This document shows positions 1 through 64,000 of a stretch of DNA of 64,000 nucleotides, in pieces. The notes under the pieces are model-generated. The model did no database searches, was not told where the DNA came from, and saw only the letters and a list, made by a program, of their open reading frames with translations. Position numbers and translations under genes: made by a program. The DNA is from Thermosipho melanesiensis BI429 (GTDB lineage: Bacteria > Thermotogota > Thermotogae > Thermotogales > Fervidobacteriaceae): the NCBI RefSeq assembly GCF_000016905.1, contig NC_009616.1:186001-250000 (forward strand), given 5' to 3'. Within the stretch, counting starts at the first letter, position 1. The number at the start of each line of letters is the position of its first letter.

Positions 1-498
<498 letters not shown>

Positions 499-508
499 TC
501 ACAATTAT

Positions 509-514
509 ATTATA
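509..514 (-). promoter_or_regulatory. Candidate -10 box for eno
   Basis: On the minus strand TATAAT lies 35 bases before the eno start and downstream of the terminator that ends the toga unit, so a separate eno promoter is expected here. No good -35 box is visible at the right distance, so support is limited to the -10 hexamer and the context. Confidence 0.35.
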
Positions 515-551
515 CCCCATAAATGTTTCATTTTTTATATCTTAATATTAC

Positions 552-581
552 AAAAAACCCCCGCAAAATGCGGGGGTTTTT
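552..581 (-). terminator. Intrinsic terminator after the toga porin gene
   Basis: A seven-pair GC stem (CCCCCGC / GCGGGGG) with a five-base loop is flanked by A-runs and T-runs. It lies 20 bases past the stop codon of the 600-1805 gene on the minus strand. The symmetric flanks mean it could also stop plus-strand transcripts. Confidence 0.88.
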
Positions 582-599
582 ATGGAAAACATACTAAAA

Positions 600-1805
600 T
601 TAGAAGCTTACACTCCAACTAAGTTTTGCATACCATTGTGCATCATCTTTGTTTATATCTGCTGCACCATCACCATCTTTATCGTAAAGTATACCGTAGA
701 ATGCACATAGTGTTGTATTATCATCAATTGCATAACTTGCTTTTGCATAGTAACCAAATTCATTACCATCCATTAAGTATTTAACTGCACCAGAGAGTGT
801 AAATGCATCGACTGGAGTTACGCTCAAATCTGCGTTAACAACTAAATCTGTTGCTGCAGCAACTATATCTCCCCAACTTACTTTTGCATTTGCACTTACC
901 ATGTCATTTGCAAATCCAAGGCTCAAGTTAACTGGTACTGTAAATTCTGTTGGACTGGAAAGATCTCCAATTTTGAATGTTGCATCTGCACCTAATGTCA
1001 CTGGTTCCATTTCATAACTTACTGCTGCTTTTACAGAAAGTGTTTTAGCTGATGAATCTCCTGCATATTCAAAGTTTTCAACATTTTCTTTCCATGCAAA
1101 TGTTTGTGTTAATGTTAAGATAGAAAATTCTGCAGAAAAACTTTCGGAAATACCATATGCTGTTGTATTTGCACCATCTACCATACCAAATACACCGTCA
1201 AGTGTCAAGCTACCAAATCCAAGATCTAATTCTGTGTTAGCATTTACACCGTATTCAAAAGTATTTGTTGTTGAAGCTGTATCTGCATCGTAGAATGCTG
1301 CAGAAAGGTTAACTCCTGCTACACTGTATGTAAGCCCAACAAAATCGTTAAACCATTTTTCACCTGCAAGAACACCAGTATTGTAATCTACTGTCCTCAA
1401 TATGTCTTGATATACTACTGTTAAACCGTCTACTGCTTTAAGCGTTACTGCAATATTTCCTTCTGCTGTCATTAATGGATTTTTGTCACGGTCTGTACCT
1501 ACAAAGTATTGGAATGCACTTGCACCATTTGCATATGTAAGACCAAAAATGCTATTTTCAAAGCTTATGCTGTAAAGTGTTAAACTTTTTCCAACAAGAT
1601 CAATGCCAAATGATACACCAAATTGTGTGTCAGAACTTGGTGACCATAAAACTTTTGGCTTAATCAACCCACCTGATACATCCAAACCTTTTTCGTCAAC
1701 GCCCAACGTAAAACTTGCCGTTCCTTTCCAAGATACTTCTGGTGTTACCGCAAAAACTGCTGATAAAATAAATAACGATACTAATAATACTACGAGTTTC
1801 TTCAT
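600..1805 (-). CDS. Outer-membrane beta-barrel (toga porin, OmpB-like)
   Basis: A 401-residue protein with a signal peptide (residues 1-19, ending SAVFA), followed by alternating polar/hydrophobic strands rich in Ala, Thr, Val, Asp and Tyr. It has no hydrophobic helix after the signal. It ends in WSVSF; a terminal aromatic is usual for barrels inserted by the BAM machinery. It lies 38 bases downstream of the SLH/coiled-coil anchor gene in one transcription unit. In Thermotogales the toga is built from an OmpA-alpha anchor and an OmpB-type barrel, and this pair fits. Pore activity is inferred from family and context. No residue-level function can be assigned. Confidence 0.75.
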   Translation of the reverse strand: MKKLVVLLVSLFILSAVFAVTPEVSWKGTASFTLGVDEKGLDVSGGLIKPKVLWSPSSDTQFGVSFGIDLVGKSLTLYSISFENSIFGLTYANGASAFQYFVGTDRDKNPLMTAEGNIAVTLKAVDGLTVVYQDILRTVDYNTGVLAGEKWFNDFVGLTYSVAGVNLSAAFYDADTASTTNTFEYGVNANTELDLGFGSLTLDGVFGMVDGANTTAYGISESFSAEFSILTLTQTFAWKENVENFEYAGDSSAKTLSVKAAVSYEMEPVTLGADATFKIGDLSSPTEFTVPVNLSLGFANDMVSANAKVSWGDIVAAATDLVVNADLSVTPVDAFTLSGAVKYLMDGNEFGYYAKASYAIDDNTTLCAFYGILYDKDGDGAADINKDDAQWYAKLSWSVSF

Positions 1806-1843
1806 ACGTATAAACCTCCCTTTTTTAATATATAGTTAAATAA

Positions 1844-2875
1844 TTATGGTTTAACAAATGCCGCATAAACACCTAAACCCACACCAACAATTCCCAAAAT
1901 TAAACCAACTATGGAAAGTGTATTTGCAGAATCTGCTTTCTTTGCAACCGCATCTAATTCATCTTTACCAGCTTTCGTTTCTAATGCTTTCTTATTTTCT
2001 TCAGTTGCTACTTTAACACCTTCGACATCTTTCTTAACACTTTCTACATCTTTCTTAACACCTTCAATTTGCTTTCTTAACGCATATTCTACTTCACCAA
2101 GTTTTGCTGCAAGACCATTTAGTGTATCTGTATTGAATTGTGCAAACTCCTTTATCTCCTCTACATCTTTTAATTTTCTATCAACAGATTGCATCTTTAC
2201 ATTAATATATTTTACCAATTTTTTGTCAACATTTTTAATACTCTCTGCATTTTGATAAACTAAATTTCTTAACATTGGAATTGCATTATTTACGTTTGTT
2301 TCTACATTCAACAATTTCCCTGCAAGTTCATTATATTTTTCATCTACATATTTTTTTGAATTTTCTTCTGAAACTGTTATCTTTTTGTACAAAAATTCAA
2401 TTTGTCCATTAATTGAATCTACTGAATCGTTAACCATTTTTTCTACATCATCTGCAGATACCTTTTTCGATAATGCTTCATAAATTCTAATAACATCCTT
2501 ATCAATAACATCTAACCTCTTTGATAATACTTCTACTTCTTCCTTTGTAACTGCATTTGCAAGTGCTTTCTTTAAACTTCCTGTAATTTCATACAATGCC
2601 GCAATATCGTTTTCATGAACATCAACTGTCACCATAACTTTTTGAATATCCTTTTCCAATAAATCCATTACCCTTGCCAAAAATACCGCAAGTTCATACC
2701 TTGTTACATTATTTACCCCCCTAAATGTTCCATCTGGATACCCTGTAACAATACCAGCCTTTTGAAGCATCATTACAGAATCATACGCCCAATGATTTTC
2801 AGGTACATCTTTTAGTCCAGCGAAAATAAATGCTGAGACTAATACTAAAGTGATAATAACTAACAATTTTTTCAT
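1844..2875 (-). CDS. Toga anchor: SLH domain, long coiled coil, C-terminal membrane tail (OmpA-alpha type)
   Basis: 343 residues. Signal peptide at 1-19; an SLH domain at about 20-80 (ENHWAYDSVMMLQKAGIVTG, then YPDGTF and the TRYELAVFLARV helix); a coiled coil from about 85 to 315; a C-terminal hydrophobic segment at about 318-340 ending FVKP. The domain order matches Thermotoga Omp-alpha, which spans the periplasm between cell wall and outer membrane. Residues near 270-290 contain KKDVE heptads encoded by near-identical DNA. A strong promoter lies directly upstream. Role as a structural spacer of the toga is family knowledge. Confidence 0.85.
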   Translation of the reverse strand: MKKLLVIITLVLVSAFIFAGLKDVPENHWAYDSVMMLQKAGIVTGYPDGTFRGVNNVTRYELAVFLARVMDLLEKDIQKVMVTVDVHENDIAALYEITGSLKKALANAVTKEEVEVLSKRLDVIDKDVIRIYEALSKKVSADDVEKMVNDSVDSINGQIEFLYKKITVSEENSKKYVDEKYNELAGKLLNVETNVNNAIPMLRNLVYQNAESIKNVDKKLVKYINVKMQSVDRKLKDVEEIKEFAQFNTDTLNGLAAKLGEVEYALRKQIEGVKKDVESVKKDVEGVKVATEENKKALETKAGKDELDAVAKKADSANTLSIVGLILGIVGVGLGVYAAFVKP

Positions 2876-2927
2876 GAAAATACCTCCCTTCCGAATTTGT
2901 GTTACATTTAAATTACCATACAGATTT

Positions 2928-2957
2928 ATTATAACATTTTTTGTTAAGATATTTCAA
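2928..2957 (-). promoter_or_regulatory. Promoter of the toga anchor/porin unit
   Basis: Minus strand: -35 TTGAAA (2952-2957), 18-base spacer, perfect -10 TATAAT (2928-2933). The start codon follows about 50 bases later behind GGGAGG. It is the best promoter-like sequence in the first 4 kb, as expected for an abundant envelope protein. Confidence 0.75.
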
Positions 2958-2975
2958 GTGTTTTTTTAATAAAAT

Positions 2976-4172
2976 TCAATTTTTTGCAATCAATTTATAG
3001 AACTTTCTCTTTCCAACCCTTAAAACATGCTCATTTTCGATTGTAACATCTTCTTTAAAACTTTCAACTTTTTTTCCATCAAACTTTACTCCGCCTTGGT
3101 TAACTACTCTTTTGGCTTCACTTCTACTTTGAGTTGCCTTCACTGCAACAAGCACATCTACAATATTGTATTTTCCATTTTCAAATTTTATTTCAGGCAT
3201 TTCATCTGGTAATTCTTTTTTTCTAAATACCTTAATAAAATTCTCTTCAGCTTCCTTTGCGGCATTCTCATTGTAAAAGAACTTAACAATTTCCCTTGCA
3301 AGCCTCATCTTGACATCTCTTGGATTTACCTTTGACTCCTTTATCAACTTTTCATATCGTACTATTTCTTCTTCAGGAATATCCGTAACCAACCTCATAT
3401 ACTTGACTATAAGCTCATCAGGAATTGACATTACCTTTCCATACATATCGTTTGGTTCATCTGTAAATGCAATATAGTTATCATAGCTCTTACTCATTTT
3501 TAGTTTCCCATCAGTACCTTCAATTATCGGCATTGTCATTACAATTTGAGGTTTTAATCCGTACTCTTCCTGTACCTTTCTCCCAACTAACAAATTAAAC
3601 AATTGATCTGTTCCACCTAATTCCACATCTGCCTTTATTGCCACTGAATCATATGCTTGAGCAAGAGGGTATAAAAATTCAGCTATACTTATAGGTTGAC
3701 CTTCTGATAACCTTTTAGAAAAATCATCTCTTTCAAGCATTCTAGCAACTGTGTATTTACCAGCAAGTCTCACTACATCCGCAAATTTCATTTTACCAAG
3801 CCATTCATTGTTAAATCTAACTTCCGTCTTACTCTCATCTAATATTTTAAAAGCTTGTTTTGCATAAGTTTCGGCATTTTTTCTAACTTCTTTCTCAGAT
3901 AGCATAGGCCTTGTAATATTCCTACCTGTAGGATCCCCAATCATACCAGTAAAATCTCCAATTATAAGAATAACATGATGGCCTAAATCCTGAAACTCTT
4001 TCAATTTTTTCAAAACCACAGCATGCCCTAAATGGAGATCCGGTCTTGAGGGATCTACACCAAGTTTTATTCTAAGAGGTCTATTTTCTTTTAAACGTTC
4101 TAATAATTCTTCTTCAGATATAAAATCAACTACATTCCTTTTCAAAATCTCAAGCTGATTGGAAGGTTCCAA
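2976..4172 (-). CDS. tyrS: Tyrosyl-tRNA synthetase
   Basis: Charges tRNA-Tyr with tyrosine. 398 residues, class I synthetase. The HIGH signature is HLGH at 47-50 and the KMSKS loop is KMSKS at 225-229. The C-terminus (about 335-398) is an S4 RNA-binding domain with the typical [13 protein letters not shown] run. The HLGH form and the compact C-terminal S4 domain suggest the TyrZ-like subgroup, an inference from motif appearance. The start is TTG behind AGGGGGGAT. It follows secG by 11 bases and shares its promoter. Confidence 0.96.
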
Positions 4173-4183
4173 AAAAATCCCCC

Positions 4184-4414
4184 CTATCTGGATATAAAGA
4201 AAGCGGTTAAAATGCTAGATACAAAAAATAACACACCAACAATCACAGTGATTTTTCCTTCAGTATCAAGACCTTTTTCTCTGCCAAAAACTGTATTCAT
4301 GGCACCTGAACCAAAAGCTCCACCAAGTTCCGCAAATTTCCCCATTTGCTTTAAAGAAAGATATATAAGCAAAGCGCTTATTAATCCATGAATAACCAAC
4401 ATTACTTTGGACAC
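4184..4414 (-). CDS. secG: Protein-export membrane protein SecG
   Basis: A 76-residue SecYEG accessory subunit in the inner membrane. Two hydrophobic helices flank the glycine-rich loop [13 protein letters not shown], which is the SecG hallmark. A longer reading from ATG at 4435 is open, but the GGAGGTG ribosome site lies inside it, so the GTG at 4412-4414 (five bases after the site) is the likely start. An extended -10 promoter overlaps the end of the upstream radical SAM gene, so secG-tyrS can be expressed alone. Confidence 0.9.
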
Positions 4415-4447
4415 AACTACACCTCCATTCTTCATTTTCTAAGCTTT

Positions 4448-4476
4448 ATTATATCACATCAAAAATATCAAATCAA
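4448..4476 (-). promoter_or_regulatory. Promoter of secG-tyrS
   Basis: Minus strand: -35 TTGATT (4471-4476), exactly 17 bases, then -10 TATAAT (4448-4453) preceded by TGA, an extended -10 element. The -35 overlaps the stop codon of the 4473-6248 gene. Confidence 0.75.
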
Positions 4477-6248
4477 ATTTTCAGCTTATTTTCCACCTTC
4501 AAAATCTGACATACTCCACAATAGCTACAAATATTCCTACAATCATCCGTTTTTTCGCCTGATAAAAACTTTTCATACTCTTTCCAAAGAAAATATTTCG
4601 TCACACCTGATTCAATATGGTCCCATGGAAAATTATCCTTAACAGTATACGGTCCTTTATAATCGCCCAGATTCACATTCTCTTCATTAAATGATATAAT
4701 CCAATCTTCAAAATTGAAATGCTCACTCCATTCATCATAATACGACTTTACATATTTTTTCTTAACAACATCATACAACCTTCTATCTCCCCTCGACAAA
4801 ATCGCTTCAATAAAACTTTGTTTTCCATCGTTTACATCTATTTTGGCATACTTTCTGTATGGTTTTAAAACATTATATACATATTCCATATATTCTGGTT
4901 CTCTAACTTCTGCAAATTGAAAAGCAGTATGTGGTTTTGGAACTAGTAAATTTATCGAAGCAGTAACAAGTTTAAACTTAAAACTCTTTATTTCTTTTAA
5001 CAACTCACCGATTTCTCGAACATCTTCTTCTGTCTCACCAGGGAATCCTACCATAAAATAGAGTTTTATTTTATTCCAACCAGCTTTTTTTGCCTCCAAA
5101 GCACTCCTTAAAATCTCATCAAGTGCTATATTCTTATTAATCTTATCCCTCATTTTCTGAGAACCTGCTTCTGGGGCAAGAGTTATCCCTCTTTTCCGCA
5201 CTGACGCTATCTTAGTAAGAAGTTCAACGTTAAAGGCATCTACACGTGTAGATGGAATTGACAATGAAATCTTTTTCTCATTTACATAAGGTAAAAGCAT
5301 ATCAACAATTTTGTTTAATGTTGAATGATCCATAGCAGAGAGAGATAAAAGTGATATTTCTTCATATCCTGTCTTATTCAATATTTTTTTTGCATTTTCA
5401 ACCACTTTTCTTGCAGTTCTTTCTCTAACAGGTCTATAAATATACCCTGCATGGCAAAACCTACATCCTCTTGTACAACCCCTACTTATTTCTAACACTG
5501 CTCTATCATGAATACTTTGAACATTTGGAATAATTTGATTTACCGGAACAAAACTATCATCAAGATCTTCTAATACATTTTTTTTTATTCTTTTTGGAAC
5601 GTTCTTTACTGGTACAACTTTTCTTCCACTTTGTTTGTAAAACAAAGGAATATAAATTCCTCCTACTTTAGAAAGTTCTTCCAACCTCTTAATTCTTTTT
5701 TCTCCTTTAGTAAAATTCAAAATTTCAAGTATCTTTTTTAAATTTTCCTCCCCATCACCCAAATATACTACATCAAAAGCACGATATAAAGGCTCTATAT
5801 TAAAAACAACAGGTCCACCCGCTATAACAATAGGCTCATTATCCTTTCTTTTATCTACATCAATATTAATTTTGGAAAGTTCCAATAGTTTTAAAATATT
5901 TGTAAAAGATAACTCATAACTTATTGAAATCCCTAACACATCCATCTCAAAAATGGGAGTTTTTGTTTCTAAAGTAAACAAGGGTATACCTTTCTTTTCC
6001 ATAAGTTCTATCATATCAACCCAAGGCAAAAATACACGTTCTGCATAATAATCATCAAATGAATTTATATAATGATAAAGTAGCTCAAGTCCATAATGAG
6101 ACATTCCTACCTCATAAACATCGGGAAATGCCAATGCAATTCTTAATTTTCCATCTCTCTCTTTCAAAATACTGTTAAATTCATACCCAATATACCTTGC
6201 AGGTTTCTGAACTTTTAAAAGCTCTTTATTTAGAAACTCTAAAATCAC
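4473..6248 (-). CDS. B12-binding-type radical SAM protein of unknown substrate
   Basis: 591 residues. The first ~190 resemble the cobalamin-binding-type N-domain of this radical SAM group (VGMSHYGLELLYHY; an AGGP turn; LGDGEENL). The SAM-cluster motif is C258-x3-C262-x2-C265 in SRGCTRGCRFC, followed by APEAGSQ and a VGFPGETEED segment. The tail has four clustered cysteines (DDCRNICSYCGVC), possibly a second metal site. It looks like the uncharacterised family that elsewhere is fused to a DUF2344-type domain; no such domain is present here. GTG start behind GAGGAGG. A shorter paralogue lies at 25151-26509. The reaction is unknown. Confidence 0.8.
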   Translation of the reverse strand: MILEFLNKELLKVQKPARYIGYEFNSILKERDGKLRIALAFPDVYEVGMSHYGLELLYHYINSFDDYYAERVFLPWVDMIELMEKKGIPLFTLETKTPIFEMDVLGISISYELSFTNILKLLELSKINIDVDKRKDNEPIVIAGGPVVFNIEPLYRAFDVVYLGDGEENLKKILEILNFTKGEKRIKRLEELSKVGGIYIPLFYKQSGRKVVPVKNVPKRIKKNVLEDLDDSFVPVNQIIPNVQSIHDRAVLEISRGCTRGCRFCHAGYIYRPVRERTARKVVENAKKILNKTGYEEISLLSLSAMDHSTLNKIVDMLLPYVNEKKISLSIPSTRVDAFNVELLTKIASVRKRGITLAPEAGSQKMRDKINKNIALDEILRSALEAKKAGWNKIKLYFMVGFPGETEEDVREIGELLKEIKSFKFKLVTASINLLVPKPHTAFQFAEVREPEYMEYVYNVLKPYRKYAKIDVNDGKQSFIEAILSRGDRRLYDVVKKKYVKSYYDEWSEHFNFEDWIISFNEENVNLGDYKGPYTVKDNFPWDHIESGVTKYFLWKEYEKFLSGEKTDDCRNICSYCGVCQILKVENKLKI

Positions 6249-6260
6249 TGTAAACCTCCT

Positions 6261-7283
6261 CTAATAATACATATAAAACCAAACCCAAATCCCACTATTT
6301 TGAAATCTTATCTTTTTGGTAGCCTTTTTTCCAAACATTTTTTCAAAATTTCTATTAGGAAAAAGAATATAAAACTTTGAATCCTCAAAATTCTTCAAAA
6401 ATTTTGAAAAATCTATATTATAACTTAATCTCTCACCATATGGAGGATTTGTCACAATCCACACATTATTCATATTATACGTCCCAAATAACCTTTTTTC
6501 AAAAATCAAACCCTTTATACCTATACGTTTTGCATTTTCCTTTGCAATCTTAATAATTTCTTCATCTAAGTCAAACCCATAAATTTCATCAACATTTATA
6601 AGCCTTTTTCCTCTATCAGGCCAATTTAAAAAATTCCAATTTTCAGACACGAAACTTCTAAAAATTCCAGGTGGTGTATTTGATTTTATCAAAGCCGCCT
6701 CAATTGGAATGGTTCCACTCCCACAAAACGGATCTATAAACGTTGCATTTTTCCACCTTGAAAGTAATATTAAAGAAGCCGCAATTGTTTCTCGGAGTGG
6801 AGCTTTTGAGGTTTTCAACCTATATCCCCTTTTGCTTAAAGCTTTTTCTCCGGTTGTATCCAGCAGTACATAAAGCACATCATTTTTTAAAATTATTCTC
6901 ACGGGAAATTTCACATTTGATTCACTTTTTACCTTTTTCCTAATAGCTGCATACGCTACAGAAATAATGGCTCCTTTTGCCGAAAGCTTGGAATTTCTCA
7001 CGGAAACATCGGATATATACACTTTTCCGTGAACAAAATCTTCCCAATCAATTTCATAAATAGCCTTGTAAAATTCATCAAATGTTTTTACAACAGTCTT
7101 TTTTAATAATATAAATACTCTTTCTGCACTTCTTAGATGTATATTAAGAAGGGGGATATCTTTTAAATCCCCCTTTATATATATCTTCCCAGATACAGAT
7201 TCTAATACTTTATACCCCATATTCTTTACTTCAAGAGCTGTTGCCGCTTCTAAACCAGAAGTACACGTTAACACTATAGTCAT
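6261..7283 (-). CDS. THUMP-domain N2-guanine/adenine RNA methyltransferase (RlmL/Trm14-like)
   Basis: 340 residues. The N-terminal ~150 residues form a ferredoxin-like/THUMP RNA-binding module. The Rossmann methyltransferase follows, with the SAM motif [18 protein letters not shown] near 180 and the catalytic TNPPYGERL near 277-285. The NPPY type acts on exocyclic or ring amino groups of G or A, and in this architecture usually modifies 23S rRNA or tRNA guanine. The target base cannot be told from sequence. Its start overlaps the DUF190 stop by 4 bases. Confidence 0.85.
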
Positions 7284-7597
7284 TTTTCTTTCACCACATA
7301 ATGAGCATTTACCAAAAATTCAACAACAAGACCATCAAAAGGCAATTCTTTTACTTTCTCTAAAAAAGAATCTATTCTCTCTTTTTCATCAACTATATCA
7401 ATCACAATCGGCAAATCTTCGGACAAAGCAAAAAAATCACTTCTATGTATATGTCTTTTATGGCCAAAACCCATTATTCCCTTTAAAACAGTTATACCCT
7501 TTAACCCTTCCTCATATGCTAGCTTTAATATATGTTCAAATACAGGTTTCCCCTTAAACGTATCTTTCTCACCCAGATATATTCTAAGTAATTTCAA
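7280..7597 (-). CDS. DUF190 family protein (PII-like fold, CrcB partner)
   Basis: 105 residues. It has the DUF190 features GEKD at the start, [23 protein letters not shown] and the late VEFLV strand. The family has a PII/GlnB-like ferredoxin fold and is very often encoded next to the CrcB fluoride channel, as here (4-base overlap). A regulatory role towards the channel is plausible but unproven. The start is TTG behind GGGGGAAA. Confidence 0.85.
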
Positions 7598-7971
7598 AGA
7601 AATTTCCCCCTTCCAAGTACCATTCCAAAAAAAGCAGCAAAAAAACCAAAGAATAAATTTGCAAAAAAATATACCAAAGCTCTAAAAGGACTTGTTAAAA
7701 ATAATGACAATGTTTCATAAGCAAATGTTGAAAACGTGGTAAATGCTCCAAGAAAACCCGTTCCAAAAAAGAGCACAAAATTTGGGTTGACCTCAAATCT
7801 TTCTATACTGGAAAATAACACAAATGAAAGTAAAAATGCTCCCAAAACATTCACTATTACCGTTCCCAAAGGAATATAATTAAAAGGAAAATGTGTATTA
7901 AAAACTTTAGAAACAAAATACCTAAACAGTGCTCCAAAAGCGCCTCCAATAGCTATCAAGATAAATTTCAT
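7594..7971 (-). CDS. crcB: Fluoride ion channel CrcB/Fluc
   Basis: Exports fluoride through dual-topology dimers. 125 residues with four hydrophobic helices; the [11 protein letters not shown] start and the [15 protein letters not shown] helix-break motif are diagnostic. The Phe/Thr/Ser residues in FTTFSTF line the ion path in known Fluc channels. It overlaps DUF190 downstream and an unknown gene upstream by 4 bases each, so it is expressed as part of the operon and has no riboswitch leader of its own. Confidence 0.94.
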
Positions 7972-8444
7972 GATATTTCACTTCTTTCAAACTCTTCAAA
8001 AAGTATATATGACATACTATCGTCAACTATTCCCTTTTCAGGTATTGCCCTCAAATAATTAGGATTATCTTTGAACAACAGTACAGAAAAGACCATAGTT
8101 TTCGATATATCACTCGCAACCATTGATTGTGCTTTTCTTAAAAGGTATTTTGAGGTAAATGTAGTTTTATCAAACAAAACGAAAAAATCAACTTCATCAA
8201 GATAATTTTCAGGGATACTTATTTGATTTCCCGTAATAACCGAAACAAGATAATTGTCAAGCTTTATAATTTTTTTACTATTTCTCAAAACCACATCCAA
8301 TAATTTATATCTCCCGTGAACAAACACGATATCTCCGTTAAAAAATATAGTATAGGGGACGTTAAAACTTTCAAAATCCGTTGTTACCCAAATATCAGGT
8401 TCAAATTCATCAACTAAAAAACTTTTGGATAAAAGAATCCTCAA
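7968..8444 (-). CDS. Uncharacterised 158-residue protein
   Basis: Not recognised. It is soluble by appearance, with no signal peptide or membrane helix, and short beta strands in the first half ([24 protein letters not shown]) and a helical middle ([15 protein letters not shown]). TTG start behind AGAGGTGA. It is locked between rdgB and crcB by 4-base overlaps, so it is a real translated gene. Context (nucleotide pool cleaning, fluoride export) gives no firm clue. Confidence 0.7.
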
Positions 8445-9016
8445 ATTTCTTTCACCTCTTTTAATATTTCAAACAATTTTCTAAATGCCTTTGCCCTGTG
8501 ACTTATCTTTTTTTTTATACTATCACCAAGTTCACCAAACGTTTTTTCATATCCATCAGGAATAAAAAATGGATCATATCCAAAACCAAAAGTTCCTCTA
8601 ACTTCCGTTGAAATAATCCCAAATACTTTCCCCTCGACAGAAATTAAAAGTCCATTCTTTGGGTTAAAATAAGTTGCAACACAAACAAATTGTGCACTTC
8701 TATCTTCCTTGTCTTTCAACATATCTAGAATTTTAGACATTTTTTCGACATAAGGTCTTCCTTCCATAAATCTTGCACTTTCAACACCAGGAAAACCATC
8801 TAGTGCATTTATTTCAAGTCCAGAATCATCGGAAATAACTGGACTTTCTAACTTTTTTCCATAATAATATGCTTTTTTAACAGAATTTTCATAAAATGAT
8901 TTACCATCTTCTATTACATCTACCTTTTCAGGAGATCTTTGTAAATTAACATTTTCTCCAACAATCTTCTTTATCTCTTCTACCTTATGCATATTTGACG
9001 TAGCAACATATATCAT
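8441..9016 (-). CDS. rdgB: dITP/XTP pyrophosphatase (HAM1/RdgB)
   Basis: Removes non-canonical purine triphosphates (ITP, XTP) from the nucleotide pool. 191 residues. [11 protein letters not shown] binds the triphosphate, and [22 protein letters not shown] contains the metal-binding aspartates. The FGFGYDPFF and [10 protein letters not shown] motifs complete the family set. GTG at 9022 is possible, but ATG at 9016 has the better spacing from AGGGG. It overlaps the next gene by 4 bases. Confidence 0.95.
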
Positions 9017-9026
9017 ATACACACCC

Positions 9027-9485
9027 CTAATAATGATATTTTTCGTTATTAATTATCTTAAACCCACGAAATAACTGTTCAAGCAACAATATTAAAGCCA
9101 TTTCATGAGTAAAAGTCAATTTGGAAAGCGAAATTCTCTTCTCAGACATACGTCTCAAATTTTCACTAATTCCTAGCGGGCCACCAATTACAAAACACAA
9201 ATTACCTTCCAATAATTTATTTTTCAACAAACTTGAAAATTCCAAACTATCAATCTGTTTTCCATAAAGATCAAGTAAAACAAAACTTCTTCCTTTAAGC
9301 TTATTCAAAATTTCCTTTTCCTCATTATTTAGTATAACACTCTTTGAGGTTTTGTTAATATCCCCACCTAATCTTACAAAACTTATTTTCAAATCACAAA
9401 ATCTTTTTAACTTATCTAAATAAAAATCAAAAGCACTTTTTAAGTGCTTTGAAATCTTTCCAGGAACTATTACTTCAATCTTCAC
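9027..9485 (-). CDS. rlmH: 23S rRNA pseudouridine-1915 N3-methyltransferase RlmH
   Basis: SPOUT-class methyltransferase acting on assembled ribosomes at helix 69. 152 residues, the usual size. The SAM-binding trefoil knot is seen as [10 protein letters not shown] and the following [20 protein letters not shown]; the C-terminal HY pair is the conserved end of the family. A perfect hairpin followed by a T-rich run occurs inside its first 20 codons (9430-9450). It overlaps the DUF501 gene stop by 4 bases. Confidence 0.95.
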
Positions 9486-10009
9486 TTTAATCCCTCACAA
9501 TATTTATCTTTACACTCTATCTCTCCTAACCTTTCATAAACCAACTTTCCCACTGGATTTTTAATTCCCACTAAAAAATCAGCTAAGTGAAGATGTAAAC
9601 ACTTTACCTTTGAAAAGTTTGAAATACCACCTGTCCCCACATTTTTTAATTTTTCTCTCCATTGCTTAAATTCAGAAATCTCATCTAATTCAAAATAACT
9701 ATCTCTTTCTTCTATAACTTTCCTATGTGCCTGAAAAAGTTTCTCTTTAAACTCTTCATCTTCTTCTATTATCTTCTCTACTTCTTTTATCATTCCTTTT
9801 TCTTCTAATCTGGACACCTCTTTAACTAAATAAGGACATGTAAGATAATTTAAAGTCGGAAATGGCTTTCCATCCCTAACTGGAAGACTCTTTATCACTT
9901 GTGGAAAACCATGAGAACAAAATACGGCAACTTTACAAAAGTTTTTTGCATCCCGACCAATTTGTTTTGAAACTATTTCTCTTAAAACTTTATCACCAGT
10001 GCATTCCAT
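9482..10009 (-). CDS. DUF501 protein
   Basis: 175 residues matching the DUF501 family pattern: [21 protein letters not shown], then [21 protein letters not shown], a charged helical middle, and [19 protein letters not shown] near the end. The conserved Cys and His residues in these blocks could bind a metal or form an active site, but no function is established. ATG behind GGAGG; overlaps prmA by 28 bases. Confidence 0.8.
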
Positions 10010-10758
10010 TCATCTTTCCTCCGATGCTCAACTATATTTAAATGCTCAAATAAATAAAGTTTAGAATCTATAATTCCCGATAGTATAACTATCCCATTTT
10101 TTTTCAAAAATTTAGGCATATCTTCTAAAGCTTTAACCAACACATCGGCAATTATATTAGAAACAATTAAATCATACTTTCCATCTACGTTTTTCAATAA
10201 ATCAGACACTCTTATTTCAACCTCTACGTTATTCTTCTCCACATTTTCTATTGCAGATTCAACTGCCATTTTATCGTTATCCACAGCTAGAACTCCACTC
10301 GCTCCCAACTTTTTAGCCAAAATACTTAAAATCCCGCTTCCACATCCCAAATCCAAAACATCCATACCTTGCCTTAAATACTTCTTAAGCAAAGTTGCAG
10401 CAAGCTTTGTAGTGGTATGAAGCCCCGTTCCAAAAGCAAGCCCCGGTGTTATTCTAATAACCAATTTGTCATTAATTTCATGGTAATCCGGATCAATATA
10501 CACACCATCTATGAATTCAAAAGGCTTAGAGATAAGATTTTTGATCCATTCATCCGAAGAGGTTTCCCTTTCTTCTACTAACTTGTATGAAAAATTCTCT
10601 TCAAAGTTTTTCTTTTCACTCACTAAAACCAAAAATACTCCCTCTTTTGTTTCATAAAAATAATAATTACTAATACCCTTATCAAAAAAATATTCTTCAA
10701 CCTTTTCCACGTCTTCCTTTGAAATACTATAAACCCTCTCAAAAAATTTTTTCTTCAT
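9982..10758 (-). CDS. prmA: Ribosomal protein L11 methyltransferase
   Basis: Trimethylates amino groups of ribosomal protein L11. 258 residues. The SAM site is VLDLGCGSGILSILAKKLG; GLAFGTGLHTTTKL upstream of it is PrmA-specific, and SNIIADVL is the post-site NxxA motif. The N-terminal substrate-recognition domain is shorter than in E. coli, as is usual in thermophiles. ATG start behind AGGTGGTGA, one base from the hydrolase stop codon. Confidence 0.92.
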   Translation of the reverse strand: MKKKFFERVYSISKEDVEKVEEYFFDKGISNYYFYETKEGVFLVLVSEKKNFEENFSYKLVEERETSSDEWIKNLISKPFEFIDGVYIDPDYHEINDKLVIRITPGLAFGTGLHTTTKLAATLLKKYLRQGMDVLDLGCGSGILSILAKKLGASGVLAVDNDKMAVESAIENVEKNNVEVEIRVSDLLKNVDGKYDLIVSNIIADVLVKALEDMPKFLKKNGIVILSGIIDSKLYLFEHLNIVEHRRKDEWNALVIKF

Positions 10759-11574
10759 TCATTCACCACCTAAATATAAACCTTCATCTTTTAACACATA
10801 CATCCTTCCGTATGAAGGAAGATAAGCCATTGGATTTGTATGTTTTCCATTAATTCTAACTTCAAAGTGTAAATGTGGCCCTGTACTAATACCAGTTGAA
10901 CCTACTCTCCCAATTAACTCTCCCTTACTTATCTTCTGCCCTTTATAAACACATATTTTTGACATATGACCATAAACTATATCGTATTTACCATAATCAA
11001 CAATAACAGCTAATCCATATCCTCCATATTCTCCTGCAAATTTAACAACTCCATCAGTTGCAGAAAAAATTGGTGTTCCCATTGGAGCTGAAATATCCAC
11101 ACCACTATGAAAACTCCTTTTTTTGTAAATGGGATGAATTCTCCATCCATACGTAGATGAAATCTTACCAAACACAGGCCACATAAAACTCTTATCATAA
11201 ATATTAAACGCCATACCAACATAATCCAGCGGGATAAAAAGCTTCTGCCCTACATAAATATAATTACTTTTTAACTCGTTTGCATCCTTTATCCTATCTA
11301 CTGTTGTAAAAAATCTTAAAGCAATTGAATATAAACTATCTCCCTGTTGAACTTCGTACATAATACCAGGCGGTTGGGGAATTTTAATTACCTCCCCTAT
11401 CTTCAACCCGTATGGATCTACTTCATTCCAATCCAAAATAATTGAAGGTGAAACTCTAAATTTCTTAGACAATTCATATACTGTATCACCTGGTTGAACG
11501 TAATAGTTTAGCACAAAATAACTTGAAAACGAAAGTGCTGAAAAAAGTAGAAAAAATATACTACATTTTCTCAT
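10759..11574 (-). CDS. Secreted LysM-LysM-M23 peptidoglycan hydrolase
   Basis: 271 residues. N-terminal signal or anchor at about 5-22; LysM peptidoglycan-binding domains at about 25-66 and 73-115; an M23 metallopeptidase domain at about 150-255. The zinc residues are H156 and D160 in HSGVD and H236 in HLHFE, with H203 in YGHM as a catalytic candidate. All key residues are present, so it should be an active endopeptidase or an EnvC/NlpD-like activator; activity is inferred. It is first in the minus-strand run and has its own promoter. Confidence 0.92.
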   Translation of the reverse strand: MRKCSIFFLLFSALSFSSYFVLNYYVQPGDTVYELSKKFRVSPSIILDWNEVDPYGLKIGEVIKIPQPPGIMYEVQQGDSLYSIALRFFTTVDRIKDANELKSNYIYVGQKLFIPLDYVGMAFNIYDKSFMWPVFGKISSTYGWRIHPIYKKRSFHSGVDISAPMGTPIFSATDGVVKFAGEYGGYGLAVIVDYGKYDIVYGHMSKICVYKGQKISKGELIGRVGSTGISTGPHLHFEVRINGKHTNPMAYLPSYGRMYVLKDEGLYLGGE

Positions 11575-11608
11575 CCGTTTTTACACTCCCCTCATATTTT
11601 GCAAATTA

Positions 11609-11638
11609 ATTTTACCACACAAAAATATTCAAAATCAA
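11609..11638 (-). promoter_or_regulatory. Promoter of the LysM/M23-prmA run
   Basis: Minus strand: -35 TTGATT (11633-11638), 18 bases, -10 TAAAAT (11609-11614), about 35 bases before the start codon. The 11575-11805 intergenic region is divergent and otherwise only AT-rich. Confidence 0.55.
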
Positions 11639-11737
11639 ATAAAAAATAAAAAAAATGAAGTAATCTGAAAAAATTAATAAAAATCACATTAAAAAAGGTA
11701 ACTTAAATTAATCAATATTAATAACAATTTACAACTT

Positions 11738-11766
11738 TTGATTAAATGTATATTTTCTGTTAACAT
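11738..11766 (+). promoter_or_regulatory. Candidate promoter of the lysine-fermentation operon
   Basis: TTGATT (11738-11743), 17 bases, TAACAT (11761-11766), then GGAGGG before ATG. An overlapping alternative uses TTTACA at 11728 with TATTTT. Upstream at about 11705-11725 the repeated ATTAAT half-sites around CAAT could be an operator. No lysine-riboswitch-like leader is present; there is too little sequence between promoter and gene. Confidence 0.45.
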
Positions 11767-11805
11767 TGAAACTAGAATATATCCAAAAAATAAAGGAGGG
11801 CTCAT

Positions 11806-12186
11806 ATGAAAACTACACTAAAGGTTAGAATGAGCACGGCAGATGCCCATTATGGAGGAAATCTTGTAGATGGAGCACGTATATTACAACTCTTTGGAGA
11901 CGTTGCAACAGAATTACTCATACGTCACGATGGCGATGAGGGACTATTCCGAGCATACGAAACTATTGAGTTTTTAGCTCCTGTTTACGCAGGAGATTTT
12001 ATTGAAATAACCGGTGAAATTATTAAAGTTGGAAAAACATCAAGAAAAATGGAATTTATCGCAAAAAAAATTATTACAGCAAGACCTGATATAAACGATA
12101 GTGCTGCCGATGTCTTAGATGAACCTATTATTGTGTGCAAAGCAATAGGTACGTGTGTCGTACCATTAGAAAAACAAAGAAGGTGA
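11806..12186 (+). CDS. kal: 3-aminobutyryl-CoA ammonia-lyase
   Basis: Last step of the clostridial lysine pathway: removes ammonia from L-3-aminobutyryl-CoA to give crotonyl-CoA. 126 residues with a hotdog fold: the central helix [16 protein letters not shown] after a YGGNLVDG turn, then strands [18 protein letters not shown]. Size and sequence fit Kal, and the assignment is secured by the following kce, kdd and kamA. ATG behind AAAGGAGGG. It is first in the operon. Confidence 0.92.
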
Positions 12187-12191
12187 AAATT

Positions 12192-13010
12192 GTGGAAAAA
12201 CTTATAATTACTGTAGCGGTTACAGGTGCCGAAGTAACTCGCGAAAAACAACCTAACCTTCCCATAACTCCTGATGAAATAGCTGATGCGGTATACGAAT
12301 GTTATTTAGCAGGTGCCTCTATTGCACATATACATGCAAGAAAAGAAGATGGTACACCAACTCAAAGTTATGAAATTTACATAGAAATAAAGGAAAAAAT
12401 CGAAAAAAAATGTAACATCATTTTTCAACCATCAACTGGTGGTGCAACCTGGCATACATTTGAAGAAAGAATGCAACCACTCTTAACAAATCCTGAAATG
12501 GCAACACTCAGTGCAGGAACCTGTAACTTTGGTAATGATGTCTTTTTAAATCCAATGGAATACATTGAAAAATTTGCAATTGAAATGAAAAAAAGAAAAA
12601 TAAAACCAGAAATAGAAGTTTTTGAGAGAGGTATGATAGAAACAGCATTAAAATTGGTAAAAAAGGGATTACTTGAAGCTCCGTTACATTTTGATTTTGT
12701 AATGGGAGTTCCAGGAGCAATACCAGGAACTATTGATGATCTTGTTTATTTAGTTTCAAAAATTCCTGAAGGCTCCACGTGGAGTGTTGCTGGAATTGGT
12801 AGATATGAACTTCCACTTGCTGTACATGCAATTTTAATGGGGGGACACGTTAGGATTGGTTTTGAAGATAACATATATTACAAAAAAGGAGAACTTGCAA
12901 AATCCAATGCACAACTTGTTGAAAGAATAGTTCGGATAGCAAAAGAAGTGGGAAGGGAAATAGCAACACCAGATGAAGCAAGAAAAATACTTGGTATTAG
13001 AAAGGAGTGA
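12192..13010 (+). CDS. kce: 3-keto-5-aminohexanoate cleavage enzyme
   Basis: Condenses 3-keto-5-aminohexanoate with acetyl-CoA, giving acetoacetate and 3-aminobutyryl-CoA; zinc-dependent BKACE (DUF849) family. The HIHARKEDGTP motif provides metal-binding histidines; QPSTGGATWHTFEER, the acidic FERGM segment and GHVRIGFEDNIYY are family hallmarks. A reading from 12135 would overlap kal, but the AGAAGGTGA site places the GTG start at 12192, giving 272 residues, the family length. Confidence 0.94.
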   Translation: MEKLIITVAVTGAEVTREKQPNLPITPDEIADAVYECYLAGASIAHIHARKEDGTPTQSYEIYIEIKEKIEKKCNIIFQPSTGGATWHTFEERMQPLLTNPEMATLSAGTCNFGNDVFLNPMEYIEKFAIEMKKRKIKPEIEVFERGMIETALKLVKKGLLEAPLHFDFVMGVPGAIPGTIDDLVYLVSKIPEGSTWSVAGIGRYELPLAVHAILMGGHVRIGFEDNIYYKKGELAKSNAQLVERIVRIAKEVGREIATPDEARKILGIRKE

Positions 13011-13014
13011 AATA

Positions 13015-14046
13015 GTGATAAACAAAAAAAGATGTCCCTATGGTACGCACAGGGTAATTGAACCAAAAGGCTTTTTACCACAAGCAGCAAAGAAAATTGA
13101 CAACAATATGGAAATATATTCAAATGAAATATTAATTAATGTAAAAACTCTAAACATTGATTCTGCAAGCTTTACACAAATTAAAAATTCTTGTAAAGGT
13201 GATATTGAATGCATAAAAAAAACTGTTCTTTCTATAGTCGAGGAAAGAGGGAAACTACAAAATCCAGTAACAGGAAGCGGAGGTATGCTAATAGGTACAG
13301 TTGAAGAAATTGGTCCAGATATAAAAACTGATCTAGAAGTAGGAGATAAAATAGCTACACTTGTTTCTCTTTCACTAACTCCACTAAGAATAGATGAAAT
13401 ATTAGACGTCAAAGTTGATGCAGAACAAATTGACATTAAAGGAAAAGCAATACTTTTTGAAACAGGTATATATGCAAAACTTCCAGATGACATTCCCGAA
13501 AAACTTGCACTTGCCGTGTTAGATGTTGCAGGTGCTCCAGCACAAGTAAATAAACTGGTAAAACCGGGAATGACAGTGGCAATAATTGGCGGTGGAGGAA
13601 AATCCGGAATTTTATGTGCATATCAAGCTATAAAAAATGTGGGAAAAGATGGAAAAGTAATAGTTATTGAATATTCAAAAGAAAATGCACAAAAAATAAA
13701 AGATTTAAATCTAGCACATCATGTAATTGTTGGTGACGCAACAAAGCCTATGGAAATATACAAACAATTTTCAGAAATCAGCAATCTTGCAGATGTAACT
13801 ATTAATAACGTAAATGTTGAAGGCACAGAAATGTCTTCTATTTTAATCACAAAAGATGATGGAATAATTTACTTTTTTAGCATGGCAACTTCTTTCACGA
13901 GAGCTGCACTCGGTGCTGAAGGAATTGGTAAAGATGTAACAATGATTATAGGAAATGGATATACAAAAGGGCATGCTGAATTAAGCTTAAATATAATTAG
14001 AGAATCAAATGAAATAAAAAAGTTATTTGAATCAAAATACTGTTAA
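13015..14046 (+). CDS. kdd: L-erythro-3,5-diaminohexanoate dehydrogenase
   Basis: NAD(P)-dependent oxidative deamination of 3,5-diaminohexanoate to 5-amino-3-oxohexanoate. 343 residues, organised like a zinc-less medium-chain dehydrogenase: N-terminal KRCPYGTHRVIEPKG, a GroES-like region with TGSGGMLIGTVEEIGP, and the nucleotide-binding AIIGGGGKSGILCAYQA near 190. GTG start at 13015 directly after kce behind AAAGGAG; the longer reading would run into kce. Assignment rests on sequence and operon order. Confidence 0.92.
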   Translation: MINKKRCPYGTHRVIEPKGFLPQAAKKIDNNMEIYSNEILINVKTLNIDSASFTQIKNSCKGDIECIKKTVLSIVEERGKLQNPVTGSGGMLIGTVEEIGPDIKTDLEVGDKIATLVSLSLTPLRIDEILDVKVDAEQIDIKGKAILFETGIYAKLPDDIPEKLALAVLDVAGAPAQVNKLVKPGMTVAIIGGGGKSGILCAYQAIKNVGKDGKVIVIEYSKENAQKIKDLNLAHHVIVGDATKPMEIYKQFSEISNLADVTINNVNVEGTEMSSILITKDDGIIYFFSMATSFTRAALGAEGIGKDVTMIIGNGYTKGHAELSLNIIRESNEIKKLFESKYC

Positions 14047-14058
14047 TGGAGGGATAAA

Positions 14059-15330
14059 ATGAGGCATTACAAAGACATTCCACTTTGGAAAAATGTAACT
14101 GATAAAGAATGGAATGATTGGAAATGGCAAATTAGAAATAGAATTACAAACGTAGATACATTAAAAAAGGTTATCAACCTTACAAAAGAAGAGGAGGAGG
14201 GTATAAGACAAAGCCTGAAAACATTAAGGATGGCAATAACACCATATTATGCATCTTTAATGGACCCGGATAATCCGAAATGTCCTATTAGGAGACAGGC
14301 TGTACCAACCGTTAAAGAACTTGAAGTTAAACCCTGGGACATGATAGATCCATTACACGAAGATGAAGACTCTCCTGTTCCTGGACTTACACACAGATAT
14401 CCAGATAGAGTGTTACTACTCGTTACTGATATGTGTGCTATGTATTGTAGGCACTGTACTAGAAGAAGGTTTGCAGGTCAACATGACAGGACAAGAACAA
14501 AAAGTGAAATAGATGCGGCAATTGATTATATTAGAGAAACTCCACAAGTAAGAGATGTATTACTTTCCGGTGGCGATGCACTCTTAGCTGGAATAGATAT
14601 GTTAGAATACATTCTAAAAGAACTTAGAAAAATTAAACACGTTGAGATAATTAGGATCGGAACAAGAGCTCCTGTGGTAATACCTCAAATTGTAACTAAA
14701 GAACTTACAAATATGCTCAAAAAGTACCATCCAATATGGATAAACATGCAATTTAACCACCCAAAAGAAATTACCTCTGAAAGCTCAAAAGCTTGTGAGA
14801 TGTTGGCAGATGCAGGTATTCCTTTGGGAAATCAATCTGTTCTACTAAGAGGTGTAAACGACAGTCCATACATTATGATGGAACTTGTACATCAACTAGT
14901 GAAAATTAGAGTAAGACCATATTATATTTATCAATGTGACCTTTCTCAAGGTATCTCTCATTTTAGAACATCCATTGGAACGGGTCTGAAAATTATGGAA
15001 AGCCTAATAGGGCATACTTCAGGTTTCTGTGTTCCAACCTATGTGGTAGATGCACCAGCAGGTGGCGGAAAAATAAGATTAATGCCTCAATACTTGATTT
15101 CGTATTCTAATAACACCGCTATCTTGAGAAATTATGAAGGAGTTATAGTTGCATATCATGAACCTGAAGATACTACATCTGACGTTGATGATAGCGAATA
15201 CAGGAAAAAATACAAATTCACCGGTATCGCTTCACTTTATGAAAGCAAAAAGATTTCCATTGAACCAACTCATTTAGAAAGACATGAAAGAATTAAAAAA
15301 TGGAAAGAAAAAAGGGGAGAAGAAAAATGA
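14059..15330 (+). CDS. kamA: L-lysine 2,3-aminomutase
   Basis: Radical SAM/PLP enzyme converting L-lysine to L-beta-lysine, the first step of lysine fermentation. 423 residues. The cluster motif is C126-x3-C130-x2-C133 in CAMYCRHCTRRRFAG. Downstream LLSGGDALL, RIGTRAPVV, FNHPKE and YVVDAPAGGGKI are typical of the KamA family rather than the short EpmB type. ATG behind GGAGGG, 12 bases after kdd. Confidence 0.96.
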   Translation: MRHYKDIPLWKNVTDKEWNDWKWQIRNRITNVDTLKKVINLTKEEEEGIRQSLKTLRMAITPYYASLMDPDNPKCPIRRQAVPTVKELEVKPWDMIDPLHEDEDSPVPGLTHRYPDRVLLLVTDMCAMYCRHCTRRRFAGQHDRTRTKSEIDAAIDYIRETPQVRDVLLSGGDALLAGIDMLEYILKELRKIKHVEIIRIGTRAPVVIPQIVTKELTNMLKKYHPIWINMQFNHPKEITSESSKACEMLADAGIPLGNQSVLLRGVNDSPYIMMELVHQLVKIRVRPYYIYQCDLSQGISHFRTSIGTGLKIMESLIGHTSGFCVPTYVVDAPAGGGKIRLMPQYLISYSNNTAILRNYEGVIVAYHEPEDTTSDVDDSEYRKKYKFTGIASLYESKKISIEPTHLERHERIKKWKEKRGEEK

Positions 15331-15737
15331 AGTTTGATGAAATATACATAGGACAAAAATTCGAAAAAAAATTCATAGTTAAAAGCGATCACGTATTAAA
15401 TTTTGCAGAAATAACAGGCGATAAAAACCCAGTTCATATAGATGAAGAATATGCGAAAAATTCCATCTTTGGAGGAAGGATTGCCCATGGCATCCTTCTT
15501 CTTGGTTACGTGTCTTCTATTTTGGGGATGGAATTTCCAGGTCCTGGAACAATTTACATGTCACAAAATGCAAACTTTTTAAGGCCTGTTTATGTGGGAG
15601 AAGAAATAAAAATAGTAATAGAAGTATTGGAAAAACAAATGGAAAAAAAGAGAATAACTGTTTCTACAAACATTTATAATAAAGAAGGAAAAATATGTGT
15701 AGAAGGAAGGGCATTACTTTCTCTAAAATTCATCTAA
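15327..15737 (+). CDS. MaoC-like (R)-hydratase, hotdog fold
   Basis: 136 residues. The hydratase-2 motif is intact: FAEITGDKNPVHIDEEYAK gives the catalytic Asp and His, followed by FGGRIAHGILLLGYVSSIL. Known relatives hydrate trans-enoyl-CoA to (R)-3-hydroxyacyl-CoA. Crotonyl-CoA is the pathway product, so conversion to 3-hydroxybutyryl-CoA is a reasonable inference. ATG overlaps the kamA TGA (ATGA). It is not one of the standard lysine-pathway genes. Confidence 0.85.
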   Translation: MKFDEIYIGQKFEKKFIVKSDHVLNFAEITGDKNPVHIDEEYAKNSIFGGRIAHGILLLGYVSSILGMEFPGPGTIYMSQNANFLRPVYVGEEIKIVIEVLEKQMEKKRITVSTNIYNKEGKICVEGRALLSLKFI

Positions 15738-16705
15738 TAGACCTTTTCAAAGATTTTAAAACTATTGCAATTGTTGGCTTAGAAAAAAACACAGGAAAAA
15801 CAGAAACATTTAATTTTCTGCTAAATAATTTGCAGAAAAATTATGTGTTAGGAATAACGTCTATTGGTATTGATGGAGAAGATGAAGATCAAGTTACACA
15901 TACCAAAAAACCAAACATCTTTGTAGACAAAGGTGTGATTTTTGTAACTACAGAAAAGTTTTATAAACAAAAAAACTTCCTTTCTGAAATTTTGTATGTT
16001 TCAACGAGAAGCACTTCAACAGGAAGAATAATAATAGCAAAAGCACTGGAAAAAGGAAAAATAATACTTTCGGGACCTACTACTATGAAATGGCTTTCTG
16101 AAATAAATTTAAAACTTTTCAAACTTGGTGTAGACAAAATATTAATCGATGGTGCACTATCTAGAATTAGCTCTTCAACAATAAGCGATGCTTTAATTTT
16201 GGCAACAGGTGCTGCAATAAGTCTTGATATAGAAAAAATAGTTGAAAAAACCTCTGAAATTATTTACAAAATTAATCTTCCTAAATATCCTGAAAACATT
16301 GAAATAAAACCTGGCATTTTTTCAAAAGAACAAGAATTCATCGAATCATCATTATTAAACATTAAAAACTTTGAAAAATTAAAAAAATACAAAGAAATAA
16401 TAATAAGCGGTGCGTTAACAGAAAGTTTTCTAAAAAATCTAATTAACAAAAACATATATCCCACTTTAATTGTGAAAGATATTTCAAAAATCTTTGTAAA
16501 AAGTTTTTACATTAAACTTTTTCAAAAAAAAGGCGGAAAGATATTTGTAACCCACAAACCAAATTTAATTTTAATTACAGTAAATCCGTATTCTCCATAT
16601 GGTTATAAAATTGATGAAGAAACACTAATTAAAAAACTTTCTAAAGAAACAAGTTTGCCAATAATCAATGTTAGAAAGGTTGAAAAATATGGATGTGGGA
16701 TTTGA
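15695..16705 (+). CDS. kamB: Lysine 5,6-aminomutase reactivase subunit KamB
   Basis: 336 residues with a P-loop near the start (GLEKNTGKT, 28-36) and a helical/Rossmann body. It lies directly before the MutS-like gene and kamDE, the position of KamB in lysine-fermenting bacteria, where KamB and KamC are thought to restore B12-enzyme activity. The ATG at 15695 has AAGGA at good spacing but overlaps the MaoC gene by 43 bases. Identification leans on context plus the P-loop. Confidence 0.78.
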   Translation: MCRRKGITFSKIHLIDLFKDFKTIAIVGLEKNTGKTETFNFLLNNLQKNYVLGITSIGIDGEDEDQVTHTKKPNIFVDKGVIFVTTEKFYKQKNFLSEILYVSTRSTSTGRIIIAKALEKGKIILSGPTTMKWLSEINLKLFKLGVDKILIDGALSRISSSTISDALILATGAAISLDIEKIVEKTSEIIYKINLPKYPENIEIKPGIFSKEQEFIESSLLNIKNFEKLKKYKEIIISGALTESFLKNLINKNIYPTLIVKDISKIFVKSFYIKLFQKKGGKIFVTHKPNLILITVNPYSPYGYKIDEETLIKKLSKETSLPIINVRKVEKYGCGI

Positions 16706-18029
16706 ATACATAAAAAGCAATCTGAACTTTTCTTCTCAAATTGGAAGAAAATATTTTGAGAACATAAAAATACTAACAAGCAAAAGTGAAATCACATATC
16801 ATCTAAAAGCTATAGAAATTCTATCAAACCTTTCCCTTGAAAAGGTAAAAAATATACTTTCACACTTTCAAGACATACATGAAACATTTAAAAAACTAAG
16901 CTACAAAAATCCCTTAGATGAAATTGAACTTTTTCAAATAAAACACTTTACGTATTTCTCCCAAGAACTTTTCAATGAACTTAAAACATTAAATCTACTT
17001 GACTACTTTAACCTTGAAGCTCTTGTTGAACCTTTTAAAATTTTAGATCCCGATAATGAAAAAATGCCCACTTTTTATATATACAGTAGTTATGACAAAA
17101 CCTTAAAAGAAATACGGGGAAAAAAACAAAATGAGAATGATGAAAACAAATTAATAGATCTCACCATAAAAGAAAAGGAAATAGAAAAAAACATCTGCGA
17201 AAATTTATCATTGGAATTATTCAAATACACGGAAAAATTTCTAAAGAACTACAAAATAATTGGCTTTTTAGATTTTTCCATTTCAAAATTAGAGTTAATA
17301 AAAAAATTAAATCTAAAAAAACCAAAAATAAATAAAGCATTTGAGATAGAATATCAACAACTTTTTAACCCTGAAATTAAAAATCTACTTGAAGGGGAAG
17401 GAAAAAAATTTCAAGACATCGACATTAAATTAAAAAATGGAACACAGATAATAACTGGTGCCAATATGGGAGGAAAAACACTGCTATTAAGAACTATTGC
17501 ACTCTCTCAAATACTTTTTCAAATGGGATTTTACGTGCCTGCAAAAGAAGCAAATTTACCAATATTTGACAAAATATACTTCATTTCAGGTGATTTTCAA
17601 AACGTAAAACTTGGACTATCTTCATTTGCAGCAGAAATGAAGATAATAAATGAGATATTTAAGCAGATAAATAAAGAACAAAAAATGTTAATTTTGCTTG
17701 ATGAACCAGCAAGAACAACAAATCCAACGGAAGGAAGGGCAATAGTCAAAACAATTGCAAATCTCCTTAACCAACAAAACATTATTTGTTGTATCACAAC
17801 ACATTTTGACAACGTAATTTCAGATAACATTAGACACTTAAGAATTAAAGGAGTAAAAAATATTGAAAAAATAGATAAAAATAGAAACATTCAAGATTAT
17901 TTTGATTACTCTTTAGAAGAAGTATCCTCAAACGTTTCACCAAAAGAAGCAATCAAAATCCTAAAGTTACTAAATATAGATAATTATTTAGTTGAAAAAA
18001 TTGAGGAGGTATTAGAAAATGAAAAGTAA
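16689..18029 (+). CDS. kamC: MutS-like ATPase KamC (lysine 5,6-aminomutase reactivase)
   Basis: 446 residues. The C-terminal half is a MutS-family ATPase: Walker A GANMGGKT at about 257-264, then SFAAEMK, the Walker B LILLDEPARTT and CITTHFDN. It lacks MutS mismatch-recognition domains, so it is not a repair protein. The N-terminal half is helical. ATG at 16689 behind GAAAGGTTGA is preferred over 16668. It overlaps kamB by 17 and kamD by 11 bases. Reactivase function is family knowledge. Confidence 0.85.
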   Translation: MDVGFEYIKSNLNFSSQIGRKYFENIKILTSKSEITYHLKAIEILSNLSLEKVKNILSHFQDIHETFKKLSYKNPLDEIELFQIKHFTYFSQELFNELKTLNLLDYFNLEALVEPFKILDPDNEKMPTFYIYSSYDKTLKEIRGKKQNENDENKLIDLTIKEKEIEKNICENLSLELFKYTEKFLKNYKIIGFLDFSISKLELIKKLNLKKPKINKAFEIEYQQLFNPEIKNLLEGEGKKFQDIDIKLKNGTQIITGANMGGKTLLLRTIALSQILFQMGFYVPAKEANLPIFDKIYFISGDFQNVKLGLSSFAAEMKIINEIFKQINKEQKMLILLDEPARTTNPTEGRAIVKTIANLLNQQNIICCITTHFDNVISDNIRHLRIKGVKNIEKIDKNRNIQDYFDYSLEEVSSNVSPKEAIKILKLLNIDNYLVEKIEEVLENEK

Positions 18030-19581
18030 ATTAGGCCTTGATTTCAAAAAAGTTGAACATGCAAAAAATTTGGCAAAAAAAATAGCAGAAGATATTAGAA
18101 AGTTTGTAGAACCACGTTCTACAACCTCGATTGAAAGAACAATATGTAGATTTCTCGGTATAGATGGAGTAAATAATGAAAATGTACCTCTTCCAAACGT
18201 TGTAGTGGACCACCTAAAAGAAAAAGGATTACTGGAGCAAGGAGCAGCTTACTACATTGGAAATGCAATGATAGAAACTGGATTATCTCCGCAAGATATA
18301 GCCGAAAAAATTGCAAAATGTGAATTAGACTTGGGAAAAATTAAAGCCCATAGCATTGAAAATGTTTTAGGTGTTATAAATCCCATTGTTGAAAATACTA
18401 TAAACAAAATAAAAGAAAATAAGAAAAAAAGAGAAAAAATGATAAAAGAAATTGGTGAAGGAAAACAACCTTATCTTTACGTCATTGTCGCAACAGGAAA
18501 CATCTATGAAGATGTAGTTCAAGCACAAGCCGCCGCAAGACAAGGGGCAGATATAATTGCAGTAATTAGATCAACTGCACAAAGTCTTCTTGACTATGTA
18601 CCGTATGGTCCCACAACAGAAGGCTTTGGGGGCACCTTTGCAACACAAGAAAATTTCAGAATAATGAGAAAAGCATTAGATGAAGTTTCTTACGAAGTTG
18701 GAAGATATATAAGACAAGTAAATTATGCTTCTGGTCTTTGTATGCCAGAAATAGCGGCGATGGGTGCACTTGAAAGACTTGATATGATGTTAAATGATGC
18801 GTTATATGGTATTTTATTTAGAGACATTAACATGCAAAGGACAATAATTGACCAACACTTTTCAAGAGTAATAAATGGTTTTGCAGGAATAATAATTAAC
18901 ACAGGGGAAGATAATTACTTAACAACAGCTGATGCTTACCAAGAAGCTCACACAGTACTTGCTTCACAATTTATTAATGAACAACTTGCTTTAATTGCTG
19001 GTATTCCTGAAGAACAAATGGGATTAGGTCATGCATTTGAAATGAATCCAGATTTGGAAAACGGATTTTTATATGAACTTGCCCAAGCACAAATGGCAAG
19101 AGAAATATTCCCAAAAGCTCCGTTAAAATACATGCCACCAACAAAATATATGACAGGAAACATATTCAAAGGACTTGTTCAAGATGCTATGTTTAACGTT
19201 GTTTCCATCTGGACAAAGCAAGGCATACAGCTTCTTGGAATGCTAACTGAAGCAATACACACCCCATTTATGTCCGATAGATATCTTGCAATTGAAACGG
19301 CAAAATATATATTTAACAACCTAAGAAACATAGGTGATGAAATATACTTTAAAGAAAATGGTATAATCCAAAACAGAGTTAAACAAGTACTAAGCGAAGC
19401 AATTGAACTGCTAGAAAAAATTTCAGAAATAGGTCTTTTTGAGGCATTAAGCCTAGGTGTATTTGCAAACATAAAAAGACCTATAAATGGTGGTAAAGGA
19501 CTTGAAGGTGTATTTCTAAAAGGCAAAAACTACATAAACCCATTTTTTGATAAAATGCTTGAAGGAAGGTGTAATAAATGA
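18019..19581 (+). CDS. kamD: Lysine 5,6-aminomutase, alpha subunit
   Basis: Large subunit of the B12- and PLP-dependent mutase that moves the terminal amino group of beta-lysine to carbon 5. 520 residues, the normal size, with a TIM-barrel body (YLYVIVATGNIYEDVVQAQA; VIRSTAQSLLDYVPYGPTTE; HAFEMNPDLE). ATG behind GAGGAGG. Coupled to kamE by a 4-base overlap. Confidence 0.96.
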   Translation: MKSKLGLDFKKVEHAKNLAKKIAEDIRKFVEPRSTTSIERTICRFLGIDGVNNENVPLPNVVVDHLKEKGLLEQGAAYYIGNAMIETGLSPQDIAEKIAKCELDLGKIKAHSIENVLGVINPIVENTINKIKENKKKREKMIKEIGEGKQPYLYVIVATGNIYEDVVQAQAAARQGADIIAVIRSTAQSLLDYVPYGPTTEGFGGTFATQENFRIMRKALDEVSYEVGRYIRQVNYASGLCMPEIAAMGALERLDMMLNDALYGILFRDINMQRTIIDQHFSRVINGFAGIIINTGEDNYLTTADAYQEAHTVLASQFINEQLALIAGIPEEQMGLGHAFEMNPDLENGFLYELAQAQMAREIFPKAPLKYMPPTKYMTGNIFKGLVQDAMFNVVSIWTKQGIQLLGMLTEAIHTPFMSDRYLAIETAKYIFNNLRNIGDEIYFKENGIIQNRVKQVLSEAIELLEKISEIGLFEALSLGVFANIKRPINGGKGLEGVFLKGKNYINPFFDKMLEGRCNK

Positions 19582-20363
19582 GTGGATACAATCTTGAAAG
19601 AAAAAATATAGACAAAACTCTAAACCTAAAAGCTATCAAACCATATGGAGATACAATGAATGACGGAAAAGTACAAATTAGCTTCACACTTCCCGTACCG
19701 TCTGGAGATGAAGCAGTGGAAGTCGCAAAAATTTTGATGAAAAAAATGGGACTTGAAAACCCACAGATAGTTTTTTCAAAGGAATTAACAAAAGGTTTTA
19801 CGTTTTTTATAGGTTATGGAGATTGTATTCATACAGTTGATTACACGAGTATACACGTTCCAAAAGTTCATGTAGAAGAAATGACCATGTATGAAATAGA
19901 CCAATTTATAAAAGAAAAAATAGGTAGAAAAATTGTGGTAGTAGGTGCAACTATTGGAACAGATGCACACACTGTAGGATTGGATGCAATATTAAACATG
20001 AAAGGATTTGCTGGTCATTACGGCCTTGAAAGATACGAAATGTTTGAGGTATACAATATGGGAAGTCAAGTCCCAGCAGAAGAGTTCGTAAAAAAAGCAA
20101 TTGAAGTCAATGCAGATGCACTCTTGGTTTCCCAAACGGTTACACAAAAAAACATACATATAAAACATTTAACAGAACTTGTAGAATTACTTGAAGCAGA
20201 GGGCATAAGAGAAAGAGTTGTATTGGTAGTTGGAGGTCCAAGAATCACACATGAACTTGCAAAAGAATTGGGCTATGATGCAGGCTTTGGCACAAATACA
20301 TTTGCAGAACATGTAGGAGCATTTGTCGCACACGAACTATACAAAAGATTAAATAGGGGCTAA
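19578..20363 (+). CDS. kamE: Lysine 5,6-aminomutase, beta subunit (cobalamin-binding)
   Basis: 261 residues. Carries the B12 lower-ligand motif DxHxxG (DAHTVG, 129-134, H131), the later SQT turn and VVGGPRI, forming the cobalamin-binding Rossmann domain. The N-terminal part holds the PLP-binding region in characterised homologues. Its stop codon lies inside the loop of the downstream terminator. Last gene of the operon. Confidence 0.96.
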   Translation: MSGYNLERKNIDKTLNLKAIKPYGDTMNDGKVQISFTLPVPSGDEAVEVAKILMKKMGLENPQIVFSKELTKGFTFFIGYGDCIHTVDYTSIHVPKVHVEEMTMYEIDQFIKEKIGRKIVVVGATIGTDAHTVGLDAILNMKGFAGHYGLERYEMFEVYNMGSQVPAEEFVKKAIEVNADALLVSQTVTQKNIHIKHLTELVELLEAEGIRERVVLVVGGPRITHELAKELGYDAGFGTNTFAEHVGAFVAHELYKRLNRG

Positions 20364-20378
20364 AGCCCCTATTTTTTT
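20352..20378 (+). terminator. Bidirectional terminator between kamE and the MFS gene
   Basis: A nine-pair stem AATAGGGGC / GCCCCTATT with loop TAAA is followed by seven T on the plus strand and preceded by A-rich sequence, so it can also stop minus-strand transcripts. The loop holds the kamE stop; the MFS stop codon (20369-20371) lies in the right arm. Confidence 0.9.
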
Positions 20379-21511
20379 AAAAGAAAAATCATCTGAATAA
20401 TTAACGTTATACTTGTTAACAAAATGCCAAAAATTGCAAGTCCAACTATTCCTGAAAAAGCATCTAAAAATACGCCACCAATTAAGGGACCAAAACCAAA
20501 TAAAAGACCTATAGTTGCTTCGTGAAAACCTCCTTGTTTTCCCTGATCATCTTCATTTGAATGAAGACCATAATATATAGCGAAAGTGTAAGGCACTGCA
20601 TAACACATACCACCTAAAAAGGAAACTATTAAAAACAATATAGGAGAGGGTTTTAAAAACAACAAAATGGACGTTATAGGCAATACAATCAAAAACAAAA
20701 ATGATACTCTAGGTTTCCCCACCCAAAAGCTAAACTTCCCCATAAACAGAAACGTTAAAAAAACAGAAACATTTGCAAAAGCTATTAAAAAACCTGTTAA
20801 GCTAAGATCTATCCCATAAGAATTAATCAATTTTGGAAAAAGAGCTAAAATAGCCGTATATAAAAGACCAGAAAAAAACAGCGTAGCTCTGTAAACCCAT
20901 CTAAACTTATTTATATTTTCAACCAAATTTTCCCTCTTAAATGGTACTTTACTTAATTTGATTAATTTTCCAATTTTTTTGTAATCAAACCAAATAAATA
21001 ATCCAATTGCAAGGGATAAAAATAAACCAAAGACAAAAATTGTTTTTGGATACCTTACAGTCATAAATGGCCCCAAAGCCATTCCTAGGATATTTCCAAA
21101 ACTCCAAGAAATATTAAATCTCATAATTGTTTTTGAATGTGGGTAATTAGCTATTGATTCACTCTTGGCAATTAAACCTTCTATTTGAGGATAAAAACTC
21201 CCAAAAAACAAATTTGAAATAACCGCCAAAAATACCAAGTAAAAAACACCTGAAAAATTCAAAGAAATTAACAAAAAAACAAAATAAAGCACCGACTCTA
21301 TAATTAATACATTTTTGTAACCAACCTTATCACCAATATGTCCAATACTTATACTCGCAATAACATAGGAAAGAGCTCCTAAGAAATTGATAAATCCAAT
21401 TTGAGAATACAACAATCCTAGTCTTGACCCCATTGAATTTACGTAAGAAACAATAAGATAAAACAAAACAGAATAAATCATCGAAACAAAATGATATCTA
21501 TGAAACTTCAC
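20369..21511 (-). CDS. Major facilitator superfamily transporter
   Basis: 380 residues with about 12 hydrophobic helices. The loop-2/3 signature appears as GHIGDKVGYKNVL (about 59-71), the usual MFS G-x3-D-x2-G-(R/K) motif, with a cytosolic mid-loop near 180-195. The substrate is unknown. GTG start with AGGTGG upstream. It is convergent with the lysine operon and 8 bases from the queuosine transporter gene, so it belongs transcriptionally to the latter. Confidence 0.85.
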   Translation of the reverse strand: MKFHRYHFVSMIYSVLFYLIVSYVNSMGSRLGLLYSQIGFINFLGALSYVIASISIGHIGDKVGYKNVLIIESVLYFVFLLISLNFSGVFYLVFLAVISNLFFGSFYPQIEGLIAKSESIANYPHSKTIMRFNISWSFGNILGMALGPFMTVRYPKTIFVFGLFLSLAIGLFIWFDYKKIGKLIKLSKVPFKRENLVENINKFRWVYRATLFFSGLLYTAILALFPKLINSYGIDLSLTGFLIAFANVSVFLTFLFMGKFSFWVGKPRVSFLFLIVLPITSILLFLKPSPILFLIVSFLGGMCYAVPYTFAIYYGLHSNEDDQGKQGGFHEATIGLLFGFGPLIGGVFLDAFSGIVGLAIFGILLTSITLIIQMIFLLKK

Positions 21512-21519
21512 ACAACCAC

Positions 21520-22146
21520 CTAACTTTCAAAATCAAAGATATATCCCTTTGTAAACAGATAAAAAAACGGAGTATCTACAGCAGCTATTATTAATTTCAA
21601 CAAATATTGAGACATAATCATCTGCCACAAATTAGGCACTACACCAAAGAACGCTATTGTAATAAATATCATAGTATCTATGAATTGAGAAGTCATAGTT
21701 GAAAAATTATTCCTAATCCACTTTTTCTTTCCCCTTGTTAATTTTCCAAAGAAAGAAAATAGATTAACATCTATGGATTGAGATATAAGATAAGCAATAA
21801 GGGATGCTATTGCAAATCTCCAGTTTTGCCCCAAAACTGCAACAAAATGATTTTGTTGTTCTGGCATAAAAGGCGCTACTGGCAACCATTGAGCTGTTAA
21901 AATAAGTATTGACGAAAAAATTTGTGCAAAAAATCCCCTCCAAACCGTTTTTTGTGCCTCATTTTTCCCCCATATCTCATCAATAATGTCGGTAATCAAA
22001 AAGGTTATAGCATAAGCAAAAACTGCCGAGGGAACAACAAACCAACCTATTTTTATCACCTTACTTGCAACTATATTTGAAACAACAACAGAAATAGAAA
22101 AAAAGACATTAAGTGTAGTTAAAGACTCATAATTTTTTTTCAACAT
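21520..22146 (-). CDS. Queuosine precursor transporter (YhhQ family)
   Basis: 208 residues, six predicted helices. Family marks are FFSISVVVSNIVASKV, then TFLITDIIDEIWGKNEAQ and the late SQFIDTMIFITIAFFG. YhhQ proteins import queuosine precursors. Its position one codon after queF supports the queuosine link. ATG behind GGAGGGG. Which precursor base it carries is not visible. Confidence 0.88.
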   Translation of the reverse strand: MLKKNYESLTTLNVFFSISVVVSNIVASKVIKIGWFVVPSAVFAYAITFLITDIIDEIWGKNEAQKTVWRGFFAQIFSSILILTAQWLPVAPFMPEQQNHFVAVLGQNWRFAIASLIAYLISQSIDVNLFSFFGKLTRGKKKWIRNNFSTMTSQFIDTMIFITIAFFGVVPNLWQMIMSQYLLKLIIAAVDTPFFYLFTKGYIFDFES

Positions 22147-22148
22147 TT

Positions 22149-22541
22149 TTACCCCTCCAAACTTCCAACTTCTGTTGTTGTTAATATACCACCTCTTATA
22201 TTGTAAATTAACTTTACTTTAATTCTTTTTGTTCCAAGAATATTTTTTAAATCATCATAAATTCTTACAGTAGCTTTTTCTTGATAAATACCAACGTTTC
22301 TGAAAGAAACTAAATAATATTTTAGAGATTTTAATTCTACTATCTTTCCACCATCAGGATAATATTCTATTATTAATTTACCAATATCTGGAAGTCCTGA
22401 AAAAGGACAAACTGCTGAAAATTCCTCAGTTTCAATGGTGATCTTTTCCTCATTTCTATCAAAAGGTATAGTTTCTAAGAAATCTGTCCTAATGTGCTCT
22501 TCACCAACAAATGAAAACTTTTTTCCTTCTGCTTGTGGCAT
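22149..22541 (-). CDS. queF: NADPH-dependent preQ0 reductase QueF
   Basis: Reduces 7-cyano-7-deazaguanine to preQ1 in queuosine synthesis. 130 residues of the short, unimodular type. The catalytic cysteine is in [14 protein letters not shown] and the QueF motif is [14 protein letters not shown]. An upstream open frame runs back through the tRNA gene and is not coding; ATG at 22541 behind AAAGGAGG is the start. Confidence 0.95.
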
Positions 22542-22572
22542 CAAAATCCTCCTTTCTTTTTTGTATATTTTT

Positions 22573-22600
22573 ATCCTACCACAAAGTATGTAATTTTCAA
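22573..22600 (-). promoter_or_regulatory. Candidate promoter of queF-yhhQ-MFS
   Basis: Minus strand: -35 TTGAAA (22595-22600), 16 bases, -10 TAGGAT (22573-22578), just after the tRNA terminator. No preQ1-riboswitch-like leader fits in the 30 bases left before the start codon. Confidence 0.45.
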
Positions 22601-22607
22601 TATAAAC

Positions 22608-22631
22608 AAAGGCAGCCAACAAGCTGCCTTT
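22608..22631 (-). terminator. Terminator of the tRNA unit
   Basis: A perfect nine-pair stem AAAGGCAGC / GCTGCCTTT with a six-base loop starts 3 bases past the CCA end of tRNA-fMet. On the minus strand the following sequence is TTTGTTTATA, a modest U-tract. Confidence 0.65.
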
Positions 22632-22634
22632 TTC

Positions 22635-22711
<77 letters not shown>

Positions 22712-22741
22712 ACGTATATTAACCTTCAATTATTTTTAAAG

Positions 22742-22831
22742 TGGTGCCGGGGATCGGACTCGAACCGACACGGAGGTGTAACCCCCAGCGGATTTTAAGT
22801 CCGCTGCGTCTCCCAATTCCGCCACCCCGGC
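22742..22831 (-). tRNA. tRNA-Leu (anticodon UAA)
   Basis: 90 nt with encoded CCA and the long variable arm of class II tRNAs (GGGGGTTACACCTCC region). Anticodon loop CTTAAAA gives UAA. Acceptor GCCGGGG / CCCCGGC with discriminator A and T arm GTCGG-TTCGAGT-CCGAT (one wobble) fold normally. It is first in a two-tRNA unit. Confidence 0.96.
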
Positions 22832-22844
22832 GTCACCGTTAATA

Positions 22845-22872
22845 ATTTTAACATAAAATGCAAATTAGTCAA
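22845..22872 (-). promoter_or_regulatory. Promoter of tRNA-Leu/tRNA-fMet
   Basis: Minus strand: -35 TTGACT (22867-22872), 16 bases, -10 TAAAAT (22845-22850), placing transcription start a few bases before tRNA-Leu. Confidence 0.6.
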
Positions 22873-22956
22873 TACCTTTTAAAAATAGTTTTTTATTTTC
22901 AATTACTAAGTATATTTCTTTTAAAATATGCTATTATTTCATTTTTTATGTAACTA

Positions 22957-22984
22957 TTTACAATGAAAATAATGATAATATAGT
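22957..22984 (+). promoter_or_regulatory. Relict promoter of the broken aldo/keto reductase
   Basis: TTTACA (22957-22962), 16 bases, TATAGT (22979-22984), then AAAAGGAGTG before ATG at 23017. Promoter and ribosome site look intact although the gene is dead, so the region may still be transcribed. Confidence 0.4.
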
Positions 22985-23016
22985 AAAGAAGATATTTCGC
23001 AAAAGGAGTGAAAAAC

Positions 23017-23676
23017 ATGAAAATTAAAATTAGCAAAGATTGGGGATATTCTTCCAAGGAAATGCTATCTCTCGTTTATAGATTTAATAGACATTGGGGT
23101 AATAACTTTTGATCTTGCAGATATTTACAGAGATTACAATGCACAAAAAATATTTGGGCAAGTTCTTAAACTTGTTCCCACTTTACGAGGAAAAATTTAA
23201 ATTATCTCAAAAGTGGGAATTGTATTACCCTCCAAAAAACATACACACGTAAAGACAAAGTACTACGATATATCAAAAAAGCATATTATTGTATCTGTTG
23301 AAAAAACTCTTAAAATTCTAAACACTGATTTTTTGGATATACTTTTAATACACAGACTAGTTCTATTAATGGATCCAAATAAAAATTTTGAAGCTTTTGA
23401 ATATCTAAAAGAAAAAGGTATGGTAATAAACTTTGGAATATCAAATTTTAAACCAAACCATGTTACCCTATTTAAAGAAAAAATTAACTAACCTATTTTG
23501 TTTAACCAAATTGAAATTTCCCCACTTTACGTTGAACCTTTCTTTGATGGTACTCTCTATTATTGTTTAGCAAAAGATATCATCCCAATGGCTTGGTTAC
23601 CTGTTGCTGGTGATAGGATATTTAAAGATAATAGTGAAAGAAGCAAAAAATTTTTAAACGTTTTATTGGAAAAACA
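23017..23676 (+). pseudogene. Broken YdhF-like aldo/keto reductase
   Basis: Three-piece remnant of an NADPH aldo/keto reductase. The first frame (MKIKISKDWGYSSKEM) shifts near 23080-23090, then LIDIGVITFDLADIYRDY carries the family core. In-frame TAA codons interrupt it after RGKI (about 23200) and after EKIN (23489-23491), and homology resumes with FNQIEISPLYVEPFFDGTL and IPMAWLPVAG. The order matches E. coli YdhF. The catalytic Tyr and Lys regions are altered and the C-terminus is missing where the GH3 fragment begins. Clearly non-functional. Confidence 0.85.
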
Positions 23677-23958
23677 ATGGGATACAAAACAAGAGAACAT
23701 GAAATGGATTTTCTTTTAGCCCCAGCACTAAATATCCATAGAAATCCACTATCTGGGAGAAATTTTGAATACTATTCTGAAGATTCGGAACTTTCAGACG
23801 AAATGGCAACAAGTTTCGTAAAAGGCATACAATCCAAGACTGTTGGTGCTTGCGTTAAATATTTTGTTGCAAACAACCAAGAAACAAATAGAATGACTAT
23901 CGACACAAAGATATCAAAAAGAGCATTGATTAAAAGAACAATAAAATATGTTGAATAA
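23677..23958 (+). pseudogene. Glycoside hydrolase family 3 (beta-glucosidase) fragment
   Basis: About 94 residues from the N-terminal barrel of a GH3 beta-glucosidase: DFLLAPALNIHRNPLSGRNF, then EYYSEDSELS, ACVKYFVANNQETNR and a DTKISKRAL run (family form SERALREIYLKGFE). It stops where a full enzyme would continue for about 600 more residues, and the first ~100 are missing. It abuts the aldo/keto reductase remnant with no gap, so a deletion probably joined two sugar-metabolism genes. Confidence 0.82.
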
Positions 23959-24060
23959 AGATATTATGATACATACAATGTCGAACCCTTGTTTGAATTT
24001 GTATGTGAACTTTCATACACTACATTTTAATACAAATTAATACAAAAATTTAGAAGTAAA

Positions 24061-24117
24061 CTATCACACCTTACGCTACACTAAGAAGATGTGGCTTCTT
24101 GCTTCAACCTGTGATAG
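24061..24117. repeat. Nested inverted repeats at the IS right end
   Basis: Outer arms CTATCACA (24061-24068) and TGTGATAG (24110-24117) match perfectly; inside them AAGAAG (24083-24088) and CTTCTT (24095-24100) form a second stem with a six-base loop. The position just past tnpB fits a subterminal hairpin of an IS605 end or the scaffold end of an omega RNA. Confidence 0.5.
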
Positions 24118-24206
24118 CTCGTAGACCTCTTGCAAGTTCCACCGCCAGAGCACAGTCCACAGGCGTAATTTCGGACAGTCCCTGCTCTACTATTGCTCAT
24201 TTACCA

Positions 24207-24785
24207 CTATGCATAACTAGCTATATTTATAGCAGCATTGATATCTCTATCATGGACTGCTCCACATTGTGGACATGTCCATTTCCTTATACTTAGCTTT
24301 TTTACTTCTTTATTTACATTTCCACACACTGAACACGTTTGACTTGATGCGAAAAATCTATCTACCTTTATTAGCTCTGTACCAGCGTTTTTTGTTTTGT
24401 ATTCTAATATAGTAATGAATTTATACCATGATTGCCATTGAATATGTTTTGCCAAACGTTTGTTTTTTAGCATACCTTTTATGTTTAAGTTTTCTACCGC
24501 AATTTTGCCAACTTGGTTTTCGTTGACAATCTTGCGGGTTATTTTATGTATCCAATCATTCTTGATATTATTTATTTTTTCAATATATTTAGCCAACCTA
24601 AGCCTTGCTTTTTCTCTGTTTTTAGAACTTTTTTGTTTTCTTGACAATTGCCTGTATAATCTTTTTAATCTCCTTTCATATTTTGTTAGTTTTGGTAATA
24701 TATATTTTTCTCCTGTACTCAATACTATTGTATCTTTTATTCCTAAGTCTATTCCTAACACTTCTTTGAAATTATTTGCTATATG
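24207..24785 (-). pseudogene. TnpB (RuvC nuclease) C-terminal fragment
   Basis: Starts within the TnpB body and keeps the whole nuclease part: RuvC-I GIDLGIKDT (Asp), RuvC-II KIAVENLNIKGM (Glu), zinc ribbon CSVCG...CPQCG, RuvC-III DRDINAAINI (Asp). The wedge and recognition domains are gone. The longest frame opens with GTG at 24761, and homology extends a little further upstream (ANNFKEV). An RNA-guided nuclease without its RNA-binding half should be inactive. Confidence 0.85.
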
Positions 24786-24949
24786 TATATCCAGACAATT
24801 TTAATCAAATATTTTTTGCCTATGTATTCAAACATTTCTTTAAAACGTTTTGAAATATTATCATTAATCACTTTTCTACGATATTTTGTTACCAATATCA
24901 AGTGATAGTTAAGTTTGAAAACAGAATGGTTGTTTGATTCTAATATCAT
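24779..24949 (-). pseudogene. TnpA (Y1 HUH transposase) N-terminal fragment
   Basis: About 57 residues from ATG at 24949: NNHSVFKLNYHLILVTKYRR, the standard IS200/IS605 TnpA start, then a helix to KKYLIKI, after which the frame runs into the deletion (VWIYI-stop). The HUH histidines and catalytic tyrosine are missing. Confidence 0.85.
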
Positions 24950-25150
24950 CGTATCACCGCTTATTATTAAATTAATACTTATATCAATACAATATTGTTT
25001 CTTGAAAACAAAATTCATCTCACAACTCATAGAAGTCAAGGTCTTCTTTTGTGAGTTTCTATAAAATCCAATTAATAAAATATCAATCATAACAGTTTTT
25101 TATACTGTCTCATGAAGCTGGGAAAATACTTCAGAAAAATACCAAGGAAA

Positions 25151-26509
25151 TTAATATCTCCTTTTCACAAATTCCACTATATCATTTTCATTCATCACAT
25201 TAAAATCATACTGTTTTTTTGACAATCTATAACTTTCAAAATTTATTTTTATACCTCTTAAATTTTCATAAAACCATTTTTTCATATTGTTGTACTCCTT
25301 TTCAGATATTATTTTTCTTCCATAAAATGGCGTTCTTCTCTTTGGAATTAAAGGGTTCACACTCAAACTTATAGACTTATAACCCATCTTTTTTACGTTA
25401 TTTATAAACTCTTTCATCTCACCTAAATCATCTTTTCCTTCTCCTAAGCCCACAATGTAATAAAATTTTACACTTTTAAAACCTACTTTTCTTCCTGTTT
25501 CCAGTGCACTATATAATTCTTCAACATCAATATCTTTTAACAATATATCTCTTATCCTTTGAGAAATTCCTTCCGGTGCAATTGTGTATGTTCTTTGACC
25601 GCTTTTTTTTAATAAACATAACAACCTTTCAGTAATTCCATCCGCTCTCATAGATGACACAGAAAATTCAATATTATATTCTTCCAAAATATCTAACAAA
25701 TCATCCAACCATGGATAATCTGTAATAGTTGCACTAATAACACCTATTGGATTTTTTTCATTTTTTACAAATTCCTCAATTATAGACGGTCTAACAAATT
25801 TTACCGGTTTTTTGTTATAGCCCATCACACAAAACTTACACCTTCTAATACATCCCCTACCAATTTCAATAAGTCTTTTTTCTCCAAATTCTGAAAATGG
25901 AGTCAAAAAATGGGATGCAGGTAATTTTTGTCCTATATCAAAATTACTCAAATCATTTTTTATGTTCTTAAAGTATTCTAATCCTTCAACTTTATTTTTT
26001 AAAAGTAGACGTATTCCCTCAGATACAAACTTAACCTTTTTCTCCAAATCCCCTTTAACAACAACATCTGCTATGGGAGTTATTATTTCTTCATTAAAAA
26101 ATGTTATTGCTCCACCAATAATTACGACAGGAGAATTTACATCTCTATCTTTTGAGAGCAAAGGAACCTTCAATTTTTTTAAAATATCCAAAACATTTTC
26201 AAAATTAAGTTCAAAGTGAAGTGAAAACATGAGTATTTTATTCTCATCTAAGGGTTTGAAAGATTCAACCGAATAAAACTTTTTAAACCACTTTTCATAA
26301 AAATACCTCTCTGGAAAAACTCCTTGCTCCCAAAAAAGCTGTTGGACCCAACTCCATGACAGAGAAGAAGAAGCTACCTTGTAACTACTTGGAAAAATTA
26401 AGGCAACCCCCTGGTTGCCTTTAAAATCTTTGAACCGTCTTTCTGAATCACTAAATTTTTTAACAAATGCAAATTCATTATAGTCTTCACTTTTACGTGG
26501 CCTTCTCAA
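25151..26509 (-). CDS. Second B12-type radical SAM protein, shorter paralogue
   Basis: 452 residues from a TTG start at 26509; GGAGG lies 7 bases before it and inside the upstream gene. Cluster motif C220-x3-C224-x2-C227 (GRGCIRRCKFCVMG). Shared with the 4473-6248 protein are the GG turn before the cluster, SMRADG (STRVDA there), the APEG segment and a VGLGEGKDD loop. The C-terminal cysteine cluster of the paralogue is absent. A terminator-like hairpin lies early in the gene (26400-26421). Substrate unknown. Confidence 0.78.
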   Translation of the reverse strand: MRRPRKSEDYNEFAFVKKFSDSERRFKDFKGNQGVALIFPSSYKVASSSLSWSWVQQLFWEQGVFPERYFYEKWFKKFYSVESFKPLDENKILMFSLHFELNFENVLDILKKLKVPLLSKDRDVNSPVVIIGGAITFFNEEIITPIADVVVKGDLEKKVKFVSEGIRLLLKNKVEGLEYFKNIKNDLSNFDIGQKLPASHFLTPFSEFGEKRLIEIGRGCIRRCKFCVMGYNKKPVKFVRPSIIEEFVKNEKNPIGVISATITDYPWLDDLLDILEEYNIEFSVSSMRADGITERLLCLLKKSGQRTYTIAPEGISQRIRDILLKDIDVEELYSALETGRKVGFKSVKFYYIVGLGEGKDDLGEMKEFINNVKKMGYKSISLSVNPLIPKRRTPFYGRKIISEKEYNNMKKWFYENLRGIKINFESYRLSKKQYDFNVMNENDIVEFVKRRY

Positions 26510-26873
26510 CTGCTTTCCTCCTAAGATAATTTCTCGATATAACAACTCTTGTAAATTCAATCTCCGCCATTTTTACGTTTTCTTTTGTAGCTATACCAGA
26601 AAAATATACGTAATTTTCTTCTATCTTTGTAACCCGCACTCCAATAACCAATCTATCTCCCACTAAAGCTGGTAAATTTTGTTTTATCTTAACATCTACA
26701 ACTACTGAAATAAGATCTTGTGGTAATACATCATCAAGCAATTTGCTTCCCAAACTAACAAATTGTTTTACTAAACCAGAAGTAGAAACAAAATGATAAT
26801 TTCTCATCTCATCATCTTCATCCCAGATATAGGAATCATCAGGCACAAATTCAACTGTCTTGCTCATCCCCAC
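26493..26873 (-). CDS. Hotdog-fold thioesterase-like protein
   Basis: About 126 residues. The pattern [20 protein letters not shown] followed by long beta strands ([21 protein letters not shown] and [18 protein letters not shown]) is that of a single hotdog domain, like acyl-CoA thioesterases of the FlK type. Active-site residues cannot be named. GTG at 26873 is preferred from the GGAGAG spacing; ATG at 26867 is the alternative. It overlaps ftsH by 23 bases. Confidence 0.65.
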
Positions 26874-28704
26874 TATTTCTCTCCACAACTACACCATCCC
26901 CCTTAAGAAGCTTTCTTAATTCCTCTCCACTTATCTCTTCTCTTTCAAGCAATAATTTTGCAAGCTCATCTAACTTTTCTCTGTGTTTGTTTAAAATATC
27001 CTTTGCTTTGTTATAACATGTATTCACTATATTTTGTACCTCACTGTCTATCATTTTTGCAACTTCCTCACTATAATTTCTCATCCTTGTTATTTCTTTC
27101 CCCAAAAACACCTCTTGTTCGGTTTTACCCCAAGCAAGAGGACCAAAATTATCACTCATTCCAAGTTCGCAAACCATTTTCCTCGCAATCTCAGTTGCTC
27201 TTTCAATGTCATTTGCCGCACCACTAGTAATATCATGAAACACAATTTCTTCAGCAGCCCTTCCTCCTAAAAGTGCGGTTATATTATCCATTAATTCATT
27301 CTTGCTAATTAGGTACTTATCTTCCGCAGGAAGATGCAAGGTATACCCCAATGCCTTATACCCTCGTGGTATAATTGAAACTTTGTGAACCGGATCAGAA
27401 TTAGGAAGCTCAGTACCTACAATCGCATGTCCAAGCTCATGATAGGCTACTATCTCTTTTTGCTTTCCCGAAATTAACCTTGATTTTCTTGCTGGACCTG
27501 CAATTATCCTATCTATTGCCTCTTCAAAGTCAGACATTACCATTTTTGTTCTTCCATTTCTTGCGGCAAGCAAAGCCGCTTCATTAACAAGGTTTTCTAA
27601 ATCCGCTCCTACGAAACCTGTAGTTCGCTTTGCAAGTACCTTTACATCTACATCATCAGAAATAGGTTTTCCTCTTAAGTGTATTTTAAGTATTTCTTCT
27701 CTACCTTTTACATCTGGTGGATCTACTACCACCTTTTTATCAAATCTTCCTGGTCTCAAAAGGGCAGGATCAAGGATATCTGGTCTATTAGTTGCTGCCA
27801 TAACTACAATACCTTCTTTTACATCAAACCCATCCATCTCCACAAGTAATTGATTCAAAGTTTGCTCTCTTTCATCATGTCCCCCACCAAGGCCTGCTCC
27901 TCTATGTCTTCCAACGGCATCTATTTCATCTATAAAAACAATACATGGGGCATTTGATTTTGCTTGATTAAACAAATCTCTAACCCTCGCTGCGCCAACA
28001 CCAACAAATAACTCAACAAAATCTGAACCACTTATATGGAAAAATGGTACATTTGCTTCACCAGCAACCGCCCTTGCAAGCAAAGTTTTTCCCGTCCCTG
28101 GAGGCCCTACCAACAAAACACCTTTAGGCATTCTCGCTCCTATTTTGTTAAATTTTCCAGGATTCTTCAAAAAATCTACTATTTCTTGCAATTCTTCAAC
28201 AGCCTCATCCACTCCCGCAACATCTTTAAATGTAACTCTCTTTTTTCCAGGTACTACTTTTTCCGCTCTACTCTTTGTAAAAGAAAAGGCCTGATTATTT
28301 CTTCCACCAAGCCCTCTTATCAAAAAACCAAACATAAATAACATTAAGATAAAGAAGAGTAAATTTCCAACTATATTAACCCAGAAAGAGCTATCCATAC
28401 TCTTTTCACCATTCACGATTATCCCTTTACCAACCATTTTGTTAATTAAATCCATATCATACTTTACCCAAGGTGCATATACGGTATATCTTTTACCATA
28501 ATTTGTTTTTAATTCAATATTTCCATCATCTTTTATCACTACTTCTGCAATGTCGGTTGACTCTGCTTCTAGTCTTTTAACAAAATCACTATACCTCATC
28601 TTTATAGTAGATGAGTTTGTATTAAAAAACAAACCTTCAAACACCCAAAAAATACTTAAAATTATTAAAAGCCCAACAATTATCGATCCAATTCCTCTAT
28701 TCAA
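26851..28704 (-). CDS. ftsH: ATP-dependent zinc metalloprotease FtsH
   Basis: Membrane AAA+ protease that degrades misfolded membrane proteins and regulators. 617 residues. Helices at about 5-27 and 110-130 flank a periplasmic domain; Walker A GPPGTGKT 200-207, Walker [10 protein letters not shown], second region of homology [19 protein letters not shown]; zinc site HELGH 422-426. TTG start behind GGAGG. It follows tilS with a 4-base overlap, a very common pairing. Confidence 0.97.
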
Positions 28705-29972
28705 AACAAAAAACCTCCTTTCACCTTTACAGACAAGCCTTTTTCAGACAAATATGATTTGTCAATGTAAATCCCCGGAATAAAAAAGACAACATCTTCA
28801 TCGACAAAAACCGGAAGTATTCTTCTGATAAAAGATGGAACTTTCTTTTTCACAAAAATTTCCTTTATTTTTTTACCTCCCTTTATTTTATCTCCAAATT
28901 TCCAATTTCTAATAACAAAAGATTCCTTATTAAATATTATACCATCTTTATCATTTTTTCCAATTTCTATTTCAAATGGTTCTAAAAATATTTTTCCAGG
29001 CCTTTTAATTTCATAAAAAAATTCTCCATTTAAAAACTTTCCTAAAAAACCATACCCATAAGATATCTCCAATCCATAATCTTCCCAAAAACTAACTTTA
29101 AATGTTGTATTACCCAACGATCTTTTTAATCTATCGAGTTTTTCCTTATCAGGTGCAATTCCAAGTTGTTCAATTGTCTGTCTTCTAACAAACTCAACAA
29201 GTACGTATTCATCTTCAGGCACCTTAAAATATACTCCATCAAAGATTTTAACGTGCTTAACATTAATAGTATTCTCCATAAAATCATCTAACTCCCATAA
29301 ATTTTCCACAAATCTAAAAACTGCTCTTTCAAATGATGGATTTAATTCCTTAAACTTCGGAATAATATTATGTCTTATAAAATTCCTCGTATACTTTGTA
29401 TCAAAATTACTTTTATCCACAGCATACGGTATCTTATTATTTCCCGCAAAATCTTCTATATCTTCTCTTGTAAAAAACAACAAAGGTCTAATAATATTGC
29501 CCTTTACAGGCTTCATCCCATAAATACCAAATGGTCCTGCACCTCTTGAAAGCCTAAACAATACATTTTCCACCAAATCGTTCAAATTATGTGCTACGGC
29601 TATTTTACTTGCTCCAACTTTCTCTTTTATTCTATAGAAAAACTCGTATCTTAATTTTCTTGCTGCCTCCTCAATAGAAAGCTTTTTCTCTTTAGAATAT
29701 CCCAAAACATCTATTTCGCCAGAAATACATGGAACATCTAAACTTCTTGAAAATTCTTTTACAAGATTTATCTCTTCTTTTGATTCCTTCCTAAGACCAT
29801 GATCAACAGTTACACATACTATATCTATGTTTAAAATATCTTTCACACCGTTTAAAAGGTATAACAAAGTCATGGAATCCACTCCTCCAGATACCCCAAT
29901 CAAAATTTTATCATCACAACGTATAATATCAAATTGCTTTATTTTTTCCAAAAAATTTTTCAGTGATAACAC
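28701..29972 (-). CDS. tilS: tRNA-Ile lysidine synthetase
   Basis: Converts the wobble cytidine of tRNA-Ile(CAU) to lysidine using ATP and lysine. 423 residues. PP-loop SGGVDS at 28-33; [19 protein letters not shown] is the catalytic helix; the C-terminal part has the TilS substrate domain ([19 protein letters not shown]). GTG start behind GGGGTGA, divergent from the M42 gene. Confidence 0.95.
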
Positions 29973-29991
29973 TTTTTCACCCCATTTTCAT

Positions 29992-30021
29992 TTGCTAATT
30001 CCCATAATAGTAGTGTATAAT
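29992..30021 (+). promoter_or_regulatory. Candidate promoter of the M42-to-flippase run
   Basis: TTGCTA (29992-29997), 18 bases, perfect TATAAT (30016-30021); GGAGG and ATG follow at 30055. The -35 is weak. Confidence 0.5.
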
Positions 30022-30054
30022 AAAAATGATAAAATACAAAGGAGGTTTTTAAAA

Positions 30055-31059
30055 ATGAAAGATTTAATTAGGAAACTAACTGAAACACATAGCCCAAGCG
30101 GAAGAGAAGATGAAATTAGAAAGGTAATTCTTTCCGAACTTGATGGATTCATCGATGGTTACAAAGTTGATAAATTGGGAAATTTAATTGTATGGAAAAC
30201 CGGAAGAAGTGACAGAAAAATTCTCTTAGATGCACATATGGATGAAATTGGGGTTGTCGTAACAAATATTGACGACAAAGGTTTTTTGAAAATTGATATG
30301 GTTGGTGGAGTATCCCCTTATACTATCTTCCGATCTAAGATTAGATTTGGAGATATAATAGGTATTGTTGACGTGGAAGGTGAAACTGGAGCTATACTTT
30401 CCGAAAATATTAAAAACCTATCTTTTGACAAACTATATGTAGATATTGGTGCAAAATCAAGGGAAGAAGCAGAAAAACTATGTTCCATTGGAACATTTGG
30501 TACATTTGATGGCTACTTTGTAGAAAAAGGAGACTTTTATATATCAAAATCCCTGGACGATAGAATAGGATGCGCAGTCATAATTGAAACATTCAAAAGG
30601 CTAAAAAACCCCGAAAACACTGTTTACGGTGTTTTTGCGGTGCAAGAGGAAATTGGAATTGTTGGTGCTAGAGTTGCTGGATATGAAATTGATCCTGATG
30701 TAGCCATTGCAATTGATGTTACCGGTGCTGGAGATACTCCAAAGGCAAATAAAAGAATATCAATGAAATTGGGAAGTGGAGCTTGTATTAAAGTAAAAGA
30801 CGGGTACTCAATTAGTGATAGAAAAATAGTTGAAACTTTAAGAAATCTAGCTGAAAAGCACAATATACCATATCAAATGGAAGTGTTAATTTACGGTGGA
30901 ACAGATGCAAGAGGTTATCAAAATACAAAAGCAGGTATACCAAGTGCAACTATTTCAATTGCGACTAGGTATATACACACCCCAAATGAAATGGTTCACA
31001 AAAATGATGTAGAAGCAACAATACAATTAATACTCAAATATATTGAGGAGGGACTATAA
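30055..31059 (+). CDS. M42-family metal-dependent aminopeptidase
   Basis: 334 residues, cytosolic. Metal and catalytic motifs of M42 are present: DAHMDEIG (metal His and Asp), SLDDRIGC (bridging Asp), QEEIG (catalytic Glu pair) and YGGTDARG late. M42 enzymes form dodecameric aminopeptidases; older databases call some endoglucanases. An upstream open reading to 29827 is antisense to tilS; ATG at 30055 behind AAAGGAGG is right. Confidence 0.93.
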   Translation: MKDLIRKLTETHSPSGREDEIRKVILSELDGFIDGYKVDKLGNLIVWKTGRSDRKILLDAHMDEIGVVVTNIDDKGFLKIDMVGGVSPYTIFRSKIRFGDIIGIVDVEGETGAILSENIKNLSFDKLYVDIGAKSREEAEKLCSIGTFGTFDGYFVEKGDFYISKSLDDRIGCAVIIETFKRLKNPENTVYGVFAVQEEIGIVGARVAGYEIDPDVAIAIDVTGAGDTPKANKRISMKLGSGACIKVKDGYSISDRKIVETLRNLAEKHNIPYQMEVLIYGGTDARGYQNTKAGIPSATISIATRYIHTPNEMVHKNDVEATIQLILKYIEEGL

Positions 31060-31060
31060 T

Positions 31061-31741
31061 CTGCGTTCATTTACTCCACTAGAGTTAAAGATAATAAGCA
31101 CAATAATACTTGTATTATCTTTACTAACATTATTATTTCTCATATTAACAATCTATCTATACACAAAGAAATCTTCTGTTGACGTAAAAATAATGTATAT
31201 TCCAAAACCAATAACAATTGAAATTTCTGGGAGTAAAACACTCCCGGCTTTTTCTTTTGATTCAACAAGTACAATGATAAAATTTGAAACTTTTGATTAT
31301 GAAAAATTAATTGCAAATGCAATTGAAATCCTTGATTATGGAACTGATGTCTCTACATTTGTCGTGGACTCAAAAACAGCGCTTAAAATAATAAAATTAA
31401 ACAACAACTATCTAATTAACAGTATTTCAGATGATATCTATTTTCTGGTAATACCTTCGAATGTAGAACTCCCAGGCCTTCTACCTGGAAAAAGCGTTTA
31501 TACTATATTTCTAAAAACAGGCGAAAATCCAGAACCAATCTTTAAGGATATTATAACCCTGCGCGCAAGTGGTTATTTATCTTATGCAATAAAATTTGGA
31601 AGAAAAAACAAAACTTTTTATTCTCTTTGTCTCGGCGCATTTCCTGATATTGATACTGCAAAAAGCTTCTTAGATAATCTAAAAATAAAGGAACTAAACA
31701 TAACAACATACGGTCCTTATATTGGTAGAATAACAAAATAA
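31061..31741 (+). CDS. Membrane-anchored protein with a SPOR-like C-terminus
   Basis: About 226 residues: one N-terminal membrane helix (about 10-35), an extracytoplasmic middle, and a last ~45 residues resembling a SPOR repeat (FYSLCLGAFPDIDTAKSFLD). SPOR domains bind denuded peptidoglycan at division sites. AGGAGG lies 9 bases before a CTG codon at 31061, the likely rare start; TTG at 31043 has no ribosome site. The weak SPOR match makes the role tentative. Confidence 0.6.
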   Translation: MRSFTPLELKIISTIILVLSLLTLLFLILTIYLYTKKSSVDVKIMYIPKPITIEISGSKTLPAFSFDSTSTMIKFETFDYEKLIANAIEILDYGTDVSTFVVDSKTALKIIKLNNNYLINSISDDIYFLVIPSNVELPGLLPGKSVYTIFLKTGENPEPIFKDIITLRASGYLSYAIKFGRKNKTFYSLCLGAFPDIDTAKSFLDNLKIKELNITTYGPYIGRITK

Positions 31742-31752
31742 GGAGGAAGATT

Positions 31753-32505
31753 ATGGAAATAATCTTAGGAATAGTCCAAGGACTAACTGAGTTTTTACCC
31801 ATCTCAAGTTCCGGTCACTTAAGTGTTTTTTCAAAGCTTTTTAATCTCAAGCCAGATTTATCCGTATTTGCGCTTTTACACCTTGCAACATTGGCTGCCA
31901 TTGTTATCTTTGTAGGAAAAGAATTAACTGAAATCATTAAAGGTCTTATAAAATTAGAAAAAAATTACATAAATCTTACTTTAAAAATAATAGTTTCCAC
32001 AATTCCTGCTGCAATTTTTGGTGTTTTATTGGAAAGCAAAATAGAAGCATCACTTTCAAATCTAAAAATCATATCTTTTTTCTTTCTGGTAACAAGTGCA
32101 GCTTTGCTAATTTCAGACAAAATAAAAGGAAATAAGGATTTATCTACCTTGACATATAAAGATGCATTAGTTATTGGAATAATGCAAGCTCTTGCAATAT
32201 TCCCAGGTATATCTAGAAGTGGTTTTACATTGTTTGGATCGCTTCTTATTGGCTTAGAAAGAGAAATTGCATTAAAATATTCCTTTTTAGTTAGTATTCC
32301 AGTAATCTTAGGGGCTGGCTTGTTGGAAATTAAAAACATAAGTCTAAACTCATATTCAATTTCTTCAGCAATAGTAGCGTTTTTTTTCGGCCTGTTAAGC
32401 CTTTTTATACTTAAAAAAGCAACTATCTCAAAAAATCTAAAGATATTTTCTGCTTATTGTATTTTTATTTCCATCTTCTCGTTTGTATTAGGGGGGATAA
32501 AATGA
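31753..32505 (+). CDS. uppP: Undecaprenyl-diphosphatase
   Basis: Recycles the lipid carrier undecaprenyl-PP for peptidoglycan and surface glycans. 250 residues, polytopic. Signatures GIVQGLTEFLPISSSGHL at the start and GISRSG near 158 form the active site. ATG behind AGGAGG. Its position ahead of the glycan block is fitting but may be coincidental. Confidence 0.95.
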   Translation: MEIILGIVQGLTEFLPISSSGHLSVFSKLFNLKPDLSVFALLHLATLAAIVIFVGKELTEIIKGLIKLEKNYINLTLKIIVSTIPAAIFGVLLESKIEASLSNLKIISFFFLVTSAALLISDKIKGNKDLSTLTYKDALVIGIMQALAIFPGISRSGFTLFGSLLIGLEREIALKYSFLVSIPVILGAGLLEIKNISLNSYSISSAIVAFFFGLLSLFILKKATISKNLKIFSAYCIFISIFSFVLGGIK

Positions 32506-33698
32506 TAAAAATACATGCAGAACATCTTATAACACCAATGGGAAGTAGTCCTAAAAAAGGAAATGAAATGAGAAAACTATTTGAAACATTTGATACAGAT
32601 ATAATAATCGACAAGGGAAAAATATTGGACATAAAAAAACACAAATCTCATGATGATTATACAATAGAAGCAAAATTGGTAACTCCTGCATTAATAGATG
32701 CACATACACATATTCCATTTTATGGAAAACGTGCAAGAGAGTTTTATCTTAGAGCAAGAGGAAAAAGTTATTCTGAAATATTTGAACAAGGTGGCGGCAT
32801 ACACAATAGTGTGAAAATGATAAGAAATGCAAGTATAGATGAAATAGTGAAACAAAATATAGATTACCTAAAAATATTCAAAAGAAACGGAATTTGTGCA
32901 ATTGAAGGAAAAAGCGGTTATGGCCTTGAAAAAATCAATGAATTAAAACAATTAAAATCCATTACCGTATTAAACGAAATTCAAGATATAAAGATAATTC
33001 CCACATTTTTAGGTTTACATGCAATACCTTTAGAAGAAAATAAAAATGAATATATAAAAAAGGTAGAAAGCTGGTTAGAAGATATTAAAAAATTCACAAA
33101 TACAATTGATGTCTTCTGTGATAAAGGAGTATTTCTTCCAGATGATATAAAAGAGTTATTTGAAAGTGCAAAAAACAAGGGATTTAAAATAAGATTTCAC
33201 GCGGATGAAATCGAAAATGTTGGTGCAACAAAATTTGCTGTAAAAATAGGGGCAGTTTCTGCTGACCATCTACTCAAAATTGGAGATGAAGAAATCGAGC
33301 TTCTTTCAAATTCTAACACCATTGCAACACTTATGCCAGGTACAAGCTTTTACCTTGGAGAACCTTTTGCAAATGCAAGAAAATTAATAGACAATGGTGC
33401 TGCAATAGCATTGGGATCAGATTTTAACCCAGGTTCTTGTCCAATCTTTACCCCTTCTTTTATAATGCACCTTGCTCTGAGATTTCTAAAAATGGAACCA
33501 GAAGAAATTTTAACCGCTTACACTTTAAACTCTGCTTATGTTTTGGACATTGAAAATGGAAAGATAGAACCTGGATACAAATGCGATATTGCATTATGGA
33601 ACACAAATGAGTTTTTAGATATTCCATACATGTTTGATCAAAATTTCCTAAAAGGTATTATAATCAACGGCAAGGTGACAATGTATGAAAACAACTAA
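32502..33698 (+). CDS. hutI: Imidazolonepropionase-like amidohydrolase
   Basis: 398 residues. Metal-binding HTHIPF after a DA turn, FEQGGGIHNSV, the HADE pair with SADHLL, and GSDFNPGSCP are HutI marks. HutI hydrolyses imidazolone-5-propionate in histidine degradation. No hutH or hutU is in the window, so the partner genes are elsewhere or the substrate differs. ATGA overlap with uppP sets the start. Confidence 0.87.
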   Translation: MIKIHAEHLITPMGSSPKKGNEMRKLFETFDTDIIIDKGKILDIKKHKSHDDYTIEAKLVTPALIDAHTHIPFYGKRAREFYLRARGKSYSEIFEQGGGIHNSVKMIRNASIDEIVKQNIDYLKIFKRNGICAIEGKSGYGLEKINELKQLKSITVLNEIQDIKIIPTFLGLHAIPLEENKNEYIKKVESWLEDIKKFTNTIDVFCDKGVFLPDDIKELFESAKNKGFKIRFHADEIENVGATKFAVKIGAVSADHLLKIGDEEIELLSNSNTIATLMPGTSFYLGEPFANARKLIDNGAAIALGSDFNPGSCPIFTPSFIMHLALRFLKMEPEEILTAYTLNSAYVLDIENGKIEPGYKCDIALWNTNEFLDIPYMFDQNFLKGIIINGKVTMYENN

Positions 33699-34023
33699 AA
33701 AAAGCGATCTTTTTTTAATTGTTTTGATTTTAATAGTTATTCTTATACTTTTTCCAAAAGAAGATAAAAATGCAAAATTTGTCGTAAAAGTAGACGGAAA
33801 AGTTTATCTAACTTTAGAAGAACCGGGAAGTTATGAAATTAAAAACAATAATAAAATACTTACCATTGTACATTTTGATGGAAAAAATGTATGGGTTACA
33901 GATTCAACATGTCCTTTGAAAATTTGTGAAAAAACAGGGAAAATTACCAAGGGAGGAAAAATAATTTGTATTCCAAACAAAATAGTAATAGAATCCCAAG
34001 AGCAAGAATTACAAACTTGGTAA
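33685..34023 (+). CDS. NusG domain II-like membrane-anchored protein
   Basis: 112 residues: N-terminal membrane helix (about 8-24), then a single NusG-II/Lin0431-type beta domain (VVKVDGKVYLTL, then WVTDSTCPLKICEKTG and GGKIICIPNKIVI). Such proteins are often encoded directly before a Gx-transporter gene, as here. Paired cysteines suggest a disulfide or cofactor site outside the membrane. Function not established. Confidence 0.82.
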   Translation: MKTTKKSDLFLIVLILIVILILFPKEDKNAKFVVKVDGKVYLTLEEPGSYEIKNNNKILTIVHFDGKNVWVTDSTCPLKICEKTGKITKGGKIICIPNKIVIESQEQELQTW

Positions 34024-34502
34024 TTTACGCACTTTTAATTTCGCTTTCATCTGTAATGTTTGTAATAGAAAGATATATTCCATATCCCGTTCCAGCTGGA
34101 AAGTGGGGTTTTTCGAATTTTGTAGTATTATACACGGTTTTAAACTTTGGTTTAAAAGGAGGATTGTTAGTTGGAGTCTTAAAAACAATAATTGGAAGTA
34201 TTTTCACAGGAACGATTTTTTCTCCCGCGTTTTTTATGGGTTTTTTTGGCATCCTGTCTGCTATATTCATACAGTGGTTAATTTCAAAGTTAAAGTTCTT
34301 TGGATATAGTGGGATAAGTATTATTGGAATGATATCAAACAATACCGCACAAGTTTTTGTTGGGAGTATAATAATAAATAGCAATGCAATATTTTCATTT
34401 TTGCCAATTATGGTTGGTTTGGGATTGATTTCCGCAATAATAAATGCTCTACTTGCAAAAAAAATGGAGGAGATATTTGATGGATATAATCTTAGCGACT
34501 AG
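33966..34502 (+). CDS. Gx transporter / heptaprenyl-PP synthase component I-like membrane protein
   Basis: 178 residues, about five helices. The helix with FVIERYIPYPVPAGKWGFSN and the later glycine-rich GGLLVGVLKTIIGSIFTGT belong to the family named Gx transporter, formerly heptaprenyl synthase component I. TTG start at 33966 lies 9 bases after AGGGAGG and overlaps the previous gene by 58 bases. The substrate is unknown. Confidence 0.8.
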   Translation: MYSKQNSNRIPRARITNLVIYALLISLSSVMFVIERYIPYPVPAGKWGFSNFVVLYTVLNFGLKGGLLVGVLKTIIGSIFTGTIFSPAFFMGFFGILSAIFIQWLISKLKFFGYSGISIIGMISNNTAQVFVGSIIINSNAIFSFLPIMVGLGLISAIINALLAKKMEEIFDGYNLSD

Positions 34503-35028
34503 TTCTCCCAGAAGAATAAATCTCCTTAAAATGCTTAACATAAAATTTAAGACAGTTGCTCCACGTATAAAGGAAAATATAAACGAAACTGATCCAGAAA
34601 AGCTTGTTAAAAAACTTTCAAAGCTTAAAGCATTAAGTATAAAAGAAAAGGGAATAATAATATCCGCTGATACAATAGTTTATCATAACAATAAAGTACT
34701 TGGAAAACCCAAAAATTTAGACAATGCGTTTAATATGTTAAAAGAATTATCATCAAAATGGCACACAGTATACACAGGAGTTACAATAATTGAAAAAGAT
34801 GATATAATAACATTTTGTGAAAAAACAATGGTAAAATTTAAAAAATTAAGCGATGAACTAATAAGGTACTATATATCAACTTCAAAACCTCTTGATAAAG
34901 CAGGAGCATACGGCATTCAAGAACTGGGAGCAATACTTGTTGAAAAAATAGAAGGAGATTATTACAATGTTGTAGGATTACCCATATCAAGGATATGGGA
35001 TATACTCTGGGATAGGAGGATTATATAA
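34480..35028 (+). CDS. maf: Maf-family nucleotide pyrophosphatase
   Basis: Hydrolyses dTTP/UTP and modified nucleotides. 182 residues. Start ATSSPRRINLL, SADTIVYH with the conserved acidic residue, GKPKNLDNAF, and KAGAYGIQELGA near the end. ATG at 34480 behind GGAGGAG is clear; a longer reading overlaps the previous gene. Confidence 0.94.
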   Translation: MDIILATSSPRRINLLKMLNIKFKTVAPRIKENINETDPEKLVKKLSKLKALSIKEKGIIISADTIVYHNNKVLGKPKNLDNAFNMLKELSSKWHTVYTGVTIIEKDDIITFCEKTMVKFKKLSDELIRYYISTSKPLDKAGAYGIQELGAILVEKIEGDYYNVVGLPISRIWDILWDRRII

Positions 35029-35670
35029 TTGCTTCCAAGAGAAAAATTATTAACTGAAGGTACGGAAAAATTAGAAAACCATGAATTATTAGCAATATTA
35101 TTGCGAACTGGAACAAAAAATAATAATGTACTTGAAATTTCAAAAAAAATTCTAAACTATTTTGACAACAGCCTTTTAAAATTAAGCAAAGCAAGTATAG
35201 AAGACTTGTGTAAAATAAAAGGACTGGGAAAAGCAAAAGCAACTACCATACTTGCAGCTATGGAACTTTCGAAAAGACTTCTAAACGAAGAAAGAAAAGG
35301 AAAAACATTAAACTCTCCAGAGTTAATATATGAATTCTGCAAGGATATGAAACAATTTGATCAAGAAGTTGTTAGGGTTATAATGCTTAACTCAAAATTA
35401 TCAGTAATATCTTCAAGAGATATTACCATTGGATTAATTGACACAAGTCTTGCACACCCAAGAGAAGTATTTAGAGAAGCTATCAAAAATTCTGCTGTGT
35501 ATATTGTATTAGTACATAACCACCCATCTGGAGATGTTACACCAAGTAAAAATGACAAAGACTTAACCTACAAAGTAAAAGAAGCTGGTGAAATAATTGG
35601 AATTAAACTACTAGATCACGTAATTATTGGAAATGGTTTCTATAGTTTTAAACATAACCGATTGATTTAA
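35029..35670 (+). CDS. radC: RadC/MPN-domain protein
   Basis: 213 residues. N-terminal helix-hairpin-helix (IKGLGKAKATTILAAMELSKR) and a C-terminal JAMM metalloprotease-like motif HNHPSGDVTPSKND. Its role is debated despite the DNA-repair name. TTG start directly after the maf stop, behind AGGAGG. Confidence 0.93.
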   Translation: MLPREKLLTEGTEKLENHELLAILLRTGTKNNNVLEISKKILNYFDNSLLKLSKASIEDLCKIKGLGKAKATTILAAMELSKRLLNEERKGKTLNSPELIYEFCKDMKQFDQEVVRVIMLNSKLSVISSRDITIGLIDTSLAHPREVFREAIKNSAVYIVLVHNHPSGDVTPSKNDKDLTYKVKEAGEIIGIKLLDHVIIGNGFYSFKHNRLI

Positions 35671-35681
35671 GGGGTGTAACC

Positions 35682-36827
35682 ATGACAAATGATGACAAAT
35701 TAAAAAACATACTAAAGTTAAAAAATGAGCTTGAAAAAGAACTTGAAAAAAAGGGACTAAAGAAAATCAATAAAAAGATAAAAAAAGAAAAAACAAACGA
35801 CCTTGAAAGCATCAAAAAACTCAAAGAAAAAATAATTAAAAAAGCAAATATAACTAAAGATAAAAGCTTCACTATCTTCGACATAAACATGCAAGATTAC
35901 GATGCAAGTATTGAAGAAATATTAAACTCTTTAAAAACATTCTCGATTGACAATAAAATTTACAAAGCCTTATTATTTCTTTTAGAATCAAAATTTGATG
36001 AAGTTGAAAAAATCTTAAAGGATAAAGATATATATTCAAAGTACAACTTCTTCTTATCAAAATTATATAAAAGGGAAAATATTTCAAATGAAATAGTCGA
36101 GTTTATAAAAAGCTATCCACAATCTATCTATCCTTTTATCCTACTTTTAGAGTATTACCTTATTAAAGGAACTTCAACCAACTTTTCAAAAATACTATCT
36201 CAACTCTCAAAGATAGATAGCTTTTTCAGTATTATACTTTCTGCATATAGAAAAAAATTAGATGAAGATGAAGTTGTAAAAACCACTATAAAAACCAAAA
36301 AATTCCTACCACTATTACTATATTTTCTTAAAGCCAAAAACTTTGAACCTGAAAAGACAAAAAGTTATTGTCTAAATACGAATTACAGTCTTATCAACGG
36401 AACACCTCCTACAAAAAAAGAATATTGTATAAAAGCTGTTTTTGCAAATGCTGCATGGTCAATTCTAAACGATTACGAATTAAGGCTTGACACGTTAAAA
36501 AAGTTTGAAAAAACACCTGAATATAACTTATTTTTTGGCTTTTTTTATTTTAACAACCAAATAATAGAAAAGTCCAAACTGTTCTTTGAAAAATTCGAAA
36601 AGCAAGTTGAAAGATATTCTATAAAGCTATTTAACCGAAAACATACACATATTGGTTTAAAACAGTTTTGTTACATTCCTAGAGAATATACTAAAGAAGT
36701 ACATGGAAATTTATTAGAAATAGTAGAAAATAATACAGAGTACGATTTCTTCGTAGAATATTACGATCCAGAAATTGTTAGATTGTTGTTTTCAGAAAAG
36801 CACTGTAAATTAGTTTATGGAGGTTAA
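35682..36827 (+). CDS. Uncharacterised lysine-rich helical protein
   Basis: 381 residues, not recognised. The first ~60 are a highly charged coiled coil (LKNELEKELEKKGLKK, then KKIKKEKT). The remainder is predicted all-helical, with TPR-like spacing (KALLFLLESKFDEVEKIL; FFLSKLYKRENIS), and ends in a region with several aromatic residues. There is no signal peptide, so it is cytosolic. It sits directly before the outer-membrane barrel gene of the glycan block, with one base between them, which suggests a scaffold role. Confidence 0.6.
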   Translation: MTNDDKLKNILKLKNELEKELEKKGLKKINKKIKKEKTNDLESIKKLKEKIIKKANITKDKSFTIFDINMQDYDASIEEILNSLKTFSIDNKIYKALLFLLESKFDEVEKILKDKDIYSKYNFFLSKLYKRENISNEIVEFIKSYPQSIYPFILLLEYYLIKGTSTNFSKILSQLSKIDSFFSIILSAYRKKLDEDEVVKTTIKTKKFLPLLLYFLKAKNFEPEKTKSYCLNTNYSLINGTPPTKKEYCIKAVFANAAWSILNDYELRLDTLKKFEKTPEYNLFFGFFYFNNQIIEKSKLFFEKFEKQVERYSIKLFNRKHTHIGLKQFCYIPREYTKEVHGNLLEIVENNTEYDFFVEYYDPEIVRLLFSEKHCKLVYGG

Positions 36828-36828
36828 A

Positions 36829-38235
36829 ATGCGAAAACCAATTTTATTGTTAATATTATTTTCAATCCTTACCTTTTCAGAATTTTTGCTTAATCCTACA
36901 AAAGATTTTAACTTTACACTAAATAACAACATAAAGTTTAATTTGTCGTTTTCATACGGATATTGGAACGTGTTACTTATTGAAAAAGGCGGTGGTGCAG
37001 GAACCGCAATAAATCCCGCAGAAAGTGGTTTCTATGTATTTGACAAAATTCCATCTATTTTAAATTGGGAAATTTTCCTTAAAAAAGATAACTTTATCTT
37101 TTATACAAATATCCCATTTTCCAAAGAAAAAACGGTAATGATAATTGATCCTTTCACAAACTTTTTTTTGAAAAATTTTCGAACTCCATCCTTTGATATG
37201 AACGGTCCTGAAAATTTTTTACTTGCTTATGCGGATAATAAAACATTCCTTGGAATTGGCAGATACCCAATAAAATGGGGAAATTCTATATACCCCATCT
37301 CTATATCTGATACTACATTTCAAGATAATATAACCTTCTCCAAAAAAATAGATTTCTTTAAATACACTTATCATTTAATTTCTTCTTTTCCATTACTTAC
37401 CACTTCTGAAAAAACAATTCAAGAAACCCATTATGATTCTCACACCCCTGGACTATATTTCTCACAACCTTACAAAACCATCATTGCACATAGATTTGAT
37501 TTTTTCTTGTATAACCTTAGAATAGGAATAGGTGAAATAAACGTTGTTGGAGGAAAATTTCTAGATCTAATTGATATAAACCCATTAATGTTCTTCCACA
37601 ATACGTATGGTGAAGGATATTCAAACGTTTTAGCATCTATAGATTTTATGTACAACTTAAAAAAATTCAATATCTTCGGGGAATTTGTATTAGATGATTT
37701 TAACGGCCCAACGGAAATTGGTTCAAACTATAAACCAAACGCATATGGGTATAATTTGGGAGTTAGTTATAAAGATGAAAATCTAAAAATTTGGGGAGAA
37801 TATGATTTTACAAGCGAATGGATGTATATAACAAACTATCTACCATATTTAAGAGTAAATATAAGACACTTTTACTTAGATAACAACCATACCCCTGGAA
37901 GAGCCTTGATAGATTTTCCTTTGGGTTTTAAATATGGACCAGATGCTACTATGGTATCCTTAGGCATTGATTACAAATTTAAGTCATTTAACTTATCATT
38001 TGTATATAATCACTTAATTAAAGGGTGTGTTAACGATAATGGAGTAGATAGATGGAAATGGTTTTGGGATAGTTGGCCTAATAACGTTTCTCCGAAAGGA
38101 AACGAAATTGCCAATTCAAAAGATTTAAGATATAATATATTTGATTTGTTGATAAAGTTTTATAGTTTTTCTATTAATTTATTTAAAATAAATGAAAATA
38201 TTCTATTCATTGCAAATATCGAGGTGGATATATGA
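36829..38235 (+). CDS. Wzi/capsule-assembly-like outer-membrane beta-barrel
   Basis: 468 residues with a signal peptide (about 1-17, ILTFS) and many amphipathic strands. GIGRYPIKWGNSIYPISISD resembles the GR-x-(I/V)-x-WG motif of Wzi-type proteins, and FGEFVLDDF resembles a family strand. Wzi proteins help attach capsule to the cell surface. ATG at 36829 behind GGAGGTTAAA. Similarity is judged by eye and is moderate. Confidence 0.6.
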   Translation: MRKPILLLILFSILTFSEFLLNPTKDFNFTLNNNIKFNLSFSYGYWNVLLIEKGGGAGTAINPAESGFYVFDKIPSILNWEIFLKKDNFIFYTNIPFSKEKTVMIIDPFTNFFLKNFRTPSFDMNGPENFLLAYADNKTFLGIGRYPIKWGNSIYPISISDTTFQDNITFSKKIDFFKYTYHLISSFPLLTTSEKTIQETHYDSHTPGLYFSQPYKTIIAHRFDFFLYNLRIGIGEINVVGGKFLDLIDINPLMFFHNTYGEGYSNVLASIDFMYNLKKFNIFGEFVLDDFNGPTEIGSNYKPNAYGYNLGVSYKDENLKIWGEYDFTSEWMYITNYLPYLRVNIRHFYLDNNHTPGRALIDFPLGFKYGPDATMVSLGIDYKFKSFNLSFVYNHLIKGCVNDNGVDRWKWFWDSWPNNVSPKGNEIANSKDLRYNIFDLLIKFYSFSINLFKINENILFIANIEVDI

Positions 38236-39371
38236 CATACACTACTACATTCTATATAGCAACTATACTAATTTCACTTATTATTGTATTGTACGGAAAG
38301 TACAAAAATGAAAAAAGAACAAATTATTTACATGAAAACAGAAACCCGAAATATTATCCCTTGGTTTCTGTAATTATTCCATGCTATAATGAAGAAGCTG
38401 TGATAGGAAATACTATTAGAGCTGTGGAAAAAAATAGTTACAAAAACTTTGAAATTATAGTAATAGATGATAATTCCACGGATAGTACTTTTGAAATTGC
38501 TAAAGGTTTGGAGAAAGAATACAATAATTTAAAGGTAATTAAAAAGAAAGGTGAAAAAGGAAAACCTCAATCAATCAACGAAGCAATGGAAATTGCAAAA
38601 GGAGAAATCGTATTAATAATTGATGCAGATGCAAGAATTCCAGAAAACTATATATCTTCTCATGTATATTGTTTTTCGAATCCAAAAGTAGAAATGATTT
38701 TCACAAATTTTGAAGCATACAACTTTAGATTCACTCCCGTTTTCATAATCCAAGAGATATATTTTAATTTTGTTAAAACAATCTTTTACTCTAACATAAT
38801 AGTGAAAATGATTTTTATGGGAAATGGTATATTCTTTAGAAAAAGTCTTCTTGAAAGAATTCTTCCTATTGATCCTACAACGCTCGTAGATGATTTTAGT
38901 ATGGCTACTAAACTATCAAAATTAAAAGTAAAAGAATTTTATTCAACATATCCATATATAAAAATTCAATTTGCAAAAAGTTTTAAAGATTTATGGAAAC
39001 AACATAAAAGATGGTACACAGGCGGATTTAGGGAAATGTTTATGCGCATAAAAGAAGGACACCACTCTTATTTGTTTTACTATATGCTAACTGGTCTGGT
39101 AATTTTTCTTCCAGTTATATCTTTATTTGTTGATTTGATATTTCATATAGGTATGTTCAAAATCGTATTTGGATTAATAATGGCCGTATATATTTTATTA
39201 TGGATTAGCTCTCTTGATAGTAGACAATTTGGTTTTTTCTCACTTTTCTATTCCTTTCTTTACGTACCTTTGTTAATGATTTTCGAACTTCTCATACTAG
39301 TTTATAGCTATATAACAGGACCTTTCAACAAAAAACTTCCCTGGGAAAAAGTTGAAAGAGATAAAATTTAA
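38232..39371 (+). CDS. Processive family-2 glycosyltransferase with membrane helices
   Basis: 379 residues. N-terminal helix, GT-A domain (VIIPCYNEEAVIGNT; IDDNSTDST; IIDADARIP; a DDFS acidic pair) and the QxxRW motif of processive enzymes (QHKRWYTGG), followed by three to four helices. This is the layout of poly-GlcNAc and cellulose-type synthases (PgaC-like). It probably makes a polysaccharide at the inner face of the membrane. Sugar specificity unknown. Overlaps the barrel gene by 4 bases. Confidence 0.82.
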   Translation: MTYTTTFYIATILISLIIVLYGKYKNEKRTNYLHENRNPKYYPLVSVIIPCYNEEAVIGNTIRAVEKNSYKNFEIIVIDDNSTDSTFEIAKGLEKEYNNLKVIKKKGEKGKPQSINEAMEIAKGEIVLIIDADARIPENYISSHVYCFSNPKVEMIFTNFEAYNFRFTPVFIIQEIYFNFVKTIFYSNIIVKMIFMGNGIFFRKSLLERILPIDPTTLVDDFSMATKLSKLKVKEFYSTYPYIKIQFAKSFKDLWKQHKRWYTGGFREMFMRIKEGHHSYLFYYMLTGLVIFLPVISLFVDLIFHIGMFKIVFGLIMAVYILLWISSLDSRQFGFFSLFYSFLYVPLLMIFELLILVYSYITGPFNKKLPWEKVERDKI

Positions 39372-39381
39372 AGGTGATAAT

Positions 39382-40125
39382 ATGAAAATTTCTGTAATTG
39401 TTCCTGTTCTAAATGAAGAAAAGACTTTAGAAAAAACACTAAAAAGTATTAAAAATCAAACATATAAAAACTTTGAAATTATTGTTGTAGATAATGGTAG
39501 CACTGATAAATCCGTAGAAATAGCTAGAAAATACACAACTAACATTTTTTTTGAAGAAAAAAAAGGATCTATTAATGCAATCGTTAAAGGCATCAAAAAT
39601 TCAAAAGGCGATATTTTTTTAACTTGTGATGCTGATTCGATTTACCCTAAAAATTACTTTGAAAAAATATTCAAAACATTCAAAAAACACGAAAAAATTT
39701 GTGCTATCTACGGACCATTTATGTTCATAGAAAATGGAAAAATATCAAACTTTTTTACATGGATTTCGTATATAATTATGGATTTTCTTTCAAAGCTGTT
39801 CACAAAAACTTATATTGTAGGTGCTGCAAACTTTGCAATAAAAAGAGAATGTTACTTCAAAGTGGGCGGATATGATATAAAAAGTAATCTTGCTTCACAA
39901 GATTTTCGTCTTGCAAGAAAAATATCAAAAGTCGGAAAAGTTTCCTTCTCACCATTTTTGGTAGTTTTCACATCAAACAGAAGATTTAGAAAAGAAGGTT
40001 TTTTTAAAAGTTTTAAAGAAGCTGTTATTTTATGGGCAGACGTGGCTTTTAACAAAAACAAAATTACTTATGAAAAATACTACACAAAAGAATACTACGG
40101 GAGGAAATATGAAAGAAAAAAATAA
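39382..40125 (+). CDS. Family-2 glycosyltransferase
   Basis: 247 residues. GT-A fold with VIVPVLNEEKTLEKTLKSI, VVDNGSTDKS and the metal-binding TCDADSIYP; SQDFRLARKI corresponds to the acceptor-side acidic motif. There is no QxxRW, so it is non-processive. ATG at 39382 behind AAAGGTGA; the longer frame overlaps the preceding synthase. Confidence 0.82.
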   Translation: MKISVIVPVLNEEKTLEKTLKSIKNQTYKNFEIIVVDNGSTDKSVEIARKYTTNIFFEEKKGSINAIVKGIKNSKGDIFLTCDADSIYPKNYFEKIFKTFKKHEKICAIYGPFMFIENGKISNFFTWISYIIMDFLSKLFTKTYIVGAANFAIKRECYFKVGGYDIKSNLASQDFRLARKISKVGKVSFSPFLVVFTSNRRFRKEGFFKSFKEAVILWADVAFNKNKITYEKYYTKEYYGRKYERKK

Positions 40126-41110
40126 AATAGTAATTGGCATTATATTATCTATTCTAATATCCGGTGTTGTATTATTTTTTTACAGTTTTTCTCTGAATAA
40201 AAATATCATTAATAGTATTTTTTTCTCTTTAAACTATGAAAAATTCATAGTTGCGATTATTTTAGTAACCTTAAGTTTTGTTTTCGATGGGGTAAAACAT
40301 TTTATAGTTTTTAGAATTTTAGACCAAAAAATTGGTATTTTTCCATCAATTAACTCCTGTTTTGTCACAGGATATTTTTCTTCTGTCACACCTTTTTCCG
40401 TAGGAGGACAACCATTTCAAATTTATTATCTTAACAAAAAAGGCGTTGATTCTGCATATGCAACACAGGTGGTTCTTTTAAGATTATTTGAAATGATTTC
40501 GTTAATGTTTTTTATTGATTTAAGCTATATAATCTTTTTTTCACATAATATAACGGGAATTTCTCAAAACATTATTTTTCTTGGCCTAATTTTAACATTT
40601 CTTTCATCTATAGTTATTCTCCTTGGAATTGCTTTTCCTAAAACTATTGGAAAGCTTTTACGCGTATTAAAAAAAGTAAAAATTCTATCAAAAATAGTAA
40701 ATTTTGATAAAATAGAACATTGGTTTCATAAACTAGATATTGTGATAAAAAAAATATTTCGCGAACATAAATGGTTAATTTTTATTGATTTTATAATGAT
40801 GTTCATACTACTGATATTCCAAAGCTATGTATTCTACTATTCGATTAAAATTTTTACCAACATAAATATACCTTTCTTTAAATTCTTTTCCATTGTAAAC
40901 ATTGTTAATGCAGTTGCCTTTTTAGTACCAACGCCTGGCGCAAGCGGTAGTTTTGAAATAATTTATACCAACGTATTTTCTTCTTTTTCACCAAACAAAG
41001 AAGCAATTATAAAAGGTGTGTTGTTTTATAGATTCCTCTCATATTATCTCCTAATAATATTTGGAACGATAATATTACTGCCTTTTGCTTTTAAGAAAGA
41101 CAAAGTTTAG
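40109..41110 (+). CDS. Flippase-like membrane protein (LPG-synthase TM / AglD family)
   Basis: 333 residues, about eight helices. Family motifs VTPFSVGGQPFQIYYLNKKG and VPTPGASGSFEIIY are clear. Members act as lipid-linked sugar flippase-like or glycolipid-handling proteins, or as the membrane half of MprF. No catalytic MprF domain is attached. With the two glycosyltransferases it probably moves or protects a lipid-linked glycan. ATG behind GGGAGG. Confidence 0.8.
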   Translation: MKEKNKIVIGIILSILISGVVLFFYSFSLNKNIINSIFFSLNYEKFIVAIILVTLSFVFDGVKHFIVFRILDQKIGIFPSINSCFVTGYFSSVTPFSVGGQPFQIYYLNKKGVDSAYATQVVLLRLFEMISLMFFIDLSYIIFFSHNITGISQNIIFLGLILTFLSSIVILLGIAFPKTIGKLLRVLKKVKILSKIVNFDKIEHWFHKLDIVIKKIFREHKWLIFIDFIMMFILLIFQSYVFYYSIKIFTNINIPFFKFFSIVNIVNAVAFLVPTPGASGSFEIIYTNVFSSFSPNKEAIIKGVLFYRFLSYYLLIIFGTIILLPFAFKKDKV

Positions 41111-43422
41111 TTTTTATCAATACCATTTAAAAATACAAAAATACTTACAAACCATGAAATTAATAAACCTAACCCTACAAGCTCGCCAAATTCCTTTAAT
41201 AACTCACCTTGAGCTAACATAAAACTCCCAAAAGCCATCATTGTTGTCAAAACTGATACAGTCACTGCTTTTTCAGTTTTCATTATACTTTCTCTTCCGT
41301 GCTTTATACTATGTGCTAAATGCACCATACTATCAACACCTATTCCCAAAAAAATTGGTACAATTAGTAAATTCAAAAAGGTTAAATTTATCTTTAATAC
41401 AAAATAACCTATTCCTATTGTAGACAATATAGATAAAATGACTAAAAAAGATATTTGCAAAGATCTTTTAAAACTTCTCTGATCAATTAATAAAGTCAAT
41501 ACAATTGCCATAAACACAAAATAAACGGCTTTTGTTGTTGAATTAATAAGGTATACCATTACTTTGTAAAAAAGTGCAGGATACCCAAATACTCTTTCCC
41601 CCTTTAATTCCTCATCAAATATCTTTTTTAGATTATTGTTAGTCCATAACCCTATTTTTTCCTTAGCATACAATAAATAATACCTTTTCCCATCTGAATC
41701 GTAAAAAAATAAAGATGGCATATCCTTTTCTATACTAGCTATAACATCTTCAAATGTTTTGGCAGATTGTAACAAGCTCAAAGTTTCTATTAAACTGTTA
41801 TACAACCCATATTTTTTAAATATTATATCCAAAATCGGTTCACTAACTATTTGATTAATTTTCCCGTAAAATGTAGGAGATATTTCTTTTAATCTTGATG
41901 GATCATCCATAAAAGATAAAATCGAAAAAGTATTTGAAAAATATTTTGAATTTTCTACCTTCTCCTTTAAACGTTTTAAATCCTCAAAGTTTTCAGCTCC
42001 AAGCACAACTTGTCCTATTCCAAAATCTCCAAATTTTTCCTCTGCAACACTTAATGCAATCATTGCTTCTGATTTTTCTGGAACAAGTCCAGGAGGTGTA
42101 TATGAAAAATTCTTAACTGCAAAATACGCGCCAAAACCTGTTACTAAAACTACAACCCAAACAAAAACAGTTATTGGTTTAAATTTTCTGACAAATTCTA
42201 AAAATCTCGAGAAATATTCTCTTTTTGGTATTCTAATTCTCGAAAAGAACTTTGCATATAATGCAGGAATTAAAAAATTCATAAAAATGTAGAATATTAA
42301 AACACCAATCCCCGAAGAAATTCCCATTTCTTTTAAGGGTTTAGAAGGACTCAAAGCAAGTGCAAATAAAGAAATTGCCGTTGTAATTGCTGAAACAAAT
42401 GAAGGCACAAAATTTTCTTTTATCGCTTCTACTATACTTTGTGTTGATTTCCCATAAATTCTTAAATTTTCATGGATTTTTGCAGTAATATGGATCCCAT
42501 AGTCTATACCAAGTCCCAATAACATTGCATTGACAAAAGAAGTTACAATATTTACCTCTTTAAACAGAAAAACTATAATTCCTAAACTTGTACCCATTGC
42601 AAGAATCATTGAATACAACATAAATAGCATCGAACTAGTACTTCCGTATGAAACCAGAAGTAACAAAGATATTCCAATTAGAGAAACAAAAGTAGTAATT
42701 TGAAAATCCTTTGAAACCTGTAAATTTCCAGTGTAATTATTCATGGCAGAACCACTAAATAATATATTAACTCCAAATTTATCTGAGATATCTTTGGAAA
42801 TTCTCTTTAAAAATGGTATGGCATCATTTAAAAAGTTCACATCTGTTACAGGTTTGCTCATTGAAAAATTCATTAACATTAAACTTTTATCTTCAGATAT
42901 AAGATAGTATTTTTTTATACCACTTCTTGAAAAAAAATCATTTGCAAAGTCTGAAACAGTTGAAATTGCAACTCCTAAATTTCTCCAAAACCTAAAATCA
43001 ATAACTGAACGAGGTTCTACATTTACAACAGCACTGTAATATCCCAAAATATTATCTATACTATTCTCGTCAACTGTAAATATCCCATACTTTATTAAAT
43101 TTTCCGGATTATCAAATGCTTCTGCTTTTGATATATATTCCGTCTTTTCAAACGCATCTTTTATTCTTAATGCAACTTCATTGATGTTCACCTTATTATT
43201 AAGTTCAACTACTATTAATAACGTATTTGAGACAACCTTTTCCTCGGTAAATTTAACTAAATCCTTAAACTCCTTTATATTATCAGGGGCAAGTTCCGTT
43301 AATTCTGCATTAACCTTTAGATTGAATATACTATATAATCCCAACAAAAAGCCTAAAATACTAAACGTGATTAAAATAACCAAAGATTTCTTTATCAAAA
43401 AATTCCCTAATTTTTCAATCAC
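41107..43422 (-). CDS. RND/MMPL-family exporter
   Basis: 771 residues in two repeats. N-terminal helix (about 13-33), a large outside domain, then five or six helices (about 225-370); the pattern repeats in the second half. The conserved charged helix motif is seen twice: LGLGIDYGIHITAKI and LGIGVDSMVHLAHSI. No outer-membrane or adaptor partner is adjacent. HpnN and MmpL relatives move lipids, so lipid export is a reasonable guess. The stop overlaps the convergent flippase stop by 4 bases. Confidence 0.82.
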   Translation of the reverse strand: MIEKLGNFLIKKSLVILITFSILGFLLGLYSIFNLKVNAELTELAPDNIKEFKDLVKFTEEKVVSNTLLIVVELNNKVNINEVALRIKDAFEKTEYISKAEAFDNPENLIKYGIFTVDENSIDNILGYYSAVVNVEPRSVIDFRFWRNLGVAISTVSDFANDFFSRSGIKKYYLISEDKSLMLMNFSMSKPVTDVNFLNDAIPFLKRISKDISDKFGVNILFSGSAMNNYTGNLQVSKDFQITTFVSLIGISLLLLVSYGSTSSMLFMLYSMILAMGTSLGIIVFLFKEVNIVTSFVNAMLLGLGIDYGIHITAKIHENLRIYGKSTQSIVEAIKENFVPSFVSAITTAISLFALALSPSKPLKEMGISSGIGVLIFYIFMNFLIPALYAKFFSRIRIPKREYFSRFLEFVRKFKPITVFVWVVVLVTGFGAYFAVKNFSYTPPGLVPEKSEAMIALSVAEEKFGDFGIGQVVLGAENFEDLKRLKEKVENSKYFSNTFSILSFMDDPSRLKEISPTFYGKINQIVSEPILDIIFKKYGLYNSLIETLSLLQSAKTFEDVIASIEKDMPSLFFYDSDGKRYYLLYAKEKIGLWTNNNLKKIFDEELKGERVFGYPALFYKVMVYLINSTTKAVYFVFMAIVLTLLIDQRSFKRSLQISFLVILSILSTIGIGYFVLKINLTFLNLLIVPIFLGIGVDSMVHLAHSIKHGRESIMKTEKAVTVSVLTTMMAFGSFMLAQGELLKEFGELVGLGLLISWFVSIFVFLNGIDKN

Positions 43423-43423
43423 A

Positions 43424-43816
43424 TTAATTCACCCCCGAAAAAATGAAAAAGAAAAATGCCAGTAATCTAAAAATAGCCACACCTTTCCTTTTTTCATAAT
43501 TTAAATTCATAAAATTAGAAAGAATAAAACTTGGAAAAAATGCAAGTCTTGAATCAATAGAAATGTGAAAACGTATATTGATTAAAAATATTATATATAC
43601 AAACATCGGCACAAAAGAATAAAACCATAATCTAGATAACTCACTAAAAAGAAAAGCTTTTCCTTTCAAAGAGGCAATAATGCTAAAAATGAAAAAATAC
43701 ATAATGAAAAAGCTTATCACATATCCTGAAAGGGTAAATTTATTTACGTGCAACACAAAAGAAGAAAATATATAAACTAAAACAAGTTCTAAAAATATCA
43801 AAATGTTCCTAATCAT
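43424..43816 (-). CDS. Uncharacterised small membrane protein
   Basis: 130 residues with about four helices (ILIFLELVLVYIFSSFVL; YVISFFIMYFFIFSIIAS; and two later). No family is recognised. It lies one base from the RND gene and overlaps the upstream gene by 8 bases, so the three are probably co-translated. Possibly an accessory of the exporter. Confidence 0.6.
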   Translation of the reverse strand: MIRNILIFLELVLVYIFSSFVLHVNKFTLSGYVISFFIMYFFIFSIIASLKGKAFLFSELSRLWFYSFVPMFVYIIFLINIRFHISIDSRLAFFPSFILSNFMNLNYEKRKGVAIFRLLAFFFFIFSGVN

Positions 43817-44327
43817 ATTTTACAACTCCATACCTTTTCAATATTTCTTCTTCAATCTTGTTTAACTTTTCTATCGATAAGCTATTCCCTTTCAAAGCAT
43901 TATAAAGCACTTCTCCAAAGGTAAAATTACTTTTCCCACTTCTAATATGTGGAATATAATAAAAAATAAATTTATCATAAATCAAGGCTTCCGAAAAACT
44001 TTTCCCCCACCAAAAGAGCTTTTCAAAATATTCTTTTTTATAATCTACCCTAAAAACCCTAAAATAATATTCCACATTGTCCATCTTTTCTCTATTTTCC
44101 AACAAAAAAGGGGAAGAACCATAAATTAAATTTTCCGATAGAATCTTTTGAATTATCAATCTATCTTTAAAATCTTTCACATGCTTTGCAAAAGGATTAA
44201 CAAATATAACGGACGGAGGAGATTGTATTTCCACAATCTCCTTATTTAAATTTTTAATTATCAAAAAGGAAGTTAAAATCACAATATTAATCACCATAAT
44301 CAAAAAAGCTATAAATATTATTCTCAT
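43809..44327 (-). CDS. Uncharacterised membrane-anchored protein
   Basis: 172 residues. One N-terminal helix (about 3-25), the rest soluble and rich in aromatic residues (FEKLFWWGKSFSEALIYDKF), with a C-terminal helix NKIEEEILKRYG. Not recognised. It sits between ctpA and the RND block. With a single-pass anchor and an outside body it could be an envelope assembly factor. Confidence 0.6.
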   Translation of the reverse strand: MRIIFIAFLIMVINIVILTSFLIIKNLNKEIVEIQSPPSVIFVNPFAKHVKDFKDRLIIQKILSENLIYGSSPFLLENREKMDNVEYYFRVFRVDYKKEYFEKLFWWGKSFSEALIYDKFIFYYIPHIRSGKSNFTFGEVLYNALKGNSLSIEKLNKIEEEILKRYGVVKYD

Positions 44328-45529
44328 TTTCCCTCAAGCAAATATTCTAAAGCTCTCTTTATATATGGATCGTTTGTATCAACTTCCGTAAATTCTTTTG
44401 TATAATCAACCACTACTCGTTCGTGCTCTACTTTGGTTGCATCACCAGTCACAAAAATATTTGGTTCAATACCAACTTTATGTATATCATTTCCACTTGG
44501 TGTTTTGTAATGTGCTATTGTAATGTAAACCATTCCACCATTACTCAATGGAAATCCTTGTTGTACTGAGCCTTTTCCAAATGTCCTCTCACCTATAATA
44601 ACCGCTCTGTTGTTCTCTTTGAGTGCACCCGTGACAATCTCAGAAGCAGATGCAGAACCACCATTTACCAAAATAACCACAGGAACATTTTGAAAATTAT
44701 TTCCTTTACTCACATACCGCTCCACCTGACCAACTCTAGGTTCAACTGTTACTATTAACTTTCCACTTTCCAAAAACATACTTGCAACATCTATAGCACT
44801 ATCTAAATAACCACCAGGATTATCCCTTAAATCAAAAATCAACGCAGTTACCCCTTTATCATATATCTTTTGTAACGCTTCTTCCAACTTTTTGGAAGAT
44901 GGTTGATTAAACTGGGTAAGTCTAACATAACCTATTCTACCCATTTCTGTTTCAACAAATCCATATTTTACAGGTGTAATTTTGATTATTTCCCTTTTAA
45001 TTTTAAATTCTAAGATTTCATCATTTCTCAACACGGTAAGTTTTACGATTGTACCAGGCTCTCCTCTCATCATATTCACTGCATCAAGGTATGAAATATC
45101 CTTTACAGGTGTCCCATCAATACTTATTATTAAATCCCCCGCCTTTAGTCCAGCCTTCCATGCAGGTGTTCCATACATTGGGCTAATAATCTTGATCGCC
45201 CTTGCATCTGGATCATACGTAACTTCTATACCAAGTCCACCATATTCACCTTTATTTTCAATTTCCCTTTCCTTAAACAACTCAACGTTATAGTAATAAC
45301 TAAAATCATCTCCTAACCCTTTTATCAAACCGTCAATACCATAATCTATTACTTTATTTACATCTACATTATCCATATCGTAATAATAGTTTAAGATATA
45401 GTAAAGAGTTTCCGCAAGTGGTGTTAGATGCTCCTGAAACGTTTTCTCAGTTGCTCCACTTAAAAATATAGATGTCAAAAAAACTCCAAACAAAATAAAA
45501 GACGTAATAATGTAGTTTTTCTTATTCAT
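44324..45529 (-). CDS. ctpA: C-terminal processing peptidase (S41)
   Basis: 401 residues. Signal or anchor helix, a PDZ domain at about 95-175 (YGGLGIEVTYD; MYGTPAWKAGLKAGDLI), and an S41 protease core with the catalytic serine in NGGSASASEIV and the lysine in ERTFGKGSVQQG. It cleaves C-termini of periplasmic proteins. GGAGGTG points to ATG at 45529 rather than the GTG three codons earlier. Confidence 0.93.
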   Translation of the reverse strand: MNKKNYIITSFILFGVFLTSIFLSGATEKTFQEHLTPLAETLYYILNYYYDMDNVDVNKVIDYGIDGLIKGLGDDFSYYYNVELFKEREIENKGEYGGLGIEVTYDPDARAIKIISPMYGTPAWKAGLKAGDLIISIDGTPVKDISYLDAVNMMRGEPGTIVKLTVLRNDEILEFKIKREIIKITPVKYGFVETEMGRIGYVRLTQFNQPSSKKLEEALQKIYDKGVTALIFDLRDNPGGYLDSAIDVASMFLESGKLIVTVEPRVGQVERYVSKGNNFQNVPVVILVNGGSASASEIVTGALKENNRAVIIGERTFGKGSVQQGFPLSNGGMVYITIAHYKTPSGNDIHKVGIEPNIFVTGDATKVEHERVVVDYTKEFTEVDTNDPYIKRALEYLLEGK

Positions 45530-46313
45530 CAGAAACACCTCCTATTTTTCTCAAAACCTTTGTCGCAAAAACCAGATATGTAGTATGTGCTACCATTCTA
45601 TCAAATGGTCTTAGTCTTTCCGGATTTGGTTTAAACCGTCGCATTAAATTTTCCCATACCTCAACATCTATAAACGGATAATCGTACAGTTTTTCTAAAA
45701 CTTGCTGTACTTGATTGGTAGTAGGACAAATAATTCCTATCTTTCCTCCACCCTTTAACGCTTGCCAACATTTCTCAATGTAATTATCGGGATCAGGTAC
45801 ATCTAAAAGTAATGCATCCACATTCGTTTCGTCAAATCCTTGAGAGATATCCCTTAGTTTCAATTCTACAAAATCATTTAATCCCCAATTTTCCAAGTTT
45901 TTCTTTGCAAGATTATAAAAATCTTCCCTTCTCTCATAACCATAAACTTTACCTTCTTTTCCCACAACTCTTGCAAACGCCCCACACATTGCACCACTAC
46001 CCACACCAGTATCAATAACCTCGCTTCCAGGTTTTACATCAAGTTTAAACAAAATATATGATGCATCCTTTGGATAAATTATTTGGGTTCTCCTTTTCAT
46101 ATTAAATATCAAGTCAATAAACGTCGGTGGTAAAATATAAAACGCCCTCTGCTTCTTTCCAAAGAAAATCAAATCCCCATACTCTTTCCCAATTAAATCA
46201 TCCATATTCACATGCCCCAAATGCGTTCCTTTCTTTTTGCCCTTTTCAACAGTAATGATTATCTTACTTCCATCTTCTCCATAAAGTAAAACTTTATCTC
46301 CCTCTCTGATCAA
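45522..46313 (-). CDS. trmI: tRNA (adenine-58-N1)-methyltransferase TrmI
   Basis: 263 residues. N-terminal beta domain with HLGHVNMDDLIGKEYGDLI, RRTQIIYPKDASYILFKLDV, and the SAM site VIDTGVGSGAMCGAFAR; late DVPDP is the catalytic NPPY-equivalent seen in TrmI. m1A58 stabilises tRNA in thermophiles. TTG at 46313 lies 7 bases after AAAGGAGG; the longer frame runs into the preceding gene. Confidence 0.93.
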   Translation of the reverse strand: MIREGDKVLLYGEDGSKIIITVEKGKKKGTHLGHVNMDDLIGKEYGDLIFFGKKQRAFYILPPTFIDLIFNMKRRTQIIYPKDASYILFKLDVKPGSEVIDTGVGSGAMCGAFARVVGKEGKVYGYERREDFYNLAKKNLENWGLNDFVELKLRDISQGFDETNVDALLLDVPDPDNYIEKCWQALKGGGKIGIICPTTNQVQQVLEKLYDYPFIDVEVWENLMRRFKPNPERLRPFDRMVAHTTYLVFATKVLRKIGGVSDE

Positions 46314-46326
46314 AATATTGCCTCCT

Positions 46327-46743
46327 TTAGAAATGATATCCAAACTCAACAGGAATCGCCTGTATTTTATCATTTCCAATGTATAAAACTGAGTAAGAAA
46401 AGGAAAGGAAAAAGTTATTAAAATAATACCTAATACCCGCTAAAACCATATATCCAATTGAATCAAAGGAAAATTGAAAAAGTGCTCCACCTTTTCCGTA
46501 AATTACAAACTTTCCAAATGATGTCTCTCTAGAATACTTTCCATAATTTGTAAAAGTAAAATTATCATGAAGATACTGAAATGAAAAACCAAATTCAGTA
46601 TCATTGTTAACTGATATTGGCAAATCAACACTCACTGAGTAAAAGCTACTTGTACCATCAATCGTAAAATTCCAACCTCCATATATTTCAAAAGCAAATG
46701 AAACAATCGAAATAAATAAAATTATCAACGTCCATTTTTTCAT
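46327..46743 (-). CDS. Small outer-membrane beta-barrel candidate
   Basis: 138 residues: a signal peptide (about 1-17) then about eight amphipathic strands (GGWNFTIDGTSSFYSVSVDL; FGFSFQYLHDNFTF; FFLSFSYSVLYIG) and a terminal aromatic in GYHF. Size fits an eight-stranded barrel of OmpA/OmpX type, but no family is recognised. Confidence 0.6.
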   Translation of the reverse strand: MKKWTLIILFISIVSFAFEIYGGWNFTIDGTSSFYSVSVDLPISVNNDTEFGFSFQYLHDNFTFTNYGKYSRETSFGKFVIYGKGGALFQFSFDSIGYMVLAGIRYYFNNFFLSFSYSVLYIGNDKIQAIPVEFGYHF

Positions 46744-46746
46744 ATT

Positions 46747-47433
46747 TTATCCTCCTAACTCTTGTTTTAATTGATTTAATTTTTCCAAATCAATGTACAA
46801 CCGTTCCAAGGTTTTATTTCCAACTTTAATTTCCAATGGTTTTTCAGTTATCGTAGGAATATCTTTTATTCTAACGCTAAATCTACCTAATGCATCAATT
46901 AGCTTTGCAAAAGAAGGACTAGTTAAAGTAGTTTCAGGTCTAAGCATCTTTAAAACTCCATCAAATGAAAAATAATCAAATAACTTTAATCCTCTCGTTG
47001 TTAAATACTTCAAAAGCTCTCCAAAATTTTCGTATCTTTTTCCATATTTTTCAGACAATTTAACAATCTTAACAGAATCCAAAACGCTGTAATAACTATA
47101 GACTACATCTAGTGAAAACATTTCCTTTAAAACTTCCAACGATAAAACGGGACTTGAGAAGTTTATTTCCTTTTTCAATTCTGAATTATATACATGATTT
47201 TTTAACTTTATTACATTTACTGTTCTCATGCTGCCATTAATTACTATATAATATCCTTCATTGTTATCTTTATCAATAAACAGATATTGACTTTTTACAT
47301 CTTCACCAAACTCTGGACTATTTTTTATTGAAGATATCTTCCAAAAGAAAAGCCCAAAAATAGATAAAACGAATACAATAACCAAAACTGTAATCCAAAC
47401 CCCAAAAACATTCCTTCTTCTCCTTCTTCTCAT
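46747..47433 (-). CDS. Uncharacterised single-pass membrane protein
   Basis: 228 residues. An arginine-rich start (MRRRRRRN), a helix at about 10-33, then an extracytoplasmic domain beginning YLFIDKDNNEGYYIVINGSM. It sits at the place where some bacteria have an LCP or RsfS gene next to yqeK, but neither motif set is visible. ATG at 47433 behind AAAGGAGG. Confidence 0.6.
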   Translation of the reverse strand: MRRRRRRNVFGVWITVLVIVFVLSIFGLFFWKISSIKNSPEFGEDVKSQYLFIDKDNNEGYYIVINGSMRTVNVIKLKNHVYNSELKKEINFSSPVLSLEVLKEMFSLDVVYSYYSVLDSVKIVKLSEKYGKRYENFGELLKYLTTRGLKLFDYFSFDGVLKMLRPETTLTSPSFAKLIDALGRFSVRIKDIPTITEKPLEIKVGNKTLERLYIDLEKLNQLKQELGG

Positions 47434-48020
47434 AATAAACCTCCTTTTCTTTTTCTTATCAAATAATTCCAACATTCAATACTTTCATTTAATATTAGTA
47501 AGTTCCTTGAAAGTGCATATATCAGCTTATTCTTCATAACCTCAAAAAAAGCCATATCTAAATCCTTGAAAGCAATTTCCCTTAAATACGACACGTTTGG
47601 ATAATTTCTAGTCTCCTCCAATGAATCTGCAAGAAACAATAATTTTCCATACACACCAAAGTCTTTAAATCCTGATGTATGATATCTTATAGCATCTAAA
47701 ATATCATCATCACTTATATTAAACTTTAATCTTACATATTCTGCTGCTAACTTTCCATGTAGCAAAATAGGAAACTCTCTATCTTCAGGTGTTACTTTCA
47801 AACCAAATACATTTGCCATTCTTACCAATCTATCTTCAGAAAAATCCCTAAATAAATCATGAGCGTATCCTAAAAACTGTGCAACTGTTGTGTCTAAACC
47901 ATGAACTTTTGCCAAAGTTTCTGCAAACTTAGCAGTTCCCACAATATGTTTCATTCTATCTTTTCCTACAAATAAATCCACAATTTTTTTTATTTTATCC
48001 AATTTTTTTTTCGTTATCAA
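47430..48020 (-). CDS. yqeK: HD-domain Ap4A hydrolase YqeK
   Basis: 196 residues. HD motif set: KHIVGTAKFAETLAKVHG, the metal HD in GYAHDLFRD, LLHGKLAAEYV and RYHTSGF. YqeK cleaves Ap4A symmetrically into two ADP. TTG start behind GGAGGTG, overlapping DUF503 by 4 bases. Confidence 0.9.
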   Translation of the reverse strand: MITKKKLDKIKKIVDLFVGKDRMKHIVGTAKFAETLAKVHGLDTTVAQFLGYAHDLFRDFSEDRLVRMANVFGLKVTPEDREFPILLHGKLAAEYVRLKFNISDDDILDAIRYHTSGFKDFGVYGKLLFLADSLEETRNYPNVSYLREIAFKDLDMAFFEVMKNKLIYALSRNLLILNESIECWNYLIRKRKGGLL

Positions 48021-48295
48021 TCATACACCTCCTTGTAAACATTTTCAACAGAAAAATTTCTTTCTAAATACTCAATAATTGATTCCTGAGTTCTAAATGC
48101 CGAAGATTTATTCAAACTAACAAATGAGATTCCTATTGTCATTAACTCCTTTGAATTTTGATTTTCATATTCAATTATAGAAACATTATATTTTTTTCTT
48201 ATATCATTTAAAAGTCTTTTAACAATAGAACGTTTTTCCTTTAACGAAAATACTCCAAACAATCTAATATCAACCTCTAAAAAACTTACAGGCAT
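48017..48295 (-). CDS. DUF503 (YlxP-like) protein
   Basis: 92 residues matching DUF503: LEVDIRLFGVFSLKEKRSIV near the start, then the basic RLLNDIRKKYNVSIIEYEN stretch. In other bacteria it sits near rbfA/infB and is suspected to bind RNA. ATG with GAGGAG upstream. Function unproven. Confidence 0.85.
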   Translation of the reverse strand: MPVSFLEVDIRLFGVFSLKEKRSIVKRLLNDIRKKYNVSIIEYENQNSKELMTIGISFVSLNKSSAFRTQESIIEYLERNFSVENVYKEVYD

Positions 48296-48296
48296 A

Positions 48297-48827
48297 TTAC
48301 AACTCCTCTATTGTAAAATTATCATTGGTATATATACAAATTTCACTTGCAATTCTAATTGATTCCAATGCAATTTCCTTTGCAGATAAATTTGTATGTT
48401 TTAAAAGAGCTCTACCTGCCGCAATGGCATATGGCGAACCTGAGCCTATAGATGCTATATCATCTTCAGGTTGTATCACTTCACCTGTTCCCGAAATTAT
48501 AAACGTATATTTTTTATCCGCTACCAAAAGCAAAGCTTCTAATCTTCTTAACACCCTATCTGTTCTCCAATCTTTTGCAAGTTCAACAGCTGATTTTAAT
48601 AAATTGCCCCCCCATTCTCTGTATTTTGCTTCAAATCTGTCAAAAAGTGCCATTGCATCTGCAACCGAACCAGCAAAACCCGCTAAAACATTACCTTCTC
48701 CCATTTTTCTAACCTTCTTTGCATTACCCTTCATTATGGTATTTCCATATGTAACCTGGCCGTCTGAAACCATCACAACAGAATCATTTTTTCTAACACA
48801 AACTACTGTAGTTGATCTCCATTTCAT
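48297..48827 (-). CDS. hslV: ATP-dependent protease subunit HslV
   Basis: 176 residues. After a five-residue propeptide the mature protein starts [14 protein letters not shown], with the nucleophile Thr6 becoming Thr1. [36 protein letters not shown] and [14 protein letters not shown] are HslV signatures. It needs the HslU unfoldase, which is not next to it here. Confidence 0.95.
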
Positions 48828-49831
48828 AACTTCACCTCCAAACCCGCCTTCTTTAATCTATTCATAACCGAAAAAAGTATACCTCTCTCTTCTAATTTCT
48901 CAACATATGCAATTTGAAAGTCCATTTTATCTATTTGTCTTAATAATCTAAAAAGATTTTGTGCAATTGTATATGGATTTTCCAAACTTCCTAATACTAC
49001 AACCATATCACCTGGATAAAATCTTTTATGTTCTTTTGGACATAATATTACGCCCTTTTCTTTATGCGCAATTTCAATTATTTTTTTTCTATTTTTTCTT
49101 TCAAAAATATACACTGGTTTTTCTGGAGCATAATGCCGATATTTCATTCCAGGTGCTTTAGGTGTCTCAACTGTCTTTGCATTCTTTACAAAATCGGGTA
49201 TGATAACCTCTCCAAATAGTTCGTGTAATTTTTCAATGGTAATAGGTCCAGGCCTTAAGATAATGGGAATATCCCCTGAAAGGTCTATAATAGTAGACTC
49301 TATTCCAAATGGGGTATTCCCAGCATCTATTATACACTCTATCTTTCCAAACAAATCTTCAATAACAGCTGATGCATCGGTAGGACTGGGTTTTCCTGAA
49401 AGATTTGCACTTGGTGCAGCAATAGGCCCTGCATATTCACAAAGCTTTCTAGCAACAGGATGCGCAGGTATTCTAACACCAACTGTATTAAGACTCGCTG
49501 TAACATTTTTCGGAAAACTAGCTTTCTTTCTTATAACAAATGTAATTGGTCCAGGAGTTATCTGTTCAATGACTTTACGATATTTTTCATTTACCTCTCC
49601 TATTTCATACAAAGTATCAACAAAAGCCACATGAACAATTAATGGATTGTCTTTTGCTCTACCCTTAACCTTAAATATCTTATCAACTGCTTCACCGTTG
49701 GAAGCACTGGCCCCAAGCCCATAGACAGTTTCCGTTGGAAATGCAACTAATCCTCCAGATTTAATAACCTTACACGGATATGAAATATCTATATCAGATA
49801 ATGTCTTTATTTTTAATATCTTAGTCTCCAC
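48824..49831 (-). CDS. tsaC: L-threonylcarbamoyladenylate synthase (Sua5/TsaC)
   Basis: First step of tRNA t6A synthesis. 335 residues, so the long Sua5 form with an N-terminal YrdC domain ([46 protein letters not shown]) and a C-terminal Sua5 domain after the [11 protein letters not shown]-like linker (here [11 protein letters not shown]). GTG start behind GGAGGAG. Confidence 0.94.
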
Positions 49832-50669
49832 TCTCTCTCCTCCATAAAAAATTAAAAACCTCCATATACTCTTTTGTTAACTTTTTGGAAATATAACATA
49901 TCTCATAATTCTCATTCAAGCCTTTTCTTGTAAAGTTAGCTGACCCCAAAAACACGTAATCATCAACTATTACAAACTTATGATGCAACATCCTATCCTT
50001 TATTATTTTAATATTCCTAATGGGAAAGTTAAAAAGTCCATATCTTTCAAACCAATTATCGGTGATTATTTTTACATCAACACCTTTAGATTCCTTAAAT
50101 TTTAACATGGCAAAAATTTTTTGATTTGTAAATGCATAAACACATGCATATATTTTCCTTTTTGCACTCATTAACAACTTTAAAAGTTCACTTTCCACAT
50201 CATCATAACCTACTATCAAAAAATTTTCTATAGAAACCACTCTTCCATCGTTCCAAAGATTTAGAAAAAGCTTTTTAAAATCTCTTGAATAATTATCAAA
50301 GATAACAATATCATTAAAACCCGTTACCAAACCACTTTCTGTAAAATTTGCAGAACCAAACAACATTCCATTATCATTTACCATAAATTTTGCATGATGC
50401 AAAGTATATTCATAATCCTTAAGCACCGAACATTTCAAAGAAGAATTTGGAACTTCCAAAATTACTCTTACGTCTATTCCTTTTTTGAAAAGTTTGTTAA
50501 TCTTTTCCACAATTTCAATTTTATCAATACTATATGAAGAAATATACAAAAAACTCTTAGATTTTTCCATAAAATCCAAAACTACATATGTTAAATCTTC
50601 AAATTCAGTAAAATAAGCTGAAAAACAAATAATTGCTAAAAATAAAAAAACAATACTACTTATTTTCAT
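49821..50669 (-). CDS. Exported phospholipase D-like protein with two HKD motifs
   Basis: 282 residues with a signal peptide (about 1-18). Two HKD motifs: HHAKFMVNDNG with GSANFTESG, and HHKFVIVDDY with GSANFTRKG. Both have H, K, D and the GSANFT turn, so a complete active site forms from one chain. Such small PLD proteins are either nucleases (Nuc-like) or phospholipases. ATG at 50669 lies 9 bases after AAAGG within lepA. Confidence 0.85.
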   Translation of the reverse strand: MKISSIVFLFLAIICFSAYFTEFEDLTYVVLDFMEKSKSFLYISSYSIDKIEIVEKINKLFKKGIDVRVILEVPNSSLKCSVLKDYEYTLHHAKFMVNDNGMLFGSANFTESGLVTGFNDIVIFDNYSRDFKKLFLNLWNDGRVVSIENFLIVGYDDVESELLKLLMSAKRKIYACVYAFTNQKIFAMLKFKESKGVDVKIITDNWFERYGLFNFPIRNIKIIKDRMLHHKFVIVDDYVFLGSANFTRKGLNENYEICYISKKLTKEYMEVFNFLWRRESGD

Positions 50670-52467
50670 CCTCGCCAACCTTTAGCAATGCAAGAAATGC
50701 TTCCTGTGGTATAGAAACACTTCCAATCTCTCTTAACCTTTTCTTACCTTCCTTTTGTTTTTGTAAAAGCTTCATTTTTCTTGTAACATCTCCCCCGTAA
50801 CATTTTGCAAGCACATCTTTTCTCAAAGCCTTAATTGTCGATCGTGCTATTATTCTTCCGCCCGCTCTTGCTTGAACAGGTATCTCAAATTGATGTTGCG
50901 GAATTAATTCTGCTAGTTTATCAACCAATTTTCTCGCCATTGCATATGCCTTATTTTTATGTGCAATTATCGATAATGCATCAACTGGTTCTTTATTCAC
51001 CAATATCGTTATTTTAACAAGTTCACTTTTTCTATACCCTATCATTTCATAATCCATGGAAGCATATCCCCTACTCGATGCCTTCATTTTATCAAAAAAG
51101 TCAAAAATTATCTCCGCAAGTGGAACTTCAAAATTCAATACAACTCTTTCAAAACCAGCATTCTCAGTACTTGTCATAATTCCACGTTTTTCATTTTGAA
51201 CTAAATTCATTAACTTTCCCAAATACTCTGGAGGAGTTATTATAGAAAGTTTTACATATGGTTCGTAGACTTCTTGAATCATGGACTCATCTGGGAATTT
51301 AGCAGGATCGTTAACAATAACTTCTTCTCCATTCTTTAAAATTACCTTGTATTCAACATTTGGTGCTGTTAAAATTACAGTCATCTCAAACTCTCTTTCT
51401 AACCTTTCTCTTACCACATCCATATGCAAAAGCCCCAAAAAACCACACCTAAAGCCAAAACCCAAAGCAGGTGAATGATCTGGATAAAAGGTCAAAGAAG
51501 AATCATTTAACTTTAACTTTTCCAAAGCTTTTCTCAACTCCTCGTAATATTCCGGCACACCGGGATACATACCTGCAAAAACCATTGGCTTTATTTCTTT
51601 ATATCCAGGTAATGGTTCTTCAACAGGATCAGTAGCATTTGTTATAGTATCACCAATTTTTGCCAATGATACCTCCTTTATCCCTGCAATAATGTATCCA
51701 ATATCACCTGCTTTTAGTTTTTCTATAGGCGTCATATCTGGTGTAAATACACCAGTTTCAACAACTTCGTATACTTGTTTGTTTGAATAAGTCATTATTT
51801 TATCTCCAGGTTTTATTTCACCATTAAATACCCTTACATACGTGATAACTCCTCGATATTTATCGTATTTTGCATCAAAAATAAGTGCAGAAAGCTTTTC
51901 ATTTTCTGTTCCTTTTGGAGAAGGTACTCTTCCTATTATTGCTTCCAAAACATCTTCCACTCCAATTCCCTCTTTAGCACTTACTTTTAAAATCTCCTCA
52001 CTGGAAATACCAATTAGATCTTCTATTTCAAGCTCCGTTTCTGGTATATTGGCATTTGGAAGATCTATCTTATTAATCACCGGAATTATTTCCAAATTAT
52101 GTTCAATCGCCTTATACGCATTTGCAACAGTTTGGGCTTGTACTCCTTGTGAAGCATCCACAAGTAGTATGACACCTTCAACTGCTGCAAGACTTCTATC
52201 AACTTCGTACGTAAAATCCACATGTCCTGGGGTATCAACTATATTAATTTCATAAACTTTTCCATTCTTTTTGGATTTATAAAATACCCTTAAAGGATGG
52301 GATTTTATGGTAATTCCCCTTTCCCTTTCTATATCCATACTATCCAAAAATTGCTCTCTCATCTTGCGTTTTTCCACTGCACCAGTAATTTCCAAAATTC
52401 TATCACTTAACGTAGTCTTCCCATGATCTATATGTGCAATAATACTTATGTTTCTAACATTCTTCAC
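50656..52467 (-). CDS. lepA: Elongation factor 4 (LepA)
   Basis: 603 residues, translational GTPase. G1 AHIDHGKTTL, G2 region RGITIK, G3 DTPGHVDF, G4 NKID. Domain order matches EF4, including the unique C-terminal domain (QARAGGRIIARSTIKALRKD, then CYGGDVTRKMKLL). GTG start behind AAAGGAGGG. Confidence 0.97.
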   Translation of the reverse strand: MKNVRNISIIAHIDHGKTTLSDRILEITGAVEKRKMREQFLDSMDIERERGITIKSHPLRVFYKSKKNGKVYEINIVDTPGHVDFTYEVDRSLAAVEGVILLVDASQGVQAQTVANAYKAIEHNLEIIPVINKIDLPNANIPETELEIEDLIGISSEEILKVSAKEGIGVEDVLEAIIGRVPSPKGTENEKLSALIFDAKYDKYRGVITYVRVFNGEIKPGDKIMTYSNKQVYEVVETGVFTPDMTPIEKLKAGDIGYIIAGIKEVSLAKIGDTITNATDPVEEPLPGYKEIKPMVFAGMYPGVPEYYEELRKALEKLKLNDSSLTFYPDHSPALGFGFRCGFLGLLHMDVVRERLEREFEMTVILTAPNVEYKVILKNGEEVIVNDPAKFPDESMIQEVYEPYVKLSIITPPEYLGKLMNLVQNEKRGIMTSTENAGFERVVLNFEVPLAEIIFDFFDKMKASSRGYASMDYEMIGYRKSELVKITILVNKEPVDALSIIAHKNKAYAMARKLVDKLAELIPQHQFEIPVQARAGGRIIARSTIKALRKDVLAKCYGGDVTRKMKLLQKQKEGKKRLREIGSVSIPQEAFLALLKVGEDENK

Positions 52468-53734
52468 AATTTCCCTCCTTTAATTGCATAACAAGTTGCT
52501 TAAAATATTCTCCACGTTCTTCAAAATTTTTAAACGCATCAAAACTTGCACCACCTGGACTCAGCATAATAACATCCCCTCTAGAAGCCATTGAAAACAA
52601 TTGATTTACCGCTTGATTTATCGTATCAACTTTAAAATATCTAACACCATCAAGATAAGGCTCTATCTCATCTGCTATTGGACCTACTAATGCCAAAATC
52701 TTTACCTTTTCTTTAATTATCTTTGCAAGTAATGTATAATCTTCATTCTTACCTATTCCCGCCATTATTAAATGTAATTTATCATCAAAATTTTCAATAG
52801 CACGGATTACGGCAATTGCATTTGTAGCTTTAGAATCGTTGAAAAATTTCACTCCGTTTATTTCCGTAACATACTCCATTCTGTGCGGTAATTTTTCAAA
52901 ATCTTCCAAAAACTCCCATTTAAATTCATAACCCATGGTTTCCAAAATAGTCTTTGCAGCAGCCACATTTTCTACTGTTTGCCTATATCTAAGATGTATA
53001 GGTAATTTTTCAATTGAAAAGTCGAATCTAAATGGTACTTTCTTGGCACTTACTTTATATAAATTCTTTCTTATATACTCATCGTTTGGATTGTATACAA
53101 AAACATCATCTTTACTTTGAAAAGATGCAATTTTAAATTTTGAAGAAACATAATGCTCCATATCAGGATGCCAATTTAGATGATTAGGATATATATTCAA
53201 AATCGAAGAAATATTTGGTTTAAACCTTTTTGACCAAAACAACTGAAAACTACTTATCTCTAAAACCAAATAATTTGCCCTTAAATTATCGTTTAAAAGT
53301 TTTGCAATTGGAATCCCAATATTTCCTGCTAGTAATGCCCTTACTTTTTTATTTAACAAATGATAAATTAAAGACACAGTAGTGCTCTTCCCCACAGAAC
53401 CTGTAACTGCTATAACAAAAGGAGTCCAACCGATTTTTTCAAATTCTCTCTGACAAAAGGAGATCTCCGTATCTATCTCAATACTCCGTCTTTTCGCCTC
53501 TTTTATTATTTCATTTTCAAAATGTACACCGGGACTAACCAAAATAATATCACATTCAAGTGCTTTTTCCGTATGTCCATTTTCTTCAAATTGCACACCA
53601 TTTTCCAATAACAACTTTTTATCAGAAGAAGCTAATTTTTTCCCCTCACTTACAAAAACTTCATGCCCATTTTTCACAAGATATTTAAAAATTTCTTTGT
53701 TACTTAATCCAAAACCCAACAAAGTAAACTTCAA
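52454..53734 (-). CDS. murD: UDP-N-acetylmuramoyl-alanine--D-glutamate ligase
   Basis: Adds D-glutamate to the peptidoglycan precursor. 426 residues. ATP site VTGSVGKSTT at about 110-119; LEISSFQL; NIYPNHLNWH (family: DHLDRH); NDSKATN; LSPGGASFDAFKNFEERG. TTG start behind GGGGTGA. Confidence 0.95.
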   Translation of the reverse strand: MKFTLLGFGLSNKEIFKYLVKNGHEVFVSEGKKLASSDKKLLLENGVQFEENGHTEKALECDIILVSPGVHFENEIIKEAKRRSIEIDTEISFCQREFEKIGWTPFVIAVTGSVGKSTTVSLIYHLLNKKVRALLAGNIGIPIAKLLNDNLRANYLVLEISSFQLFWSKRFKPNISSILNIYPNHLNWHPDMEHYVSSKFKIASFQSKDDVFVYNPNDEYIRKNLYKVSAKKVPFRFDFSIEKLPIHLRYRQTVENVAAAKTILETMGYEFKWEFLEDFEKLPHRMEYVTEINGVKFFNDSKATNAIAVIRAIENFDDKLHLIMAGIGKNEDYTLLAKIIKEKVKILALVGPIADEIEPYLDGVRYFKVDTINQAVNQLFSMASRGDVIMLSPGGASFDAFKNFEERGEYFKQLVMQLKEGNCEEC

Positions 53735-53751
53735 AACAAATCACCCCTACT

Positions 53752-55041
53752 TTATTTTAACATATATAAAAATTTCTTCATTTCTTCCAAACAAATCTTA
53801 TGTAATTTTTCCCTCTTTTCTTTCTTTCCCATCTTCACATCCACCAATCCAAAGTTAGCATACATAGGCTTTAATTGCTTGGAAGTTGTTATATAGTTTA
53901 ACAATGCACCGAGCATTGTCTTCGTAGGAAGTGCAACAAGTTCTTTTTTCTCCAAAAATCTCAAAATATTTATTCCTACAAAAATTCCAGTAGCTGCTGA
54001 TTCAACATACCCTTCCACACCTGTAATTTGCCCAGCAAAAAACAAATTTTGAAATTTTTTATGTCTCAAAAACTCATCCAACACTTTCGGTGAATCAATA
54101 TACGTATTTCTATGCATCACACCATACCTTAAAATTTCAGCGTTTTCAAGCCCTGGAATAAGTCTTATTATTCTCTTTTGCTGAGGCCATTTCAATCTAG
54201 TTTGAAAACCAACTAAATTATACATATTCCCATTTTCATCTTCTTTTCTTAATTGAATAATTGCATATGGCATTTTTCCTGTCCTTGGATCAATCAAACC
54301 AACGGGTCTTAGTGGGCCAAACAACAAGGATTTTTCTCCACTTTTGGCTATCTCCTCAATTGGTTGGCACCTTTCAAAAAGCAGCTTCCTGTCAAAGTCC
54401 TCCATTTCTATTTTCTCAGCATTTATTAATTCTTTGTAGAATCTTTCGTATTCTTCCTTTGTCATAGGACAATTTATATAATCACTTGTTCCTTTGCCAT
54501 ATCTATCCGCAAAAAAGCACTTGTTAAAATCTATACTATCTCCAGAAATAATTGGAGCAACCGCATCAAAAAAATTTAAAAAACCTCCAGTTAAATTCGA
54601 AAGCCAATTTGCAAATTCTCCATCTGTTGTAGGTCCAGTTGCTACCACCCATATTTCATCTTCTTTTAAATCTATACTCTTTATTTCTTCACGAATAACT
54701 TCCACATTATCAAATGATAAAATATGCTCGGTAATACACTGAGAAAATTTATCTCTATCCACCGCCAATGCCTTCCCCGCAGGAACTCTACATCGGTATG
54801 CACATTTTAAAACTAGTGAATCTAGTATATTCATTTCTGCTTTAAGTATTCCTTCAGCATTGTTCAAACTTTCAGATTTTAAAGAATTACTACATACCAA
54901 TTCCCCAAAATTGGGATTTTTATGCACAGTAGAAAATTTCTTTGGCTTTTGCTCAAAAATCCTTACCTTCACTCCTGTATTCAAAAGCTTCCACGCAACC
55001 TCTACTCCAGCCAATCCAGCACCAATAATGTTAACAATCAA
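53752..55041 (-). CDS. trmFO: Folate-dependent tRNA (uracil-54-C5)-methyltransferase TrmFO
   Basis: 429 residues. FAD-binding NIIGAGLAGVEVAWKLL at the start, LVCSNSLKS, the CRVPAGKALAVDRDKFS segment with catalytic Cys, TGPTTDGEFANWL and GQITGVEGYVESAATG. Makes ribothymidine-54 using methylene-THF. TTG at 55041 has the best spacing from AAGGTGA; GTG three codons upstream is possible. Confidence 0.93.
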   Translation of the reverse strand: MIVNIIGAGLAGVEVAWKLLNTGVKVRIFEQKPKKFSTVHKNPNFGELVCSNSLKSESLNNAEGILKAEMNILDSLVLKCAYRCRVPAGKALAVDRDKFSQCITEHILSFDNVEVIREEIKSIDLKEDEIWVVATGPTTDGEFANWLSNLTGGFLNFFDAVAPIISGDSIDFNKCFFADRYGKGTSDYINCPMTKEEYERFYKELINAEKIEMEDFDRKLLFERCQPIEEIAKSGEKSLLFGPLRPVGLIDPRTGKMPYAIIQLRKEDENGNMYNLVGFQTRLKWPQQKRIIRLIPGLENAEILRYGVMHRNTYIDSPKVLDEFLRHKKFQNLFFAGQITGVEGYVESAATGIFVGINILRFLEKKELVALPTKTMLGALLNYITTSKQLKPMYANFGLVDVKMGKKEKREKLHKICLEEMKKFLYMLK

Positions 55042-55942
55042 AACATTCACCTTCCTTAATTAAACAACCATTTTTTGCTTCAAAAAATGTCATCTTTCTT
55101 TTCCCGGGAAACTGTATATACCTTACCTTCACAGAACCATTTTCACACGATATTAATGCTCCTTCCTTATCGATACTAATTATCTTACCTATTTCTCTTG
55201 AACTATTCTCCAAAACAGAAAACACACCAAATAATTTTACAATCTTTCTTTTAAACAACACTCTTACTCCTGGAAGAGGATCATATGCACGGATTTTATT
55301 TTTTACAAAAGTCACATCTTTTGAAAAATCAAGTTTTAAATCTTCTTTCGTAATTTTTGGAGCAAATGATACTTTTCCTTCTTGTGGGATAAGCTCAATG
55401 GGATAGTTATTCAAAAATTCTATCAAAGCCTTTTTCCCTAAATCCAAAAGTTTTTCATACAACTCCCCAAAAGTTTCAAATTCCCCAACTTCTACTTCTT
55501 TTTTCAAAGCAATTGGGCCATCATCCATTCCCTCTCCTATTTTGAAAATCGTAATTCCCGTTCTCTTTTCACCATTTTCTAAAACTCTTTGAATAGGTGC
55601 TGCACCTCTATAACTTGGTAAAAGAGAAGCATGTACATTGTAAAATTCCAGTGTATTTAAAAATGGCGGTTTAAGCAATTTTCCATATGCAACAACTATT
55701 CCTATGTCGGGTTTAAGATTCTCAATTATTTTCAATCCCTCTTTATTTAATTTTTTTGGTTGAAAAACAGGTATATTGTACTTTAATGCAACTTCCTTAA
55801 CAGGAGTGGGAAGAATTTTCTTTCCTCTTCCCTTTGGTTTATCTGGCTGTGAAATTACAGCTACAACGTCAAATCCATTTTTCATTAAAAATTCAAGATG
55901 AACACTTGCAAAATCAGGTGTTCCTAAAAACAATATCCTCAT
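55031..55942 (-). CDS. fmt: Methionyl-tRNA formyltransferase
   Basis: 303 residues. Start MRILFLGTPDFA; QPDKPKGRGKK loop; the catalytic NVHASLLPSYRGAAPIQR (Asn, His) and GITIFKIGEGMDDGPI. Formylates initiator Met-tRNA. ATG at 55942 behind AAGGAGG. It is preceded by a terminator-like hairpin at the rsmA stop. Confidence 0.96.
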   Translation of the reverse strand: MRILFLGTPDFASVHLEFLMKNGFDVVAVISQPDKPKGRGKKILPTPVKEVALKYNIPVFQPKKLNKEGLKIIENLKPDIGIVVAYGKLLKPPFLNTLEFYNVHASLLPSYRGAAPIQRVLENGEKRTGITIFKIGEGMDDGPIALKKEVEVGEFETFGELYEKLLDLGKKALIEFLNNYPIELIPQEGKVSFAPKITKEDLKLDFSKDVTFVKNKIRAYDPLPGVRVLFKRKIVKLFGVFSVLENSSREIGKIISIDKEGALISCENGSVKVRYIQFPGKRKMTFFEAKNGCLIKEGECFDC

Positions 55943-55961
55943 ACTATTCCTCCTTTTCAAT

Positions 55962-55987
55962 AAAAAAGGATGCTATTTGCATCCTTT
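55962..55987 (-). terminator. Terminator/attenuator between rsmA and fmt
   Basis: Perfect nine-pair stem AAAGGATGC / GCATCCTTT with a five-base loop; on the minus strand it is followed by an unbroken T-run (CCTTTTTTATTG). The rsmA stop codon lies within the hairpin. It is the only clear intrinsic terminator in the 23-kb minus-strand run. Confidence 0.75.
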
Positions 55988-56749
55988 AAATGTTTCAAAC
56001 AATTCTAAAAATTCTTCGTTTTCCAACTCTTGAGGTCTTTTTTTTAAATCAAACTTTGAAAAACATTCTATTCTTGTAAACCTCTTCAAATTGTTTTGTA
56101 ATGTTTTACGTTTTGCACCAAAACATTTTGACACAAAATCCCAAAACTCCTTTATATCATATTTAAAATCTTCAGTTTTTTCAAACTCTAAAACAACACT
56201 ATCCACTTTTGGTCGAGGCACAAAATTTCCTTTTGACACATCAAAAACTTTTCTTACCATTGTATAACTTTGAACAACAACGGACAAAAAATTTCTGTCT
56301 GCCCCCGGTGGTAAAAGAAGTCTATCACCAACTTCCTTTTGAACCATTAAAACCGCCTTTGAAAAATCGGAAAATAATATTTTCTTTAAAATCATACCAG
56401 TAATGGAATACGGTATATTTGCAACTACTTTAAACCCTTTTGGTAAGACCGAAACATCAAATTTCAAAAAATCTACAAAAATTATCTCAATGTTATCGTA
56501 CTTGTTAAATCTTTCCAATATGGGTTTTAACCTTTTATCGATTTCAACGGCAATGATTTTTGCACCTGTTAAAACTAAAAATTCCGTTAATGTTCCTGCA
56601 CCTGGACCAATTTCTAAAACAACATCATTTTCATTTATATCTGCCCTTTCCACAATTTTTTTAGCTATATGGGTATTGGTTAAAAAATTTTGACCTAAAC
56701 CTTTTAACAACTTTACATTATATTCTTTCAAAAAATCCGAAACCTTCAA
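55973..56749 (-). CDS. rsmA: 16S rRNA A1518/A1519 dimethyltransferase RsmA (KsgA)
   Basis: 258 residues. GLGQNFLTN, SAM site EIGPGAGTLTEFL, and the catalytic NIPYSITGMILKK. Dimethylates two adenines near the 3' end of 16S rRNA. TTG start behind GGAG, overlapping the upstream gene by 4 bases. Confidence 0.95.
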   Translation of the reverse strand: MKVSDFLKEYNVKLLKGLGQNFLTNTHIAKKIVERADINENDVVLEIGPGAGTLTEFLVLTGAKIIAVEIDKRLKPILERFNKYDNIEIIFVDFLKFDVSVLPKGFKVVANIPYSITGMILKKILFSDFSKAVLMVQKEVGDRLLLPPGADRNFLSVVVQSYTMVRKVFDVSKGNFVPRPKVDSVVLEFEKTEDFKYDIKEFWDFVSKCFGAKRKTLQNNLKRFTRIECFSKFDLKKRPQELENEEFLELFETFKGCK

Positions 56750-57345
56750 TCTATCAACTCCACAGTTACATAACCTGGATACTCTATTTCTAAAATTTTT
56801 CCTTCTTTATATTTTATCCTTATCCTTTCATTCCTAAAAACTAATTCAAAAGTATCTCCTTTTTTCTTCAATGTAGCTTCACCAACTGCGTAACCTGTTT
56901 TTGATGGATTAAAAAGAAGTTGTGGAACTACAACTTTAAAATATGGAGCTGGGAATTCCAACAATCTTTTTAAATGCGAAAGCACAAAATTATTATCTAA
57001 AATAATTAAATCGCGCGAATTCAAAGAATAGGTATATGAACTTTGCAACGTTTCAAACACAAAATTTGCAACCTTTCCATCGTAATTCCCAACAATTTGC
57101 CCCGTATAACTCCCATCTACGGTAAATGAAACGGTATAATTCTCAAATAAATTTTCATTGAAAACAGTGGTAGAATCAATTGTGTATAAAACACCGTAAT
57201 CTATCTCTGTTTTAGTAGTAAAAATATTGTTATTTTCAAATAACACAGATGTTCCAAGTAATGTGTCTCCTATCTTAATACTGTAAATCTCTGCAAAAGT
57301 AAAAATCGAAAACAAAACAATAAAAATCACCAAAAGCTTTTTCAT
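56746..57345 (-). CDS. Uncharacterised exported beta-rich protein
   Basis: 199 residues with a signal peptide (about 1-18, ending FTFAE) and long beta strands through the body (VSFTVDGSYTGQIVGNYDG; YTYSLNSRDLIILDNN). No family recognised; probably periplasmic. ATG at 57345 behind GAGGTGA preferred to GTG three codons upstream. Confidence 0.6.
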   Translation of the reverse strand: MKKLLVIFIVLFSIFTFAEIYSIKIGDTLLGTSVLFENNNIFTTKTEIDYGVLYTIDSTTVFNENLFENYTVSFTVDGSYTGQIVGNYDGKVANFVFETLQSSYTYSLNSRDLIILDNNFVLSHLKRLLEFPAPYFKVVVPQLLFNPSKTGYAVGEATLKKKGDTFELVFRNERIRIKYKEGKILEIEYPGYVTVELID

Positions 57346-57356
57346 CTCTTTCACCT

Positions 57357-58352
57357 CTAAATAGAAATTATATTACTAACACAAATTGCGGTAATGGCAT
57401 TCAAATTTTTCTCTGGATAAACTCCATTCCCTGTCTTAAACTTTAAACTTACCGGACACTTAACAAGCTTTTCCAAACTTTTAGTTATCTCATCCCTAAA
57501 ACTTCCCAATCTAAAATCGGTTATCACCACGCAGTCAATATTTTCAGGAAAATACCCTTTTCGATTTATAGCTTTCACAACTTCTTGTAACATATACACA
57601 CTACTTATTCCTTCAGGAACCTTTGATTCTGGAAACAACACCCCTATATCCTTTTTCAAAGAAACTCCCAGCAAAGAATCTATTATACTATGAATAACTA
57701 CATCTCCATCGGAGTGTCCTTTTAATCCAAAGGTGGAATCTATTTCAACTCCACCTAATACTAACTTTCTTTCTTTAATAATTTTGTGAGTATCCCATCC
57801 AACACCACTTAAATATCTCGGTTTTGCCTTTTTCGTAAGACGCATTAATCTATTAGTTACCCTTTTCTCCTCAAAAAAGTTCATATTTCTATATTTTTCA
57901 AAGAGTTGTTCTGTAACATCTGTCAAAATTCTAGAATAATCATGCAACTTAATAAATTTATAAAGTAGTTCGTATTCGATCGCTACATCTTTTCCAGAAA
58001 GAGAAATTAAATACACATCATCTACGGAAAAATTCAAAAGAATCTGACCAATAACAGATGCTAATTTTACTCCCGTTCCAAGCACTTTTAAACCTAAAAT
58101 TTTAAACCATTTCTCATATCTATGTCTAAAAGCACTTTTTGGAGCATAAAGAAGTACTCCCAAAACCTCTCCATTTTCCTCACAAATAATTGAATTTTCC
58201 ATTAAAAATGGTGGTATAGAAAAAAGCAATGCCTTTTTAATAACTTCAAAGGCATTTTTCTTAAAAAGATAGTCAAAAAAATCCTTTTTTTCTTCGTATA
58301 TGAACTTTGCACATATTTCGTAGTTTTTTCTATTTATTCTTGTAAAATTCAT
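57357..58352 (-). CDS. GNAT-like domain fused to an IspF-type domain
   Basis: 331 residues. The first ~175 look like a GNAT acetyltransferase (ENGEVLGVLLYAP; VYLISLSG; KYRNMNFFEEKRV). From about 182 the sequence is IspF, the MEP-pathway cyclase: metal residues D187 and H189 (GWDTHK), H213 (GLKGHSDGD), then IIDSLLGV and DIGVLFPES. The usual IspF motif KATTTE is replaced by KFKTGNG (304-310), losing the acidic metal ligand, and the AQ-x-PK segment is altered. IspF is normally alone or fused to IspD. Whether it is the cell's only IspF is unknown. Confidence 0.75.
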   Translation of the reverse strand: MNFTRINRKNYEICAKFIYEEKKDFFDYLFKKNAFEVIKKALLFSIPPFLMENSIICEENGEVLGVLLYAPKSAFRHRYEKWFKILGLKVLGTGVKLASVIGQILLNFSVDDVYLISLSGKDVAIEYELLYKFIKLHDYSRILTDVTEQLFEKYRNMNFFEEKRVTNRLMRLTKKAKPRYLSGVGWDTHKIIKERKLVLGGVEIDSTFGLKGHSDGDVVIHSIIDSLLGVSLKKDIGVLFPESKVPEGISSVYMLQEVVKAINRKGYFPENIDCVVITDFRLGSFRDEITKSLEKLVKCPVSLKFKTGNGVYPEKNLNAITAICVSNIISI

Positions 58353-58361
58353 CTTTCACCT

Positions 58362-59354
58362 CTATAATATCCTTAGAAAGTATAGTATGATAATTAACAA
58401 CCCTGAAAACATCATAGTTGTAATAAATGCCCAAAAAATTTCAGAACCAGAAGGAATATTCAAATTTGACGGTTTAACAACTTTAATTCTTTCTTTTGCT
58501 TCTATTTTTTCTTTGTTTTTTTCCTTCTCGAAAATAACCTTTTCATCAAAAAGAATTTTAAATGTAGGACTAATCACAAATTTTCCATAAATTTCGTTTC
58601 CTAAATCAATTTTGCACAAATAAAGCAAACCCTTTTTCGTGGGAATCAACTCCTTTGAAATTATCTTCCCTTGAAATGGTAATACCCTACCATCTTCTAA
58701 AAAATTCTTAGGAAACGTATTTTTTAGTTTTTCCTCTAATTTTCCAAATTCGACAGGAACAACATAAATTGTATCGCCTATATCAAAATTTATTATTGAC
58801 TCTCCATTTATCGGATCAATTACAGGAAAAAACTCTGGTAAAAACTTCAAATCAGAACGCTCGTAAATAGTCTTTATAATATTTTCTTCAAAATCTTCCT
58901 TTAAATCAATAACATTATACGCCGAATATTCCTCAAGTGTCAATCCTTCGGCAACTATTTCTAAATCAGACTTTGGTGACCATTCTTCTAAAATATTTCC
59001 CAAAATAACTTTCATCAATTCCACATCGTTTTCTTTTACAGCAGCGGTTAATTCTATTCCCAACGCTATTTTGCCCCTCTTGTTAAAGACTGTATTCAAA
59101 AAAGAATTAAAAGATAATGTCAAATCCTCAACAACTGAATCACGGAGTAATTCTTCTTTTAAGGTTTCAAAATTTTCCTTAAAATCAATGATTTTATCTT
59201 CTAAATTTACCTCATCTATTTTTTCGGCAAATCTTAGTGGAACCATCAAAAAATCAAACTCTGGAACGTTATTTACTTTCCCAAACAAATATCCTAAAAA
59301 CACCTCTGCAGTTGCCTTACTTCTTCCTCTAACCTTCACAAAATAAAGATCCAT
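58362..59354 (-). CDS. Uncharacterised tail-anchored protein
   Basis: 330 residues. Start MDLYFVKVRGRSKATAEVFL, mixed alpha/beta body, a basic linker (EKEKNKEKIEAKERIKV) and a C-terminal membrane helix (about 308-328). It may be one of the Thermotogae-specific DUF families, but I cannot name it with certainty. It sits between the IspF fusion and glgC with 10-bp gaps. Confidence 0.6.
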   Translation of the reverse strand: MDLYFVKVRGRSKATAEVFLGYLFGKVNNVPEFDFLMVPLRFAEKIDEVNLEDKIIDFKENFETLKEELLRDSVVEDLTLSFNSFLNTVFNKRGKIALGIELTAAVKENDVELMKVILGNILEEWSPKSDLEIVAEGLTLEEYSAYNVIDLKEDFEENIIKTIYERSDLKFLPEFFPVIDPINGESIINFDIGDTIYVVPVEFGKLEEKLKNTFPKNFLEDGRVLPFQGKIISKELIPTKKGLLYLCKIDLGNEIYGKFVISPTFKILFDEKVIFEKEKNKEKIEAKERIKVVKPSNLNIPSGSEIFWAFITTMMFSGLLIIILYFLRIL

Positions 59355-59365
59355 TTAAAACCCTC

Positions 59366-60604
59366 CTATATGTATTCACCAGATGTTAAACTTTTACTAA
59401 CTATTTTATCAATTCCAACCACACAATTTTTTCCAATTTTTACCTTATCTTCAATTACACTATCCATACCTATAACAGATATTTCAGAATTGTATACTCT
59501 ACTATTCAATTTATTTTCAACAAATTCACCAACACCTATCTTAACTTCATTTCCAATTACAACATTTTCCGCAATTATTGCGTTTTCTATAAAACAATTA
59601 TTACCTATCCTAACCCTTGACATCACAACCGAATTCTTTATTATAACTCCTTCACCAACTTCGACTCCTTGTGCAAGTACAGAGTTATATACTTCTCCAT
59701 ATATTTCACATCCCTCACTTATTAAGGAATTTTTTACTCTTGCATCATCTGAAATATATGCGGGAGGCATTTCCTCAGAATGTGTATATATTTTCCAATT
59801 CTCGTCGTGAATATTAAAAGGTGGAATGGGTCTTGTAAGTTCTAAATTAGATTCCCAATATGAATAAATTGTTCCTACATCTTTCCAATAACCCTCAAAA
59901 GGAAATGCATATACACGTTTGGTATTTATAATTTTAGGAATAATATCTTTTCCAAAATCATGCGTGCTATTTTCATCCTTTGCATCTTCCATTAACACTT
60001 CTCTAATAAAATTCCATTGAAAAACGTAAATACCTAAAGATGCGAGGGTTGATTTTGGAAATTTCGGTTTTTCTTGAAATTCAATTATCCTATTCTCAAG
60101 GTCAGTTACCATAATCCCAAATCTATTTGCTTCAGAAAGTGGAACTTCCATACAAGCAACTGTTCCCAATGCACTTTTAGCCACATGATAATCCACAAGT
60201 TCATTGTAATCCATGGAATATATATGATCTCCTGATAAAATAACAACATAATCTGGACTATAGCTATCCACAAATTCAATATTACTGTAAACCGCATCAG
60301 CCGTCCCCTTGTACCATACTCCAACCTTTTCTGTTGAATACGGCTGTAAAATCGTTACACCACCATCTTTCCTATCCAGATCCCATGGCTTCCCAATACC
60401 TATATGCCTATTCAACAAATGAGGTTTATATTGAGTCAAAACACCAATTTTGTAGATACCTGAATTAACACAGTTACTCATGGTAAAATCAATCAACCTG
60501 TATTTCCCTCCAAACTGAACAGCTGGTTTGGCTATTTTTTCCGTCAACACCCCTAATCTAGTCCCTTGACCACCTGCTAAAATCAAAGCAACAACATTTT
60601 TCAC
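59366..60604 (-). CDS. glgC: Glucose-1-phosphate adenylyltransferase, catalytic subunit
   Basis: Makes ADP-glucose for glycogen. 412 residues. [40 protein letters not shown], and a C-terminal left-handed beta helix with hexapeptide repeats (about 290-395). GTG at 60604 has the best spacing from AGGGGTGA. Directly follows glgD. Confidence 0.95.
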
Positions 60605-60615
60605 AAGTTTCACCC

Positions 60616-61731
60616 CTAAATCGTCGTTCTCTTTTCTAAAATTACAGGTTCAAACTCTCCAGTAACGTTTTGTCCTTCCCTTATTAAACAATCTTTATCG
60701 ATAATTGCATTTTTTACAACAGCACCCTCTTCAATTACTGTTCCTTGCATTATTATTGAATTTTCCACCCGTGCCCCCGCCTTAATTATAACCCCTCTAA
60801 AAACTACTGAATTTTTCACATTTCCAGAAATAATACATCCATCTGCAATAATTGCATTTTGTATTTTGGCATTTGATGTAAATTTCGCTGGAGGAAAATC
60901 CTTTAATTTTGTATATACCTTACCATTTTTGTAAAAAAGCTCTTCTCTTACTTCTCTTTTAAATACCATGTCCATATTTATTTTAAAATATTCATTTATT
61001 CCCTTTTTTATATTCCTCCAATATCCCTTAAAATCATAAGCATAAACATTTAGTTCGCTAATCCTCGGAAGTATTACATCAAGTAAAAGATCATTTCCAC
61101 CACTTGGAACTGTTGAATATAACAACTCCATTAAAAGGTGTTTGTTCATAAAGTAAACACCTAAAAACGCCTTATTAGTTGGGGGATTTTCCACTTTTTC
61201 GTAAAATTCTATTATTCTCATATCATCATTAATTACAACATTTCCATATTCACTCATGTTATATGAATCATCTAAATCTTTTGTAACTAAGGTTATATCA
61301 GCACCCTTCGAAAAATGATACAAAAATAAGTCATTATAGTTCATCTTATATATATGATCACCTGAACCTATTAACACATAGTCTTCTTCTCCACGTCTTA
61401 AAATGGTCATATTTTGAAAAATTGCATCAGCTGTCCCTTTGTACCAATATTCTCCAGAAAATCCAATATACGGTTGTAGGATAAAAAGCCCACCCTTTTT
61501 TCTATCTAAATCCCATTCCTTTCCAGAACCAAGATGATCCATTAAACTTCTTGGATTGTACTGAGTTAATACCCCAACCTTTATTATACCCGAATTTACC
61601 ATATTACTTAACGTAAAATCAATTGCACGATATTTCCCACCTATTGGCAAAGCCGCGCTTGCCCTTTTGTACACAAGAGGACCTAATTTCTCACTTTTTC
61701 CTCCTGCAAGAATTAACCCCAAAACTTTCAA
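60616..61731 (-). CDS. glgD: GlgD, regulatory partner of ADP-glucose pyrophosphorylase
   Basis: 371 residues, paralogous to GlgC, but with the nucleotide loop degraded to AGGKSEKLG (GlgC GGQGTRL) and the catalytic basic residues changed. In Firmicutes GlgD is a poor catalyst alone and modulates GlgC. The C-terminal beta-helix repeats are kept (about 255-350). TTG start behind AGGTGG. Confidence 0.92.
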
Positions 61732-61739
61732 ACTTCCAC

Positions 61740-62462
61740 CTACTTTCCTACTATGGAAACTCCTGAACTTGTACCTATACTATTTGCCCCAGCCCTAATC
61801 ATTTTCACTGCATCTTCAAATGTTTTTACACCACCTGATGCCTTAACACCTAAATCACCCACAACCCACCTCATAAGATTAACATCTTCTGCCTTTGCAC
61901 CACCACTACCAAATCCAGTAGAAGTTTTTACAAAAGCTGCACCTGCTTCTTTTGAAATAACACATGCAGCTATCTTTTCCTCATCCGTTAAATAGCAGGT
62001 TTCTATTATCACCTTTACAGGTTTCTTACAAGTCTCAACAACTTTCTTTATATCTTCATAAACATAGTCATAATCACCACTTTTTAAACGACCTATATGT
62101 AAAACCATATCAATTTCATCTGCCCCATCTTCAACTGCAACTTTTGCTTCATATGCTTTCGATTTAGTGGAAGTTGCTCCCAATGGAAATCCAACTACTG
62201 TAACAACTTTAACATCTGTCTCTTCCAATTCTTCTTTTACAAGTGAAACAAAGGAGGGATTTACACAGACGCCTCTAAAATTATATACTTTTGCTTCTTC
62301 ACACAATTTTTTTATTTCATCATCTGTTGTTGTTGCCTTTAAATTTGTATGTTCAATATAACCATTTACATTTTTCACCTCAATATCGCTCAATTTAAAT
62401 CTATACTTTTCTTTATACTCACCTATCTTCTCTTCAATTAACCTCCTTAAATCCACAAACAT
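61740..62462 (-). CDS. deoC: Deoxyribose-phosphate aldolase
   Basis: Splits deoxyribose 5-phosphate to acetaldehyde and glyceraldehyde 3-phosphate. 240 residues. [35 protein letters not shown] and the Schiff-base lysine in FVKTSTGFG; late [13 protein letters not shown]. The ATG overlaps the smpB TGA (TGATG); GTG at 62456 is possible. Confidence 0.95.
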
Positions 62463-62905
62463 CACCCCTTTAAATATTCCCTTATTCTCCTATTAATTTC
62501 TCTCTTCTTTATATCTTCTCTCTTATCGTATTTTTTCTTTCCTTTCGCCACCGCAATTTCAACCTTTACCAACCCTCTATTATTAAAATATATCTTTGTT
62601 GGAATTATTGTTAATCCTTGTTCTTTAACTTTCCCAAGAAGTCTATGTATCTCTTTCTTATGAAGCAAAAGCCTTCTGGGCCTTTCCGGGTCATGATTGT
62701 TTAAACTCCCATTCCTGTATTGCGGAATATTTAGATTTAACAAAAACACTTCTCCGTTTTTTATCCTACAAAAACTATCTTTAAAATTTGCACCTGACTC
62801 TCTTAAGGACTTTACCTCAGTTCCTCTTAACTCTATTCCTGCTTCATAAGTTTCTAAAATTATATAATCTGAGAATGCCTTTTTGTTTGTTGCAATTATT
62901 TTCAT
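62462..62905 (-). CDS. smpB: tmRNA-binding protein SmpB
   Basis: 147 residues. [52 protein letters not shown], and the basic tail [14 protein letters not shown] that enters the decoding site. Partner of tmRNA in ribosome rescue. ATG behind GGAGGG. Confidence 0.97.
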
Positions 62906-62915
62906 TTACTCCCTC

Positions 62916-63197
62916 CTATTTATGAATGCCAGGTACTTTTAGATAATTTTTTTCTCTATCAGGAAAATTATCTCTAATTAAATCTACGTCCTCAAAGAAT
63001 CTACTTTGCCTTTTTTGGGGTTTGTATACATCTTCTATTGGGGTATACATAGGCTCAACATTATCCGTATTTACTTCATTCAACAGTTCAAAATAGTTCA
63101 CAATTTTCTGCATTTCGTTAATAATTTTTTTCTTGTTATCAATCTCAAGCCTTGCAAGAAAAGCTATCTCTTCAACTAACTTTTCATCTATTTTCAA
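62916..63197 (-). CDS. gatC: Glutamyl/aspartyl-tRNA amidotransferase subunit C
   Basis: 93 residues. VEEIAFLARLEI, VNYFELLNEVNTDNVEPMYT and the C-terminal FPDREKNYLKVPGI are standard GatC. Small GatCAB subunit; gatA and gatB are not adjacent. TTG start inside the end of csrA, behind GGAGGTG. Confidence 0.93.
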   Translation of the reverse strand: MKIDEKLVEEIAFLARLEIDNKKKIINEMQKIVNYFELLNEVNTDNVEPMYTPIEDVYKPQKRQSRFFEDVDLIRDNFPDREKNYLKVPGIHK

Positions 63198-63411
63198 ATT
63201 TACTCACCTCCGAGATATCCTTTATATCAAACTCTATTGCTTTTTTATTCTCCGCCATAATTTCTTCATACAACTCTTTTCGCAAGATTCTTACACTCTT
63301 TGGTGCAGAAATACCAATCTTTACCTCTCCGCCATCTATCTTTAAAATTTTAACTTCTACATCATTACCAATAAATATACTTTCACCAACTTTTCTAGCT
63401 AATACAAGCAC
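63184..63411 (-). CDS. csrA: Carbon storage regulator CsrA
   Basis: 75 residues. MLVLARKVGESIFIGNDVEV and VKIGISAPKSVRILRKEL are unmistakable. Binds GGA in ribosome sites of target mRNAs; in flagellated bacteria it is counteracted by FliW, encoded just upstream. GTG start behind GAGGTGG. Confidence 0.96.
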   Translation of the reverse strand: MLVLARKVGESIFIGNDVEVKILKIDGGEVKIGISAPKSVRILRKELYEEIMAENKKAIEFDIKDISEVSKFENR

Positions 63412-63420
63412 ATAACCACC

Positions 63421-63855
63421 TCATTTTTTAAAAGAAGATAACTTATGTTTTGTCGTATACTTTTCTGTATTTAAAATTATTTGCTTTCCCTTTCCACTTT
63501 CAAGGTTTACAACAATAGGAGCTAACAAATTCACAGTAGTTTCTTTGGGATTTCCATATGGTATAGTTAAAATTACCCAAACAGCTATTTTTTCTTTATC
63601 TTTTATCTCTAACTCTTCTACATCTTCATCGGAAATCTCAAACTCATAATCTTTTGTTAAAATCCACGGGTCAATTATGGGAAAGGCTATATGTTCATCT
63701 TCTAACGAAACAAGCCACATTATAGGAAGAGTTTCTTTCAAGGAAATTACAGAAAATTTCCTCAATTGTTCAAAACCAGGCATCCCATTTTCAAATACAA
63801 TAATTTCTTTGTCATCTATATCAAGTTCACCCAACTTCGTTTTAAACACCAACAT
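63421..63855 (-). CDS. fliW: Flagellar assembly factor FliW
   Basis: 144 residues. FENGMPGFEQLRKFSVI, FPIIDPWILTKDYEF and VNLLAPIVVN are FliW signatures. It binds CsrA and flagellin, linking flagellin level to translation. ATG at 63855 behind GAGGTGA; GTG two codons upstream overlaps the previous stop. Confidence 0.95.
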   Translation of the reverse strand: MLVFKTKLGELDIDDKEIIVFENGMPGFEQLRKFSVISLKETLPIMWLVSLEDEHIAFPIIDPWILTKDYEFEISDEDVEELEIKDKEKIAVWVILTIPYGNPKETTVNLLAPIVVNLESGKGKQIILNTEKYTTKHKLSSFKK

Positions 63856-63857
63856 GC

Positions 63858-64000
63858 TCACCTCATTTCATACCACTCAAAAATTTTACCAAAAAACTCA
63901 TTTGCAAACTCATCATCTTCAAAAATTTCATGATAAGCCCCTTCAAATCTGTACAACTTTTTATTTTCTTTCATAAGCTGGAGATTGTTAAAGAACAAAT
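63858..64000 (-). CDS. C-terminus of an alpha/beta hydrolase (lysophospholipase-like), partial
   Basis: 46 residues are visible, ending at TGA (63858-63860). YRFEGAYHEIFEDDEFANEF carries the GxYHE-type catalytic-histidine motif of monoglyceride-lipase/lysophospholipase alpha/beta hydrolases. The rest of the gene lies beyond the window. Assignment is from this motif only. Confidence 0.55.
   Translation of the reverse strand, partial: LFFNNLQLMKENKKLYRFEGAYHEIFEDDEFANEFFGKIFEWYEMR

What the first reader, a model, noticed from the sequence alone, without database searches (positions are those of the whole stretch)
35682..41110. Candidate surface-glycan locus: helical protein, Wzi-like barrel, two GT2, flippase-like protein
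Five consecutive, partly overlapping genes combine a processive GT2 with QxxRW, a second GT2, a membrane protein of the AglD/LPG-synthase class, and an exported barrel with a GRYPIKWG motif like capsule-assembly Wzi proteins. No ABC exporter or Wza/Wzc set is present, so export would follow an unusual route. An uncharacterised coiled-coil/TPR-like protein leads the block, and uppP lies upstream. This is the best candidate for an undescribed system in the window, possibly a toga-associated polysaccharide.
Basis: partly seen in the sequence, partly recalled or inferred. Interest (0 to 1): 0.6.

Follow-up and report, generated by a model that had tools for sequence, protein, structure and literature searches.

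The report
Wzi-like barrel beside a glycolipid cassette
The five genes of this Thermosipho-type bacterium are not one surface-polysaccharide system: a DNA-repair-linked neighbour, an outer-membrane barrel related to capsule protein Wzi, and a three-gene set that most likely builds and flips membrane sugar-lipids happen to sit side by side.

Summary
The five ORFs are real, but they are three unrelated modules. (1) The helical protein follows maf-radC across three families in genomes with no barrel or GT genes there; it is not a glycan gene. (2) The barrel is a genuine Wzi-fold protein (AlphaFold pTM 0.78; best structural match E. coli Wzi, Z 24.1). Elsewhere in the phylum it sits near Wza-family (OPX) and Wzc-family (PCP) genes, within 10 kb of OPX in 15 of 38 genomes with both. 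The window's own genome has an OPX/PCP pair 0.48 Mb away, plus Wzx and a priming transferase, so "no Wza/Wzc" holds only for the window. (3) The trio GT2-GT2-flippase-like protein most likely makes membrane glycolipid. Every one of 52 near-complete Thermotogota genomes has this GT2 or an alpha-monoglucosyl-diacylglycerol-synthase-like GT4, and the usual form of that GT4 never co-occurs with it (0 of 16 versus 34 of 36). A congener carries such a GT4 in the very slot of the trio, and flippase-like relatives adjoin DAG-glucosyltransferase-like genes in 11 of 11 cases. The predicted GT2-for-GT4 swap is the interesting part; enzyme activity is untested.

The parts
35682..36827 (+). Helical, TPR-like cytosolic protein (381 aa), member of the conserved maf-radC-helical cluster; judged not part of any glycan system
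   Evidence: Directly follows radC in families f1, f2, f3 without barrel/GTs; absent in genus g4 where radC is followed directly by the barrel. No TM segment by hydropathy. Weak TPR profile hit to BBS4, E 0.002. Single-sequence AF2 unusable, pLDDT 42.
36829..38235 (+). Wzi-like outer-membrane beta-barrel, about 18 long strands, signal peptide MRKPILLLILFSILTFS, little room for an N-terminal helical plug
   Evidence: AF2 pLDDT 73, pTM 0.78; VIA best hit 2YNK Wzi Z 24.1, rmsd 3.3, 328 aligned; PF14052 sub-threshold.
38232..39371 (+). GT2A: integral-membrane family-2 glycosyltransferase, D/DxD/D/QxxRW, 1 N-terminal and 3 C-terminal TM segments; predicted DAG-type lipid glycosyltransferase
   Evidence: PF00535 E 2e-31; invariant catalytic residues; TM layout; mutual exclusion with the common alMGS-like GT4.
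39382..40125 (+). GT2B: family-2 glycosyltransferase without TM segments, predicted second-sugar transferase
   Evidence: PF00535 E 6e-35, conserved DAD and RR residues, present in 12 of 61 genomes, beside GT2A where the neighbourhood was read.
40109..41110 (+). LPG_synthase_TM / TIGR00374 flippase-like membrane protein (7 TM by hydropathy), predicted glycolipid translocator
   Evidence: PF03706 E 1e-34, TIGR00374; relatives directly adjacent to alDGS-like genes in 11 of 11 genomes checked, and to alMGS-like genes.
31753..32505 (+). uppP (BacA), upstream housekeeping gene, not specific to the trio
   Evidence: PF02673 E 3e-67; stays in this block in g1, g4, g5.
35029..35670 (+). radC-like gene, true neighbour of the helical gene
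   Evidence: PF04002 E 1e-40; radC-helical adjacency in other families.
41107..43422 (-). MMPL/RND-type membrane protein that closes the block on the opposite strand
   Evidence: PF03176 E 5e-25; bounds the variable slot in all g1, g4, g5 genomes read.

Best explanation
The block holds three modules. (a) The helical protein is part of the maf-radC cluster. (b) The barrel is the outer-membrane, Wzi-like component of the phylum's OPX/PCP polysaccharide export pathway, whose other parts lie elsewhere in this genome: OPX and PCP at 0.70 Mb; priming transferase, GTs, dTDP-rhamnose genes, an 8-TM Wzy candidate and a Wzx at 1.09-1.10 Mb. (c) GT2A, GT2B and the LPG_TM protein form a membrane-glycolipid cassette. 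GT2A puts the first sugar on diacylglycerol, taking the place of the alMGS-type GT4 of other Thermotogota. GT2B adds a second sugar. LPG_TM moves the glycolipid to the outer leaflet. Shown here: families, predicted fold of the barrel, gene neighbourhoods, mutual exclusion with the common alMGS-like GT4. Inferred: substrates, order of sugars, flipping, and that the barrel acts with the distant OPX/PCP pair.
For: Barrel: Wzi is the top structural match with a clear gap (Z 24.1 versus 19.2). PCP-OPX-barrel are contiguous in L139, L141, L189, L197, L198 and L199; the barrel lies within 10 kb of OPX in 15 of 38 genomes with both, and within 25 kb in 20. Own OPX and PCP; own Wzx, priming transferase and rhamnose cluster. 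Trio: alMGS-like GT4 is missing in 12 of 52 near-complete genomes and all 12 have GT2A; no near-complete genome lacks both. The common alMGS form is in 0 of 16 GT2A genomes and 34 of 36 others (forms told apart by identity and the tree). In the 12 genomes lacking it the best remaining GT4 is 7e-24, against 1e-59 or better for accepted hits. Congener G002 lacks GT2A and GT2B and carries LPG_TM plus an alMGS-like GT4 in the same slot, each closest to the matching gene of one distant genome, G050 (68% and 83%), where they are adjacent. LPG_TM relatives abut alDGS-like GT4 in 11 of 11 genomes checked; in G056 the trio is followed by a PlsC-like acyltransferase and lies about 4 kb from an alMGS/LPG_TM/alDGS cluster. 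Precedents: C. difficile HexSDF with an MprF-like flippase (PMC10128005), Listeria LafABC (PMC2764115), integral-membrane MgdA (PMC3916417).
Against: No enzyme of the trio has a tested substrate. The exclusion pattern rests on perhaps four independent lineages, so the Fisher values overstate it (genus-level p 7e-4). Four genomes have both GT2A and an alMGS-like gene, in two of them adjacent, so they may be partners rather than substitutes. In G042 the LPG_TM/GT2A-like pair lies beside a PelG exporter gene, a polysaccharide context, though not in its congener G043. GT28-type DAG glycosyltransferases were not searched for. Most genomes of family f2 have OPX without the barrel, so the barrel is not essential for OPX function.
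Confidence: 0.6

Rival explanations
1. One reading: a minimal synthase-type exopolysaccharide system in which GT2A polymerises and extrudes a glycan, the barrel is its outer-membrane porin, as in Alg, Pga or Bcs systems, and the flippase-like protein assists.
For: Barrel gene and GT2A overlap by 4 bases and stay together in g1, g4 and g5. The GT2A profile covers bacterial cellulose synthase including TM parts and its best NCBIfam hit is PgaC_IcaA, far below cut-off. Foldseek ranks AlgE first for the barrel. Pel-type genes adjoin the related pair in G042.
Against: The whole 15-kb block is syntenic in those genera, so linkage is weak evidence. The barrel is present without close GT2A in Fervidobacterium and Thermotoga and with OPX/PCP elsewhere. 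GT2A has only about 4 TM segments. Exclusion with the alMGS-like GT4 is unexplained by this model. VIA puts Wzi well above AlgE (24.1 versus 18.4).
Confidence: 0.15
2. The trio assembles a polyprenol-linked oligosaccharide (AglD/DPMS-like) for protein glycosylation or as repeat unit of the OPX-exported polymer; LPG_TM flips it and uppP recycles the carrier.
For: The LPG_TM class occurs fused to GT2 in archaeal AglD (own knowledge); uppP is upstream; GT2B resembles TIGR04283-type GT2.
Against: uppP is a housekeeping gene of the block; no oligosaccharyltransferase or ligase gene was recognised next to the trio; LPG_TM relatives sit with DAG glucosyltransferases and, for paralogues, CDP-alcohol phosphatidyltransferases.
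Confidence: 0.15
3. The barrel is a general porin or solute channel of the OprD type with no role in polysaccharide export.
For: OprD-family porins are the next structural group at Z about 19; no OPX near the barrel in this genome.
Against: Wzi stands clearly on top, and OPX/PCP adjacency recurs in many lineages.
Confidence: 0.15

Closest known systems
E. coli Wzi (PDB 2YNK, PF14052)
   Same: Barrel of about 18 strands with signal peptide; clearly best structural match; in related genomes encoded beside Wza- and Wzc-family genes
   Different: Little room for the N-terminal three-helix plug ahead of strand 1; 16% identity over aligned residues; sugar binding untested
OPX/beta-barrel translocons (Wzp/EpsX; PMC9603273, PMC9601211)
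   Same: An outer-membrane barrel gene beside an OPX and PCP gene in relatives
   Different: Thermotogota OPX proteins are very long (823 to about 1230 aa) where myxobacterial ones are about 200 aa; in this genome barrel and OPX are 0.48 Mb apart
alMGS / alDGS (GT4) diacylglycerol glucosyltransferases
   Same: Predicted same pathway; their relatives occur next to LPG_TM proteins; complementary distribution
   Different: GT2A is a GT2 integral-membrane enzyme, a different glycosyltransferase family from GT4
Synechocystis MgdA (Sll1377) monoglucosyl-DAG synthase (PMC3916417)
   Same: Integral-membrane enzyme with N-terminal and three C-terminal TM helices flanking the catalytic domain; its GT2 membership is from own knowledge
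   Different: Sequence not compared here; MgdA has 5 predicted TM, GT2A about 4
C. difficile HexSDF (PMC10128005) and Listeria LafABC (PMC2764115)
   Same: Glycolipid glycosyltransferase genes in an operon with a membrane protein; HexF is an MprF-like flippase
   Different: Different GT families; no deacetylase gene; LafC and HexF were not compared by sequence

Membership tests
Wzi capsule assembly proteins (PF14052) | Wzi barrel fold | tested here: met
   Predicted model against 2YNK: Z 24.1, rmsd 3.3, 328 of 441 residues aligned
Wzi capsule assembly proteins (PF14052) | Score over Pfam gathering threshold | tested here: not met
   26.7 bits against 30.1 for the window protein; 7 of 20 relatives match, best E 1e-10. 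Called Wzi-like, not a Wzi family member.
Wzi capsule assembly proteins (PF14052) | N-terminal three-helix periplasmic plug | tested here: inconclusive
   First strand begins at residue 38 of the model (34 counted from the likely start), leaving about 15 residues after the signal peptide; N-terminal model confidence below 50
Wzi capsule assembly proteins (PF14052) | Binding of the capsular polymer | not testable with these tools
   Needs protein and polymer
Wzx/Wzy-OPX-PCP export pathway | OPX and PCP genes in the genome | tested here: met
   OPX at 700.9 kb and Wzz/GNVR PCP beside it
Wzx/Wzy-OPX-PCP export pathway | Barrel linked to OPX in relatives | tested here: met
   Within 10 kb in 15 of 38 genomes; contiguous PCP-OPX-barrel in six loci. 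Not linked in the window's own genome.
Synthase-dependent exopolysaccharide secretion (Pga/Bcs/Alg type) | Membrane GT2 with catalytic D, DxD, D, QxxRW | tested here: met
   Residues present and invariant; processivity itself not testable here
Synthase-dependent exopolysaccharide secretion (Pga/Bcs/Alg type) | Dedicated porin linked to the synthase across relatives, with a co-polymerase or c-di-GMP partner | tested here: not met
   No such partner recognised among block genes; barrel and GT2A are unlinked outside g1, g4, g5 in the loci read
Membrane glycolipid (DAG glycosyltransferase) pathway | Enzyme acts on diacylglycerol | not testable with these tools
   Only phyletic and neighbourhood evidence
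Membrane glycolipid (DAG glycosyltransferase) pathway | Genomic association with lipid headgroup enzymes | tested here: met
   LPG_TM adjoins alDGS-like in 11 of 11; alMGS-like, PlsC-like and CDP-alcohol transferase neighbours

The most novel reading that the evidence does not exclude
Barrel and trio work together after all: the cassette makes and flips a glycolipid that carries or anchors a surface glycan, and the Wzi-like barrel organises it at the outer membrane, giving these bacteria a lipoglycan in place of lipopolysaccharide.
Probability: 0.1. Interest if true: 0.7.

Novelty: new variant of a known kind. Interest (0 to 1): 0.42.

Why it matters
If the trio reading holds, two different glycosyltransferase families (GT4 and GT2) replace each other at the first step of the main membrane glycolipid pathway within one thermophilic phylum, and a congener shows the swap in a single chromosomal slot. 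That makes glycolipid evolution in Thermotogota, described biochemically only for T. maritima in the papers read here, directly testable. It also links PF03706 flippase-like proteins to glycolipids in diderm bacteria. The barrel result predicts a Wzc-Wza-Wzi type export machine across much of the phylum, in cells with a toga envelope, and corrects the idea that export here follows an unusual route.

Tried and rejected
Single-sequence structure prediction of the helical protein gave pLDDT 42 and was not used. The sequence profile of the barrel found no solved structure, so the Wzi assignment rests on the predicted fold and on sub-threshold Pfam hits. An apparent frameshift in GT2A of G023 (L124), which looked like a decaying gene next to an alMGS-like gene, is a run of N in the assembly and was dropped. 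Operon overlap was considered as evidence for one system and rejected, because the same tight spacing runs through housekeeping genes upstream and the whole block is syntenic in related genera. The genome has only four GT2 (PF00535) domains, two of them here, which alone does not show a polysaccharide locus. Literature searches found no work on PF03706 with glycosyltransferases and flippases nor on Thermosipho glycolipid genes.

Full report
What is there. The five ORFs are real and lie head to tail with junctions of +11, +1, -4, +10 and -17 bases from radC onward. The window is bases 186001-250000 of a single-contig genome of 1,915,238 bases. Named relatives retrieved by the barrel include Thermosipho and Fervidobacterium.

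Module 1, the helical protein. It is a 381-aa protein with no TM segment by hydropathy. It is found in 37 of 61 related genomes. In the Fervidobacterium-like genera, in family f3 and in family f2 it directly follows radC and maf, with no barrel or GT gene nearby. In genus g4 it is missing and radC is followed by the barrel. It therefore belongs to the maf-radC neighbourhood. A profile search gives a weak TPR hit. Its function stays open.

Module 2, the barrel. Pfam sees Wzi below its cut-off; 7 of 20 relatives are hit, the best at 1e-10. AlphaFold with 19 sequences gives pLDDT 73 and pTM 0.78. VIA-align ranks E. coli Wzi first (Z 24.1, rmsd 3.3, 328 residues), then OprD-type porins (19.2) and AlgE (18.4); Foldseek ranks AlgE first. 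Wzi has a three-helix N-terminal plug and binds capsule (PMC3791409). Here strand 1 begins at residue 38 of the model, about 15 residues after the signal peptide, so there is little room for a plug. Plugless Wzi-type barrels near OPX genes have been reported (PMC9603273).

The barrel is found in 40 of 61 genomes, and 38 of these also have an OPX gene by the Poly_export domain. It lies within 10 kb of OPX in 15 and within 25 kb in 20. Two genes placed at random on a 2-Mb chromosome would lie within 10 kb in about 1% of genomes. PCP, OPX and barrel are contiguous in L139, L141, L189, L197, L198 and L199. The window's own genome carries OPX (823 aa, Poly_export plus SLBB) and beside it a 671-aa Wzz/GNVR protein with an autokinase-like end, but 478 kb from the barrel. 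It also has a priming transferase with dTDP-rhamnose genes, GTs, an 8-TM protein and a Wzx at 1.09-1.10 Mb. So the barrel most likely serves an ordinary, dispersed OPX/PCP pathway. That it acts with the distant OPX is inferred.

Module 3, the trio. GT2A has all residues of the membrane GT2 class and TM segments at 4-22, 286-304, 306-324 and 339-357. This layout resembles the integral-membrane glycolipid synthase MgdA, with helices on both sides of the catalytic domain (PMC3916417). QxxRW alone does not prove processivity. Close GT2A relatives occur in 16 of 61 genomes at E 1e-60 or better.

The key evidence came from a congener, G002. There the barrel is kept but GT2A and GT2B are gone. In their slot lie a different flippase-like gene, an unknown gene and a GT4 whose best family is alpha-monoglucosyl-diacylglycerol synthase (E 1e-56, below its cut-off). 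This GT4 type is in 47 of 61 genomes. Of 52 genomes at least 90% complete, the 12 that lack it all have GT2A, and none lacks both. The phylum's common form of the GT4 occurs in 0 of 16 GT2A genomes and 34 of 36 others (p 1.5e-11, inflated by shared ancestry; the genus-level test on presence of any form gives 7e-4). A laxer search shows that the 12 have only remote GT4 paralogues, best E 7e-24. Four genomes carry GT2A and an alMGS-like gene of another form; in two the genes are adjacent.

The flippase-like gene tells the same story. Relatives lie 10-29 bases from, or overlap, an alDGS-like gene in 11 of 11 genomes checked. In G056 a GT2A-GT2B-flippase-PlsC-like cluster lies about 4 kb from an alMGS-flippase-alDGS cluster. 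Other paralogues sit with CDP-alcohol phosphatidyltransferases. The G002 flippase and GT4 are each closest to their adjacent counterparts in one distant genome, G050, as if moved together. T. maritima makes mono- and diglucosyl diacylglycerols (PMC8788747), so a first-sugar enzyme is expected in the phylum. C. difficile HexSDF and Listeria LafABC are operons of similar logic.

Counter-evidence. In G042 the flippase/GT2A-like pair lies next to PelG and DUF2194, a polysaccharide setting, though not in congener G043. No activity is known. GT28-type enzymes were not searched. The number of independent swaps is small.

Verdict. The unified surface-glycan system is not supported. The barrel is a Wzi-like protein of a known kind of machine; the trio is a probable new GT2-based variant of membrane glycolipid synthesis.

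Noticed in passing
L271:4252-7578 (G000:C1, about 905-908.6 kb): An aminoethylphosphonate-transaminase-like gene (PhnW/AepZ E 5e-47), a nucleotidyltransferase, a CDP-alcohol phosphatidyltransferase and a flippase-like paralogue lie in a row: a candidate phosphonolipid or phospholipid headgroup locus. L118 and L119 have a related set with a fused nucleotidyltransferase/aminotransferase.
   Followed up: partly
L180:16660-19128 and OPX genes in L138, L141, L185-L189, L205: Thermotogota OPX proteins are unusually long (823 to about 1230 aa, several SLBB domains) and end in a short tail after the last SLBB that could be an amphipathic helix; no Wza_C Pfam hit in the own copy.
   Followed up: partly
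L117:614-6112 (G042): PelG exporter (PF16933, E 4e-104) and a DUF2194 protein beside the flippase-like/GT2A-like pair.
   Followed up: partly
L092:9262-10098 (G002): 279-aa protein without any Pfam or NCBIfam match, between the flippase-like gene and the alMGS-like gene in the swapped slot.
   Followed up: no
window 35682-36827 and L111-L115, L127: Conserved maf-radC-helical protein cluster across Thermotogota families; the helical protein is uncharacterised and may work with RadC.
   Followed up: partly
L108, L120, L138, L143-L145, L147: Tandem pairs of Wzi-like barrels in several Thermotogota families, the second copy usually more divergent.
   Followed up: no
L192:816-12001 (G000:C1, 1.088-1.100 Mb): Wzx/Wzy-type cluster with priming transferase, GT4s, a UDP-glucose/GDP-mannose dehydrogenase-family gene and dTDP-rhamnose genes in the window's own genome.
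   Followed up: partly
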